This document shows, in pieces, positions 1-52,801 of a DNA stretch of 52,801 nt; position 1 is the first letter of the stretch; every line of letters begins with the position of its first letter. The DNA comes from Corallococcus terminator. GTDB taxonomy: Bacteria > Myxococcota > Myxococcia > Myxococcales > Myxococcaceae. The notes below the pieces were generated by a model that saw only the letters and a program-made list of their open reading frames with translations, did no database searches and was not told the origin of the DNA. The DNA lies in NCBI RefSeq assembly GCF_003611635.1, contig NZ_RAVZ01000015.1, positions 1 through 52,801 on the forward strand, read 5' to 3'. The translations under genes were made by a program, and so were the position numbers.

Positions 1-279
1 GAGCCGGTGGAGGGCCTGCCCCCGGGCGAGCGCACGGACGGGCCGGGCCGGCTGTGCCGGGTGCTGGGGTTGAACCTGAACCACAACAAGCAGCGGCTGG
101 ATTCGGACGGGCTGCACCTGCTGCGGGGGGAGCCGGTCGCGGATGACCGCGTGGAGCGGGGGCCGCGCATCGGGGTGGAGTACGCCGGGGCGTGGGCCGC
201 TGAACCCTTCCGCTTGTGGATCCGGGACAGTGGACACGTCAGCCGCTTCGTGTCCCGGGCGCCTCGCCGTCGGCCTTGA
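1..279 (+). CDS. DNA-3-methyladenine glycosylase (AAG/MPG family), 3' part only
   Basis: This is the C-terminal 92 residues of a gene whose start lies before the window. The segment GPGRLCRVLGLN followed about 35 residues later by GPRIGVEYAG and a final FVSR is the typical end of the alkyladenine DNA glycosylase family, which excises 3-methyladenine and related alkylated purines to start base-excision repair in the cytoplasm. The frame is open from base 1 to the stop at 277-279. The short Arg-rich tail after the family end (APRRRP) carries no known function. The downstream sigma factor gene begins 35 nt later on the same strand. Confidence 0.85.
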   Translation, partial: EPVEGLPPGERTDGPGRLCRVLGLNLNHNKQRLDSDGLHLLRGEPVADDRVERGPRIGVEYAGAWAAEPFRLWIRDSGHVSRFVSRAPRRRP

Positions 280-314
280 CGCGGAACCTTCCGGCTGGTT
301 GGGTGGGAAGCGTC

Positions 315-944
315 ATGTCCCACGACGCCCCCCAGGAAGATGACCGGCAGGAAGAAGACCGGCGGCTCCTGGCGCGGGCCCAGGATGGGGACGTGTCCGC
401 CTTCGAGGCCCTGGTGGGCCTGCACCAGGACCGGGTGTACGGCCTGGCGCTGCGGATGACGCGTTCGGAGGCGGACGCGGCGGAAATCACCCAGGAGACC
501 TTCCTGTCCGCCTACCAGCACCTCAAGGATTTCCGGGGCGAGGCGGCCTTCGGGTCCTGGGTCCACCGCATCGCGGCGAACCACGCGCTCATGCGCCTGA
601 GGCACCGCCGGGTGGCCCAGGCGGCGGAGGCGGAGCTCCAGACCCCCGAATTCACGGAGCGGGGCACCCTGGCGGACCAGCCCGTCACCGATTGGAGCCG
701 GGACGCCGAGGAGAAGGCGCTGGACGCGGAGCTGGGGCAGGCCATCCAGCAGGCGGCCGACCGGCTGCCGGAGGGGTACCGGGAAGTCTTCCTCTTGAAA
801 GACGTGGACGGCCTCAGCTACGAACAGATCGCAGAAGTGACGGGGGATTCCATCCCCGCCATCAAGAGCCGCCTGCATCGGGCACGGCTCGCGCTGCGAG
901 AGGCCATCGACCTGTTCTACAACCGGGACAATCGCGGGGTGTGA
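315..944 (+). CDS. ECF-type RNA polymerase sigma factor
   Basis: A 209-residue sigma-70 family factor of the extracytoplasmic-function type. Region 2 covers about residues 17-95 (QDRVYGLALRMT, EITQETFLSAYQHL, then FGSWVHRIAANHALMRLR for -10 recognition). Region 4 covers about residues 140-200 (LPEGYREVFLLKDVDGLSY, then a helix-turn-helix ending AIKSRLHRARLALRE). The ATG at 315 is chosen because GGGTGGGAAG lies just before it; the frame is open further upstream but that stretch overlaps the glycosylase. It is followed after 65 nt by a small zinc-finger anti-sigma gene, the usual pairing, so it is probably held inactive by that protein until a signal arrives. The signal cannot be read from the sequence. 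Confidence 0.93.
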   Translation: MSHDAPQEDDRQEEDRRLLARAQDGDVSAFEALVGLHQDRVYGLALRMTRSEADAAEITQETFLSAYQHLKDFRGEAAFGSWVHRIAANHALMRLRHRRVAQAAEAELQTPEFTERGTLADQPVTDWSRDAEEKALDAELGQAIQQAADRLPEGYREVFLLKDVDGLSYEQIAEVTGDSIPAIKSRLHRARLALREAIDLFYNRDNRGV

Positions 945-1009
945 AACCCCCAGGGCGCCTCGGCATCTTCGAACAGTAGCGAGGGGAGCCGCAGCCAGCC
1001 GAGGTTCGG

Positions 1010-1249
1010 ATGTATACGTGCAAAGATTCCATCAACCTCCTGCTGGAATTCCTCGAGGGTGAGATGCCCGAGGAAGAGGCGCGGCACCTCCAGGAGCACC
1101 TGTCGGGCTGCAAGCCCTGCGAGGAGTTCATGAGCACCTACCGGGCGACGCCGGGGCTGTGCAAACGCGCCATGGCGCTGCGCATGCCCAAGGAGGTCTC
1201 GGCGAAGCTGACCGAGTTCCTTCGCTCGAAGATCAAGTCCTGCTCGTGA
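1010..1249 (+). CDS. Small soluble zinc-finger (ZAS) anti-sigma factor
   Basis: A 79-residue protein starting MYTCKDSINLLLEFLEGEM, the typical opening of the zf-HC2/ZAS anti-sigma family. It carries the H-x3-C-x2-C metal site (HLSGCKPC, residues about 29-36) plus an early Cys at residue 4. There is no membrane segment, so unlike RsiW-type anti-sigmas it should be a cytoplasmic regulator, possibly redox- or zinc-sensitive like RsrA/ChrR N-domains. It lies directly after the ECF sigma gene, which is its likely partner. Its stop codon overlaps the GTG start of rlmN (GTGA at 1246-1249), so the two are translationally coupled. Confidence 0.85.
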   Translation: MYTCKDSINLLLEFLEGEMPEEEARHLQEHLSGCKPCEEFMSTYRATPGLCKRAMALRMPKEVSAKLTEFLRSKIKSCS

Positions 1250-2313
1250 ACCTGAAATCCCTTTCGTTGCCGGAACTGGAAGCGGCGCTCGCGCCGGCCC
1301 AGCCTTCACCCACCGCGGTGCGCAAGGTGTTCGCGGGCGTCTTCGCCCATGCGCGCCCCACCGTGGAAGCCGTCGCGCTGGCACCCCAGGTGCCGCGCCG
1401 CGTGGGAGACCTGCTCCGCGCCCAGGCCGAAATGCCCTCCCTGAAGGTGGTGGAGCGGCGGCAGGCGGACGACGGGTTCGTGAAGTACCTCTTCGAGTCG
1501 CCGCTGGGGGGCCGCATCGAAGCGGTGCGCATCCCCATCTTCGACGAGAAGTACGTCGTCTGCGTGTCCAGCCAGGTGGGCTGCGCGCTGGCGTGCGACT
1601 TCTGCATGACGGGCAAGCTGGGCTTCCAGCGCAACCTCCAGACCTGGGAGATTCTCGACCAGGTGATGCAGGTGCGCGCGGAGGCGGACCGGCGCGTGGG
1701 CGGCGTGGTGTTCATGGGGATGGGCGAGCCGCTGCTCAACTACAAGGAGACGCTGCGCGCGGCGCAGATCCTCTCGCACCCCGCGGGCTTCTCCATCTCT
1801 GGCACGGCCATCACCTTCTCCACGGCGGGGCACGTGCCGGCCATCCGGCGCTACACGCGCGAGGGGCACCCGTTCCGGCTGGCGTTCAGCGTGACGAGCG
1901 CCATCCCGGAGAAGCGCGCGAAGGTGCTCCCCATCGAGAAGACGCACCCGCTGCCGGAGCTCATCGAGGCGATTCGCGAGTACAGCGAGGCGCGGCGGGA
2001 GCGGGCGATGATTGCCTACGTGGCCATCCAGGGCTTCAACCTGGGGCGTGAGGACGCGGAGGCGCTGAAGGTCGCGTTCGAGGGCATCCCCATCAAGGTG
2101 GACCTCATCGACGTGACGGACCCCACGGGCAAGTACCTGCCGCCCACGGCGGAGGAGTTGAGCGCGTTTCGCGACCACCTCCAGATTCTGAAGGCGCCCA
2201 TCGCGCGGCGCTATTCGGGCGGCAAGGAGATTGGCGCGGCGTGCGGCACGCTGGCGGCCAGCCAGTACGGCGGCACGGTGCTGCCGACGCCGGTGGTGAC
2301 GCCTCCCCGCTAG
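1246..2313 (+). CDS. rlmN: 23S rRNA (adenine(2503)-C(2))-methyltransferase RlmN
   Basis: A 355-residue radical SAM enzyme that methylates C2 of A2503 in 23S rRNA (and A37 of some tRNAs). The iron-sulfur motif C-x3-C-x2-C is visible as CALACDFC (residues about 112-119), followed by MTGKLGFQRNL. GVVFMGMGEPLLN matches the family's SAM-binding strand, and the C-terminal GAACGTLA holds the second catalytic Cys that forms the methyl-cysteine intermediate. The start is GTG 1246, which overlaps the anti-sigma stop; the frame continues upstream but only inside the anti-sigma gene. Length is normal for RlmN. Its coupling to a sigma/anti-sigma pair suggests stress-linked expression, which is inference. 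Confidence 0.93.
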   Translation: MNLKSLSLPELEAALAPAQPSPTAVRKVFAGVFAHARPTVEAVALAPQVPRRVGDLLRAQAEMPSLKVVERRQADDGFVKYLFESPLGGRIEAVRIPIFDEKYVVCVSSQVGCALACDFCMTGKLGFQRNLQTWEILDQVMQVRAEADRRVGGVVFMGMGEPLLNYKETLRAAQILSHPAGFSISGTAITFSTAGHVPAIRRYTREGHPFRLAFSVTSAIPEKRAKVLPIEKTHPLPELIEAIREYSEARRERAMIAYVAIQGFNLGREDAEALKVAFEGIPIKVDLIDVTDPTGKYLPPTAEELSAFRDHLQILKAPIARRYSGGKEIGAACGTLAASQYGGTVLPTPVVTPPR

Positions 2314-2432
2314 TTTCCGGGTGCCCCGTCGTGTTCACCGCCCGGCGGGCAGGTGGGGCGACGGGTTCCGCCGGGCGTGCAGGAGGCTTAAGTCTCGCGC
2401 GGGACGTTTCCTTCGCAGGGGTGGCCGCGCGG

Positions 2433-3089
2433 ATGATGTGGATCGAGCACGTCGACAAGCTGATTGGCGCGCTGGGGCCCTTCGGGTTCCTGGTGCTCGG
2501 CGTGGCGGCGATGCTGGAGTACGTGGTGCCGCCGTTTCCCGGGGACACCATCGTGCTCATGGGCGGCATCTACGCCGTGCGCGGTGAGAAGCCCTGGTGG
2601 CTGGTGCTGGTGGTGGTGACGGCGGGCAGTGTGCTGGGCGCCTTCATCAACTATTCGGTGGGCCAGTGGCTGGCGAAGCGCTTCGAAGCGAACCCCGGGC
2701 ATTCGTTCTTCGGACTCACACACGCGCGGCTGGAGTCGGTGCAGGCGCGGATGCGGCGCGCGGGCCCGTGGCTCTTGCTGGTGAACCGGTTCCTGCCCGG
2801 CATCCGGGGCGTCATCTTCATCGCGGCGGGGGCGGCGCGCATGCCCCGGTTCAACGCGCTGGTGCTGGGCACGGTGTCCGCGCTGGCGCACAGCGGACTC
2901 ATCATCGCGCTGGGCATGGCGGTGGGCGGCAACCTGGAGCGGTTGACGGTGCTCGTGACGCGCTACCAGTACGCGGCCATCGGGTTGGTGGTGGTGGTGG
3001 GCCTGGGTTTTGGCGTGCGGGCGCTGGCGCGGCGGCGTGCGTCGCCCGTGGAGCAGTCGCCGTCCTCGCGGGGCCCCTTCCTTCCGTGA
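2433..3089 (+). CDS. DedA family integral membrane protein
   Basis: A 218-residue inner-membrane protein of the DedA/SNARE-associated (VTT) family, linked in other bacteria to flipping of lipid carriers and to envelope integrity. The family hallmarks are the re-entrant segment EYVVPPFPGDTIVLMGG near residue 30, then F-x-x-x-R-x-x-P-G-x-R (NRFLPGIRG, residues about 123-131) and GAARMP. Four to five hydrophobic stretches are seen. Two ATG codons stand at 2433 and 2436; either is possible. It lies 119 nt after rlmN on the same strand, so it may or may not be in the same transcript. The substrate is unknown. Confidence 0.85.
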   Translation: MMWIEHVDKLIGALGPFGFLVLGVAAMLEYVVPPFPGDTIVLMGGIYAVRGEKPWWLVLVVVTAGSVLGAFINYSVGQWLAKRFEANPGHSFFGLTHARLESVQARMRRAGPWLLLVNRFLPGIRGVIFIAAGAARMPRFNALVLGTVSALAHSGLIIALGMAVGGNLERLTVLVTRYQYAAIGLVVVVGLGFGVRALARRRASPVEQSPSSRGPFLP

Positions 3090-3162
3090 AAGTGGACGGG
3101 GCCGGCCGGGGAGGGCGGCGTCCACGTTGCGCGGGCCCGGGGTGGCGCGGTTGAGTCGGGGC

Positions 3163-5448
3163 ATGTTCCGTGCCCGTGCTCCCTGGTGGCTCCTGCTCGG
3201 CGTCTTGCTGCTCCTTGGTGGGTGTCGCTGTGGCGACGACTCCAACGTGGGCGGTGCGAGCGCCAGCTTCCGGCCGCAGGAGACGGTGGTGGACTTCGGC
3301 CGGGTGCTGGAGGGCACGCAGGTGCGCCGCTCGCTGACGCTGGTGGCCACGGGCCGCGCGGGCGTCGAGGTGGCGGCGGTGACGGAGAGTCCCTTCTTTG
3401 TCGTCGTGTCCCAGATTGTGGTGTCGGGCAGCGGCACGGGGACGGTGGACATCCTGTTCTCCGCGGGCAACACGCCGGTGGAGGGCGAGCTGGTGCTCAC
3501 CGCGGGCCGCACCACGGCGACCGTGAAGCTGACCGGCGTGGGCGTGCGTCCCCTGGCGTGCCTGCCAGAGGGCGAGTGCCGCGAGTCGCGCTTCGACCTG
3601 GACTCGGGGCAGTGCATCGAGTCCCCGCTGGCTGACGGCGCTTCGTGCATCCCCGGCAGTCGCTGCCAGGAGAACGGCCGTTGTCAGGCGGGCGCCTGCG
3701 TGGGGCAGCCGCGCACGTGCAACGACGACAATCCGTGCACCGTCGACACCTGTTCGCCGACGCAGGGCTGTGTGACGACGAGCGTCGCGTGCCCCGTGCC
3801 GCGCGACCCGTGCAAGGTGGGCGTGTGCGACCGCAACCAGGGGTGCACGGTGGTGGACGTCGACAACTTCACCCCGTGCGGCGCGCTGAGCTGCAAGGAG
3901 GCCCGGGTCTGCATCAGTGGCAGTTGCCGCGCTGTGACGCCGCCGGACGGCTTCGTCTGCGCGCCCGCCACACCGTGCCAGGGAGAGGGCACGTGCAGCG
4001 CGGGCGAGTGCATGCGCCCGGACGCGGGAGACCTGGTCGCGCTCTTCAGCGCGGAGCTGGGAGGCGAGCCCATCGCGGAGGACGGCGGGCCGGTGCTGCT
4101 GGTGGATGACGGGACGGTCTACGCCTCGGTGTGCGGAGGGGACGCGGGCTGCCGGCTCGCCGCGTACACGGAGAGCGGACTGCTGCGGTACGAATCGCCG
4201 TACGAGGATGGAGGCGCGCGGACGTTGCTCGCGGCCTCGGACGCGGGCGTGGTGGTGCTCGCACCGGAAGCGCTGGAGGCGTATGCGCCCCGAGGCGCAG
4301 GGGCGTTGCGCTGGCGCGCGTCGCTGGCCCTCTCCGACGCGACCCTGGATGGAGGCGTGCAGGAGGGAGTGCCCGGCACGGGCGCGGGCCGTGTGGCGCT
4401 CACGGTGGAGGGGAACGTGCTCACCCACGTCACGTGGAGTGAGGCGGCTCCGGACGCGGGCGATGACGCGGGCACGGTGCGAGAGCCCCTGCGCTCCAGG
4501 CTCGCGTTGTTGAGCGCGGAGGCGGGCACGCCGCTGGCGCTGGGGCCCGAGGAGGACGGCGGTGGCGCGGCGAGGCTCGCCGTGGACGACACGCGTGGCG
4601 CGTACCTCTACACGCCCTGGGATGGACGGCTGGCCTTCACCTCCTGGGAGACGGCCTCCGTGGACGCGGGCCCTGCACTGGATGCAGGTGCGGTGCGCGG
4701 TGGCGAGTTCGCGCTGTATGCCCCGGCACCGAGCGACAGCCTCACGGCATGGCCCGCCTTCGGTCCCTCCGCGCTCGCGGATGGAGGCATCGGGGCCCTG
4801 GGCCTTGAAGTGCTCGACGCCGGTGTGCCGGGAGGCGCGCCTTCCCTGGCCCTGGCTTCAGGGCAACTGCTCGTGGGAGCGCGGGCCTTCCTGGACACGG
4901 ATGGCGGCGTGCCTGTCGCGCTGGACTGGGATGGGGGCCTCCGCACGCTGTCGCCTCTCGACGGGCCCGTGCTGGTGACGCCCGGAGGCTCCGTGGGCCA
5001 TGCCTTCGCGCGCGCGTGTGACCGCACGGATGGCACCCCATGCGCCGCGGAGGAGCTGCGCACCGTGCTCCGCACCTTCAGCTTCGATGACGGCCACGCC
5101 CTCTTCGAAGTGGACGCGCTGCCTTCTCCGCTGCTGCCCGGCACCCTGCATGAAGCCGCGTTGATGGAGTTCGGCACCGTGAGCGTGCTCGCGGACGCGG
5201 AGCTGCCCAACGGACAGCGACAGGCCTGGCTGGAGTGGATCAGCGCCGGCTCCAAGGTTGGCATGTGCGCGCTGCCGGGCCGCGTGCAGGTGGCGGGCGC
5301 GGCGTTCGCGGGCGAGGTGCTGCATGTGGCGCTCCAGCGCGACGGGGTCTGGCTCCTGGAGTCCTACCCCGTGGGCCATCGCGCGGAGACGCGGGGCTGG
5401 CCCCAGCGGAACGCCAGCCCGTCGGGGACGCGCCGGGCGGTGCCGTAG
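3163..5448 (+). CDS. Large Cys-rich lipoprotein with HYDIN/ASPM-like domain
   Basis: A 761-residue predicted lipoprotein. The signal peptide is MFRARAPWWLLLGVLLLLGG with the lipobox LLGGC. After it, about residues 30-120 resemble an ASPM/SPD-2/HYDIN immunoglobulin-like domain (VVDFGRVLEGTQVRRSLTL, later VDILFSAG). About residues 130-285 form a Cys-rich block with repeated C-x-x-x-x-C spacing (CNDDNPCTVDTC, CKVGVCDRNQGC), as in many myxobacterial surface proteins with putative metal-binding or EGF-like repeats. The remaining 450 residues are rich in 'DAG' and look like a beta-propeller or outer-surface scaffold with no identified active site. Function is unknown. It ends 15 nt from the convergent chemoreceptor gene. 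Confidence 0.8.
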   Translation: MFRARAPWWLLLGVLLLLGGCRCGDDSNVGGASASFRPQETVVDFGRVLEGTQVRRSLTLVATGRAGVEVAAVTESPFFVVVSQIVVSGSGTGTVDILFSAGNTPVEGELVLTAGRTTATVKLTGVGVRPLACLPEGECRESRFDLDSGQCIESPLADGASCIPGSRCQENGRCQAGACVGQPRTCNDDNPCTVDTCSPTQGCVTTSVACPVPRDPCKVGVCDRNQGCTVVDVDNFTPCGALSCKEARVCISGSCRAVTPPDGFVCAPATPCQGEGTCSAGECMRPDAGDLVALFSAELGGEPIAEDGGPVLLVDDGTVYASVCGGDAGCRLAAYTESGLLRYESPYEDGGARTLLAASDAGVVVLAPEALEAYAPRGAGALRWRASLALSDATLDGGVQEGVPGTGAGRVALTVEGNVLTHVTWSEAAPDAGDDAGTVREPLRSRLALLSAEAGTPLALGPEEDGGGAARLAVDDTRGAYLYTPWDGRLAFTSWETASVDAGPALDAGAVRGGEFALYAPAPSDSLTAWPAFGPSALADGGIGALGLEVLDAGVPGGAPSLALASGQLLVGARAFLDTDGGVPVALDWDGGLRTLSPLDGPVLVTPGGSVGHAFARACDRTDGTPCAAEELRTVLRTFSFDDGHALFEVDALPSPLLPGTLHEAALMEFGTVSVLADAELPNGQRQAWLEWISAGSKVGMCALPGRVQVAGAAFAGEVLHVALQRDGVWLLESYPVGHRAETRGWPQRNASPSGTRRAVP

Positions 5449-5463
5449 CGCGACGGTGGGCGG

Positions 5464-8400
5464 TCAGCCGCCCGCGCTCGGATCCACCCACAGGTCCTCG
5501 AAGCGCACCTGGGGCGGCGTCTGGTGCAGCCGCAGGTTCTGCACGGACGCCACCGCGGCCACGTGCGTACGGTCGTGGTACAGCGGGATGAGCGGGCAGT
5601 CCTCGCGCGCCAGCATCTCCGCGCGCCGGTAGAGCTGCGAGCGCAGCTCCGGATCGATGGACACGCGCGCTTCGGCGGTGAGCCGATCAAACTCCGGGTT
5701 GCGGTAGCCCAGCGGGTACACCGTCTGCGCGTTGGAGTTGAGCAGGAAGTGCAGGAACACGTCGGGGTCCGGGAAGTCCGCCAGCCACATCGTGCGGAAG
5801 GCCGGGACCCTTCCTTCACGCAGGCGCGGCAGGTACTCCTCCGGGCTCATCTGCACGTGCCGCAGCTCCAGCAGCCCCGCGTGGATCAACGGGCGGAAGA
5901 GCACCGCGTCCTCGGCGGAGGTGTCGCGGCCCACGGGATGGTGCAGCGTGAGCTGCAACCGGCGCACCCCCGCCTCGCGCAGCAGGCGCTCCGCCAGCCC
6001 CAGGTCCGCCGTGGGCGCGGGGCCCAGCTCCGCGCCATCCAGCAGCTCCGGCGGCGTGAAGGTGCGAGCCACCCGGGCCCCCGGATGGAACTGCTCCACC
6101 AGCCCCTGGATGTCCATGCCCGCGCGCAGGGCCCGCCGCACGCGCACGTCGTTGTAGGGCGCCTCGTTCAGGTTGAGGCCCACGAACGCGGTGGAGGGCG
6201 TGGTGCTGGCCACAAGCTGGTGCAACTCCAGGCCCTTGGCCTCCGTGTGCTCGGTGGGCAGGAAGGACACGAGGTCCAACTGTCCCTCCAGCATCCGGCG
6301 CACCGCCAGGGGACGCGACTCCATCAGGTGGAACTCCAGCCGGTCGAGCAGCGGAATGCCGCCGCGCCAGTAGCCCGGGTTGCGCTCCAGCACCACGCGG
6401 TCCGGCTCCAGGCCCACGACGCGGAACGGGCCCGTGCCCACCAGCTTCCCGGAGGAGTCCACCTTCGCCACCGCGGTGGCCGTGAGCGCCATCAACTGGA
6501 GGAAGAATGCCTTGGGCTCGCGCAGGCGGATTTCGAGCGTGCCCTCGTCCAGCACCTCGATGCCCGTCACCTCACGCGCCAGGCCCTGGGAGTACTCCGG
6601 CGCGCCCTCCACGTCCTCCAGCAGGCTGCGGTCCGGCGAGCGCACCGCCGGGTCCATCAACCGCTCCAGGTGGTGCTTCACGTCCAGCGCGGTGAGCATC
6701 GTCCCGTCGTGGAAGGTGACGCTCCGGCGCAGGTAGAAGCGGTAGCGGCGCGCGGAGGGGTCGGCATCCCAGCGCTCGGCCAGGTCGGGCACCAGCACGC
6801 CGTCCTCCAGCCGCACGAGGCTGGAGAAGACGCACGCCGACAGCTCCGCCATCTGGTTCTCCACGCTGAACAGCGGATCCACCGCCTGCCGGTTGCGCAG
6901 GGACGCCGCCTGATGCAGCCCCACGCGCAGCATGCCGCCCGGGCGCGCCTGCGGAAGCTGGAAGCGGAACACCTCCGCCTCCAGGCTCGCCGTCTCGTGG
7001 CTCAGTTGATCCACCGTGCGGTCCAGCCCGTCGCCAATGCGGATGACCCGGCGCGCGTCCTCGCGCACCTGCGCCACCTCCTCGCGGATGGAGGCATCGC
7101 CCCGGGTGAGCACCAGATGGGCCTGCCGCAGCTCTTCAATGGCCGCGCTCAGCCGCATCACGGCCTCGGACAGGTCGCGGCCGGTGCGCGCCTGCGCCTC
7201 CGCCTTCTGCGCGGCGCTCTGGCCCACGCGCCCCATCTCCTGCATCTGGCGCACGAGGTCGCGCGCGTTGCCGGACTGCTCGATGGCCATGCGCGTGATG
7301 TCTTCCACGCGGCGGGCCACGCGCTGGCTGGCTTCCACGACGGTGGCGCCCTGCGCCTCCAGCCGCTGCGTCTCCGCGACGGTGGCCTCCACGGCGGCGA
7401 AGGTGCGCTGGGTGATGGTGCGGATCTCCCCCAGGGCCCCGGCGGCGCGGTCGCCCAGGGCCACGCCCGCGGTGGCCTGCTCGCGGCCCTCCTGCACCAG
7501 CGCCACGGCGGTCTCCACCGCGTCGCGGATGCCGGTGACCATGGTGCCAATCTCGCGCGTGGAGCGCGTGGTGCGCTCGGCGAGGCTGCGGATCTCGTTG
7601 GCCACCACGCCGAAGGGCCGGCCGTGTTCCCCCGCCTGCGCGGCGATGATGGCGGCGTTGAGGGCCAGCAGGTTCGTCTGGTCGGCGATCTCCTGGATGA
7701 CGTCCACGATGCGGCCAATCTCCATCGACCGCGTGCCGAGCATCTCCATCAGCTCGGCCGCCTTGCGCACCGTCTCCTCCACCCGGTACATGCCCTGCAC
7801 GCTGTCGCCCACCAGCGCTTCGCCCCGCTGGGCGGTGGCCGTCACCGCGAGCGCCATGCTGTTGGTGTCCGTGGCGCGCCGTCGCACGGCGTCGATGCCG
7901 CCCTCCACCAGCCCGACGAACTCCGTCGCCTCGCTGGCGAAGCGGCCCAGCTCGTCACCCGCCGCGGCGATGTGGCCCAGCCGCTCCGTCATGTCCTGGA
8001 TGAGGGCGCTGGTGCGCTGGCTGAAGTCGTTGACGGTGGTGAGGCCGTCCACCACCTGGTGCAGCCGCTCGGTCATCTCCAGGAGCGCGCCCGTCGTCTC
8101 GTGCGCGAAGGTCTCGATGTGCTGCACGCGCTTGACGGCCGTCTGGAGGCTGGTGCCGTTGCCGGCCACGGCGGTGAGCGTGCGCTCCACGGCGCCGCCC
8201 TGTCGCCGCGCGGCCTCCAGCAGCACGCGGGCCTGGTCGCTCACGCCGTTGCCGGTGCGGTGCAGGTTGCTCGTCACGCGCTGCACCTGGGACATGGCGC
8301 GGCGCAGGGAGAGGATGAGGCGGCGCAGGTCCTCCTGGCCCTCGAAGCCCTGGTGGATGGGTGTGGTGAGGTCGCCCTCCGCGAGCCGGGCCATCAGCCC

Positions 8401-8610
8401 GCGGCGCTCCCGCCTTCGCGTCGCGGCCCAGCGGAACCACGCGAGGTAGCTGCCCGACAGCCACAGGAAGGGCACGCCGAAGAACAGCACCGCCCAGCCG
8501 GCCGGGTCATCGGGTGAGCCCGTCACCCAGCGCAGCATCAGTCCCAGCAGCAGCGCGGAAACCAGGGCCGCCGCCAGCCCGAACGAGAAGAGGTACCGTT
8601 TGGCGCCCAT
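5464..8610 (-). CDS. Chemoreceptor (MCP) signalling domain fused to an OppA/DppA-type substrate-binding domain
   Basis: A 1048-residue fusion. Two membrane segments (about 8-27 and 40-60) enclose only a ~12-residue outer loop, so there is no periplasmic sensor. A HAMP-like linker (about 61-115) leads into a long coiled-coil MCP domain (about 120-550) whose hairpin tip is QTNLLALNAAI at 311-321. Residues about 558-1040 are a family 5 extracellular solute-binding domain (peptide/nickel type): LRVGLHQAAS, FHDGTMLTALDVKHHLERL, GTGPFRVVGLEPDRVVLERN, and LADFPDPDVFLHFLL. By topology this binding domain should be cytoplasmic with the signalling domain. At the tip, the usual E and R of NAAIEAARAGE are I322 and Q325. 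No Che gene is nearby. No good ribosome binding site precedes the ATG at 8610. Confidence 0.9.
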   Translation of the reverse strand: MGAKRYLFSFGLAAALVSALLLGLMLRWVTGSPDDPAGWAVLFFGVPFLWLSGSYLAWFRWAATRRRERRGLMARLAEGDLTTPIHQGFEGQEDLRRLILSLRRAMSQVQRVTSNLHRTGNGVSDQARVLLEAARRQGGAVERTLTAVAGNGTSLQTAVKRVQHIETFAHETTGALLEMTERLHQVVDGLTTVNDFSQRTSALIQDMTERLGHIAAAGDELGRFASEATEFVGLVEGGIDAVRRRATDTNSMALAVTATAQRGEALVGDSVQGMYRVEETVRKAAELMEMLGTRSMEIGRIVDVIQEIADQTNLLALNAAIIAAQAGEHGRPFGVVANEIRSLAERTTRSTREIGTMVTGIRDAVETAVALVQEGREQATAGVALGDRAAGALGEIRTITQRTFAAVEATVAETQRLEAQGATVVEASQRVARRVEDITRMAIEQSGNARDLVRQMQEMGRVGQSAAQKAEAQARTGRDLSEAVMRLSAAIEELRQAHLVLTRGDASIREEVAQVREDARRVIRIGDGLDRTVDQLSHETASLEAEVFRFQLPQARPGGMLRVGLHQAASLRNRQAVDPLFSVENQMAELSACVFSSLVRLEDGVLVPDLAERWDADPSARRYRFYLRRSVTFHDGTMLTALDVKHHLERLMDPAVRSPDRSLLEDVEGAPEYSQGLAREVTGIEVLDEGTLEIRLREPKAFFLQLMALTATAVAKVDSSGKLVGTGPFRVVGLEPDRVVLERNPGYWRGGIPLLDRLEFHLMESRPLAVRRMLEGQLDLVSFLPTEHTEAKGLELHQLVASTTPSTAFVGLNLNEAPYNDVRVRRALRAGMDIQGLVEQFHPGARVARTFTPPELLDGAELGPAPTADLGLAERLLREAGVRRLQLTLHHPVGRDTSAEDAVLFRPLIHAGLLELRHVQMSPEEYLPRLREGRVPAFRTMWLADFPDPDVFLHFLLNSNAQTVYPLGYRNPEFDRLTAEARVSIDPELRSQLYRRAEMLAREDCPLIPLYHDRTHVAAVASVQNLRLHQTPPQVRFEDLWVDPSAGG

Positions 8611-8675
8611 GGAGGGGGTGCACGCTAACCCGCCTTCTCGCGCCGGTCCTCAATTCGACGCATGCTCGCCTTCGC

Positions 8676-9716
8676 ATGAAGGCCCTTCTCGCCGTCGCCA
8701 TGCTGGCGCTCCAGGTAAACCCCGCCAGCACAGGGGCCGCGAGCGGGGAATCCGTCCGTTTTGTCTTCGCGTGGCGCGGCGTGCCGGTGGGGACCGTCTC
8801 GCTGGCCCTGGACGCGGGGCGCTTCGCGTACACCAGCCGGCACCTGCACGTGCGCGAGGGCCGCGCGGGCGAGCGGGTCCGCGAGGTGACCCTGGACGTG
8901 GATGCCGCGGGGCGCGTCGTGGGCGCGGACGCGGTGCCGCAGGCGCTGTGGCTGTGGCAGGGGCCACCGCCCGAGGGCTGCGTGAAGGGCCGCGAGGAGC
9001 TGTCCGGCCAGGAAGGTCCCCACTGCGTCACGTCGCGAAGTCCCACGAGCGCCGAGGGCACGATGCTGGGCGCGCGCTTCCGCGCGGACTACGACGCGCA
9101 AGGGAGGCTGCGAGCGCTGGACGTGGGGGAGTCCCGCTTCACGGTCGCCGCGCCGGGAGAGCGGCTCAGGACCCCGCCGGAGCTCTTCGCGGCCGGCGTG
9201 CCCGTGGAGGGCGGCACGCAAGGCGCGCTGAAGTTGCTCCCGAGCGGGCAGGCTTTACGTCCCACGGCGCCCGTCCCCGAGCGCCTGCCGGACATGACGA
9301 CCTGGACACCGGACGCGGCCCGGGCGCTCTCCCGGAAGGTGCACGCGGCCTTCCCGGACAAGGGCCCTACGGCGGCGGACTGGCGCTCGGGAGGGGAGGG
9401 CGAGGCGGGAGGGTGTCTGGCCCACGCGCTGCGCTTCGCCGCCCTGGCGCGCGCCAACGGCCAACGGGTGGGCCTGGTGCATGGCCTGCTGGTGGTGGAC
9501 GGTGGCCCCGCGCGTCCCCATGCCTGGGTGCGCGTGGCGCTGCGGGGCGGTGGCGTGCTGGACCTGGATCCGACGTCGTTGGATCCGGTGCGCTCGGACA
9601 CGCACCTGCCGCTCGCGCTCGTTCCTCCTGAGGGCCCCGGCCTGGAAGCCGGGGAGCGCTGGCTGTCGCTCCTGCGCGGGGAGTGGCGCGTGGTGCGTGC
9701 TACTCGAAGGGAATGA
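8676..9716 (+). CDS. Secreted transglutaminase-like protein
   Basis: A 346-residue protein with a short signal peptide (MKALLAVAMLALQVNPAST). The C-terminal 100 residues carry the transglutaminase-like (papain-fold) triad order Cys-His-Asp: GGCLAHALRFAALARANG, then RPHAWVRV, then LDLDPT. The family acts as a protease, peptidase or acyl-transferase; the actual substrate is unknown. The N-terminal 220 residues are beta-rich and match no family I can name; they may bind the partner or substrate. It is divergent from the chemoreceptor gene (65 nt between starts), and its last 17 nt overlap the end of the convergent astA gene. Confidence 0.75.
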   Translation: MKALLAVAMLALQVNPASTGAASGESVRFVFAWRGVPVGTVSLALDAGRFAYTSRHLHVREGRAGERVREVTLDVDAAGRVVGADAVPQALWLWQGPPPEGCVKGREELSGQEGPHCVTSRSPTSAEGTMLGARFRADYDAQGRLRALDVGESRFTVAAPGERLRTPPELFAAGVPVEGGTQGALKLLPSGQALRPTAPVPERLPDMTTWTPDAARALSRKVHAAFPDKGPTAADWRSGGEGEAGGCLAHALRFAALARANGQRVGLVHGLLVVDGGPARPHAWVRVALRGGGVLDLDPTSLDPVRSDTHLPLALVPPEGPGLEAGERWLSLLRGEWRVVRATRRE

Positions 9717-10725
9717 TGGACAGCTTCGCGCCGGTCTTCACTTCGAGGATCTCCTTGGCGCGGGCTGGCAGGGAGATGGTGGTGTTGTCCAGCCGGGCAT
9801 GGCAGCGCACGGAGCGGAAGCGGTTGCGGCCGGACTCGCGCTCGGCGGCGACGAGCACGTCGTCCCCCTCCAGCTCGAAGTCCTCGTCCGTCAGCTTCAG
9901 CGTGCGGTAGCGGCGCACCAGGGAGATGTCGGCCGTGTTCGCCTCGAAGTGCGGGCCGCCGTCGAACGGGTCGATGCGCTCCACGTACCGGAAGCCCACC
10001 CGCTCCAGCATCCGCTGCACTCCGCGCGTGGCGGGGCCCACTTCACCGAGCACCTTCTGCACGCGGTCCGGGAACAGCGAGGCGTAGATGTCCGACGAGG
10101 GGAACAGCTCCTTGATGAACTCCTTGTTCTGGCGGCTCAGCCGGTCGGCCTCCAGGTAGGTGAGGCCGGTGAACTTCTTGCCGCAGGCCTCCCACAGGAG
10201 GCTGCGCCCGTCCGGGAGCAGCGGCGGCAGCAGCTCCGCCAGGATGCGCGGACGGAAGATGCGCCGGTGCATGGAGATGAAGAGGAAGCGCACGAAGGAC
10301 AACTGCTTGCCGGGCTTGTCCGGCGTCGCGCGGTAGGGCGGGTCCACCACCAGGCCGCCAATCTCCGTGGGGCCCTCGTAGTTGTACGCGATGGACAGCA
10401 CCTTGTGCCGCAGGTGGCGCTCCAGCGAGGCGGAGTAGTGCTCCCGCTCGCTCACCTCGTAATAGATGTGCGGCGCTTCGTAGGTGCCGTGCTGGGCGAT
10501 GATCATCGACGTGCCGATGATGAGGTTGTTGCGCACGTCCTCCAGCACGAACAGGTACTCGCGATCGAACGGGTCCTTCACCCGGCCCGCGAAGCTCTTC
10601 ACCGACTTGTCGATGATGGCCTCGAGCGTCTCCTCGTTGTTCGGCAGGTTGACGGTGTTCAGCACCGCGGCAAGACGCTTCAGGCCGGGCAAGTCGGTTT
10701 TCTGGACGTCTCGCAGCACGAGCAT
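9700..10725 (-). CDS. astA: Arginine N-succinyltransferase family protein (AstA)
   Basis: A 341-residue GNAT-fold enzyme of the AstA family, which moves a succinyl group from succinyl-CoA to arginine or ornithine, the first step of the AST arginine degradation route. Family features seen are the opening MLVLRDVQKTDLPGL, GTSMIIAQHGTYEAPHIYYEV, GPTEIGGLVVDPPYR, and LGEVGPATRGVQRMLERVGF. Length fits the family (about 340). The start is ATG 10725; an upstream in-frame extension lacks family similarity. No other ast gene is adjacent, so in this organism it may act alone or with genes elsewhere. Its 3' end overlaps the convergent transglutaminase-like gene by 17 nt. Confidence 0.88.
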   Translation of the reverse strand: MLVLRDVQKTDLPGLKRLAAVLNTVNLPNNEETLEAIIDKSVKSFAGRVKDPFDREYLFVLEDVRNNLIIGTSMIIAQHGTYEAPHIYYEVSEREHYSASLERHLRHKVLSIAYNYEGPTEIGGLVVDPPYRATPDKPGKQLSFVRFLFISMHRRIFRPRILAELLPPLLPDGRSLLWEACGKKFTGLTYLEADRLSRQNKEFIKELFPSSDIYASLFPDRVQKVLGEVGPATRGVQRMLERVGFRYVERIDPFDGGPHFEANTADISLVRRYRTLKLTDEDFELEGDDVLVAAERESGRNRFRSVRCHARLDNTTISLPARAKEILEVKTGAKLSIIPFE

Positions 10726-11074
10726 GGGGCACGCAGGGGGCACCCCGGGAAGGGAGCGCCGGAAGGGTCCGCGACCATACACCACCCCCCCGGGCCGTCA
10801 GCCTCCTGCATGCTCCCCTGTCAATGACGCGTTGCGTTCAGGACACCGCTCCCCCGTCCGCTCGGTGGGTACGGGTGGGCCGTTCCCGACGTGAAACATG
10901 TCTCAAACGGACCAGGGCTCGGCTGCCCGCATGCCCTATTGTCAGGCATGTTGGAATGAACTTGAGAGGGAATGAAGTGGGGGAATGACTTGAGGTAGTG
11001 TTTGTCGAAACTTTGACGGCAAAGTTTTTTGGCTCCCCTGGCTGGTCCCCCCAACCTCCCTCAAGGATTCATCA
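10726..11074. other. 349-nt intergenic region between divergent astA and the polysaccharide lyase
   Basis: No gene is seen. The region holds an inverted repeat CATGCC/GGCATG (10930-10950, 9-nt spacer), three copies of GGAATGA at 10953, 10969 and 10982, and a terminator-like hairpin at 11008-11030. The last 150 nt are visibly richer in A and T than the neighbouring genes, as expected for a promoter and leader serving the lyase. No confident -10/-35 pair could be chosen. Confidence 0.5.
11008..11030 (+). terminator. Hairpin with T run in the lyase leader (possible attenuator)
   Basis: AAACTTTG and CAAAGTTT form a perfect 8-bp stem with an ACGG loop, followed directly by further T residues: the form of an intrinsic terminator on the plus strand. 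No plus-strand gene ends nearby (the last one ends at 9716 and a minus-strand gene lies between), and the lyase start is only 44 nt downstream. It may therefore end or modulate transcripts entering the lyase gene. The stem has only two G-C pairs, so strength is uncertain. Confidence 0.45.
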
Positions 11075-12121
11075 TTGAAAGCACTGCACCTCTGGCTTGC
11101 GATGTGTTTGCTCCCGAGCCTCGCTGCGGCGGGTATTGTCTGGCGGGGGGATTTCGAGACGGGGGACCGTTCGCAATTCAGTACGACCCAGATGGTGAGC
11201 GCGGACCGGCTGCAACTGGTGACGAGCCCGGTGGCGGAGGGCAAGTACGCGCTGAAGGCGACGGTGAAGCAGGGCGATGATCCCATCAACTCCAGCGGCA
11301 ACCGCAACGAGCTGGTGTACCTGAGCCGGGAGAAGGTGGGTTCGGAGTACTGGTACCGCTGGAAGGTGATGTTCGCGAACGACTTCCCCAGCGTGGATGC
11401 GTGGCAGCTCTTCACTCAGTGGCACCACGACGGGTGCTGCGGGTCGCCGCCGGTGGAGTTCTTCGTCAAGGGCGAGGTCATCCGGCTGACGGTGAACGAC
11501 AGCGGGACGGTGTGGAGCACGCCGCTCAAGCGCGGGGTGTGGCACGAGTTCATCTTCCACGCGAAGTGGTCCCCGGACGCGTCGGTGGGCTTCGTGGAGC
11601 TGTGGCACAACGGCAAGCAGGTGCTGAACAAGACGAAGGCCAAGACGATGTACGCCGGCCAGAACAGCTACCTGAAGCTGGGGCTGTACCGGGACGACAG
11701 CATCAAGCCGGTGGGCGTCGTCTACCACGACGGTTTCATCCAGGCGACGAGCCGCGAGGACGTGTTCCCGGTGGTGCAGCCGGAGCCCGAGCCGGAGCCG
11801 GTGGACGCGGGCAGCCCGGTGGAGCCGGACCCGGTGGTGGATGCCGGCTCTCCGGTGGAGCCTGATCCGGTGGTGGACGCGGGTTCTCCGGTGGAGCCTG
11901 ATCCGGTGGTGGATGCGGGCACGTCGATGGGCGGCACGGTGGATGCGGGCACGGGCACGGGTGGCGCGTTGCCGGACACCGCGGTGAAGCCGTCGCCGCT
12001 GGATGAGAATGGTGATGACCTCTACCGGGGCGGGTGTTCGGCGAGCGGTGGTTCGCTGGCGGCGTTCTCGCTGCTGGGCCTGTTGGGTCTGATGGGGTCC
12101 CGTCGCCGCCGTCGGAGCTGA
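11075..12121 (+). CDS. Secreted polysaccharide lyase with MYXO-CTERM tail
   Basis: A 348-residue protein with signal peptide MKALHLWLAMCLLPSLAAA, then a heparin-lyase-I-like jelly-roll domain (about 20-225: IVWRGDFETGDRSQF, GNRNELVYL, YWYRWKVMFANDF, LFTQWHHDG, GVWHEFIFHAKWS, YLKLGLYRD). Such enzymes cleave uronate-containing polysaccharides; the substrate here is not known. A Pro/Val/Asp/Gly linker with three copies of a 12-residue repeat follows. The end (GGCSASGG, a hydrophobic stretch, then RRRRR) is the MYXO-CTERM sorting signal of Myxococcota, which is processed near the Cys for surface attachment or release. The start is TTG 11075, supported by AAGGA at 11063-11067 and the signal peptide directly behind it. 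Confidence 0.82.
   Translation: MKALHLWLAMCLLPSLAAAGIVWRGDFETGDRSQFSTTQMVSADRLQLVTSPVAEGKYALKATVKQGDDPINSSGNRNELVYLSREKVGSEYWYRWKVMFANDFPSVDAWQLFTQWHHDGCCGSPPVEFFVKGEVIRLTVNDSGTVWSTPLKRGVWHEFIFHAKWSPDASVGFVELWHNGKQVLNKTKAKTMYAGQNSYLKLGLYRDDSIKPVGVVYHDGFIQATSREDVFPVVQPEPEPEPVDAGSPVEPDPVVDAGSPVEPDPVVDAGSPVEPDPVVDAGTSMGGTVDAGTGTGGALPDTAVKPSPLDENGDDLYRGGCSASGGSLAAFSLLGLLGLMGSRRRRRS
11801..11908 (+). repeat. Three tandem 36-bp coding repeats
   Basis: Three consecutive units each encode VDAGSPVEPDPV in the linker between the lyase domain and the C-terminal sorting signal. They differ only by silent changes, so the unit has expanded recently and the copy number may vary between strains. Confidence 0.85.
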
Positions 12122-12136
12122 GACGCCTTGGAAGTG

Positions 12137-12166
12137 CCTCCCGCTCCGGTACGCCGGGGCGGGAGG
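12137..12166 (+). terminator. GC-rich hairpin after the lyase gene
   Basis: CCTCCCGC (12137-12144) pairs perfectly with GCGGGAGG (12159-12166), 16 nt after the lyase stop, with a smaller CCGG/CCGG pairing possible in the loop. There is no T run, so it is a candidate rather than a certain terminator. Confidence 0.5.
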
Positions 12167-12219
12167 TGATCGACGGCACGGGTTGAAGGGGCTGGCGCTT
12201 CCATGCGAGGAGGCGCGAC

Positions 12220-13020
12220 GTGAGAACCCCTCCCCGACCGATGTGGCTGCTGGTCTGCCTCCTGTTGACCGCGTGCGCGGGTCCAGGGGGCTTGGCGCCC
12301 TCAAGCTATGAGCAGAGCATGGACTCCGCGACCAGCGGCTGTCTGCGCCATCCCTCGTGTGCGTCCCAGGTAGGCCGCGACGCAGTGCTTCCGTGGTTGT
12401 CGAGGACGGCGGCAAGGGCGGGCCAGGCCGCCGCGATGCTGCGCCTGTGGGAGGCGGCGGAAGTGGCCCACGTGGAGCGGGTGCTGGTGGAGTGCGCGAA
12501 GGAAGCGAACCTCCAGGTGAATGAGCGGCACCTGGGGGCGGGAGGACGGACCTCGCCGGAGCTGTGCAGGAAGCCGGTGGACCTGAAGGTGCCGGAGGTG
12601 ACGTGGGGGATGAAGCTGGGGGAGGAGAAGCATGCGGCGGCGCTGGAGTGCGTGCAGCGGGTGCTAGGGCCCACGGACGCGGGACGCTTCAGCCTGGAGC
12701 CGCGCTACCTGAAGGATTCGAGGACAGGGCAGACGCGGTGGTTGGATCCGCAGGTCGTGGCCCAGTGGCTGGCGGACGGGCAGTTCCACCTGTTGGTGGG
12801 GAGCATCGTTCCGGACGTGGTGCTGCACGCGCTCGGGAACCCGCTCAAGGTCCAGGCCGTTTTTGACTTCAAGTTCCCGTGTCCGGTGACCAACCTGCCA
12901 AGTTGGGACCGATACACCGAGGGCCCCTTCACCAAGCTGTGGCAGAACGACGTCTACCAGCAACTCCTGGGCAGTGCGCAACCTCCCCGCTTGATCCATC
13001 CCAACTACAGAGCCAACTGA
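12220..13020 (+). CDS. Lipoprotein with PD-(D/E)xK nuclease motif, putative toxin (copy A)
   Basis: A 266-residue predicted lipoprotein: signal peptide MRTPPRPMWLLVCLLLTAC with lipobox LLTAC (Cys19). The C-terminal domain has P198-D199, then D216-F-K218 in VFDFKFPCP, which fits the PD-x(10-30)-(D/E)xK core of restriction-endonuclease-fold nucleases and resembles the 'restriction endonuclease fold toxin 7' type of polymorphic toxins (my recollection of the family, not searched). The middle (residues 60-195) is helical and very well conserved with copy B. GTG 12220 is chosen because GAGGAGG lies 6 nt upstream and the matching GTG is conserved in copy B. The stop overlaps the next gene's start (TGATG), the usual toxin-immunity coupling. 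Toxicity is inferred, not shown. Confidence 0.7.
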   Translation: MRTPPRPMWLLVCLLLTACAGPGGLAPSSYEQSMDSATSGCLRHPSCASQVGRDAVLPWLSRTAARAGQAAAMLRLWEAAEVAHVERVLVECAKEANLQVNERHLGAGGRTSPELCRKPVDLKVPEVTWGMKLGEEKHAAALECVQRVLGPTDAGRFSLEPRYLKDSRTGQTRWLDPQVVAQWLADGQFHLLVGSIVPDVVLHALGNPLKVQAVFDFKFPCPVTNLPSWDRYTEGPFTKLWQNDVYQQLLGSAQPPRLIHPNYRAN

Positions 13021-13943
13021 TGACCGCGCCAGTTCCACGGGTCCGTAAAGCGTTTGATATCGAGGGCGAGACCGTGGTCCTCGTGCGCGAGGGTGTGTGC
13101 ATCGCGTTCTACGTACCGCTTTCCCATGAGGTGATTGCCCCCGCCGTGTGGAGAGCGCTGGAGCACTACCGGCATTCGCTCGGATCGCGACGGCTGGGTT
13201 GGTACGTGAATGCCTCGGGGGACTGGCCAGAGCTGGATGCGAAAGGAGAGGCCGTTCTCCGGACCGAATTATTGGACTCCTCCGCACTCGTGGAACTGGC
13301 CGAACGGCCAGACTCCGTCACGGGGGTCTCCTTTCGGTACAACGGCCGCAGCAGTGAATTGCCCAACTTCCTCAAGGACCATCCCCAGAGCACCTGTGCC
13401 GTGGAGTTCTGGTTGCCCATCGAGTTCCTGGAAGATCCGGGGCCGGAGTGGGTGCGTTCGCTGGCCCTTGAGTTGGGGCGCGAGTTGCCCTGGGCGTCGG
13501 GGCATGCGGGGTTGGCACTAGAGGTCGGCGCCTGGGTTCCAGCCCTCAGCCCAAGCCTGCTCGAGGCGTGCATGCGCCACCCAGGCTTCGACCTGCCGTG
13601 GCTCCGGACGCTGGCCATGTGTCTGGGCACACGGGTGCGGCCACCCTCGTGGCTCACCTTCCTGGGCCCGCCCGTTCTGGAAGCACTGGGCGGGGCGGAA
13701 GGCCTTCGCGCGCGGTTGCACTCCCCCGCGACGCAAGTCCAATCGCTCTCACCCGAACGCGCGGTGGTCTCCCTGGGGCCCGTACCCGAAGCTGGCGACC
13801 TGGAAACTGGAGACACGCTTCCGCACTACCGCGAGCTGGCCCGCGTGCTGGAGCCCTGGCTGTATGCGCACCCGGGCGAATGGGGCGAATCGGGCGGATT
13901 CTCGCGGGAGGAAGTCCGTCGCTGGGAGCGCCGCTTCCTCTGA
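13020..13943 (+). CDS. DUF3396-like (type VI immunity family) protein, putative immunity (copy A)
   Basis: A 307-residue cytoplasmic-looking protein with no signal peptide. It shows the DUF3396 pattern: CAVEFWLP near the middle, HPGFDLPW, then SWLTFLGPPVLEALGG and a C-terminal LPHYRELARVLEPW. Members of this family often follow effector genes and are treated as immunity proteins; here it directly follows the nuclease-like lipoprotein and shares a TGATG overlap with it, so it probably neutralises that protein. The gene ends 3 nt before the end of the convergent flavin oxidoreductase gene. The N-terminal two thirds differ strongly from copy B while the last 100 residues are nearly the same. Confidence 0.75.
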   Translation: MTAPVPRVRKAFDIEGETVVLVREGVCIAFYVPLSHEVIAPAVWRALEHYRHSLGSRRLGWYVNASGDWPELDAKGEAVLRTELLDSSALVELAERPDSVTGVSFRYNGRSSELPNFLKDHPQSTCAVEFWLPIEFLEDPGPEWVRSLALELGRELPWASGHAGLALEVGAWVPALSPSLLEACMRHPGFDLPWLRTLAMCLGTRVRPPSWLTFLGPPVLEALGGAEGLRARLHSPATQVQSLSPERAVVSLGPVPEAGDLETGDTLPHYRELARVLEPWLYAHPGEWGESGGFSREEVRRWERRFL

Positions 13944-13946
13944 CAT

Positions 13947-15005
<1,059 letters not shown>

Positions 15006-15079
15006 GGACGGGCTCCTGTGGCCGGTGGGTCACCCCAATCTGAAGGCCCGCGAGGGTTTGGACAATGAGGGAACTCACA

Positions 15080-15090
15080 GACAGACTGTC
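15080..15090. promoter_or_regulatory. Palindrome in the OYE-LysR divergent region
   Basis: GACAG-A-CTGTC is a perfect dyad ending 5 nt before the LysR ATG and 74 nt upstream of the OYE start. GGACAATG also occurs twice, close to either side. These fit a LysR-type operator used for autoregulation and for control of the divergent gene, but binding is not shown. Confidence 0.4.
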
Positions 15091-15095
15091 CGTCC

Positions 15096-16016
15096 ATGCG
15101 GACAATGCCCCAGGCGGATCCCGGCGCCGTCCTCGCCTTCGTCGCGGTGGTGGAGCACAAGAGCTTTCGCGGCGCGGCGCGGGCGCTCGGCATCCCCAAG
15201 TCGACGTTGAGTCAGCGCGTGGCGTTCCTGGAAGAGCACCTGGGCGCCCGCCTGCTGTCGCGCACCACGCGGTCGGTGACGCTGACGGACATCGGCGCGA
15301 GCTATCACCGCGAGGTCGCGCCCGCGATGGCCGCGCTGAACGCCGCCGAGGCGCTGGTCGGTGAACTCCAGGCACATCCCACGGGTCGCCTGCGCATGAC
15401 CACGCCCCTGGAGCTGGGACAGGCGGCGCTCGGGGACGTCCTCTCCGTCTACGCCGAACGCTTCCCCGAGGTGAAGGTGGAGGTGGACCTGACGGACCGT
15501 CAGGTGAACCTGGTGGACGAGGGCTATGACCTGGCGGTGCGCGTGGGGCCGCTCACGGATTCGCGGTTGATGGCCCGCCGGCTGGGTTCGCCCCAGTACC
15601 TGGGCGTCTACGCGAGCGCGGCGTACCTGCGACGGGCGGGGACGCCGAAGCGACCGCGCGACCTCGCGGACCATCGCTGCCTTGTGATGACGGGTTCGCG
15701 GACGCCCACGACGTGGAGCTTCAGCTCCGGGCGGAAGACGGAGCTGGTGACCCTCGAACCGCACATGGCGGTCAACAGCTTCGAGGTGCTGAGCGAGCTC
15801 GCCGTGGCCGGCGTCGGAATCGCGAGGCTGCCGACGATGCACGCGTCGCGCTCGCCCGCGCGCAGGGAGCTGAAGGAGTTGCTGCGCCCGTTCGTCGCGG
15901 CCCGTCAGGCCTTCGTGCTCTATCCGAGCGCGCGCAATGCATCCCCCGCGATGCGCGCGATGATCGACGTGCTGGTGGAGCGATTCGAACTGGCGCCCTG
16001 GCACCTGTCGGGGTGA
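15096..16016 (+). CDS. LysR family transcriptional regulator
   Basis: A 306-residue LysR-type regulator. The winged helix-turn-helix is at about residues 10-70 ([50 protein letters not shown]), followed by the periplasmic-binding-like effector domain from about residue 95 ([37 protein letters not shown]). The subgroup resembles the DsdC/AaeR-like regulators found beside oxidoreductases. It is divergent from the old yellow enzyme gene and probably controls it. Neither ATG 15096 nor ATG 15105 has a clear ribosome binding site; a palindrome occupies that position. Confidence 0.9.
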
Positions 16017-16071
16017 GCAGAGGGTGGAGTTGAAGGAGCCTGTGTTTCCGTGCGAGGAGAGGAGGCTCCTC

Positions 16072-16878
16072 GTGCGAATGCCCCCGATGCTGACGTGGCT
16101 GTGGTGTTGCCTGCTGCTGACCGCATGCGCGGGTGCGCAACTCAGCGCGCCCCAGAGTTATTCGCAGACCCTGGACTCCGCGACCCGCGGCTGCCTGCAC
16201 CACCCGGGCTGTGCGAGCCAGGTGGGCCAGGACGCGATCCTCCCGTGGCTGGCGAGGGCTGTGGGAAGGGCAGGACAGGCCGCGGCGATGCTGCGCCTGT
16301 GGGAGGCCGCGGAGGTGGCCCACGTGGAGCGGGTGCTGGTGGAGTGCGCGAAGGAGGCGAACTTCCAGGTGAACGAGCGGCTCCTGGGGAAGGGAGGACG
16401 GACCTCGCCGGAGCTGTGCAGGAAGCCGGTGGACCTGAAGGCGCCGGAGGTGACGTGGGGGATGAAGCTGGGGGAGGAGAAGCACGCGGCGGCGCTGGAG
16501 TGTGTGCAGCGGGTGCTGGGGGCCACGGACGCGGGGCGCTTCAGCCTGGAGCCGCGCTACCTTGTCGATGCGAAGACGGGGCGGACGCGGTGGCTGGATC
16601 CGAGGGATGTAGCCCAGTGGCTGGCGGACGGACAGTTCCACCTGCTGTTGGGGAGCATCGTCCCGGATGTGGTGCTGCACGCGCTGGGGAATCCCCTCAA
16701 GGTTCAAAGGGTCTACGACTTCAAGTTCCCCTGTCCTGTCACCAACTCGCCGAGCTGGAACGAATACACCTCTGGGCACACCTTCGAAAAAATGAACCAG
16801 GGTTCTGCGTATCGGAAGGTGCTGGGCGAAAAGCTGGAGCCACGGATGGTCACCCCGAATCAAGGTGTCACGCCATGA
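16072..16878 (+). CDS. Lipoprotein with PD-(D/E)xK nuclease motif, putative toxin (copy B)
   Basis: A 268-residue near-duplicate of the lipoprotein at 12220. It has the same signal and lipobox (LLTAC, Cys19), the same P198-D199 and D216-F-K218 (VYDFKFPCP), and the same Cys positions (GCLHHPGCAS, ELCRKP, LECVQ). Differences cluster in the first 70 residues and after KFPCPVTN, where copy B has QGSAYRKVLG and ends VTPNQGVTP, closer to the expected end of this nuclease-toxin family than copy A. The start is GTG 16072 behind GAGGAGAGGAGG. The stop overlaps the immunity start as ATGA. It begins 55 nt after the LysR gene. Confidence 0.7.
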   Translation: MRMPPMLTWLWCCLLLTACAGAQLSAPQSYSQTLDSATRGCLHHPGCASQVGQDAILPWLARAVGRAGQAAAMLRLWEAAEVAHVERVLVECAKEANFQVNERLLGKGGRTSPELCRKPVDLKAPEVTWGMKLGEEKHAAALECVQRVLGATDAGRFSLEPRYLVDAKTGRTRWLDPRDVAQWLADGQFHLLLGSIVPDVVLHALGNPLKVQRVYDFKFPCPVTNSPSWNEYTSGHTFEKMNQGSAYRKVLGEKLEPRMVTPNQGVTP

Positions 16879-17795
16879 CCGAGCGGTATCCGAGGATACG
16901 AACCGTCATCGACATCGAAGGTGAGCAGATCACAGTCCTTCGGGAGGGCATCTTCATTGCGTTCTACATGCCCGGCTTCCATGGAGAAGTGGCTTCCGCT
17001 GTAGAGCATTCGCTGGAGAGATACCTTCATGCCCTCCGCCCCAAGGCGCTCGGTGCATACGTCGACGAGCACGGCTATTGGCGAACGCTGGACGCGGAGC
17101 TGACGATCCTTCGGCAAAAATTGAGGGATCCTCGTGGGGCCTACATCACGGCGCGAGGTCAGCCTGACTCCGTGACGGGTGTAGGATTCTATTATCAGGG
17201 GCATGCCACCCTCCCGTTGCTGTTTGCTCGGGACCCTCCTCAAGCCATGTGTGCGGTGGAGTTCTGGCTGCCAACCGAGTTCCTGGAGCAACAAGGAGCG
17301 GAGGTGGCACGCTCGCTGATCACCTCGTTGGGGCAAGACCTGCCCTTCAGCTCGGGATACGCAGGGCTGTCTTTCGAGACATGGGGCTGGATGGATGCCA
17401 CCACTCCAGTCCTGCGCGCACGCAGTCTGCGACACCCGGGCTTCGACTTGCCGGTGTCGCATTCATTGGCCTTGTACATGTCACTGGGCACGAAGGTCCG
17501 CGCTCCTGCGTGGCTCACCTTCCTGGGCCCACCGGTGTTGAACGAACTGGGCGGAGCCGAAGGACTGCGCTCCCGGCTGCACTCGCCAGGAACCGAGGTC
17601 CACTCCCTGTCCACGGACCGCGCGGTGGTGTCCCTGGGCCCGGAACCCGAGGCGGGGGACCTGGAGGCCGGTGACACGCTTCCGCACTACCGTGAGCTGG
17701 CCCGCGTGCTGGAGCCCTGGCGCTACGTCCACAAGGGTTCGTGGGGCTCACTCGCGGAAGAGGAAATCCGCCACTGGGAGCGCCGCTTCCTCTGA
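16875..17795 (+). CDS. DUF3396-like (type VI immunity family) protein, putative immunity (copy B)
   Basis: A 306-residue paralogue of the protein at 13020. Shared landmarks are IDIEGE, PDSVTGVGF, CAVEFWLPTEFLE, HPGFDLP, WLTFLGPPVLNELGG, RAVVSLGPEPEAGDLEAGD and RHWERRFL at the end. It starts inside the toxin gene's stop (ATGA overlap). Residues 1-210 are roughly half identical to copy A, the rest roughly 85% (counted by eye). Lower GC in the first 600 nt suggests that this part came from another source. Its presumed job is to protect the cell from the copy B lipoprotein. Confidence 0.75.
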   Translation: MTERYPRIRTVIDIEGEQITVLREGIFIAFYMPGFHGEVASAVEHSLERYLHALRPKALGAYVDEHGYWRTLDAELTILRQKLRDPRGAYITARGQPDSVTGVGFYYQGHATLPLLFARDPPQAMCAVEFWLPTEFLEQQGAEVARSLITSLGQDLPFSSGYAGLSFETWGWMDATTPVLRARSLRHPGFDLPVSHSLALYMSLGTKVRAPAWLTFLGPPVLNELGGAEGLRSRLHSPGTEVHSLSTDRAVVSLGPEPEAGDLEAGDTLPHYRELARVLEPWRYVHKGSWGSLAEEEIRHWERRFL

Positions 17796-18009
17796 CCCTG
17801 CTACTTCAGTCCCCGGAGCGCGGGAGCAACGCCACCGGACCGGACTCGCTGGCGCCGTCGTGGAGCGTCACGTGCGGAGTCCTGCCTCGATGGCCTCCGA
17901 CCCCGACTCGAGGAACGCCGCGCGCTTCTGTCATGCAGCTTCCCGGGAAGCCATCGTCGCCCGCAGACAGCCGCGCGCCCGGTAGCCGCAACCGTTAGGA
18001 TGGCGCACG

Positions 18010-18348
18010 ATGGCTGAACAGACGCCGCCCTACTGGCTCCTCATCTCCGTGCTCTTCAGCTCCCAGCCCCTCACGCCCGCGCTGGCGATGACGCTGCACG
18101 AAGCCGCCTACGAGCTGTATTCGCGCGGCGAGGGCTCCCGCGAGGTCGCGGGCGATCTGCTCTCCGGCCGCGTCACCAACCTGCGCAAGGAGATGGCCCT
18201 GGGCGGCATCGCCGGGCCGGCCTTCGAGGCCGAAATCGAGACCGAGCGCGGCTCCGGAACCGTGCGCTTCATGCTCACGCGCCAGGGCCTGGAGATGATG
18301 AAGGCCCAGCCGCCCGCCACGCCCGCGCGGCCCAAGTACCTCAACTGA
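18010..18348 (+). CDS. Small protein of unknown function
   Basis: A 112-residue protein that I do not recognise. The first 27 residues are mildly hydrophobic (PYWLLISVLFSS), but the rest is soluble, with FEAEIETERGSGTVRFML suggesting a small beta-sheet followed by a helix. A TTAGGATGG stretch precedes the ATG. It is preceded by 214 nt after the immunity gene in which I see nothing. The next small gene follows 82 nt later. Confidence 0.6.
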   Translation: MAEQTPPYWLLISVLFSSQPLTPALAMTLHEAAYELYSRGEGSREVAGDLLSGRVTNLRKEMALGGIAGPAFEAEIETERGSGTVRFMLTRQGLEMMKAQPPATPARPKYLN

Positions 18349-18430
18349 GGGAAGGGGAGCCCGGCTGCCCGGCCGCTCCCAGCGCGAGGGGACCGTCACC
18401 ACCTTTGGAATTCAAGGGAGGAACGACGTC

Positions 18431-18676
18431 ATGGATCCCAAGGACGAATACATGAAGCGCGGCGCCGGCATCCCACTGGATCCGGAGAAGCAGAAGGACC
18501 CCGACGAGGACGGCGACGTGGTGCCCGCGGAAGGTCGCGCCGAGGAACTCAACGACATGACCGGGCAGAACGGCGGTCAACGCACGGACGCGGACCAGCC
18601 GTGGAAGGACACGCGGAACCGACATGACGGCATCCGCGACCAGTACAGCGACGACAGCGACAAGCAGAAGCCCTGA
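18431..18676 (+). CDS. Small, highly charged, probably disordered protein
   Basis: An 81-residue hydrophilic protein rich in Asp, Lys, Glu and Gly, with no hydrophobic core (for example DPEKQKDPDEDGDVV, QYSDDSDKQKP). A strong ribosome binding site (AAGGGAGGAACGACGTC before ATG 18431) supports it as a real gene. The composition is like that of stress-related hydrophilins, but no family can be named. It is followed by a hairpin. Confidence 0.6.
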   Translation: MDPKDEYMKRGAGIPLDPEKQKDPDEDGDVVPAEGRAEELNDMTGQNGGQRTDADQPWKDTRNRHDGIRDQYSDDSDKQKP

Positions 18677-18690
18677 GAAGTCCTGAGGCG

Positions 18691-18710
18691 CCCCGGGAGC
18701 AATCCCGGGG
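18691..18710. terminator. Hairpin between convergent small genes
   Basis: CCCCGGGA-GCAA-TCCCGGGG is a perfect 8-bp stem with a 4-nt loop, 15 nt after the upstream stop and 22 nt before the end of the convergent gene. It could stop transcription from both sides. There is no T run. Confidence 0.55.
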
Positions 18711-18731
18711 GGCCCGGCGCTTCGGAAGGGA

Positions 18732-19139
18732 CTACTCCTTCTCCAGGTCGATCTTCATGCCGCCCATGTGGAGGATGGACTGGGACATGGTCACCGCCGA
18801 CATGGTGGCCAGGTCCTCCAGCGCCTGCTGCTCCTCGCTCTTGGGCTGACCCGCGCCGCCGGACGTGTTCGACCCCGCCTGCTGCAGGCCGGGCATGTTC
18901 TGGGAGGGCGTGGCGCCCGACGCGGTGTAGGTGCCCACCAGCGAGCCGTGCGACGTGGCGCCCATCTGGGCCAGCGCCGACGACACCACGGAGCCGCCCG
19001 AGAACTGGGCGCCCGCCTTCGGCGCCTGCGAGGACACGCCCTGCATCAGCGAGCCGAAGCGGCTGCCCGACACCGGCGCGGAGGTATTCGTCGTGGCCGG
19101 CTGCACCCGCGGACCGGAGAGGGACGTGATGCGGTTCAT
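18732..19139 (-). CDS. Small Ser/Gly/Gln-rich protein of unknown function
   Basis: A 135-residue protein, low-complexity in its first 95 residues (SGPRVQPATTNTSAPVSGS), then a predicted helix with several Met (EEQQALEDLATMSAVTMSQS, ILHMGG) and a charged end. The size and layout are like small secreted needle or rod components of type III-like systems, but I cannot claim a match, and no such system is nearby. The start is ATG 19139, with GGGAG 7 nt upstream. Confidence 0.55.
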   Translation of the reverse strand: MNRITSLSGPRVQPATTNTSAPVSGSRFGSLMQGVSSQAPKAGAQFSGGSVVSSALAQMGATSHGSLVGTYTASGATPSQNMPGLQQAGSNTSGGAGQPKSEEQQALEDLATMSAVTMSQSILHMGGMKIDLEKE

Positions 19140-19302
19140 GGCGGCTCCCGTCAAAGGCCCCGGTCGGTGGCGCTCCTGGAGGGGCGCGCCTGTGGGGCTT
19201 CAAGTTCTCCCTATTATCGCCCCAGCCCCCGGGAAGTTGCTTCTTTCAGGTCCCAGCCCGCCCCGGAAGCAGCCCTGGGAACGGCGAAGGCCGCGGATCC
19301 AC

Positions 19303-19317
19303 GGGGGAATTTCCCCC
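19303..19317. promoter_or_regulatory. 15-bp palindrome downstream of aceA
   Basis: GGGGGAA-T-TTCCCCC is a perfect dyad with a one-base centre, 50 nt after the aceA stop and about 165 nt upstream of the small gene at 18732-19139. The short centre argues against an RNA hairpin and for a protein-binding site. No role can be assigned. Confidence 0.35.
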
Positions 19318-19366
19318 AGGGACACGCGGCCTCCTCACTTCAGGAACGGGATTCCGTCCGCCCGGA

Positions 19367-20653
<1,287 letters not shown>

Positions 20654-20716
20654 GCCAGGACTCCTCAAGGGTGCTGCGGTGAAGGGATGTGAAAAGGCTT
20701 CAGGAAAAATGTGACG

Positions 20717-22339
<1,623 letters not shown>

Positions 22340-22424
22340 GTCGGCTCCTGACGTGATGCGTTGTAAAGGCGGTCTGATGGGCTGAAAGATGCCCCTGCCG
22401 TCTGTGGAAGGGAAGTCTTGGTGA

Positions 22425-22455
22425 ATTAGAAGCTGCTTGCCTGTAAGGCTGTCAA
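22425..22455 (-). promoter_or_regulatory. Candidate aceBA promoter
   Basis: On the minus strand TTGACA (22455-22450) is followed after 19 nt by TCTAAT (22430-22425), a good -35 with a fair -10 at a longer than ideal spacing. It would give a leader of about 80 nt before the aceB ATG. Confidence 0.4.
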
Positions 22456-22463
22456 CATCCAGC

Positions 22464-22482
22464 GGATTAAATCTGTAAATCC
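22464..22482. promoter_or_regulatory. Candidate operator upstream of aceBA
   Basis: GGATT and AATCC arms flank a 9-nt A/T-rich centre, placed 9 nt upstream of the candidate -35. The position fits an activator or repressor site for carbon-source control. The regulator is unknown. Confidence 0.3.
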
Positions 22483-22610
22483 ACTGACGCACCGGGACAC
22501 AACCCCCCGGAACCCCATGTCCTGGGGGTGGCAATCACCTGACGCGGCCCCCGTAGGTAGGGATGAGGCCCCCATGTCGCCAAGCGGGGGCGCGAAGGAG
22601 AGGTCAGGTC

Positions 22611-22970
22611 ATGGACGTCACGACACGCTGTGGGGCTTGTTCGACGGAGCTGTCCCGGGAAGCGGCGGGTTGCCCGCACTGCCGCCCGGGCGCGTCGCCG
22701 CTGCACCGGGGGGAGGGGCGCTCGGTCCTGGGGGTGTGCTCGCTGCTGGCCCGGGGGATGGGGGTGTCCGTCACCTGGGTGCGGCTGGCGTTCGTGGTGC
22801 TGCTGTTCGCGTCGTCCGGGATGGGCTTGCTGCTCTACCTGCTGGTGTGGGCGTTCACGCCGGCGCGGGCCGGGGCGAAGGCGCCGCTGCAGGGGCTCTT
22901 GGACTGGGTCTCCCGGGTGGCGAACACGCCCGTGGACGACGACGCCCCCCGCTGGGAGCGCCGCGTCTGA
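22611..22970 (+). CDS. PspC-domain membrane protein with N-terminal zinc ribbon
   Basis: A 119-residue protein. The first 25 residues form a small zinc ribbon (CGAC then CPHC). Residues about 38-90 are a PspC domain (SVLGVCSLLARGMGVSVTWV, then a long hydrophobic stretch LAFVVLLFASSGMGLLLYLL ending in WAFTP). PspC proteins act in the phage-shock envelope stress response and sit in the inner membrane. No other psp gene is near. ATG 22611 is preceded by AAGGAGAGG. It is divergent from aceB. Confidence 0.8.
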   Translation: MDVTTRCGACSTELSREAAGCPHCRPGASPLHRGEGRSVLGVCSLLARGMGVSVTWVRLAFVVLLFASSGMGLLLYLLVWAFTPARAGAKAPLQGLLDWVSRVANTPVDDDAPRWERRV

Positions 22971-23001
22971 GTCCTGGCTTCGTCCGGCGTCGCGCGGGCC
23001 G

Positions 23002-24906
23002 CTAGACGCGCCAGACGCCGGCCACGGACTCCATCCGTTCGGCCACGCCGCGCAGGGTGTGCGCCATCCGCTGGGTGCCCTGCGTGGCCTGGAGGGTGTC
23101 GTCCATCATCCCGGACAGGTCGGTGACGGCGGTGAAGATCTGCGCGATGCCCGCGTTCTGCTGGATGACGGCGGCGGCGATCTGCTGGGCCGCTGACGCG
23201 TTGTCGTGGATGATCTCCGTCAGCGCGCGCAGGCTCTGGCCGCTGGCGTGCACCTGGGCGAGTCCCTCCTCGGAGCGGCGCTGGCCTTCTTCCGACAGCG
23301 CCACGGTGGCGTGGATGCCGCCTCGGATGTCGTCCAGGATTTCGCGCACCCGGCTGGTGGCCTGGATGGACTGGTCCGCGAGGCTGCGGATTTCACGCGC
23401 CACCACGCTGAAGCCCTTGCCGTGCTCGCCGGAGCGCACCGCTTCGATGGCCGCGTTGAGCGCGAGCATGTTGGACTGGTCCGCCAGGTCCTTCACCGTC
23501 TGGGTGATGCCGCCAATCTGACGCGTGCGCTCGTTGAGCGAGGAGACGCCTTCGGCGAAGCGCACCCCGTGGTCGCGCAGTTGTTCGAAGCCGCCCAGGC
23601 TGGCCTGGAGCGTCGCCTCTCCGGCGCTGCCCACCTCGCGCGCCCGGGACACCAGTCCGAGCACCGCCTGGGAGCGATCCGCGGCGAGCTGGGAGGTCTG
23701 CTGGATTTCCTGCGCGGTGACCTGCGTCTCCTGGAGCGCGGCGCTCTGCCGGGTGAGGTTGCGCTCCTGCTGCTCCGTGGCGCGGGTCAGCTCCGCCACG
23801 GTCTGCCCCAGCACCCGGGTGCCCTGCTGGAGGCTGGCGGTGGATTCACGCAGGTGATCCATCATCCGCGAGAAGGCGGAGGCCAGCTCCCCCACTTCGT
23901 CCTGACGTCCGTGCAGCGCCACCTTCTGGGTGAGGTCGCCTTCGCGCACGACGCGGGACACGAGGCCGCTCAGCGTGGTGATGGGCCGCGTCACGCCGCG
24001 CGCCAGGGCCCAGGCGGCCAGGATGGCCAGCAGCAGGAGCGCGACCACCGCGAGGACGCTGAGCTTCAGGAAGCTCCTCAGGGGCTGGAAGGCCTCCTCC
24101 GCGTCCATCGCCGCGACGAAGCGCCAGTGGCGGCCCGCCTCGGCGAGCTGGGGGGCGTCGAAGGCCTGCGCCCGCACCGTCCGCGACGGTTCCGGGACGC
24201 CCTTCGCCCTGGAGCTGTAGAGCTGTCCGCCGTCCCGGTCGAGGATCTCCAGGGTGAAGCTGCGCTGGCCCCGCTCCTTCGAGCGCTGGAGCGCGCCCGC
24301 GACCACCTGCTCCAACTGGTTCCAGTCATACGCCGCCAGGAGGACGCCCACGCGCGCGCCGGAGATGGGGCTGAGCACGGGCAGCGCCAGGGGCATCACC
24401 GGGCGGCCGAAGAAGGGGTCCGTCCGGGTCAGCGCGGCGGTGAGGATGGCCGGGTCCAGGCGGTCCTTCAGCGCGGCCTGGAACCACGGCGAGGCGAGCA
24501 CCCGCGCCTCATGGCCCTCGAAGGCTTCGCGCAGGCCAGGGCGGCTGACGGAGACCACGCGGCCGTCCTCGGTGAACAGCACCAGCCCCGCGAAGCTCTC
24601 GTGGCGGCCGTTCAGGGTGGCGAGCACCGCGTCGCTCTTCGCGTAGGTGCCGAACAGGAGGGCGCCGCGCACGATGGCGTCCTCCGTCCACGCGCGGGCG
24701 TTCGCCTCCCGCTCCTGAAGCGACGACTCCACCAGGTCGCGCAGCCCTTCGGCCTCCACCTGGAGGACGCCCTGGACCTGCTGCTCCACGGTCCGCCGGA
24801 TGACGTGGATGCCCGCCGCGAGGACAGGCGTGAGCGCGGCGACGAGCAGCAGGCACACCCACAGCGTGAGGCGACCCCTCAGTTTCAAGCCGGACAGCAG
24901 GCGCAT
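23002..24906 (-). CDS. Methyl-accepting chemotaxis protein with double-Cache-like sensor
   Basis: A 634-residue transmembrane chemoreceptor. TM1 is about 12-34, a periplasmic sensor of about 245 residues follows (double-Cache-like: LVLFTEDGRVVSVSRPGLRE, SPISGARVGVLLAAYDW), TM2 is about 281-301, HAMP about 302-355, then the signalling coiled coil with tip DQSNMLALNAAIEAVRSGE (about 476-494). The tip keeps the usual Glu and Arg, unlike the receptor at 5464. It lies 28 nt downstream of a secreted single-sensor protein and probably works with it. Start ATG 24906 sits at the natural signal-anchor start; the ribosome binding site is weak, suggesting translational coupling. Confidence 0.9.
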   Translation of the reverse strand: MRLLSGLKLRGRLTLWVCLLLVAALTPVLAAGIHVIRRTVEQQVQGVLQVEAEGLRDLVESSLQEREANARAWTEDAIVRGALLFGTYAKSDAVLATLNGRHESFAGLVLFTEDGRVVSVSRPGLREAFEGHEARVLASPWFQAALKDRLDPAILTAALTRTDPFFGRPVMPLALPVLSPISGARVGVLLAAYDWNQLEQVVAGALQRSKERGQRSFTLEILDRDGGQLYSSRAKGVPEPSRTVRAQAFDAPQLAEAGRHWRFVAAMDAEEAFQPLRSFLKLSVLAVVALLLLAILAAWALARGVTRPITTLSGLVSRVVREGDLTQKVALHGRQDEVGELASAFSRMMDHLRESTASLQQGTRVLGQTVAELTRATEQQERNLTRQSAALQETQVTAQEIQQTSQLAADRSQAVLGLVSRAREVGSAGEATLQASLGGFEQLRDHGVRFAEGVSSLNERTRQIGGITQTVKDLADQSNMLALNAAIEAVRSGEHGKGFSVVAREIRSLADQSIQATSRVREILDDIRGGIHATVALSEEGQRRSEEGLAQVHASGQSLRALTEIIHDNASAAQQIAAAVIQQNAGIAQIFTAVTDLSGMMDDTLQATQGTQRMAHTLRGVAERMESVAGVWRV

Positions 24907-24934
24907 GGGAGCATCCAGGGGAGCGGTGAGCGGA

Positions 24935-25486
24935 TCAGAGGTCGAGCAGGGACAGGCCCACGGTGAGCGCGCCGATGACCTGGGCGCCGTCGCGGACCGG
25001 AAGGGAGACCTGGATGACGTAGGCCTGCGAGGACTCGTCGAAGAAGGGGGCCTCCCGCAGCTCCGGTCCGCCCCGGCCCCCGGCGTAGGTGAGGCGCCAC
25101 TTGTCCTCGTCGCCCTGCCAGTAGTCCGACGTGCGCCGGCTGGCGCAGACCAGCGCGCCCTGGCCGTCCATGGTGAAGGCTTCCGCCATCGCCTGGCCCA
25201 GCCGCTTCTGCGCCCGCTGGAGCGCGCCCGTGCACGGAGCCTCCAGCACGGTCTGCTTGAAGGGCGTGAGCGCCGGGGTGGCCATCCACTCCGCGTCGTG
25301 ACGCTGGAGGGTGGTGAAGGGCATGCGGCGTGCGTTCTGGTCACGAATGGCGCGCACCACCTCCGGGTCGCCGGCCAGCCGTCGCAATTCCGGCATCACC
25401 GCGTCCACCTTCCGAAGTTGCGCGGCACCGTCCGGAGGCAGCGTCCCCCAAGACGCTACCGCCAATCCCATCCAGAACATGGACAT
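24935..25486 (-). CDS. Secreted PDC/Cache-type sensor protein
   Basis: A 183-residue protein with a probable signal peptide (MSMFWMGLAVASWG) and then a single Cache/PDC-like domain: a long helix (RDQNARRMPFTTLQRHDAEW), beta strands around GQGALVCASRRTSDYW, and the closing AYVIQVSLPVRDGAQVIGALTVGLSL typical of the last Cache strands. There is no membrane anchor after the signal, so it should be a free periplasmic sensor or ligand-binding subunit. ATG 25486 is supported by GGGGGAG 5 nt upstream. It is cotranscribed with the chemoreceptor downstream and may present ligand to it. Confidence 0.7.
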   Translation of the reverse strand: MSMFWMGLAVASWGTLPPDGAAQLRKVDAVMPELRRLAGDPEVVRAIRDQNARRMPFTTLQRHDAEWMATPALTPFKQTVLEAPCTGALQRAQKRLGQAMAEAFTMDGQGALVCASRRTSDYWQGDEDKWRLTYAGGRGGPELREAPFFDESSQAYVIQVSLPVRDGAQVIGALTVGLSLLDL

Positions 25487-25728
25487 CCACACTCCCCCAA
25501 GACCGTGAAAAACAGTCGAAAAAAGTGTGACACGAATGTGCTTCCACCGTCACGCAGGCAGGCGTTGATTTGTTTTATTCGAGGTAAGCGTGTTTTGAGC
25601 GCATGTCTCATCCGTATGGATTGAGGGGGGGCGGGACTGCATGGACCCGCCTTCCTGGCTGCGTATCCCCCGTGCCCGGGTCGTCGCCGACTTGAGGATG
25701 TCAGGGGTAGGGGGCATCCTTGCTTCCC

Positions 25729-26307
25729 ATGGGCGACGGAAACGGGCGGGGTAGGGGGAAGCCGGCGACGTATGCCGACCTGGTGGATGTGCCTCCGACG
25801 AAGGTGGGGGAGATCATCGAGGGGGAGTTGGTCGTCAGTCCGAGGCCGGCGTCACGCCACACCCGGGCGGCATCCCGGTTGGGGGCCTTGTTGGATGGCC
25901 CCTTCGATCGAGGGCGTGACGGCCCCGGGGGTTGGCTCATCCTGGATGAGCCGGAGCTGCGCTTCGCGGGCTCGGGTGATGCCCTGGTGCCAGACCTCGC
26001 GGGATGGAGGCGTGAACGGATGCCGCGCATGCCGGACACCCCTGTCTTCTCCCTGGCGCCGGATTGGGTCTGTGAAGTGCTTTCCCCGTCGACGCGTCGG
26101 TGGGACCGGGGACCGAAGATGCGCATCTACGCGCGCGCGGGTGTGGAGTGGTTGTGGTTCATCGAGCCACTGGAGGAGGGATTGGAGATCCACCGACTGC
26201 GCGATGGCCAGTGGGGGCTGGTCAGCGTGCATCTGGGGAAGGGCACCGTGCATGCAACGCCTTTCGATGCGGTGCCCCTGGAGTTGGACGCGCTCTGGGA
26301 GCGCTGA
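25729..26307 (+). CDS. Uma2 family (DUF820) PD-(D/E)xK nuclease-like protein
   Basis: A 192-residue protein of the Uma2 family. Seen are EIIEGELVVSPRPASRHTRA near the start, LVPDLAGWRRER with the conserved PD, then WVCEVLSPSTRRWDR and KMRIYARAGVEWLWFIEP, the classic Uma2 core. The family has a restriction-endonuclease fold and is widespread, often in many copies; its biological role is unknown. A TTG at 25720 with GGGGG ahead of it is a possible alternative start. It is convergent with the MOSC gene (12 nt between stops). Confidence 0.88.
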   Translation: MGDGNGRGRGKPATYADLVDVPPTKVGEIIEGELVVSPRPASRHTRAASRLGALLDGPFDRGRDGPGGWLILDEPELRFAGSGDALVPDLAGWRRERMPRMPDTPVFSLAPDWVCEVLSPSTRRWDRGPKMRIYARAGVEWLWFIEPLEEGLEIHRLRDGQWGLVSVHLGKGTVHATPFDAVPLELDALWER

Positions 26308-26319
26308 GCCACCCCTCGT

Positions 26320-26799
26320 TCAGGGCAGCTTCGGTCGGATGATGCGGGGCGCGTCCGGGTTCACGTCCAACAGGCGCACGGAATCACCCTCGCGCACGGT
26401 GCCCGCCTTCAGCACGCGGGCGAGTTGACCCCTTCGGCCCCAGCTCTCCTGGAGCAGTCCGGGGCGCAGCGCATCCAGCTTCCAGCACGGCACGCACGGC
26501 TCGGTCAGCTCCACCACCACCTCCGCGCCCAGCGCCAGCCGCTGGCCCGGCGGCAGCGCGTCCAGCGCCAGGCCCTCCACCAGCACGTTCTCCTTGAGCG
26601 CGCCCACGGGCACGTCCAGCGCGGTCCGCTGCGCTTCGTCCACGAGCAGCAACTGGCGCTTGTGGCCCACGGTGCGTCGCTGGTGGCGGTCCCCTTCGAA
26701 GCCGTGCTGCTCCACGGCCCGGGCCTCGGGGACCTGTCGCATGGGGGTGTTGCGCTCCTGGGCCAGGAAGAGGGCGCGGATGGTGCCGGAGGGGCTCAC
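26320..26799 (-). CDS. MOSC domain protein
   Basis: A 159-residue single-domain MOSC (molybdenum cofactor sulfurase C-terminal) protein. The core is ENVLVEGLALDALPPGQRL, then the conserved Cys region EPCVPCWKLD, then GTVREGDSVRLL. Such proteins bind molybdenum cofactor or move sulfur to metal sites, and some give resistance to N-hydroxylated bases. It starts at GTG 26799, with the usual SGTIRALFLA opening, though no clear ribosome binding site is seen. No molybdenum gene is adjacent. Confidence 0.85.
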   Translation of the reverse strand: MSPSGTIRALFLAQERNTPMRQVPEARAVEQHGFEGDRHQRRTVGHKRQLLLVDEAQRTALDVPVGALKENVLVEGLALDALPPGQRLALGAEVVVELTEPCVPCWKLDALRPGLLQESWGRRGQLARVLKAGTVREGDSVRLLDVNPDAPRIIRPKLP

Positions 26800-27023
26800 G
26801 GCGCGACACTAACGCCCGCGCGCTTCCTGCGTGAGGAGCAGGCGGGGCTGCACGGGCCTGCCTTCCCAGGCCCCGAGCGTTGGAGATACGGCATCCGCCC
26901 TCCACTCAGGCCTGCCGTGCCGGGGCGGGGGTGTTAATCGCGGCAGCGACGCCGTGCGACTCCCCTCCTCGCGAGGGGGACCGGCGCCTGGACATCGTTG
27001 TTCCCTGATGGGGAGGCCGCACC

Positions 27024-28421
27024 GTGAGCACGAAGAATGTTCGCATCGAGAAGGACACCTTTGGTCCCATCGAAGTCCCCGCCGACCGGCTCTGGGGCGC
27101 GCAGACGCAGCGCAGCCGTCAGAACTTCGCCATCTCCAGCGAGCGCATGCCCGCGGAGCTCGTCCACGCGCTGGTGCTCGTGAAGAAGGCCGCCGCGCTC
27201 GTGAACCAGGCGAACGGGTCGCTGCCCCAGGAGAAGGCCCAGGCCATCGTGAAGGCCGCGGACGAGGTGCTCGCCGGCAAGCATGAAGAGGAGTTCCCCT
27301 TGCTGGTGTGGCAGACCGGCAGCGGCACCCAGACGAACATGAACTGCAACGAGGTGCTGGCCAACCGCGCCTCGGAACTGCTGGGCGGCGAGCGCGGGGA
27401 GGCGCGCAAGGTCCACGCCAACGACGACGTGAACAAGGGGCAGAGCTCCAACGACGTGTTCCCCACCGCGATGAGCGTGGCCGCCGTGGAGGCCGTGGTG
27501 AAGCACGTGCTGCCGGAGCTTGCGGCCCTGCGCGACGTGCTGGCGCAGAAGTCCCAGGCGTTCCAGTCCATCGTGAAGATTGGCCGCACGCACCTCCAGG
27601 ACGCGACGCCGCTCACGTTGGGCCAGGAGTTCAGCGGCTACGTGGCGCAGTTGGAGCGCGCGAAGGGTCACATCGAAGCTTCGCTGCCGCACCTGCTGGA
27701 GCTGGCGCTGGGCGGCACCGCCGTGGGCACCGGCCTCAACGCGCCCCCGGGCTACGCGGAGGGCGTGGCGGCGGAGATCGCGAAGCTCACCGGCCACGGC
27801 TTCGTCACCGCGCCCAACAAGTTCGAGGCGCTGGCCGCCAACGACGCGCTGGTGCAGGCGCACGGCGCGCTCAAGGGGCTGGCGGCGGTGCTGTTCAAGG
27901 TGGCCAATGACATCCGGTGGCTGTCGTCCGGGCCGCGCTCGGGCATCGGGGAGATCAACATTCCGGAGAACGAGCCGGGCAGCTCCATCATGCCGGGCAA
28001 GGTGAACCCCACGCAGAGCGAGGCGCTCACCATGCTGTCGGCCCAGGTGATGGGCAACGACGTGGCCATCTCCCTGGGCGGCGCGTCCGGCAACTTCGAA
28101 CTCAACGTCTTCAAGCCGCTCATCATCCAGAACTTCCTGCAGAGCTGCCGGCTCCTGGCGGACGGCATGCGCAGCTTCCGGCTGAACTGCGCGGTGGGCA
28201 TCGAGCCGAACCTCCCCCGCCTCCAGGAGAACCTCCAGCGCAGCCTGATGCTGGTGACGGCCCTCAACCCGCACATCGGCTACGACAACGCGGCGAAGAT
28301 CGCCAAGACGGCGCACAAGCAGGGCAAGACGCTCAAGGAGGTCGCCGTGGAGCTGGGCCTCGTCACCCCCGAACAGTTCGACCAGTGGGTCCGCCCGGAG
28401 AAGATGACCGGAAACCTGTAG
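27024..28421 (+). CDS. fumC: Fumarate hydratase, class II
   Basis: A 465-residue enzyme of the TCA cycle converting fumarate and malate. The superfamily signature [11 protein letters not shown] is present, as are [31 protein letters not shown] and [18 protein letters not shown] with the catalytic His. The Ser of the mobile loop lies in the signature. GTG 27024 is preceded by GGGGAGG. Length and all motifs are normal. It stands alone, convergent with a large lipoprotein gene. Confidence 0.96.
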
Positions 28422-28423
28422 GC

Positions 28424-28472
28424 CCCACGCAAGCCGGCCCGGGGGACGCTGCGCCTCCCGGGCCGACGTGGG
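28424..28472. terminator. Long bidirectional hairpin between fumC and the convergent lipoprotein
   Basis: Outer arms CCCACG/CGTGGG and inner arms CGGCCCGGG/CCCGGGCCG (9 bp, perfect) give a long stem directly after the fumC stop and 6 nt before the end of the convergent gene. It should act for both genes. Confidence 0.65.
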
Positions 28473-28478
28473 CTCGTC

Positions 28479-31232
28479 TTACGGCATGGGCAGGGCCCAC
28501 AATTCGCGGCCCTCCTCTGGGGTCCACGCGGGGAAGTAGATGCGGTTGCCGGAGGGCACGATCCGGCTGTCCGGCGCGGAGGACGCGGGCCCTGCCGCCA
28601 GGTCCGTGACGCGCATGGTGTTCCCGGGCGTGCCGTCCGTCTTCCAGAGCTCCAGGCCGGTGGCGCCGTCCGACGCGGCGAAGAGCATCGGGCCTCCGGG
28701 CCTGCTCTCCACGAGCCGGCTGGGGGTCGCCACCACGCCGCCACCCGAACTGGCCCGCAGCAGGACGGTGGCGTTGGCGCCCCGTCCGTCCACGCGCCAC
28801 AGGGCGTAGCCGTTCGTGGGGGTCGCGGCCCAGAACAGCAGGTGGTCTCCCTGCGCCGTCAGCTCCGCGGGCCACAGCGGCGAGCCCACCGGACCGAACG
28901 TGCCCACCCGCTCCAGGGTCCGCCCGTCGCTCATCCAGAGCTGGGGTGCTTCGTTCGGGGGGACGCGGGCGAAGAAGAACGTGCCGCCCACGCTCGTGCC
29001 CGGAGACTCCAGTCTCGTGTCCGCGCCGGCTGCGTCACCGATACGGACCGTGCCTTCGGGCGTGCCGTTCGTCTTCCACAGCTCGATGCCGTCCGTGCCC
29101 ACCAAGGCCCAGAAGAAGAGCTGGTCGCCCACGGCGACGCCCGACAAGGCGCTGAACCCGCTCGCGCTCGGGGCCGTCAGCCTCACGGTGCCCGCCTCGG
29201 TGCCGTCCGTCGTCCACAGCGAGCAGTTGTCGAAGTCCTCGCTCACCTCGAAGAAGAGCCGGCCGCCCACGGACATCAGCGTCGTGGCCAGGAAGGGGGT
29301 GAGCCCGGCCTTCACCCGCACGGTGCCTTCGAGGGTGCCGTCGGTCCTCCACAGCTCGTCCGGGGTGGGATACTTCCGGGGCGACATGGCCAGGAAGTAC
29401 GCCTGCGCTCCCACGACGAGGGGGCGGGAGGTGAAGACACTCGGGCCCTGGGGACGCGGGGTGACCCACTGGCCCAACGCGGACGAAAGCAGCGCGGCCT
29501 TCCCGGAAGCCGCGTCGTAGCCCCAGAGCGCGAAGGGCACCCCCAGGGACGGGGCCTTGGAGGTGAACAGGAGCCGTCCGTTCACGGCGGTGAGGTTCTC
29601 TGGGGACAGCCGGACGCTGTCATTCGTTCCCGTCGAGGGCGGCTTTGCCTGCACCGTCCCCTCCTTCGTGCCGTCGCTCTTCCACAACTGCCAGAGGCCG
29701 GCGATTTCGTCGGGCTGGGTGAAATAGAGCGCCCCGTTCACGTCCACCACGTCGGCGCCCTGGTCGAAGGACCCCTGGGGACGCGGGGGCGGCTGGGAGA
29801 GCAGGGACGCCGGCCCGGACTCGCCGCCATGCGTCCACAGCTCGCCCGTCACCGTGATGAGGTACAGGGAGCCCCGCTGGAGCATGAGGCCCAGCGGCGA
29901 GGGGAGCGGATCCGACACGGCCCGCGCCACGGCCGTCGCTTCCGCGCGCCAGAGCCGCAGCCCGGTTTCGCCCTGCGTGGAGGCCAGGAAGAAGAGGGCG
30001 CCGTCGGTGGCGATCATCGTGCCCCCGGTGGGGGAGGGGTCCTGCGGCGCGTCACCGATGCGGCCGTTCATGCGCGTGGTGCCCGGGTCGGTACCGTTCG
30101 TTCGGAACAGGCGCGGCGGCTGCTCGTCGGGTCTCGCGACGAAGTAGAGGTACGGGCCCTGGAACGTGAGCGCGGTGGGGTCGCAACCCGCCGCTCCCGG
30201 ACCCAGGTCGGAGACGAGGACGGTGCCCCCGGGCGTGCCGTCCGTCTTCCACAGCTCGGTTCCCGTCTGGACGTCCGAGGCGGCGAAGAACGCCGCGCCG
30301 TCCCTCGCGACGAAGCCCTGCTGCGCGGTGGAGTCGGTCCGGGGCGGCGCGAGGCTCTTCAGTTGGAGCGTGCCGGCGGGGGTGCCGTCCGAACGCCACA
30401 GCGCCAGCCGGGTCGCGGAGGTGGTGTCCTTCGCCCAGAAGAGCACCTGGTTTCCCACCGTCGTGAGCTGCTGAAGGGCGAAGCCTTGCGCGCCGGGGAA
30501 CGCCAACACGGCGCGCGTTCCCTCCGGGGTGCCATCCGTCCTCCACAGCACGGGGTCCCCCTGGGCGGTCCGGGCCGTGAACAGCAGCGCTTCCCCCAGC
30601 CGCGCGGCGCTGGCCTCCTTCATGAGGATGCGGGCCCCGGAGGGCGTCCCCACCCTTCGGGTGCCCTCCGGCGTGCCGTCGCTCGTCCAGAGGGCGGCCT
30701 CTTCCTGGCTGCCCTGGACGTCTGGCGCCGCGAAATAGACCCCGCCGCTCCTTGCGACGACGAAGGCGGGACGCTGTGGCAGCGACACGAGCTGCGTGGT
30801 GCTCGCCAGGGTGCCCCGGGTGCGCCACAGCGCGAACAGGTTCACATACTCCAGGGTCTGCGCCGTCCGGGCCGCGAAGAAGACGGCGTCGTCCACCCGG
30901 GTGAGCTGTCCCGGCTCGGACCCCATGTTCCCGGGCATCAGGTCCAGCAGCAGCGCGGTCCCCTGGGTCGAGCCGTCGGTCGTCCAGAGCTCCCGCCCGT
31001 GGAGGGCGTCGTCCTGGGTGAACAGCACGGTGGGGCCCAGGTCCACGAAGTCGCGGAGCAAGGTCTCCCGCACGCCCGGAACGACGCCCGTGCTCCCGTC
31101 CCGCACGAGGACCGCGTTCCGGGGGCCCTCGGGCTCCGGTTTCGGGCCAGGGTCCGGGGTCTTTCCACATCCCACCCCGAGCGACAGCACACACATCAGC
31201 GACAGCGACGCCTTCACGTTCGTCGACCGCAC
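28479..31232 (-). CDS. Large repeat lipoprotein with ELW-x-TDGT-x-x-GT motifs
   Basis: A 917-residue predicted lipoprotein: signal VRSTNVKASLSLMCVLSLGV and lipobox LGVGC. About 17 repeats follow at a spacing of roughly 50 residues, each with a core like ELWKTDGTPGGT or ALWRSDGTPAGT followed by a hydrophobic strand such as LFFWAKD or AFFAASD. This pattern is common in myxobacterial and Bacteroidetes surface proteins and probably folds as one or more beta-propellers. No catalytic residues are apparent; a binding or structural role at the outer surface is likely. GTG 31232 is chosen because GGAGG lies 4 nt upstream and the signal peptide follows. Confidence 0.82.
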   Translation of the reverse strand: MRSTNVKASLSLMCVLSLGVGCGKTPDPGPKPEPEGPRNAVLVRDGSTGVVPGVRETLLRDFVDLGPTVLFTQDDALHGRELWTTDGSTQGTALLLDLMPGNMGSEPGQLTRVDDAVFFAARTAQTLEYVNLFALWRTRGTLASTTQLVSLPQRPAFVVARSGGVYFAAPDVQGSQEEAALWTSDGTPEGTRRVGTPSGARILMKEASAARLGEALLFTARTAQGDPVLWRTDGTPEGTRAVLAFPGAQGFALQQLTTVGNQVLFWAKDTTSATRLALWRSDGTPAGTLQLKSLAPPRTDSTAQQGFVARDGAAFFAASDVQTGTELWKTDGTPGGTVLVSDLGPGAAGCDPTALTFQGPYLYFVARPDEQPPRLFRTNGTDPGTTRMNGRIGDAPQDPSPTGGTMIATDGALFFLASTQGETGLRLWRAEATAVARAVSDPLPSPLGLMLQRGSLYLITVTGELWTHGGESGPASLLSQPPPRPQGSFDQGADVVDVNGALYFTQPDEIAGLWQLWKSDGTKEGTVQAKPPSTGTNDSVRLSPENLTAVNGRLLFTSKAPSLGVPFALWGYDAASGKAALLSSALGQWVTPRPQGPSVFTSRPLVVGAQAYFLAMSPRKYPTPDELWRTDGTLEGTVRVKAGLTPFLATTLMSVGGRLFFEVSEDFDNCSLWTTDGTEAGTVRLTAPSASGFSALSGVAVGDQLFFWALVGTDGIELWKTNGTPEGTVRIGDAAGADTRLESPGTSVGGTFFFARVPPNEAPQLWMSDGRTLERVGTFGPVGSPLWPAELTAQGDHLLFWAATPTNGYALWRVDGRGANATVLLRASSGGGVVATPSRLVESRPGGPMLFAASDGATGLELWKTDGTPGNTMRVTDLAAGPASSAPDSRIVPSGNRIYFPAWTPEEGRELWALPMP

Positions 31233-31372
31233 ATCCCCTCCGGGGCTGGCCAGCGGCGCACAGTCCACCACGGGGGACTGACCCCTCCAACTCCGCCCAA
31301 GCGTGGGACAGCGCACGCTCCGGCAAGAAGGAGGGAGCGCGCGGGCGCGGGGACGATTAGGGTACGTGGGCC

Positions 31373-31969
<597 letters not shown>

Positions 31970-32094
31970 TTCCTGCTGCCCCGGCGGCCGGGAGAGCACT
32001 TCCCGTGCCGTCGTTCCGGTCAAGCATGCGCTGGCCGGACGATTCGCAACTGTCCCACAGTGCCGCTTGACGTTGGCGTGCCCACTGTCTGGTG

Positions 32095-32499
32095 ATGGTG
32101 CCCCGCTCTGTGATTGCCGCTCTCCTGCCTGCCCTCCTGGCGGGTGTTGGTTGTGCCATCGGACCCACGGGGCGTCCGCCCGTGCCTCCCGCGTCCGCGT
32201 CCGTGCAGGCGGAGCTGGGCGAGCGCAACGTCGTCGACGCGGGCGCGGAGTACGCCCGTCAGAACGGCATCCTGCTGGCGGAGGGCGGAGAGGCGGTGCG
32301 CATCCGCCCCAACTACTGGCGGATCCGCTTCGCGCTCCCGCAGGAGGGTTCCGGCAAGCTGCTGGAGCTGGACTTCGATGAGCTGGCGCAGCGCGTGACG
32401 GGCTCCCGCCGCCTGGACATCACGCCCACGTTCGAGCCCACCTCCAGCACCTGGAAGCCCAGCGACGCGAGCCCCGCGACGGGCGGTTCGGGTCGCTGA
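32095..32499 (+). CDS. Small lipoprotein of unknown function
   Basis: A 134-residue predicted lipoprotein: MVPRSVIAALLPALLAG then VGC as the lipobox. The mature part has NYWRIRFALPQEGSGKLLELDFDE, a likely small beta-sheet, then a Ser/Thr/Pro-rich tail. No family recognised. GTG 32092 directly before ATG 32095 is a possible alternative start. It ends 12 nt from the convergent 5'-nucleotidase gene. Confidence 0.65.
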   Translation: MVPRSVIAALLPALLAGVGCAIGPTGRPPVPPASASVQAELGERNVVDAGAEYARQNGILLAEGGEAVRIRPNYWRIRFALPQEGSGKLLELDFDELAQRVTGSRRLDITPTFEPTSSTWKPSDASPATGGSGR

Positions 32500-32511
32500 G
32501 CACCGCGAGGG

Positions 32512-34419
32512 TTACGGCAGCAGGGTGATGCGGTCGAGCGCCGGGGCCGGCAGCGGGTTTGACTCCGTGCTCTTCGCGGTCAGGTACGCCTCCAGCGCAT
32601 CGGAGTCCACCGCGCCTCCCAGCAGGTTCGTGCCCTCCGTGAGGACGGTGAAGCCGTCGCCGCCCGGCGCGAGGAAGCTGTTCACCGTGACGCGGTAGCT
32701 GGCGGCGGGATCCACGGTGGTGCCGTTGATCTGGATGCTGGCGGGATCCACCTTGGAGCCCAGGGGCGCTGACGCGCTGAACGCGTAGGAGAAGCCCGCG
32801 GACGGCAGGAGGATACGGGTGGCCGTGCCGGCGCGGAACTGCTGCTCCAGCAGACGTTCAATCTGCGCGCCCGTGAGCGTCAGGGTGACCAAGCTGTTGC
32901 CGAAGGGCTGCACGGTGAAGGCCTCGCCGTAGGTGATGGAGCCGGTGTCGCTGGGGTTGGCCGGGTCGCGCACGAGGTCGGCCCTCACGCCGCCGGGGTT
33001 CATGAAGGCCACCACGGCGCCGCCCAGGCTCGCGGGCTTCGTGGCTTCCAACTGGGCGTCCGCGATGACGAAGCCCATGGCGGACTGTCCGGTGGGGTCC
33101 TTCTGGATGTCGCCGCGCAAGAGCGTCTGGGCAATCCAGCCGATGACGCGGCCCTCCAGCGGTGCCGTGAGGCCCTTGTAGCGGGCCACCAGCTCGGTGA
33201 CGGTGGGGTCTGGCGTCACGGTGCGGGTGACGATGACGTTCTGGGCCTGGACCTTCGTCACGGCGCCCGTCTTCGCGTCCAGGGTCAGGTCGATGTCCGT
33301 GAGCAGCCGACCCACGGACGCGGCGCTGGTGACGAGCTTGCCGCTCAGCGAGCAGTTGTAGGCCTGATGGGTGTGGCCGCTGACGATGACGTTCACGGCG
33401 GCGTCCAGCTTCTGGGCGATGTCCAGGATGGGGCCGGAGATGCCCTTGCACTCGTTGTAGAGCGAGTCGAGCGCGGGCGTTCCGCCTTCGTGCACCACGA
33501 CGACGATGGCGCCCACGCCCTGGGACTTCAGCTCCGGCACCAGCGCGTTGACGGTCTCCACCTCGTCCTTGAAGGTGAGGCCGGCGATGCCCGACGGGGT
33601 GACGATTTGCGGCGTGCCTTCCAGCGTCATGCCGATGAAGGCCACCTTCACGCCCTCGAAGGTGCGCACGTCGTAGCGCGGGAAGAAGGTGCGGTCCGCT
33701 CCGGTGGCCACGTTGGCCGCGAGGTACTTGAACCGCGCGCCCTCGAAGCCGGTGCCATCCTGGCAGCCGTCCACCGGATGGCAGCCGCCAGCCTGCATGC
33801 GCAAGAGCTCCGGGCCGCCTTCATCGAATTCGTGGTTGCCCACCGCGGCCAGGTCCAGGCCCGCCTGGTTCATGACCTCGATGGTGGGTTCGTCGTGGAA
33901 GAGGGCGGAGAGCAGCGGCGTGGCGCCGATGAGGTCACCGGCGGAGACCACCACCGTGTTCGGGTTCTTCGCGCGCAGCTCCGCGATGTGGCGGGCGAAG
34001 TACACAGCGCCGCCCGCGTTCACGCGGTCCGCGCCACCGTCCGGGAGGGCTGCCGTGATGATCTGTCCGCCGGTGCCGCCCGCGGGATCCAACTGCCCGT
34101 GGAAGTCGTTGAAGGCGATGATCTTCACGGACACCGTCGCGGCGGTGCCTCCGTCGTCTTGGGTTCCCGCGTCGGTGCTGGTGCCCGCGTCGGTCTCCAG
34201 AGGTGGCCGGGGGACGACGGCCTGGCAGACGTGTTCGACGCAGGTCCAGCCCTGGCCTTCCGGCGCGGGGTTGGCTTCTTCGCAGTCGAAGGCGTTGACG
34301 CATTCGTGGTTGCCGCAGCCGCCGTGCAGGACGAGCAGCAGGCCCGTGACGAAGGCACCGGCGAGGAGGAAGACGCTGGGACGTGGGACATCCCGCGCGG
34401 GGGGAACGGAAGGCTGCAT
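32512..34419 (-). CDS. 5'-nucleotidase/UshA-type metallophosphatase, lipoprotein
   Basis: A 635-residue exported enzyme. The N-terminal hydrophobic segment ends in LLLVLHGGC (lipobox), followed by a Cys-rich and DAG-rich linker. The calcineurin-like metallophosphatase domain begins about residue 95: IIAFNDFHGQLD, AGDLIGATPLL, AAVGNHEFDEGG and SGHTHQAYNC supply the metal ligands. The C-terminal 5'-nucleotidase domain (about 410-620) shows GGVRADL, YGEAFTVQPFGNSLV and YRVTVNSFLAPGGDGF. Such enzymes dephosphorylate nucleotides outside the cytoplasm to recover nucleosides and phosphate. ATG 34419 has GGAGCC upstream. Confidence 0.9.
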   Translation of the reverse strand: MQPSVPPARDVPRPSVFLLAGAFVTGLLLVLHGGCGNHECVNAFDCEEANPAPEGQGWTCVEHVCQAVVPRPPLETDAGTSTDAGTQDDGGTAATVSVKIIAFNDFHGQLDPAGGTGGQIITAALPDGGADRVNAGGAVYFARHIAELRAKNPNTVVVSAGDLIGATPLLSALFHDEPTIEVMNQAGLDLAAVGNHEFDEGGPELLRMQAGGCHPVDGCQDGTGFEGARFKYLAANVATGADRTFFPRYDVRTFEGVKVAFIGMTLEGTPQIVTPSGIAGLTFKDEVETVNALVPELKSQGVGAIVVVVHEGGTPALDSLYNECKGISGPILDIAQKLDAAVNVIVSGHTHQAYNCSLSGKLVTSAASVGRLLTDIDLTLDAKTGAVTKVQAQNVIVTRTVTPDPTVTELVARYKGLTAPLEGRVIGWIAQTLLRGDIQKDPTGQSAMGFVIADAQLEATKPASLGGAVVAFMNPGGVRADLVRDPANPSDTGSITYGEAFTVQPFGNSLVTLTLTGAQIERLLEQQFRAGTATRILLPSAGFSYAFSASAPLGSKVDPASIQINGTTVDPAASYRVTVNSFLAPGGDGFTVLTEGTNLLGGAVDSDALEAYLTAKSTESNPLPAPALDRITLLP

Positions 34420-34578
34420 CGAGGCGGCTCCTGGATTCGGGCAACGGAGGAGCGACCGTGACGCGGTTTCCCTCCGGAGGGCGGGGACCCTGGCACCGTC
34501 GCATGGCGCCCGCGTGAGGGCTGGGTCGCGAATGGGTGCCGTCCGACGGATGTGACGCGAACGACACGCGGGTACGAC

Positions 34579-35019
34579 TCAGGGGAGGGGAGGCTCCTGG
34601 CACCACAGCAGCTCCGCGACGCCGTCCACGCGACCCCAGAGCACGGCCTTCTGGCGGAACAGCCCGCCCATGCGTCGGGCCTCGTCGCGCGACATGCCGG
34701 GGACGAAGAGGCTCTCCTCGAACCAGCCCCGGTCGTCCGCCACGCCCACGGCGGACACGGGCGGATGGCCGCTGGCTTCGAGCAGGTCGAGCAAACCGCG
34801 CTGGAGCCGCGCGTTGGTCCGGGCGGACCGCGCCCGTGCGTGCGGATTCCACGCGGTGAGGAAGGCCCACGACGTGTGACCGTGCGCGGTGAGCGCGGCG
34901 TCGAGCCTCGGGTGCGGGGCACCCACGCGCAGCACGTGCTTCACGTCTCCGACACCAGGGTGCGCGCGCACGATGTAGCCGGTGGCCCGGAAGGCCTCGC
35001 GCAGCGGTTCGTCACCCAT
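34579..35019 (-). CDS. DUF3293 protein
   Basis: A 146-residue protein of the DUF3293 family: AFLTAWNPHARARS, then N-x-x-L-x-x-x-L-L, then WFEESLFVPGMSRDEARRM and a final FRQKAVLWG. The family has no known function. It lies 24 nt downstream of the MBL hydrolase gene on the same strand and is likely cotranscribed with it. Confidence 0.8.
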   Translation of the reverse strand: MGDEPLREAFRATGYIVRAHPGVGDVKHVLRVGAPHPRLDAALTAHGHTSWAFLTAWNPHARARSARTNARLQRGLLDLLEASGHPPVSAVGVADDRGWFEESLFVPGMSRDEARRMGGLFRQKAVLWGRVDGVAELLWCQEPPLP

Positions 35020-35043
35020 CGCGGCCCCTGGTTGCTCGTGCCC

Positions 35044-36555
35044 TTACGGGGCCGTGCCCTGGGCGCTCGCGCCCTGCGGAGTCGTGGGCGCGGCCGGGGG
35101 GGCTTGTGGCGCCGCGGTCGGAGTCGTCGCGGCGGTGGGGCTCGTGCCGCCCTGGGGATTCGCGGCGGTGGGGTTCACGGGCGCGGCGGTGGTGCCCTGC
35201 GGATTCGTGGGTGGCGGCGTCGCGGCGGGCGGCGTGGCGGCCTGGGTGGGCGCGGTCGTCGGGGCCGAGGGCGCCGCGAGGGGCGGCAGGGCCGGATGCC
35301 CCACGAGGAGCGCGGGCGGAATCTGGCTGGCCGAGATGGGGTCCTGCTGCGCGGTCCTCCACGGCACTTCGGGCCACCAGCGCTCCGTGGGCGGCGCCTG
35401 CGGCAGGAAGTCCTGCCCGAGCCGGGGCGAGGTGATGCTCACCCCGTCCTGCTTCGCGGCCACCAGCGAGCGCTCCAGGGGCTCCGTCCAGCCGTGGGTC
35501 GCCAGCGTGACGAGCCCCCAGTGCACGGGCAGCATCACCCGGCCGCGCACCAGCCGGTGCGCGAGCACGGCCTGCTCTGGCCCCAGGTGCCAGTCCGGCC
35601 AGCCCGCGCCGTACTGGCCCGTTTCAATCATCGTCAGGTCGAAGGGCCCCAGCTTCGCGCCAATCTCCTCCATCGCGGGGAACAGGCCGGTGTCGCCGGA
35701 GTAGTAGACGCGGTGTTCGGCGCCGACCAGCGCCCAGCCCGCCCACAGTGTCTTGTTCTGCTGGAGGAACCGGCCCGACGCATGCCGCGACGGCGTGCAC
35801 ACGATGTCCAACCCCTTCACGCGCGTGCGCTCCCACCAGTCCAGCTCCACGATGCGCGCCGCGGGCACGCCCCAGTATTCCAGGTGCGCGCCAATGCCCA
35901 ACGGCACCACGAAGGTGGTGTTCCAGTCCTTCATCGCGGTGATGGTCGCGAAGTCCAGGTGGTCGTAGTGGTCGTGGGAGATGACCACCGCGTCGATGGG
36001 CGGCAGGTCGCTGAGCGCGATGGGCGCGGGGAACCAGCGCTTCGGGCCAATCCACCCCAGCGGCGAGGTGCGCTCACCCCACATCGGATCCGTGAGCACG
36101 CGGTGCCCGTCCACCTCCACCAGCGTGGACGAGTGTCCCAGCCAGGTGACGCGCAGCCCGCCCGGCGGCGGCGTGGCGAAGCGCTTCGGGTCGATGGGGG
36201 GCACCGTCAGCGGCGTCTGGGGCGCGCTGTCGGGGCTCGAATCGAACATGGCCGACAGGGACTCTTCGAAGTGGTTGATGATGGGCTGCGGATTGACGAA
36301 GCCACCGTCCTTCCACTGCGGAGACTTCTCCATCCGCTCTCGCCGTGCGCCATGCGCGCCCTGGCCAAAGGACTCCCACCCGTCGAAGACGACGACGAGC
36401 AGGAAGGCGCTCAACAGCACGAGCCCCCAGCCCAGCACGCGCAGCAGCTTGCTTCCCCAGGAGGAACCCTGGGGGCCGTGGGGCGGAAAGGCCGTGCGGA
36501 AGGCGCTCTGGCGGGCCTTGTCTGCGGCCCGGATGGGCCCGGCGTTCATCTTCAT
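35044..36555 (-). CDS. Membrane-anchored MBL-fold hydrolase with Pro/Ala/Thr-rich tail
   Basis: A 503-residue protein of the RomA/NAPE-PLD-like metallo-beta-lactamase-fold group. It has an N-terminal anchor (LLRVLGWGLVLLSAFLLVVVF), then WLGHSSTLVEVDGHRVLTDPM, the zinc motif HDHYDHLD, YYSGDTGLFP and a late PVHWG His. Relatives act on phospholipids (N-acyl-phosphatidylethanolamine) or are of unknown substrate. The last ~90 residues are a low-complexity run rich in Pro, Ala, Thr and Gln, unusual for the family. ATG 36555 and ATG 36549 are both possible; the frame is open far upstream without support. Gene order: serine hydrolase, this gene, DUF3293. Confidence 0.85.
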   Translation of the reverse strand: MKMNAGPIRAADKARQSAFRTAFPPHGPQGSSWGSKLLRVLGWGLVLLSAFLLVVVFDGWESFGQGAHGARRERMEKSPQWKDGGFVNPQPIINHFEESLSAMFDSSPDSAPQTPLTVPPIDPKRFATPPPGGLRVTWLGHSSTLVEVDGHRVLTDPMWGERTSPLGWIGPKRWFPAPIALSDLPPIDAVVISHDHYDHLDFATITAMKDWNTTFVVPLGIGAHLEYWGVPAARIVELDWWERTRVKGLDIVCTPSRHASGRFLQQNKTLWAGWALVGAEHRVYYSGDTGLFPAMEEIGAKLGPFDLTMIETGQYGAGWPDWHLGPEQAVLAHRLVRGRVMLPVHWGLVTLATHGWTEPLERSLVAAKQDGVSITSPRLGQDFLPQAPPTERWWPEVPWRTAQQDPISASQIPPALLVGHPALPPLAAPSAPTTAPTQAATPPAATPPPTNPQGTTAAPVNPTAANPQGGTSPTAATTPTAAPQAPPAAPTTPQGASAQGTAP

Positions 36556-36608
36556 GCCCGGACCCTGATGGGTCCGGTGCGCGGGTGTCAATGGGAAGCC
36601 GCCAGTTC

Positions 36609-37730
36609 CTAGGGGGCTGGCGCGACCGCGGCGCGAATCTCCGGGCGAAGTTGCTGCTCCAGCCCCACGGAGAAGGCGCCCACCCGCTCCTCGTTCGTCG
36701 CCTCCAACTGCATGCCCAGGATGGCGTAGTAGCCGCTGTCGCGGTCCACCCAGGGGGTGAATCCGAACGCCCCAGGCGACGACACGACCGCGCAGCCCGA
36801 GGAGGGCGTGTCGCACTCCAACCAGGCGGTGAGGCCGTAGTGGTACGTAAGGCCGCCGTCCACCATGGGCGAGCTGCCGATGACGACGTCATACGGCTCG
36901 CGCGCCTGCGCATCGAAGAGCGCCGCGGACGCGAACGGCACGCCCCCCACGGTGCCTCGGTGGAACACGACGCCCAGCAGCTTCGCGTACTCGTCCATCG
37001 TGGAGCGCAGGCCGCCAGCGATGAGCGGGTTGCTGGTGCCCAGGCTGTTGCGCGGGAAGGTGTAGTAGGCGAGCTCAGCGCTCGTCAGCCCCAGTGGTGC
37101 CTTCACCTGCTCATCGAAGAGGGCCTGCCAGGCCTTGCCGGTGCGCACCTCGGCCATCCGCGCGGCGACGTGCAGGTGGGCGGAGCCGTAGTCGAAGCGC
37201 GTGCCGGGCGGCGCCACGGGCGCACCGGCCGCGATGGACTCCACGCACTGCGCGAGCGTGCTCCCCATCTGCACGGTGCAGGGGTGGTTCGGCTCCAGGC
37301 CGGACGTGAAGGACAGCAGGTGGCGCAGGGTGATGCTCGCCTGCTGACCCGTCCATCCGAGCACCTCGCCCGTCGTGGAGTCCAGGGACAGCACGCCCGC
37401 GTCCACCAGCCGCAACAGGGCCAGGCCGGAGGCCATCTTGGACGCGGAGGCGATGGCCACCCGCCGGTCCGGCGCGAAGTCCCCGTAGCTCTTCACGAAG
37501 ACGCGCCGGTCCTGCGCGTCGTACACCGCGAGCGTCACGCCGGGCACGCCCGCGTCCACCACGGCCGCCGCGACCATCGCGTCCACCTTCGCGAAGGGGT
37601 CCACGGTGCCGGCATCCAGCGCGCCCGCGTCCGGGACCGGAGGTGTCGGGTTGTCGTCCGGAGTCGTGGACGCTTCGCCACACGCGGTCAGGGTGAGGGC
37701 CAGCAGCAGCAACGCTCGGATGTTCAGCAC
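36609..37730 (-). CDS. Serine hydrolase, class C beta-lactamase-like lipoprotein
   Basis: A 373-residue lipoprotein with signal VLNIRALLLLALTLTAC (lipobox LTAC) and a 'DAG' linker. The beta-lactamase-related domain runs from about residue 45: the nucleophile motif S-x-x-K is SASK in AIASASKMASG, and LRHLLSFTSGLEP matches the family. The second motif, usually Y-x-N, reads Y-G-S (FDYGSAHLHV), so true beta-lactamase activity is doubtful; peptidase or esterase activity is more likely. GTG 37730 is supported by GGAGG 6 nt upstream. It is the third gene of a minus-strand run. Confidence 0.85.
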   Translation of the reverse strand: MLNIRALLLLALTLTACGEASTTPDDNPTPPVPDAGALDAGTVDPFAKVDAMVAAAVVDAGVPGVTLAVYDAQDRRVFVKSYGDFAPDRRVAIASASKMASGLALLRLVDAGVLSLDSTTGEVLGWTGQQASITLRHLLSFTSGLEPNHPCTVQMGSTLAQCVESIAAGAPVAPPGTRFDYGSAHLHVAARMAEVRTGKAWQALFDEQVKAPLGLTSAELAYYTFPRNSLGTSNPLIAGGLRSTMDEYAKLLGVVFHRGTVGGVPFASAALFDAQAREPYDVVIGSSPMVDGGLTYHYGLTAWLECDTPSSGCAVVSSPGAFGFTPWVDRDSGYYAILGMQLEATNEERVGAFSVGLEQQLRPEIRAAVAPAP

Positions 37731-37794
37731 CAGGGGCCTCCAGGAGGTGGAGTCCCCTTCAACCCTGCTTGCGCGAAAAGGTTTCGGCAAGGCC

Positions 37795-38310
37795 TCAGGG
37801 CGTCGGAGGCACGACCTTGTAGCCCCGCTGGAGCAGCGGCGAGAGCCGGTCCGTGAGGTCCCACGACTCCACGAAGCGGCCGTCGCGCAGCCGGTACAGC
37901 GAATCACCCTGGAGCGTCACCGCGCGCGGCCTGCCGTCGTCGTCCGTGGGGCCCTGGGCGTCGGTGCCCACCGCGCGCCAGCGCACCATCACCCAGTCGT
38001 CCTCCGCGAGGACGTGGAGCAGTTCGAACCGCAGGTCCGGGAAGAGCTCGAAGCCGGCCTGGGCCTGGGTGCGCACCACCTCCGGGCCCCGGAGCTGCGT
38101 CGGTGCATCCTCCGAGCGGTCCACGTAGTCGGCCGCGACGTACTCGGCGATGCGGTCCAGACGCTTCTGGTTGTAGACCTCCTCGGTGAACAGGCGCGCG
38201 CGTTCCTTGTTGTCCGCGCTCACCCGTTGGGCCCGCTCCGCCGGGGACACCGCCGCGCAACCGGTCATCCCCACGAGCCCCAACACCGCCCACCACACAC
38301 GTGTCCTCAT
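37795..38310 (-). CDS. SnoaL-like (NTF2-fold) lipoprotein
   Basis: A 171-residue protein: signal MRTRVWWAVLGLVGM with lipobox MTGC, then a SnoaL-like polyketide-cyclase/ester-cyclase domain (EEVYNQKRLDRIAEYVAADY, FPDLRFELLHVLAEDDWVMV, RWRAVGT, then YRLRDGRFVESWDLTDRL). The fold hosts varied enzymes and binding proteins; a specific reaction cannot be named. Its start overlaps the acyl-CoA oxidase-like stop (ATGA at 38310-38307), so the two are translationally coupled, although this protein should be exported and its partner is cytoplasmic. Confidence 0.8.
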   Translation of the reverse strand: MRTRVWWAVLGLVGMTGCAAVSPAERAQRVSADNKERARLFTEEVYNQKRLDRIAEYVAADYVDRSEDAPTQLRGPEVVRTQAQAGFELFPDLRFELLHVLAEDDWVMVRWRAVGTDAQGPTDDDGRPRAVTLQGDSLYRLRDGRFVESWDLTDRLSPLLQRGYKVVPPTP

Positions 38311-40721
38311 GTCGCGCGCGAGTCTGCCGAGCCCGCGGGGCCGCCGTCAGCCGCCACGTCATCGAAGCGTTCACCGCCGGGCGCCAGCCGCCCCAATCCG
38401 ATGGGCGCCGAAAGGCACGTGTCGGGAATCCCGAACGCGTCCACCAGCCCCACCGCGTCCGGCCGCAGCTCCGCGCACAGCTTCACGCGCTCCTTGCGGA
38501 TGGCCTTCGCCTTGGGTGCCTCCAGCCAGCCGTGCTCCAGGAACCAGCCGCTGGCGGACTCCAGGCAGGAGAGGCCGAACAGGTCCGCCAGCCGCCCCAG
38601 CACCGGCTTGAGCGCCTCGTCCTTCACCGCCGCCACGCCCAGCAGGAACTGCTCCAGCACGATGCGCTCCACGCTCGCGTGCGCCAGGGCCAACAGGTGG
38701 GTCTGCACCTGGTTGAAGGCTTCGAACGCCTCCACGCCCGCGGTGAGCCGCTTGCGGATGCGCTTGGACACCGACGAGAGGATCTCCTCCTCGCGGAAGC
38801 GCAGCGCGCGCAGGTGGAAGTCGCTGTCGCGCAGGTGGTCGCTGTCGGTGCGCCGGCCCGCGATGGGGTTTCGGTCCGTCACCACCGTGGTCGCGCGGTC
38901 CACGATGAGCTTGAGCACCGCGAAGACGCGGTCGTCCTCGAAGCGCTGGCGGTAGCCGGTGAGCAGGCCCTTGGCGACCAACTGCATGAGGACGGTGTTG
39001 TCGCCCTCGAAGGTGGTGAACACGTCGGTGTCGGCCTTGAGGGACGGCAGCCGGTTCGCGGTGAGGTAGCCCTGGCCGCCGCACGCCTCGCGCGACTCCT
39101 GCACGGTGGCGGTGGCGTTCCACGACGCGTAGGCCTTGAGGCCCGCCGCCAGCGCTTCCACTTCACGCGCATCGTCCTCCGTGCGGTGGACGTAGCGGTC
39201 CACCAGGTACTCCAGTGCGAAGTCCAGCGCGTACGCCTTGGCGACGAGCGGCAGCAGGCGCAGTTGGTGCGACTGGTGGTCCAGGAGGCGCACCTCGCGC
39301 GAACCGGTGGGGCCGAACTGGCGGCGCAGGTCGCCGTAGCGCACGGCGATGGTCAGCGCGCTCTTGGCCGCGCTCAAGGAAGCGCACGCCACGCTCACCC
39401 GGCCCGCCACCAGCGCGCCCAGCATGGTGAAGAAGCGCTTGGAGTCGCCGGTGATGGCGCTGGTGTATTCGCCGGCCTCCGTCACCTGGCCGTAGCGGTC
39501 CAACAGGTTCTCGCGCGGGACGCGGACGTTGTTGAACCACAGCCGGCCGTTGTCCACGCCGTTGAGGCCCATCTTCTCGCCGCAGTCCTCGATGCGGATG
39601 CCCTTGAGCACCTTGCCGTGCGTGTCCCGCAGCGGCACCAGCAGCGCGTGCACGCCCAGCCGCTCACCGTCCACCTCCAACTGCGCGAACACGGTGGCCA
39701 TGCGCGCGTGCCGGGCGGCGTTGCCAATCCACTCCTTGCGCGCGGTCTCCGACGGCGTGTCGATGACGAACTCGCGCGTGTCCGCGTCGTAGCGGGCCAC
39801 CGTCTCGCAGTCGCGCACGTTGGAGCCGTGGCCCAGCTCGCTCATCGCGAAGCAGCCGGGCAGCTCCAGGGACGCGACCTGCGGCAGGTACTGCTGGTGG
39901 TGCCGCTTCGTGCCCAGGAACAGGATGCTGGAGCCGAACAGGCCGAAGTGGACGCCTGCCTTGATGACGAGGCTCAGGTCGAAGAAGGCCATCGTCTCGA
40001 AGGCGGCGATGAACGCGCCCAGGTCCGCGCCGCCCTCGCGCCCCTTGGGGAAGGCGAGCTGGCCCAGCCCGTCGTTGGCCAGGTGCTTGAGCCAGTCGAA
40101 CACCTGGTCGCGGTACCCGTCGGTGTCCAGCCCTTCCTTGTAGCGGAAGTCCGCGTCCTCCAGCCAACCGCGCACCTGCTTGCGCACTGGGCGGTAGGTG
40201 CGCTCCAGCACGTCGGTCATCGCGGCGGGGTCGAAGGACGCCGTGTGCGAGCGCGCCTCGGCGTGGGGGGCGCGCGACGCGTGGGGCATCAGGGAGCGCA
40301 CCGCCTCCTTGCCGTCCACGCCCAGCGTGGCCTCCAGCGCGTGCAGCGCCTGGGCGAGCTCCGCCACGGGCACGTCGAGCGGCGCCTCACCAGCGAGCAC
40401 CTGGGCCAACTGCACGCCCAGCTCCGCGAGGTTCTGCTGGTTGCTGGTGGCCAGCCGTTCGGCGGTGACGCGGATGTGGTCGCGCACCAGGGAGAGCTCG
40501 CGAGGGGAGGGCGGACGCAGCGGATCCACCCAGAGGGCCAGGACGCTGCTGGCCTTGAGGTTCAGCCAGGGCTGGGCGCGGGCGGCGGTGCCCAGGGCGC
40601 GCAGCTCCTCGGCCGTCAGCTCACCGTCCGTCCAGGCGACGTAGAGCATGGGGATGAGGGGGGCCAATCCGGACTGCGACAGCAGCTCCCGGGCGGAGGG
40701 ACGCGAAGTGGCATCGAGCAT
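38307..40721 (-). CDS. Acyl-CoA dehydrogenase/oxidase with N-terminal TerB-like extension
   Basis: An 804-residue flavoprotein resembling peroxisomal-type acyl-CoA oxidases. The acyl-CoA dehydrogenase part begins about residue 165: FAMSELGHGSNVRDCETVARYD (FAD/substrate strand), IEDCGEKMGLNGVDNGRLWFNNV, QESREACGGQGYLTANRLPS and TTFEGDNTVLMQLVAKGLL, the last with the Glu typical of the catalytic region. It catalyses the first step of beta-oxidation. Residues 5-140 look like an all-helical TerB-like domain (MLYVAWTDGELTAEELRALG, LWVDPLRPPSPRELS), which is not part of standard acyl-CoA oxidases. ATG 40721 has GGAGA upstream. Confidence 0.85.
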   Translation of the reverse strand: MLDATSRPSARELLSQSGLAPLIPMLYVAWTDGELTAEELRALGTAARAQPWLNLKASSVLALWVDPLRPPSPRELSLVRDHIRVTAERLATSNQQNLAELGVQLAQVLAGEAPLDVPVAELAQALHALEATLGVDGKEAVRSLMPHASRAPHAEARSHTASFDPAAMTDVLERTYRPVRKQVRGWLEDADFRYKEGLDTDGYRDQVFDWLKHLANDGLGQLAFPKGREGGADLGAFIAAFETMAFFDLSLVIKAGVHFGLFGSSILFLGTKRHHQQYLPQVASLELPGCFAMSELGHGSNVRDCETVARYDADTREFVIDTPSETARKEWIGNAARHARMATVFAQLEVDGERLGVHALLVPLRDTHGKVLKGIRIEDCGEKMGLNGVDNGRLWFNNVRVPRENLLDRYGQVTEAGEYTSAITGDSKRFFTMLGALVAGRVSVACASLSAAKSALTIAVRYGDLRRQFGPTGSREVRLLDHQSHQLRLLPLVAKAYALDFALEYLVDRYVHRTEDDAREVEALAAGLKAYASWNATATVQESREACGGQGYLTANRLPSLKADTDVFTTFEGDNTVLMQLVAKGLLTGYRQRFEDDRVFAVLKLIVDRATTVVTDRNPIAGRRTDSDHLRDSDFHLRALRFREEEILSSVSKRIRKRLTAGVEAFEAFNQVQTHLLALAHASVERIVLEQFLLGVAAVKDEALKPVLGRLADLFGLSCLESASGWFLEHGWLEAPKAKAIRKERVKLCAELRPDAVGLVDAFGIPDTCLSAPIGLGRLAPGGERFDDVAADGGPAGSADSRAT

Positions 40722-40866
40722 GAAATCTCTCCAGGCGAGGGAACGGGCGCAGTCTCGCCATGGTGGAAGGTGGCGGCAACGACGGAATGGGGTCCTGTTC
40801 ACCTTGCGGCCGAGGAAACGGGCGATGGACTGCCCTGGGGGGCTGTCCGTTCCTACGTTGCAGCCC

Positions 40867-42138
40867 ATGAGCGAGCTCCAGGACGTGGAACTGCTGCCCC
40901 AGCCGGGGGCCCATGGGTTCGATGGGGACGGTACGAACCGGAAGCACGAGATGCAGGGACCGTTCGAACTGCCGCCCGGTCCGGAGGGCTTCTCCTTCGC
41001 GCTCTACCAGTCCACGGGCGTGGCCCTGTCGCCCGGGCACCGGGTGCACCTGTTGGAGAACAGTCAGGTCTTCGACCGGATGTTGGAGGACATCCGCGCG
41101 GCGAAGCACAGCGTCCACATGCTCGTCTACATCTGGCGGCCGTGCGAGCTGTCGGACCGGTTCGTGGAGGCGCTCATCGAACGTTCCCGCGCGGGCGTGC
41201 AGTGCCGCGTCGTCGTGGATCCGGTGGGCAGCGAGGAGACCACCGGGGACAAGGACTTCGACCAGAAGATAGAGAAGCGGCTCACCGACGCGGGCGTGGA
41301 GGTGCACTACTACCGGCTGCTCGCGGGCAAGGTGCTGGGCCGGCTCCTGGGGCGCTCCCACCAGAAGATCGTCGTGGTGGACGGACGCATCGCGTACACG
41401 GGCGGCTTCGGCATCTGGAAGGTGTGGGAGGGCGACGGGCTGAAGGAGGACAACTGGCGCGACACGCACATCCGCGTGGAGGGCCCGGAGGTCCGGCGCT
41501 TCCAGGTCACCTTCGCCAAGCACTGGCAGGAGTCCGGCGGCGGGCTGTTGCCGCGCGAGGCGTTCCCGGAGTTGAAGGCGGACGGCGGCGGGTGTGCGGC
41601 GTTCATCGACAGCTCTGGCCGGCTGGGCATCACGGAGGCGGAGCGGATGGTGCGGCTGGTGGTGGCCGCGGCGACGAAGCGGTTGTGGATCGCCAATGCG
41701 TACTTCACGCCGCCCAACGACATCCTGGAGCAGTTGGAGGTGAAGGTCCGGCAGGGCGTGGACGTGCGCGTGCTGGGGCCGGGGCCGCACCACGACGTGC
41801 CGGTGGTGCGCGCGTCGCAGCGCTCCACCTACGAGCGGCTGTTGGCGGCCGGCGTGCGCATCTGGGAGTACCAGCCGGCGATGTTGCATTCGAAGACGAT
41901 GCTCGTGGATGACTGGCTGTGCGTGGTGGGCTCCACGAACCTGGATGCGCTGTCGCTCAACAAGTTGAGCGAGGGGTCGCTGGTGTTCGAGGACAAGGAG
42001 ATCGCCGCGAAGATGGAGGGGTGCTGGGAGAGGGACATCCGGCACTCGAAGGAGATCACCCTGGAGAACGGCGGGCGGACGAACCCGTGGCGGAGGTTCG
42101 CGCGGCGGGCCACGCAGTTCGCGGGGCATGACCGGTAG
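40867..42138 (+). CDS. Phospholipase D family protein, cardiolipin synthase-like
   Basis: A 423-residue protein with two HKD motifs: HQKIVVVDG (about 165-173) and HSKTMLVDD with GSTNLD (about 343-360). Two HKD sites in this length fit cardiolipin synthase or a related phosphatidyltransferase/phospholipase D. However, no N-terminal membrane segments are seen, unlike ClsA; it is closer to ClsB in this respect. An in-frame ATG at 40825, with AGGAAACGGG ahead, is a possible earlier start. It is divergent from the acyl-CoA oxidase-like gene and convergent with nth. Confidence 0.85.
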   Translation: MSELQDVELLPQPGAHGFDGDGTNRKHEMQGPFELPPGPEGFSFALYQSTGVALSPGHRVHLLENSQVFDRMLEDIRAAKHSVHMLVYIWRPCELSDRFVEALIERSRAGVQCRVVVDPVGSEETTGDKDFDQKIEKRLTDAGVEVHYYRLLAGKVLGRLLGRSHQKIVVVDGRIAYTGGFGIWKVWEGDGLKEDNWRDTHIRVEGPEVRRFQVTFAKHWQESGGGLLPREAFPELKADGGGCAAFIDSSGRLGITEAERMVRLVVAAATKRLWIANAYFTPPNDILEQLEVKVRQGVDVRVLGPGPHHDVPVVRASQRSTYERLLAAGVRIWEYQPAMLHSKTMLVDDWLCVVGSTNLDALSLNKLSEGSLVFEDKEIAAKMEGCWERDIRHSKEITLENGGRTNPWRRFARRATQFAGHDR

Positions 42139-42144
42139 GCGCTG

Positions 42145-42891
42145 CTACCGGTGGGAGGTGACGCCCTCCTGCCGGCAGTAGGGGAGCACGGGACACGTGG
42201 AGCACTTCGGGCGGGAGCCGGTGCACACGTGTTTGCCAAAGGGGACGAGGAGCCGGTTGAGTTCCACCCAGTAGGGGCGGGGGAGCACGGCTTCGAGCGC
42301 GGCGAGCGTGCGCTCCGGCGTGGAGGCCTTCACGTAGCCCCAGCGGTTGGTGACGCGGTGGACGTGGATGTCCACGCTGATGACTTCATGGCCGCACGCG
42401 ATGCCCAGGGCCAGGTGCGCGCACTTGGGGCCCACGCCCTTGAAGGACTGGAGCACGGCCGCGTCGGCGGGGAGCTGGCCGTGGAACTCATCGCGCGTGC
42501 GCACGGCGATGGCGTGGACTTGATACGCCTTGGCTTCGTGGAAGGTGACGGGCTGGATGAGCGCGTCGATGTCCTGGGGCGTGAGGCGGGCCAGGGCGTC
42601 CGGGGTGGGCGCGCGGCCCAGGAGGCGCAGGGACGCGGGCAGGCTGACTTCATCGAGCGTGCGGATGGAGAGGATGCACGCGATGAGCTGTTCGAAGAGG
42701 GAGCCGTGTCCCTTCGCGGCGAGTTCGAACATCGCGGCGTCGGCGAAGGAGCGCACCTCGTGGCGGATGCGGCGCAGGACCTCCTCGATGTCGAAGGGGA
42801 GCTTGTCTGTCCGGGCCGTGGCCGCGTGCGCGGTGCGTGCGCTCTGGGCACGGGGCGCGCGGCGTGGGGCTGTCGTGGGTTTGTCCGCCAT
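42145..42891 (-). CDS. nth: Endonuclease III
   Basis: A 248-residue DNA repair enzyme that removes oxidised pyrimidines and cuts the abasic site. The helix-hairpin-helix is LQSFKGVGPKCAHLALGIA with the catalytic Lys, followed by VDIHVHRVTNRWG with the catalytic Asp. The iron-sulfur cluster site is C-x6-C-x2-C-x5-C (CTGSRPKCSTCPVLPYC). The first 35 residues are a basic Ala/Arg-rich extension. ATG 42891 has CAGGAGG upstream. It follows the GNAT gene on the same strand after 78 nt. Confidence 0.94.
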   Translation of the reverse strand: MADKPTTAPRRAPRAQSARTAHAATARTDKLPFDIEEVLRRIRHEVRSFADAAMFELAAKGHGSLFEQLIACILSIRTLDEVSLPASLRLLGRAPTPDALARLTPQDIDALIQPVTFHEAKAYQVHAIAVRTRDEFHGQLPADAAVLQSFKGVGPKCAHLALGIACGHEVISVDIHVHRVTNRWGYVKASTPERTLAALEAVLPRPYWVELNRLLVPFGKHVCTGSRPKCSTCPVLPYCRQEGVTSHR

Positions 42892-42969
42892 GCGGGCCTC
42901 CTGACCTGACAAGTTGGGTCTGGTGGAGGCTACTCGCCGCGTGTTCCTGCTCGGCTGCTGGAGGTGCGC

Positions 42970-43470
42970 TCAGGCACTCTTGGTGAGGTCGAGCGCGTAC
43001 CAGCGGTCGCAGCCGAAGTGCCCGGTGCGGCCCATGGGGGCACAGAGGGTTTCGAAGCCGAGCCGCTGGTAGAGCTTCTGTGCCTGCGCCATGCCGGCCA
43101 GCGTCTCCAGGTAGCACTGGCGATAGCCGGCGCCGCGCGCGAACTCCAGACAGTGTCTCAACAAGCGCTCGCCCACGCCGTGGCCCCGGGCCTGCGGCAG
43201 GAAGTACATCTTGCGCAGCTCACAGACGTCCGGCGCCCCCCCGTCCAGCGGCGCGATGCCTCCGCCTCCCACCACCCGACCCTCATGTTCGACGACGAAA
43301 TAGGCGTGTCGGGGCCGGGTGTAGGCCGCGCTCATCGCGTCCACTTCGGGGTCGTGGATGGCGAAGCCCGGTCCGTCCGCTCCGAACTCCGGCATCACCG
43401 CTCGGATGACCGCCGCCACCGCCGCGTCATCCCGGGCCTCGATGGGCCGCAACGTCAGGTCCGTGCTCAT
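42970..43470 (-). CDS. GNAT family N-acetyltransferase
   Basis: A 166-residue single-domain acetyltransferase. The acetyl-CoA pyrophosphate loop is LPQARGHGVGERLL (about 95-108), flanked by VVGGGGIAPLDGG and by YLETLAGMAQAQKLYQRLGFE, typical of the C-terminal half of GNAT enzymes. The substrate is unknown. ATG 43470 has TGGAGG just upstream. Confidence 0.88.
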   Translation of the reverse strand: MSTDLTLRPIEARDDAAVAAVIRAVMPEFGADGPGFAIHDPEVDAMSAAYTRPRHAYFVVEHEGRVVGGGGIAPLDGGAPDVCELRKMYFLPQARGHGVGERLLRHCLEFARGAGYRQCYLETLAGMAQAQKLYQRLGFETLCAPMGRTGHFGCDRWYALDLTKSA

Positions 43471-43633
43471 GACCTCCACGGTCCCATGAGTCGTTCCCGG
43501 CGGCCAGCGTCGGGTGTGCACGTGTGCAGCGATCTGCACAGGTGCCACCCGCCCACCGCACCCCGGTGGATTTCAATCCCGCGCCCTTCCAGGGCATTCT
43601 GCGTGGCACGTCCGTTGTAGAGGGGGAAGTTCC

Positions 43634-46600
43634 ATGTACTGCCCTGCCTGCCGACAAGAACGCCTGGGAAGTGCGCGCCAGTGCGTTCTCTGCGGCACCC
43701 ATCTGTCCGCCCGAGCCCGGTCCGCCATCGAGGCCGAACTCGCGCACGTCCACTTCCTCCTGGACGAGGTGCCGCGCTGGGATGCCTCCGACGTGCCGCC
43801 CCACGTGCGCCGCCTGCTCACCGAGCGCTACGAGCGACAGGCCCGCGTCCTCCTCTCCGTCCTCACCGAGACGCCCGCCGAATCGCTGACGCCCACGCCG
43901 GACGCGGTCCGGGACGAGGCTGGCTCCTCGACGATGGGGGAGGGGGCCTTCGCTGTCGGTCCCGTGTCGTTCGTTGCGCCCAGGGGCCCGGAGGCTGATG
44001 CCGCTGCGGCGTTCGCGGCTTCCGATGCCTCGGTCGCGCACGTCGCCGGAGAGAGCGCCTCCGCCGTTGCTTCCGAGGCGTACGTCGCGCACGGCATGGC
44101 CGTTGAGTCCAACGTCGTCGCGGAGGTCGCCTCCGCCGCTCACGCCTTTGCCTCCGACGCCCACGCCTCGGTCGATGCATCGGGTGTCGCCGCTCACGCC
44201 GTCACCGACGTAACCGCTGCTCACGCCCTTACCGACGCAGCCGCCTCAGCCACTACCGACGCGTCCGCCGCCGTCGCTCACGCGCTCACGGACGCCTCCG
44301 ACGCGGCCACCTCCGCGGCTCACGCCCTCCCGAACACGGAAGCAACGCCCGACGCCGCTGGGGCCTCCGCCGTCCACTTCTCCCAGATGGATGTCTCCGC
44401 GTCCCTGGGCGTCGCAACCCCGCCTTCCGGCCTCCCGCACGTCGCGAAGCCCGGCCCCGTGGGCGCACCCGGTCCGAACACCGCCCGCCCGCCCGTGGGC
44501 GCCAATGCCCGGCCGATGAACGCGGCCCGCGCGCCCACGTCCCGCCCGCTGCCTCCGAACCCGGGCGAGCCGTTCATGGATCCGCCCGAGCCGCGCAGCC
44601 GCACCGCGCGCATCGTCGAGGAGACGTCGGTGTGGAGCCGCGTGTGGCGGCCGTTCCTCTACGAGAGCATCGCGTGGTTCATCGGCGCGTTCCTCATCCT
44701 CTCCGGCACGCTCTACTTCGTCTTCGAGTCCTGGGCCGGGATGACGTCCGTCACCCGCTCGCTCACCGTCTTCGTGATGACCGTGGGCTACTCCGTCGGC
44801 TTCTCCGTGTGGGGCGGCTTCCTCGCGCGCCGCGAATCGCTGCGCAAGCCGGGCCACATCATCGGCCTCATTGGTTCCGCCGTGGCCCCGCTGGGCGGCG
44901 TCGCACTGGGGCCCATGGGTTTTGGTGAGGCCCTCCAACTCGACGGCGTGCACCCCGTGCTGCTCGTGCCGCTGCTCTTCGTCTGGGCTGGCGTCGCCGC
45001 GTTCCTCGCCCGCAGACCCGTTGAGGCCTTCGACGCTCCTTCGCGTCCGTTCATCCAGGTGGGCCTCGTCGGCGCCACGCTCATCATGGGCCTCGCGCCC
45101 CTGGCCGCGCGCATCGGTGCTCCGGCGGTGTGGCTCAACGCGCTGCCCTGCCTCCTCTTCTTCCTGCTGTCTCGCAAGACCGTCACCCCGCAGCGCAGCG
45201 GGGATGCGCTCGCGTTCGCGCTCACCGCGCCCCTGTACCTCACGGCGCTGTTCGCCATCCGGTTGCACCTGTCCCTGGCCTCCGCGGGCGCGCCCGTTCC
45301 CGCCGGCACCTACGCTCCCTTCGTCGCCTTCCTGCTCGCCACCTGCCTGCGCTTCCGCACGCTCGAAGCCGAGCGGTCCGCCGACTCGCTGTCGGTCGGC
45401 ACCGTGGGGCTCCAGGTGGCCTGCCTCGCGGCGGCCATCACCGGCACGCAGCCGGCCCTCTTCCTCACCGCCGCCATCTTCACCGGCACGCTGGTGTCCC
45501 TGTCCAAGGGCACGCTGGCCCGGCTGAAGTGGCTCTACCCGGCGTACTTCGGCGCCTACCTCTCCTATGCGTCCAGCGTGCAGTTGGTCCCGAACGCGGC
45601 CAGGCTCCTGCTCAACGCCCTCAAGACGCGCCTGGGCTACCCGCCCGCGGAGGTGCTGCCCTTCCAGTACGGCGCGCTGACCGCGATTCCTTTCGTGCTC
45701 GCGGGGCTGGTGCTCGCGTACCTCGTCCAGCGTCGCGGCGAGCGCACCGGTGACGCGCGCGACCTGGGCCTTTCCGACGTGCTGCTGCGCGCCACCACCT
45801 GGGCCGCGCCCGCGTTCGCGCTCTACGGACATCTGGGCACCGACGCGCGCCCGGCCTTCTTCGCCACGCTCGCCCTGGGCGCGCTGTCGCTGGGCGCGGG
45901 CCTGTTGTTCAAGCGCTTCCCGCTGTCCGCCGTGGGCTCGGTGCTCTTCGCGCTCCTGCCGTTCTCCGGCGTCATCGCCTTCGGAGCAGGGCCCGCGACC
46001 GTCGTGGCCGGCGCGCTGGCGCTGGGGCTCGCGCTCCTCGTGTGGCGCCTGGAGGATGCGCGCACGCAGCGCTTCCTGGGCACGGTGGTCGGTGTCCTCG
46101 CGACATGCGGATTCGCCATCGGGGTGGTGTCGTCTCCCATCACCACTCCTGTCGTGGGCATGGCGCTGGGCAGCGCGGGCGTGCTGCTGGCCGCGCTCCG
46201 GCTGCGCCACGAGGGCTACATGGCCTTCGGTGCCTTCCTCGCGGTGGCCATCCTGCCGAAGCTCGGCTCCGTCCATTCCACGCAGGCGGCGCTCGCGGCG
46301 ATGGTGGGTGGTGCGCTGGTGCTCGCGCTGCTGGGCGAGCGTGGCGGCCTGCTCAAGCGCCTGGGTGTGCCGGCCCTCCTGTACGCGGGGAGCGCCGTGC
46401 TGTGGGGGCTGATGAGCCAGCAGCCCTTCCTGGGGCCCGTGCTCCTCACCGCCGCCGCGACGATGGCGGTGGCTTCGCGCAGCTTCCCGGACGCGCGGCC
46501 GTTCGCGGTCGTGCTCGTGGGCATCTCGCTCTTGCCGGACCTGTCCTTCTATTCGGCGTGGGGCCTGCCTCCGGCGGTGTCACTGGTCCTGCTCATCGCG

Positions 46601-49501
46601 GCGTCATTCCTGGGCTCCGTGGTGGCCGCGCACAAGGGCCGCAGCGCGAGCACCGTCACCGCGGGCATCCTTGCGCTCATCCTGCCGCTGGTGCCGGCGG
46701 AGATGGCGGGCCCGGGCCATCAGACCCTGTTCCTGCTGGGCGCGGCGCTGGCGGCGCTGCTCACCACGCGCGCGCTGCCCCCCATGCTGGGCCTGCTGAT
46801 GGCCACCATCGAAGCGGGCTGCGCGCTGTACTCGGCCGGTCCGCTGGCGCTGCTGGGGCTGGCCACGTTCCTCAGTGTCCTGGCCCTGCTGGACGACGTG
46901 CCCGCCGTGCGGCGCATCGCCACGGGCGGCGCGTCCTTCTCCCTGGTCTCCACGCTGGCCGCGATGGTGGTGCTGGGCGCCTCCACGGTGTGCTGGAACG
47001 GCCATGCGCTGGCCCGGCTTCCCCACGCCACGCTCTTCGCGCTCATGGGGCCCGCGCTGCTTCCCTTGCTGTGGACGCGCACGCTGCGCCAGCCCTTCGC
47101 CGCGGCGCTCGTGGTGCCCTACGGGATGCTGTCCATCGCGGCCGTGACGCATCCCCCTGCGTGGGTCGCGCTGCTGCCGCTCTATCCGCTGCTGCTGATG
47201 CGCGCCGTGGAGCACGTGCCGTCCGCGGCCTCGTGGCTGCTGCGTTCGCGGGAAGAGGCTCCGCGTCAGGCGATGTCGAAGTGGATGCAACTGGCGGTTT
47301 CGGGCCTGGGCGTGCTGTCGCTGCTGGTGCCGGACGTGGGGCAGCGCACGGCGCTCGTCTCCGCGCTCGCGCTGGTGCTGCTGCCGGGTCCCCGGCCTTC
47401 CATCCGCGTGGGCGTCGCCTCCGTGCTGCTGATGTTCATCCCGGAGGCGCGGCCCTTCGCCACCGTCCTCCTGCTGGCCCTGGCCCTGGCGTCGCACCAC
47501 GTGCCGGACGCGCTGGCGGCCTTCTTCCGGGGCCCGCGCGATGAATCGCTGCGGCCTACGGCCGTGAGTGGTGCCCTGTGCGTGATGCTGATCTCCGTCC
47601 TCACCGGGCCGACGCCCGGTGCGCTGGCGGCGTCCGGCGGGGTGCTGCTGGCGGCGGCCTTCCTGTTGTCCCAGCGGTGGCTGCTCACCGCAGCGGTGGG
47701 CGCGTTCGCGCTCGCGCCGCTCGGTCAGACATCCCAGTTCGCGGTGGGCGAGTGGCGTCCGGAGGCGGGCCTGCTCGTGGCGGGCGTGGCGCTGGTCGCC
47801 GCGGTGCTGTCCGCCCTGTGCCAGTCCGGCGCCGTGCAGCGCGCGCTGACGAACGCCGCGGCGCGCCTGACGCCGGGCATCGAGGGCACGTGGAGCGAGC
47901 CCTTGTGGGGGGGCGGTGCTGGCGTCGCGGCCCTGCTGGTGGGCATGCGGCTGGCGGACGCGGGTCCGGGGGCGTTGCCCCTGCCGGTGGCGCTGGTGGC
48001 GGGGCTGACGTCGCTGGTGCTGATGGTGACGCGCGAGCGCCTGATGATGAACGGGGCCACGGCGCTGCTGGGCGCGGTGCTGCTCGCCGCGGTGCCGCCG
48101 CTGTGGACGCCCGCGGTGCTGGCCGGCGTGGGGCTGGTGCTGGCGCTGGTGGGCTTCGGGCTGGAGGCGCGCGGCGTGGCGGTGGGTTCGGCGCTGCATC
48201 ACGGTGGCGCGGTGCTGGCGCTCCTGTCGCTGGGCAGCCTGCGGGACTTGAAGCACCCGGGCATGCCGCTGTGCGTGCTCTTCGGGCTGGCCACCGCGTG
48301 GACGGTGGTGGCGCGCCGCCGTGAGCGCGAGTGGCTGGGCTGGTCCGCGTCCCTCTTCGCCGTGCACGCCTTCATCGTGCACTTCGGCGCGGTGTACTCC
48401 ACCGGCCGGGGCGCGGAGTTCATCTTCCCGTACTTCGGCGCGGCGACCGCGCTGCTCGCCACGCTGGTGCTGTCGGTGGCGGGCCCGAAGGTGCGCGGTC
48501 GCATGGGCCGTGCCTTCGCGGGCCTCGCGCTCGCGGAGGTGCTGCTGGGGGTGCTGACGGTGCGCGGCCCGGACGGTGCGTCGCGCGAGGCGTGGGTGGC
48601 GTGCGGCGGGCTGGTCATCCTGCTCTTCGCCCTGGTGCGCCGCGCGGCGAAGGACGAGGACGAAGCTGCCGCGTGGATGGCGCAGGCGCTGGTGGCGATT
48701 GGCTACCTCTGCGTGCGGATGCTGGGCTTGAACGCGAGCCTCGGCACGGCGGACAGCCTGGCGTCGCTCATCGGGGGCGCGGTCTTCATCGGCCTGTACC
48801 TGTTCGTGCGGCGCGAGGGCGCGGGCCTCAAGGCCTTCCGCCGTCCGGCAGTCGCGGGTGCGTGGTGGTTCCCGCTGGCGGGCCTGCTGACGCTGCCGTG
48901 GGGCCAGCCCTTCGTGGCCGTGGCGTTGCTCGTGGGCTACGCGGCGCACTTCGCGGCGCTCGCCTCGGCCTCGAAGGAGAAGGGGCCCGCGTCGCTGATG
49001 TCCGTCGCGGCCTTCAACCTGGCGCTGTTCTTCGTGTGGCTGGGCACCGGTACCGGAGAGCCGCAGTACTACGCCATCCCCGCGGGCCTGTCCGTGCTGG
49101 CGCTGTTGCGCACGTTCCGGGGCGGGCTGTCGCAGGACGCCTACGCGCAGCTTCGCGCCATCGCGGTGACGTGCATCTACGTGGCGGGCGCCTGGAAGCC
49201 GCTCCTGTTCAACGACGGCGAGGCGATGCTCCTGTGCGTCGTCCTCTGCCTCGTGGGCGTGGGCGCGGGCATCGCGCTGCGGATCCGCTCCTACGTGTAC
49301 CTGGGCTCGGGGTTCCTGGTGACGGCGGTGGCCGCCAACCTGGTGCGCTTCGGCATGCGGGACCACCGCGTGGGCGCCGCATTCCTGTCGCTGCTGGGCC
49401 TGCTGGTGGTGGGTTTCATGGTGGTGCTCAGCGCCCACCGCGCTGCCCTGCTCCAGAGGTATGCCCGGGTGCGAGAGCTGCTTGGGACCTGGGAGGGATG
49501 A
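43634..49501 (+). CDS. Giant polytopic membrane protein with N-terminal zinc ribbon
   Basis: A 1955-residue protein. Residues 3-20 form a zinc ribbon (CPAC then CVLC). About 95-260 are a low-complexity Ala/Ser/Asp/His/Val stretch with repeated AHALTDA-like words, then a Pro-rich linker to about 335. From about residue 345 to the end the chain is almost entirely hydrophobic segments of about 20 residues joined by short Arg-containing loops, several dozen in all, starting with WFIGAFLILSGTLYFVFESW. The layout recalls the DUF2339-type family of very large predicted membrane proteins, but this is not confirmed. Function is unknown; it may be a transporter, scaffold or envelope-assembly protein. 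ATG 43634 has GAGGGGGAAG upstream. Confidence 0.8.
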   Translation: MYCPACRQERLGSARQCVLCGTHLSARARSAIEAELAHVHFLLDEVPRWDASDVPPHVRRLLTERYERQARVLLSVLTETPAESLTPTPDAVRDEAGSSTMGEGAFAVGPVSFVAPRGPEADAAAAFAASDASVAHVAGESASAVASEAYVAHGMAVESNVVAEVASAAHAFASDAHASVDASGVAAHAVTDVTAAHALTDAAASATTDASAAVAHALTDASDAATSAAHALPNTEATPDAAGASAVHFSQMDVSASLGVATPPSGLPHVAKPGPVGAPGPNTARPPVGANARPMNAARAPTSRPLPPNPGEPFMDPPEPRSRTARIVEETSVWSRVWRPFLYESIAWFIGAFLILSGTLYFVFESWAGMTSVTRSLTVFVMTVGYSVGFSVWGGFLARRESLRKPGHIIGLIGSAVAPLGGVALGPMGFGEALQLDGVHPVLLVPLLFVWAGVAAFLARRPVEAFDAPSRPFIQVGLVGATLIMGLAPLAARIGAPAVWLNALPCLLFFLLSRKTVTPQRSGDALAFALTAPLYLTALFAIRLHLSLASAGAPVPAGTYAPFVAFLLATCLRFRTLEAERSADSLSVGTVGLQVACLAAAITGTQPALFLTAAIFTGTLVSLSKGTLARLKWLYPAYFGAYLSYASSVQLVPNAARLLLNALKTRLGYPPAEVLPFQYGALTAIPFVLAGLVLAYLVQRRGERTGDARDLGLSDVLLRATTWAAPAFALYGHLGTDARPAFFATLALGALSLGAGLLFKRFPLSAVGSVLFALLPFSGVIAFGAGPATVVAGALALGLALLVWRLEDARTQRFLGTVVGVLATCGFAIGVVSSPITTPVVGMALGSAGVLLAALRLRHEGYMAFGAFLAVAILPKLGSVHSTQAALAAMVGGALVLALLGERGGLLKRLGVPALLYAGSAVLWGLMSQQPFLGPVLLTAAATMAVASRSFPDARPFAVVLVGISLLPDLSFYSAWGLPPAVSLVLLIAASFLGSVVAAHKGRSASTVTAGILALILPLVPAEMAGPGHQTLFLLGAALAALLTTRALPPMLGLLMATIEAGCALYSAGPLALLGLATFLSVLALLDDVPAVRRIATGGASFSLVSTLAAMVVLGASTVCWNGHALARLPHATLFALMGPALLPLLWTRTLRQPFAAALVVPYGMLSIAAVTHPPAWVALLPLYPLLLMRAVEHVPSAASWLLRSREEAPRQAMSKWMQLAVSGLGVLSLLVPDVGQRTALVSALALVLLPGPRPSIRVGVASVLLMFIPEARPFATVLLLALALASHHVPDALAAFFRGPRDESLRPTAVSGALCVMLISVLTGPTPGALAASGGVLLAAAFLLSQRWLLTAAVGAFALAPLGQTSQFAVGEWRPEAGLLVAGVALVAAVLSALCQSGAVQRALTNAAARLTPGIEGTWSEPLWGGGAGVAALLVGMRLADAGPGALPLPVALVAGLTSLVLMVTRERLMMNGATALLGAVLLAAVPPLWTPAVLAGVGLVLALVGFGLEARGVAVGSALHHGGAVLALLSLGSLRDLKHPGMPLCVLFGLATAWTVVARRREREWLGWSASLFAVHAFIVHFGAVYSTGRGAEFIFPYFGAATALLATLVLSVAGPKVRGRMGRAFAGLALAEVLLGVLTVRGPDGASREAWVACGGLVILLFALVRRAAKDEDEAAAWMAQALVAIGYLCVRMLGLNASLGTADSLASLIGGAVFIGLYLFVRREGAGLKAFRRPAVAGAWWFPLAGLLTLPWGQPFVAVALLVGYAAHFAALASASKEKGPASLMSVAAFNLALFFVWLGTGTGEPQYYAIPAGLSVLALLRTFRGGLSQDAYAQLRAIAVTCIYVAGAWKPLLFNDGEAMLLCVVLCLVGVGAGIALRIRSYVYLGSGFLVTAVAANLVRFGMRDHRVGAAFLSLLGLLVVGFMVVLSAHRAALLQRYARVRELLGTWEG
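44150..44330 (+). repeat. Degenerate Ala-rich coding repeats
   Basis: Words of the type A-H-A-(L/V)-T-D-(A/V) recur about every 10-18 residues (AAHAVTDV, AHALTDAA, AVAHALTDAS, AAHALPN). They lie in a segment that is probably extended or disordered between the zinc ribbon and the membrane part. Confidence 0.6.
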
Positions 49502-49564
49502 TCGCAGTTTGACGTACAACGATTCCGGGGTTGAATGCGGCCGCGTTCACCCCCGGAGGACTTG

Positions 49565-50458
49565 TTGCTGCTGCGCCGTTCGTCGCTCGTCGTGCTGATG
49601 TCGCTGGGCTGCCTGGTGGGTTGCGCGCACGTCCCGGACGTCGCGTCCCACAGCGTGTTGGAGCTGCATCCCGCCGAGTTCCCCAAGGCTCACGCCGCGC
49701 CGCCGAGGGTCGCCGCGGTGGGCGCCGAGGGCGCACTGGGGGTGAAGGCCGAGGCCCCCCCTCCGCTGGAGTTCGTGACGCCGGAGGGCCGTGACGCGCT
49801 GGCGTCGCTGATGGCGGTGGACCCCGGGGAGTTGCCGGAGGAGGCAGGCGTCATCTCCGCGGCGCTGGAGGCCGCGGCGCTCTTCACGGGGCCCACGCGG
49901 GGCCCTGGCGGCTTCTGGGACGAACTGTTGCCGCCGCCGTCGAAGCAGGCGCGGGGCATCGTGGCGAGAGCGGCGCAGTTGGTGGGCGCGCGGCGGTTGG
50001 ACCGCTCCGTGCCCAATGACTGTTCGGGGCTGGTGCGGCTGGCGTACCTGCAGGCGGGCATCGACCTGGTCGCGCACGGCTTCCTCGCGGGGGAGAACGC
50101 CGTCACGGGCATCTTCCGGCGGGCGCAGGCGGCGGGCGCGGTGCACCGGTTGAACCCGAGGCCGGGTGACCTGGCGTTCTTCAAGGAGACGTACGACCGC
50201 AACCGCGACGGCAAGCGCAACGACGGGATGACGCACATCGCGGTGGTCGAGCGCGTGGACGTGGACGGCACCGTGACGTTCATCCACCGGGGCGGCAAGG
50301 GCGTGTCGCGCAGCCGGATGAACCTGGCGTTCCCGACGGTGCACCGGCAGGCGAAGGGTGCGTTGCTCAACGACTTCATCCGACCGGCGAGCAAGGGGCT
50401 TCGCGCCTACCTCGCGGGGGAGTTGTTCGTCGCGTTCGCCTCGCCTGGAGGTTTGTAG
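49565..50458 (+). CDS. NlpC/P60-like cysteine peptidase, lipoprotein
   Basis: A 297-residue lipoprotein: hydrophobic signal LLRRSSLVVLMSLGCLVGC with a lipobox. The C-terminal domain (about 145-280) has the NlpC/P60 Cys-His order: NDCSGLVRLAYLQAG with the nucleophile Cys, PRPGDLAFFKETYDRN, and MTHIAVVERVDVDG with the His, then FIHRGGKGV. Such enzymes cut peptide bonds in peptidoglycan stems. TTG 49565 is preferred because GGAGG lies 5 nt upstream; ATG 49535, giving ten more residues, is an alternative. It follows the giant membrane protein after 63 nt on the same strand. Confidence 0.82.
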   Translation: MLLRRSSLVVLMSLGCLVGCAHVPDVASHSVLELHPAEFPKAHAAPPRVAAVGAEGALGVKAEAPPPLEFVTPEGRDALASLMAVDPGELPEEAGVISAALEAAALFTGPTRGPGGFWDELLPPPSKQARGIVARAAQLVGARRLDRSVPNDCSGLVRLAYLQAGIDLVAHGFLAGENAVTGIFRRAQAAGAVHRLNPRPGDLAFFKETYDRNRDGKRNDGMTHIAVVERVDVDGTVTFIHRGGKGVSRSRMNLAFPTVHRQAKGALLNDFIRPASKGLRAYLAGELFVAFASPGGL

Positions 50459-50529
50459 TCTCACCGCAGTCGCATGGACATACGGCGGGCCCGTTTGAAT
50501 CCGGGCTCGGGTGTGGCGTCATCTTGCGC

Positions 50530-50949
50530 ATGAGATTGACCCTGCTGCTGGGAACCCTGCTGCTCTCGTCGGGATGTATCGTCGCGGGTTCCCGTCCTTC
50601 GCGTCCGCCGCCAAGGCCCGGCCCGCCGCCGCGCCCGGTGGCGATGAACTACGACGAGGCGGTGCGGCGGGGGTTCGACCAGTGCCGCTCGCGCGGGTAT
50701 CGGTGCGAGTTGCAGGAGGCGCACCTCACCGGCAACAACGTGTGGAAGGTGAAGCTGCGCGCGTACGCGCAGGGGGCGAAGGGGCACCTGCACCTGGACT
50801 ACGACGCGTACACGCGCAACCTGCTCAAGGTGAACGAGAAGGTGAAGGGCAAGGGCAAGGGCGGCGGGCGCGACGACGACTGGGATGACGACGACGACCA
50901 CGGGCATGGCCGGGGCAAGAAGAAGGGCCACGCGCACCGGGACGACTGA
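50530..50949 (+). CDS. Small lipoprotein with charged low-complexity tail
   Basis: A 139-residue predicted lipoprotein: MRLTLLLGTLLLSSGC as signal and lipobox, then a Pro/Arg-rich linker (PPPRPGPPPRP). A single small domain follows (DEAVRRGFDQCRSRGYRCEL, NNVWKVKLRAYAQGAKGHLH, LDYDAYTRNLLKVNEKV), reminiscent of a PepSY-like fold. The last 35 residues alternate Gly/Lys with Asp and His (DDDWDDDDDHGHGRG), possibly metal-binding. Function unknown. Confidence 0.65.
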   Translation: MRLTLLLGTLLLSSGCIVAGSRPSRPPPRPGPPPRPVAMNYDEAVRRGFDQCRSRGYRCELQEAHLTGNNVWKVKLRAYAQGAKGHLHLDYDAYTRNLLKVNEKVKGKGKGGGRDDDWDDDDDHGHGRGKKKGHAHRDD

Positions 50950-50961
50950 GGTTCCAGTGTT

Positions 50962-51717
50962 TCAGCGCGAGGCCGCGGGTGGGGCTTCGCGCAGCAGGGC
51001 TTCGGTGTGGTCGAGCAGCTCCGAGCCACCAGGGGCGTGATGGCCGGGCACGATGACGCGCGCGTCGGGGTAGTGCGCGCGTGCGCGCTGGAGGCTCGCG
51101 GGCCAGGTAGTGGTGTCCGCGTCCTCCAGGTTGCCCAGGTCCTTGGCCGACGCGTCCTTGATGAAGCAGCCTCCGTAGAGGATGCCCGAGGCCGGGTGGA
51201 ACACGAGGAGGTTGTCGGGAGTGTGGCCGGCGCCGGGGAAGAACACCGACAGCGGCCCGAAGTCCTGTGCATCCGACAGGCGCGACCTGGGAACGGGGTT
51301 GCCCTGCGCGGTGGCACGGCGGGCGGTGTCCTCACGCGCGTGGACGGCGATGCCCTGGGCTTCCAGCGTGGGGATGCCTCCGGTGCGGTCCATGTGGAAG
51401 TGCGTCACCAGCGCGGCTCGCACCGGGTGGTGCAGTGAGTCCCGGGCCCAGGTGATCAGCGCTTCGGCCTGACGCGGGTTCCAGCCTGTGTCGACGAGGA
51501 TGGACGCGTCGCCGTCCTCCACGATGAGGCCATTGGCGGGCGTGCCGCCCCATTCCTTGCCGGCGTTCGTCACGTGCATCCACACGCCGGGCGCGATGCG
51601 ACGGATGCGCACGTCCTCCGCGAGCACGACTTCGTCCTGAGGTGTGGTGGGCGCGGAGGGCGTGGTGGCGCAGGCAGTGAGGAGGAACAGGAGGGCGCAG
51701 GTTCGCAGTGAGGTCAT
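50962..51717 (-). CDS. Class B1 metallo-beta-lactamase, probable lipoprotein
   Basis: A 251-residue protein with all six B1 zinc ligands in place: H106, H108, D110 (THFHMDRTGG), H165 (GAGHTPDN), C184 (YGGCFIKD) and H226 (VPGHH). The Cys ligand separates it from generic MBL-fold hydrolases. Class B1 enzymes hydrolyse penicillins, cephalosporins and carbapenems in the periplasm. The signal MTSLRTCALLFLLTAC carries a lipobox (LLTAC, Cys16), so it is probably membrane-anchored, as NDM-type enzymes are. Start ATG 51717 has GGAGCC upstream. It is convergent with the small lipoprotein (12 nt) and divergent from the collagen-like gene. Confidence 0.88.
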   Translation of the reverse strand: MTSLRTCALLFLLTACATTPSAPTTPQDEVVLAEDVRIRRIAPGVWMHVTNAGKEWGGTPANGLIVEDGDASILVDTGWNPRQAEALITWARDSLHHPVRAALVTHFHMDRTGGIPTLEAQGIAVHAREDTARRATAQGNPVPRSRLSDAQDFGPLSVFFPGAGHTPDNLLVFHPASGILYGGCFIKDASAKDLGNLEDADTTTWPASLQRARAHYPDARVIVPGHHAPGGSELLDHTEALLREAPPAASR

Positions 51718-52121
51718 GGGGCTCCAGGAGGATACGGGTGTCGGGGCGCGCGGATGCAAAGCGTGTGCGCGCGGATCCGTCACGAAGTGCCCTGAAACAT
51801 GAGAGAGGGCGAGGGCGCCGTGACACGGAACGTGGCTCATGAGCCACGTTGGCGATTCACTCAGGGCTGCGAGCGCTTCCTGGAACGGTCTGCAAGTAGG
51901 GCCGAAGCAGTGCCCATGGAGGAGGGCGCAGGGGACGGCCCCAATTCCATGAAGCACGTGCGTTCAATGTGCATTCCTGGGTCAGGATTGTCGTTTGGGG
52001 CAGTTGCTGACCACGGGCTAACGGAGAGGTCGTTCCCGGGTCGGTGTTGGTTTTGCTGGAAATTCATGTTTTAGTTTTTGGGTTGGGTGGTTGAAGATCC
52101 CTCGGGGGGAGGAGTTGAACC
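51718..52121. other. 404-nt intergenic region between divergent beta-lactamase and collagen-like genes
   Basis: No gene is seen. The right-hand 170 nt are much more A/T-rich than the rest of the window (for example TTTTAGTTTTTGGG around 52068-52081), which suggests a promoter for the collagen-like gene or acquired DNA. It contains the 22-bp palindrome at 51829-51850. No -10/-35 pair could be chosen with confidence. Confidence 0.45.
51829..51850. promoter_or_regulatory. Perfect 22-bp palindrome
   Basis: AACGTGGCTCA is followed directly by its exact reverse complement. It lies 112 nt upstream of the beta-lactamase start and 272 nt upstream of the collagen-like start. In RNA it could form a 9-bp stem with a CATG loop, but no gene ends here, so an operator for the divergent pair is more likely. 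Confidence 0.5.
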
Positions 52122-52801
52122 GTGTACATGCGCATCTTGAATTCATTATGTGTTGCTGCTCTTTTGGGGCTTTCAAGTTCCGCGGCGAGTGCTGCTTCGG
52201 TTGATTCAGGGCAGGTCGTAATCACCAGCACTGAGATTGATTACGAACTCAAGAAGCTGATGATCTACGGCCGTAACCTGGGCGGAGGAGTGCCTACGGT
52301 TGATTTGCCCGAAGTGCCCTTGCTGGTTGTTGGGGTCCGTGCGGGTGTGATTACCGCGCTCATTCCCCAGTACATCCTGGATGAGTCCGGCTCCTACCTG
52401 CTCACGGTTGCGTATGGACCAGATCCCATGGATCGGGACGTGTTTTATCTGACGATTGGTTCGAATGGACCTCAAGGCCCACGAGGCGAAGTGGGCCCTC
52501 CTGGATCTCAAGGCCCTCAGGGCGAAGTTGGTGCGGCGGGACCCAGGGGAGAAATTGGCCCGGCAGGCGCCACTGGCCCGGTAGGCGCCACTGGCGACAT
52601 CGGCCCTATGGGCGCGACCGGTCCGAAGGGCGACAAAGGCGACATCGGTCCCGTGGGCGCGACTGGTCCCGTGGGTGCGACCGGTCCGAAAGGCGAGAAG
52701 GGGGACCCCGGTTCAGTAGGCGCGCCCGGTCAAAAGGGGGAGAAAGGAGACCCCGGTCCTGTGGGGCCTCAGGGTCTACGGGGGTTGCAGGGGGTACAAG
52801 G
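52122..52801 (+). CDS. Collagen-like secreted protein, 5' part
   Basis: The frame is open to the end of the window (226 full codons). It begins with a signal peptide (MRILNSLCVAALLGLSSSAA, then SAAS), then an 85-residue IPT/TIG-like beta domain (VVITSTEIDYELKKLMIYGR, ending FYLTIGSNG). From residue 116 on there are 37 uninterrupted Gly-X-Y triplets, many of them GPK/GEK/GDP/GAT, the pattern of bacterial collagen-like triple helices. Such proteins form rods or fibres outside the cell or act in adhesion. GTG 52122 is preferred because GGAGGAG lies 6 nt upstream; ATG 52128 is the alternative. Codon and base use in the first 300 nt is less GC-rich than elsewhere in the window. Confidence 0.85.
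   Translation, partial: MYMRILNSLCVAALLGLSSSAASAASVDSGQVVITSTEIDYELKKLMIYGRNLGGGVPTVDLPEVPLLVVGVRAGVITALIPQYILDESGSYLLTVAYGPDPMDRDVFYLTIGSNGPQGPRGEVGPPGSQGPQGEVGAAGPRGEIGPAGATGPVGATGDIGPMGATGPKGDKGDIGPVGATGPVGATGPKGEKGDPGSVGAPGQKGEKGDPGPVGPQGLRGLQGVQ

Follow-up and report, generated by a model that had tools for sequence, protein, structure and literature searches.

Family-5 solute-binding proteins are normally exported and act outside the membrane, and yet in Corallococcus terminator one gene places such a domain at the C-terminal end of a chemoreceptor. On which side of the membrane does this solute-binding domain (SBP) lie, what might it bind and through which partners would it signal? The gene is found in a 52,801-nt stretch of contig NZ_RAVZ01000015.1 (the window), and its product is an orthologue of M. 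xanthus McpK (MXAN_6456). On balance, we lean towards McpK being an internal sensor of a short peptide or amino-bearing metabolite, built on a McpJ-type receptor and signalling from closure of the SBP to the tip of the rod.

A conserved receptor with a C-terminal binding domain

The McpK gene is complete (positions 5464–8610, minus strand), with a frame that runs uninterrupted from ATG to TGA and encodes 1048 aa. Two N-terminal membrane helices lead into an MCP rod, and the rod into a family-5 SBP (residues 556–1048; 5467–6945, minus strand). Both domains exceed their curated Pfam cut-offs by a good distance: MCPsignal over residues 254–430 (7321–7851, minus strand; E = 3.7e-33) and SBP_bac_5 (PF00496) over residues 606–961 (E = 3.7e-61; 207.7 bits against a cut-off of 32.4). 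An earlier note on this DNA had described a single gene with an MCP domain followed by an SBP, and the frame bears this out.

The architecture is already in print. The domain content of M. xanthus McpK was tabulated in 2014 (PMC3945109), where the entry gives 1048 aa, an MCP domain at 246–463 followed by an extracellular solute-binding domain, and an orphan gene. The protein described here has the same length and domain order, with no difference in kind, and shares 77% identity over 1046 aa with its counterpart on an M. xanthus AM003 contig. Its gene is also an orphan, with 26 CheW-domain matches in the genome and 0 on the contig of McpK. The published entry counts three helices and suggests an association with Dif, whereas our analysis points to a two-helix protein with a McpJ-like rod; the ungapped 415-residue match to a McpJ-type rod and the altered tip shared with it are new here.

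The literature within reach, supplements and most subscription papers aside, yielded no study of the MCP-then-SBP layout: 'MXAN_6456' returned 0 papers; 'McpK' with 'Myxococcus' returned, besides PMC3945109, only papers that by title concern Pseudomonas; and in PMC6194562, which treats chemosensing in Corallococcus, neither 'solute' nor 'SBP' occurs. Chemoreceptors in which a ligand domain follows the signalling domain form, according to PMC7390727, a recognised but poorly studied group with at least 17 domain types. The domain order that the earlier note called unusual is only partly so: it belongs to this recognised group, and McpK itself had been tabulated. Within this group, receptors of the CZB type, such as TlpD, resemble McpK in placing the sensor behind the signalling domain, but their cytoplasmic sensor is a small zinc-binding domain, in contrast to the large two-lobed SBP and the membrane anchor of McpK. 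SgrR and DsvR, transcription factors that combine an HTH domain with SBP_bac_5 (PMC13060122), employ a family-5 SBP within the cell for regulation; unlike McpK, they have a DNA-binding output and no MCP domain. McpK matches the SgrR model weakly in sequence (E = 8.7e-8), and the Pfam search found no HTH domain in it, such as the one at the N terminus of the SgrR family.

McpK-type matches occur in 92 of 195 genomes of the phylum (88 of 96 within the family), 85 of them in one frame covering rod and SBP, which supplies the taxonomic spread that the earlier note had wished to see. The order of MCP then SBP is retained in relatives with identities as low as 35–38%, which rules out a chance join or the sequencing error joining two genes that the same note had named as fatal to its reading. 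A scan of genome contigs with short exact peptides, which would miss distant MCP–SBP fusions, gave 14 loci. Thirteen are McpK-type (8 in Corallococcus, 3 in Myxococcus, 1 in a Myxococcaceae MAG and 1 in a record titled Comamonas), and the fourteenth is an SBP-only match in a Chloroflexota MAG. Among 1660 matching plasmid records, none had a single locus covering 80% of the query.

In one genome (G098) the gene is divided between two overlapping frames, with the switch near residue 555, and 26 other genomes of the same genus match in a single frame; we treat the former as an exception. A second apparent SBP fusion, an open frame of 1334 aa on contig C175, was set aside: by eye, it consists of a lipoprotein-type SBP and permease-like frames within a long GC-rich frame.

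The rod, its tip and its nearest relative

Following the second membrane helix, a HAMP-like stretch (..MARLAEGDLT..; residues 60–91; 8338–8433, minus strand) aligns with the HAMP region of the McpJ-type receptor of this genome; the Pfam search gave no HAMP match in McpK. The rod descends over residues 92–325 (7636–8337, minus strand; model helices 92–201 and 212–325, pLDDT below 50 at 175–236), passes through a hairpin tip, NAAIIAAQAGEHG (residues 318–330; 7621–7659, minus strand), and returns over residues 331–547 (6970–7620, minus strand; model helices 331–443 and 460–547, pLDDT below 50 at 420–479). The AlphaFold model, in which the rod is partly of low confidence and which outscores the other four models (59–64), turns at 326–330 and renders the MCPsignal coiled-coil hairpin as a helix–turn–helix with packing of low confidence.

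The tip departs from the ordinary pattern at two positions. Our orthologue set holds 62 rows (50 distinct), 23 of which entered the multiple alignment. In place of the Glu and Arg/Lys of ordinary MCP tips, McpK has I322 (62/62 rows) and Q325 (61/62 rows). The positions around them are kept: I321, A326 and G327 are invariant in the 23 alignment rows, and mean identity over residues 300–350 is 87%, which marks the tip as strongly conserved elsewhere. Among the 24 receptor tips read in this genome, Ile and Gln occur at these positions in McpK and the McpJ-type receptor only, against Glu and Arg/Lys in the other 22. Every McpK and McpJ-type row read has Ile or Leu in the place of Glu; at the Arg/Lys position all have Gln, apart from one McpK row with Gly. 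The altered positions correspond to E385 and R388 in E. coli Tsr.

Because of the altered tip, transfer of the signal to a Che array, which the earlier note put forward, is no more than a possibility. A tip altered in every such row, when 22 of 24 receptors keep the usual pair, raises a real if minority chance that neither McpK nor McpJ drives a kinase. They might instead modulate mixed receptor clusters, serve as decoys in them or signal to a partner of their own; the strong conservation of the remaining tip speaks against this.

The McpJ (MXAN_5907) type was assigned to its receptor by length and domain positions only. The rod of McpK aligns with this receptor over 415 residues without a gap, and the two share rod length, the Ile/Gln tip and the ending ..RRFRV: the McpJ-type receptor stops at ..EVRRFRV where McpK reads ..EVFRFQLPQARPGG, so that its C-terminal end faces McpK residue 552, within a few residues of the start of the SBP. 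It differs from McpK in lacking an SBP and in its N-terminal part, which is larger and includes a Pfam HAMP domain. In the tree, McpK stands beside it with moderate support (90/84).

PMC3945109, in contrast, assigned both McpK and DifA to class 44H, grouped them together in its tree and suggested the Dif pathway, through which McpK would feed exopolysaccharide control. We consider this unlikely. The DifA pair does form the next branch beside McpK and McpJ, if weakly (81/69), but DifA is a long branch and the tree therefore says little about it. Against the pathway, DifA of this genome has an ordinary tip (NATIEAARAG), and its local alignment with McpK contains 61 gap columns, with a longest ungapped run of 68; the length of the McpK rod fits the McpJ-type receptor and not DifA. 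Tip, tree and gapped alignment thus do not support DifA as the nearest relative, and suggest that McpK resembles McpJ more than DifA. This likeness bears on how the 21 M. xanthus receptors are wired to their kinases. The dif operon of this genome, on contig C5, encodes an MCP, a CheW of 140 aa, a response regulator of 122 aa and a CheA of 832 aa; a receptor on contig C325 was tried as DifA and rejected, its length and domain positions fitting McpJ.

The binding site and its side of the membrane

AlphaFold predicts an SBP fold from about residue 556 (pLDDT mostly 80–96), and its best Foldseek matches are peptide-binding proteins (8upi, MppA, YliB, OppA, AapF and DppA). Aligned with OppA, the motif R939..W942-x-x-D945-x-x-D948-x-D950 (5761–5796, minus strand) sets R939, W942 and D945 opposite R413, W416 and D419, which touch the ligand according to docking and simulations (PMC6305025). 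W942, D945, D948 and D950 are present in 62/62 rows and R939 in 61/62. The SBP of McpK keeps the putative peptide contacts of the OppA type, with an Asp for the amino group of the ligand, a Trp and an Arg; such residues are widespread in the SBP family and so are no proof that McpK binds a peptide.

It is quite unlikely that the SBP has ceased to bind ligands and persists as a structural or protein-interaction domain. Its divergence is faster than that of the MCP domain (mean identity 0.60 versus 0.73; dN/dS higher in all five pairs), as this alternative would have it, but dN/dS (0.23–0.53) stays below 1 in all five and the peptide-site positions are retained across family-level divergence.

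Sensing of an internal ligand is plausible from the sequence. OppA, DppA and MppA, which the McpK domain resembles in fold and peptide-site positions, are exported for uptake, whereas the McpK domain has no export signal. Read by eye, three further SBP_bac_5 proteins in this genome, a fourth and weak one aside, begin with a lipoprotein-type signal; the SBP of McpK, unlike these, begins from a coiled coil.

By Kyte–Doolittle means, McpK has two membrane-type segments: helix 1 at residues 7–27 (8530–8592, minus strand; 2.27 over residues 7–25; model helix 2–30) and helix 2 at residues 41–59 (8434–8490, minus strand; 1.55; model helix 36–77), the third-ranked segment reaching just 1.22. The loop between them is about 13–15 residues, so there is no periplasmic domain. 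Lys4 and Arg5 precede helix 1, and six Arg within residues 60–70 follow helix 2, a positive-inside pattern that would place both ends in the cytoplasm. Between rod and SBP, the linker (residues 548–555; 6946–6969, minus strand) contains neither membrane segment nor signal peptide. Over residues 431–575, no 19-residue hydropathy mean exceeds 1.05 in the 62 orthologue rows (50 distinct, window included), and the AlphaFold model has no membrane segment ahead of the SBP. Two helices rather than three thus put the SBP in the cytoplasm, as predicted from sequence and model.

The earlier note had reached the same topology, with no periplasmic domain, no further membrane segment and a cytoplasmic SBP, and held that a membrane segment or export signal before residue 558 would overturn it; the structure prediction it called for agrees with the 62 rows. 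Table 1 of PMC3945109 differs, giving three TMHMM helices for M. xanthus McpK, and an odd number would leave the SBP outside. A candidate for the third is the rod stretch 354–372. Its hydropathy is fairly high among Myxococcus-type sequences (1.43 for the M. xanthus AM003 protein) and in one relative (L023) reaches 2.13, above the second helix of that protein. Its median across orthologues is only 1.18, with values above 1.6 in 3/62 rows, and it is probably a false helix because it lies within the signalling domain. A periplasmic SBP, reached through a third helix ahead of it or by reverse insertion of McpK, is very improbable even for a family in which export is normal, given the segment-free residues 431–575, a model with two membrane helices, the placement of the positive charges and an MCP rod that must be cytoplasmic to contact CheA and CheW.

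Proposed signalling and genomic setting

We propose that McpK is a chemoreceptor anchored in the inner membrane whose C-terminal sensor would lie in the cytoplasm. It may have arisen when a McpJ-type rod acquired, behind its C-terminal end, an Opp/Dpp-type SBP without an export signal. The SBP would close on a short peptide inside the cell, or on some other metabolite that carries a free amino group, supplied for example by peptide import, protein turnover or cell-wall recycling. As the SBP is attached to the base of the returning arm, closure could bend or tighten this arm of the rod, and the change in the arm may alter the state of the tip and act on a CheA kinase or on mixed trimers of receptors, with McpJ as the likeliest partner.

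More speculatively, and rather less probably, McpK might be an internal peptide gauge that uses the private tip shared with McpJ and reports peptide taken in or recycled to a myxobacterial Che pathway, coupling feeding or starvation to development; McpK and McpJ would then form a separately wired class with its own trimer interface, outside Dif. If the SBP does work inside the cell, a family-5 binding protein of a kind that captures ligands outside has become an internal gauge linked to chemosensing, offering a testable link between peptide supply and the behaviour of predatory, fruiting bacteria.

No chemosensory gene was found among the neighbours of McpK at 34 loci, and no partner ABC permease or importer gene was seen among the 22 window frames scanned. 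The near neighbours in the window encode a radical SAM protein, a Cys-rich protein, a transglutaminase-like protein and AstA, the last without a clear hint as to function. They are partly kept across flanks of varying length: the transglutaminase-like gene is present at 22/34 loci and AstA at 18/34.

McpK and the reality of the fusion

The minus-strand open reading frame at 5464–8610 runs uninterrupted from an ATG start to a TGA stop and encodes 1,048 amino acids, in which the Pfam domains MCPsignal (residues 254–430) and SBP_bac_5 (residues 606–961) both score far over the cut-off; the earlier note was right to place a signalling domain ahead of a family 5 solute-binding domain (SBP) in one protein. 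Long frames also occur on the opposite strand (for example, 5524–8517, 997 amino acids), a common feature of DNA this rich in GC. In the literature, the protein already has a name, McpK: the entry for MXAN_6456 of Myxococcus xanthus gives an orphan receptor of 1,048 amino acids with an MCP domain at 246–463 and a 'Bacterial extracellular solute-binding proteins domain' (PMC3945109, PLoS Genet 2014), the same length and domains as here, and the protein from a contig of M. xanthus AM003 is 77% identical to ours. To this we add an argument about topology, peptide-site conservation, the spread of the fusion, and kinship with McpJ-type receptors that share its unusual tip.

The main text of PMC3945109 mentions McpK five times, in no case saying on which side the SBP lies, and the word 'periplasmic' does not occur; ten GFP fusions with clear localization are reported there, McpK not among them. 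The paper lists no motility defect for an mcpK deletion, reports fruiting effects for at least 13 mcp deletions and names five receptors without a deletion defect, of which McpK is not one; by elimination, mcpK would belong to the fruiting group. McpL appears in section 7 both under motility-defect deletions and under those without defect.

The possibility that a sequencing error had joined two genes is ruled out by the spread of the architecture. At a threshold of E ≤ 1e-55, McpK matches were found in 92 of 195 genomes of the phylum, comprising, by rows counted per family, 88 of the 96 genomes of the window's own family, one each in families f6 and f7 and two in f10. In 85 of the 92, a single match covers at least residues 67–1042, spanning rod and SBP; one TGA is flagged in three of these 85 (G039, G091 and G145), with the G039 and G145 proteins readable in an uninterrupted frame. 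Six genomes (G046, G049, G054, G129, G136 and G146) have partial matches only, each with at least one piece that starts no more than 18 bases from a contig end; the match in G129 is limited to residues 534–1042, so the fusion is not visible there. In G098, the gene lies in two overlapping frames that switch near residue 555, in the linker (about position 4345 of locus L064), which reflects an error or else a natural split. Pfam also found both domains in every McpK orthologue submitted to it: the M. xanthus AM003 protein and those of five relatives.

In genus g3, four of its six genomes (G043, G044, G046, with partial matches, and G047) carry two McpK matches each, 63–70% identical to the window protein and perhaps the result of duplication. 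A locus from a record titled Comamonas sp. KCTC 72670 encodes an McpK 77% identical to ours, with neighbours whose similarity is on a par with that at the Myxococcus loci; probably the label is wrong or the assembly mixed.

Membrane topology

On the Kyte–Doolittle scale, two segments reach membrane-crossing hydrophobicity, 7–25 (2.27) and 41–59 (1.55), the next best reaching 1.22. Both ends of McpK are expected inside because Lys4 and Arg5 precede the first segment and six Arg lie within 60–70. Only about 13–15 residues separate the two segments, and the Pfam search of the protein found neither HAMP nor a periplasmic ligand domain, bearing out the proposal that the receptor lacks a periplasmic domain.

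Two results support the further proposal that no additional membrane segment lies between the signalling domain and the SBP. First, across 62 orthologous sequences (50 distinct, the window protein included), the best 19-residue mean hydropathy within residues 431–575 is at most 1.05 (median 0.71); for the two N-terminal segments, the medians are 2.21 and 1.62. Second, the AlphaFold model (best of five, mean pLDDT 71.9, pTM 0.55; the other four 59–64) has a rod hairpin of outgoing helices 92–201 and 212–325, a turn at 326–330 and return helices 331–443 and 460–547, followed from about residue 556 by the SBP fold (pLDDT mostly 80–96), with no helix in between. Stretches 175–236 and 420–479 fall below pLDDT 50, so the model's rod geometry is untrustworthy.

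Counting against a two-helix topology, PMC3945109 tabulates three TMHMM helices for M. xanthus McpK. The third may correspond to rod stretch 354–372, which is fairly hydrophobic in Myxococcus-type sequences (1.43 in the AM003 protein; median 1.18 over the 62 sequences, above 1.6 in three). In one sequence of genus g19 (L023, genome G108), stretch 353–371 reaches 2.13, exceeding that protein's own second helix. We take this stretch as a probable false helix because it lies inside the signalling domain, just past the tip.

The solute-binding domain

The solved sequences closest to the McpK SBP are peptide binders (8upi, OppA, AapF, MppA and others), and Foldseek agrees, placing peptide binders nearest to the predicted fold; nickel, haem/glutathione and opine binders of the same family come lower in both lists. 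With numbering derived from the printed alignment to OppA (1b05), W942, D945 and R939 lie opposite W416, D419 and R413. In a docking and simulation study, OppA D419 and W416 touch the ligand's first residue and R413 its last (PMC6305025). W942, D945, D948 and D950 are identical in 62 of 62 orthologues and R939 in 61; a more distant sequence, L110, has the same W..D..D. Because this motif is common in the SBP family, it points to a functional ligand site more than to peptides specifically as the ligand. The dN/dS of the SBP against five orthologues is 0.23–0.53, above the MCP-domain value in each pair. SBP_bac_5 exceeds the cut-off at five places in the genome: McpK, three proteins with a lipoprotein-type signal, as judged by eye, and one weak match.

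C-terminal ligand domains such as CZB offer an analogy for how McpK may work: when the two SBP lobes close on a ligand, they could tug at the returning arm of the rod. A linker of about eight residues ties the SBP to that arm, whose length suggests that it stops close to the HAMP-like region and the membrane. Chemoreceptors with C-terminal ligand domains are a poorly characterized group in which at least 17 domain types occur (PMC7390727); SBP_bac_5 may or may not be one of them. Family 5 SBPs used inside the cell have precedents in SgrR and DsvR (PMC13060122), and McpK as an internal sensor is a reasonable reading.

Kinship of the rod and gene neighbours

The genome has 25 MCP places, one a fragment; 22 of the 24 readable tips have Glu followed three residues on by Arg or Lys, and Ile and Gln stand there only in McpK (I322 and Q325) and in a receptor encoded on contig C325. 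The latter (702 amino acids, HAMP 205–251, MCP 396–583) best fits McpJ among the listed M. xanthus receptors (723 amino acids, HAMP 203–275, MCP 431–640; PMC3945109), by length and domain positions alone. Its alignment to McpK covers McpK residues 73–552 and includes an ungapped run of 415 residues, the receptor's C-terminal EVRRFRV lying opposite EVFRFQL, after which McpK continues into the SBP. At the tip, eight McpJ-type sequences of other genomes pair Ile or Leu with Gln; their longest ungapped runs are 256–415, and their alignments likewise end at 552. A tip-region tree places McpK (95/98) beside the McpJ type with support of 90/84, below the 95 mark. The occurrence of the McpJ type in genomes without an McpK match (checked for G025 of family f3 and G041 of f6) suggests, without proof, that McpK derives from an McpJ-type receptor by gaining an SBP.

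The published assignment of McpK with DifA to the Dif pathway is weakened. The argument published for it is that both fall in heptad class 44H (PMC3945109), and DifA, with another long-branched receptor, occupies the next branch of the tree (81/69) and so is not far from McpK. However, the MCP of this genome's dif operon has the ordinary tip NATIEAARAG, unlike the Ile/Gln of McpK, and its local alignment to McpK contains 61 gap columns, loosely placed at such low identity, with a longest ungapped run of 68. The operon, on contig C5, encodes this MCP, a 140-amino-acid CheW and a 122-amino-acid response regulator, equal in length to DifC and DifD, and a CheA of 832 amino acids, compared with 857 for DifE (PMC3945109).

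A survey of the genome's CheW-domain matches placed none on the window's contig. A second chemoreceptor at 23002–25344 (minus strand, 780-amino-acid frame) combines dCache_1, just over the cut-off, with HAMP and MCPsignal and has an ordinary tip. The plus-strand gene at 16050–17795 encodes a C-terminal TsiV domain (type VI secretion immunity for VRR-NUC) preceded by about 315 residues without a Pfam match. Near the McpK gene, 9700–10785 (minus strand) encodes an AstA-type arginine N-succinyltransferase, present in 18 of 34 flanks; the overlapping plus-strand frame at 9481–10827 is probably spurious.
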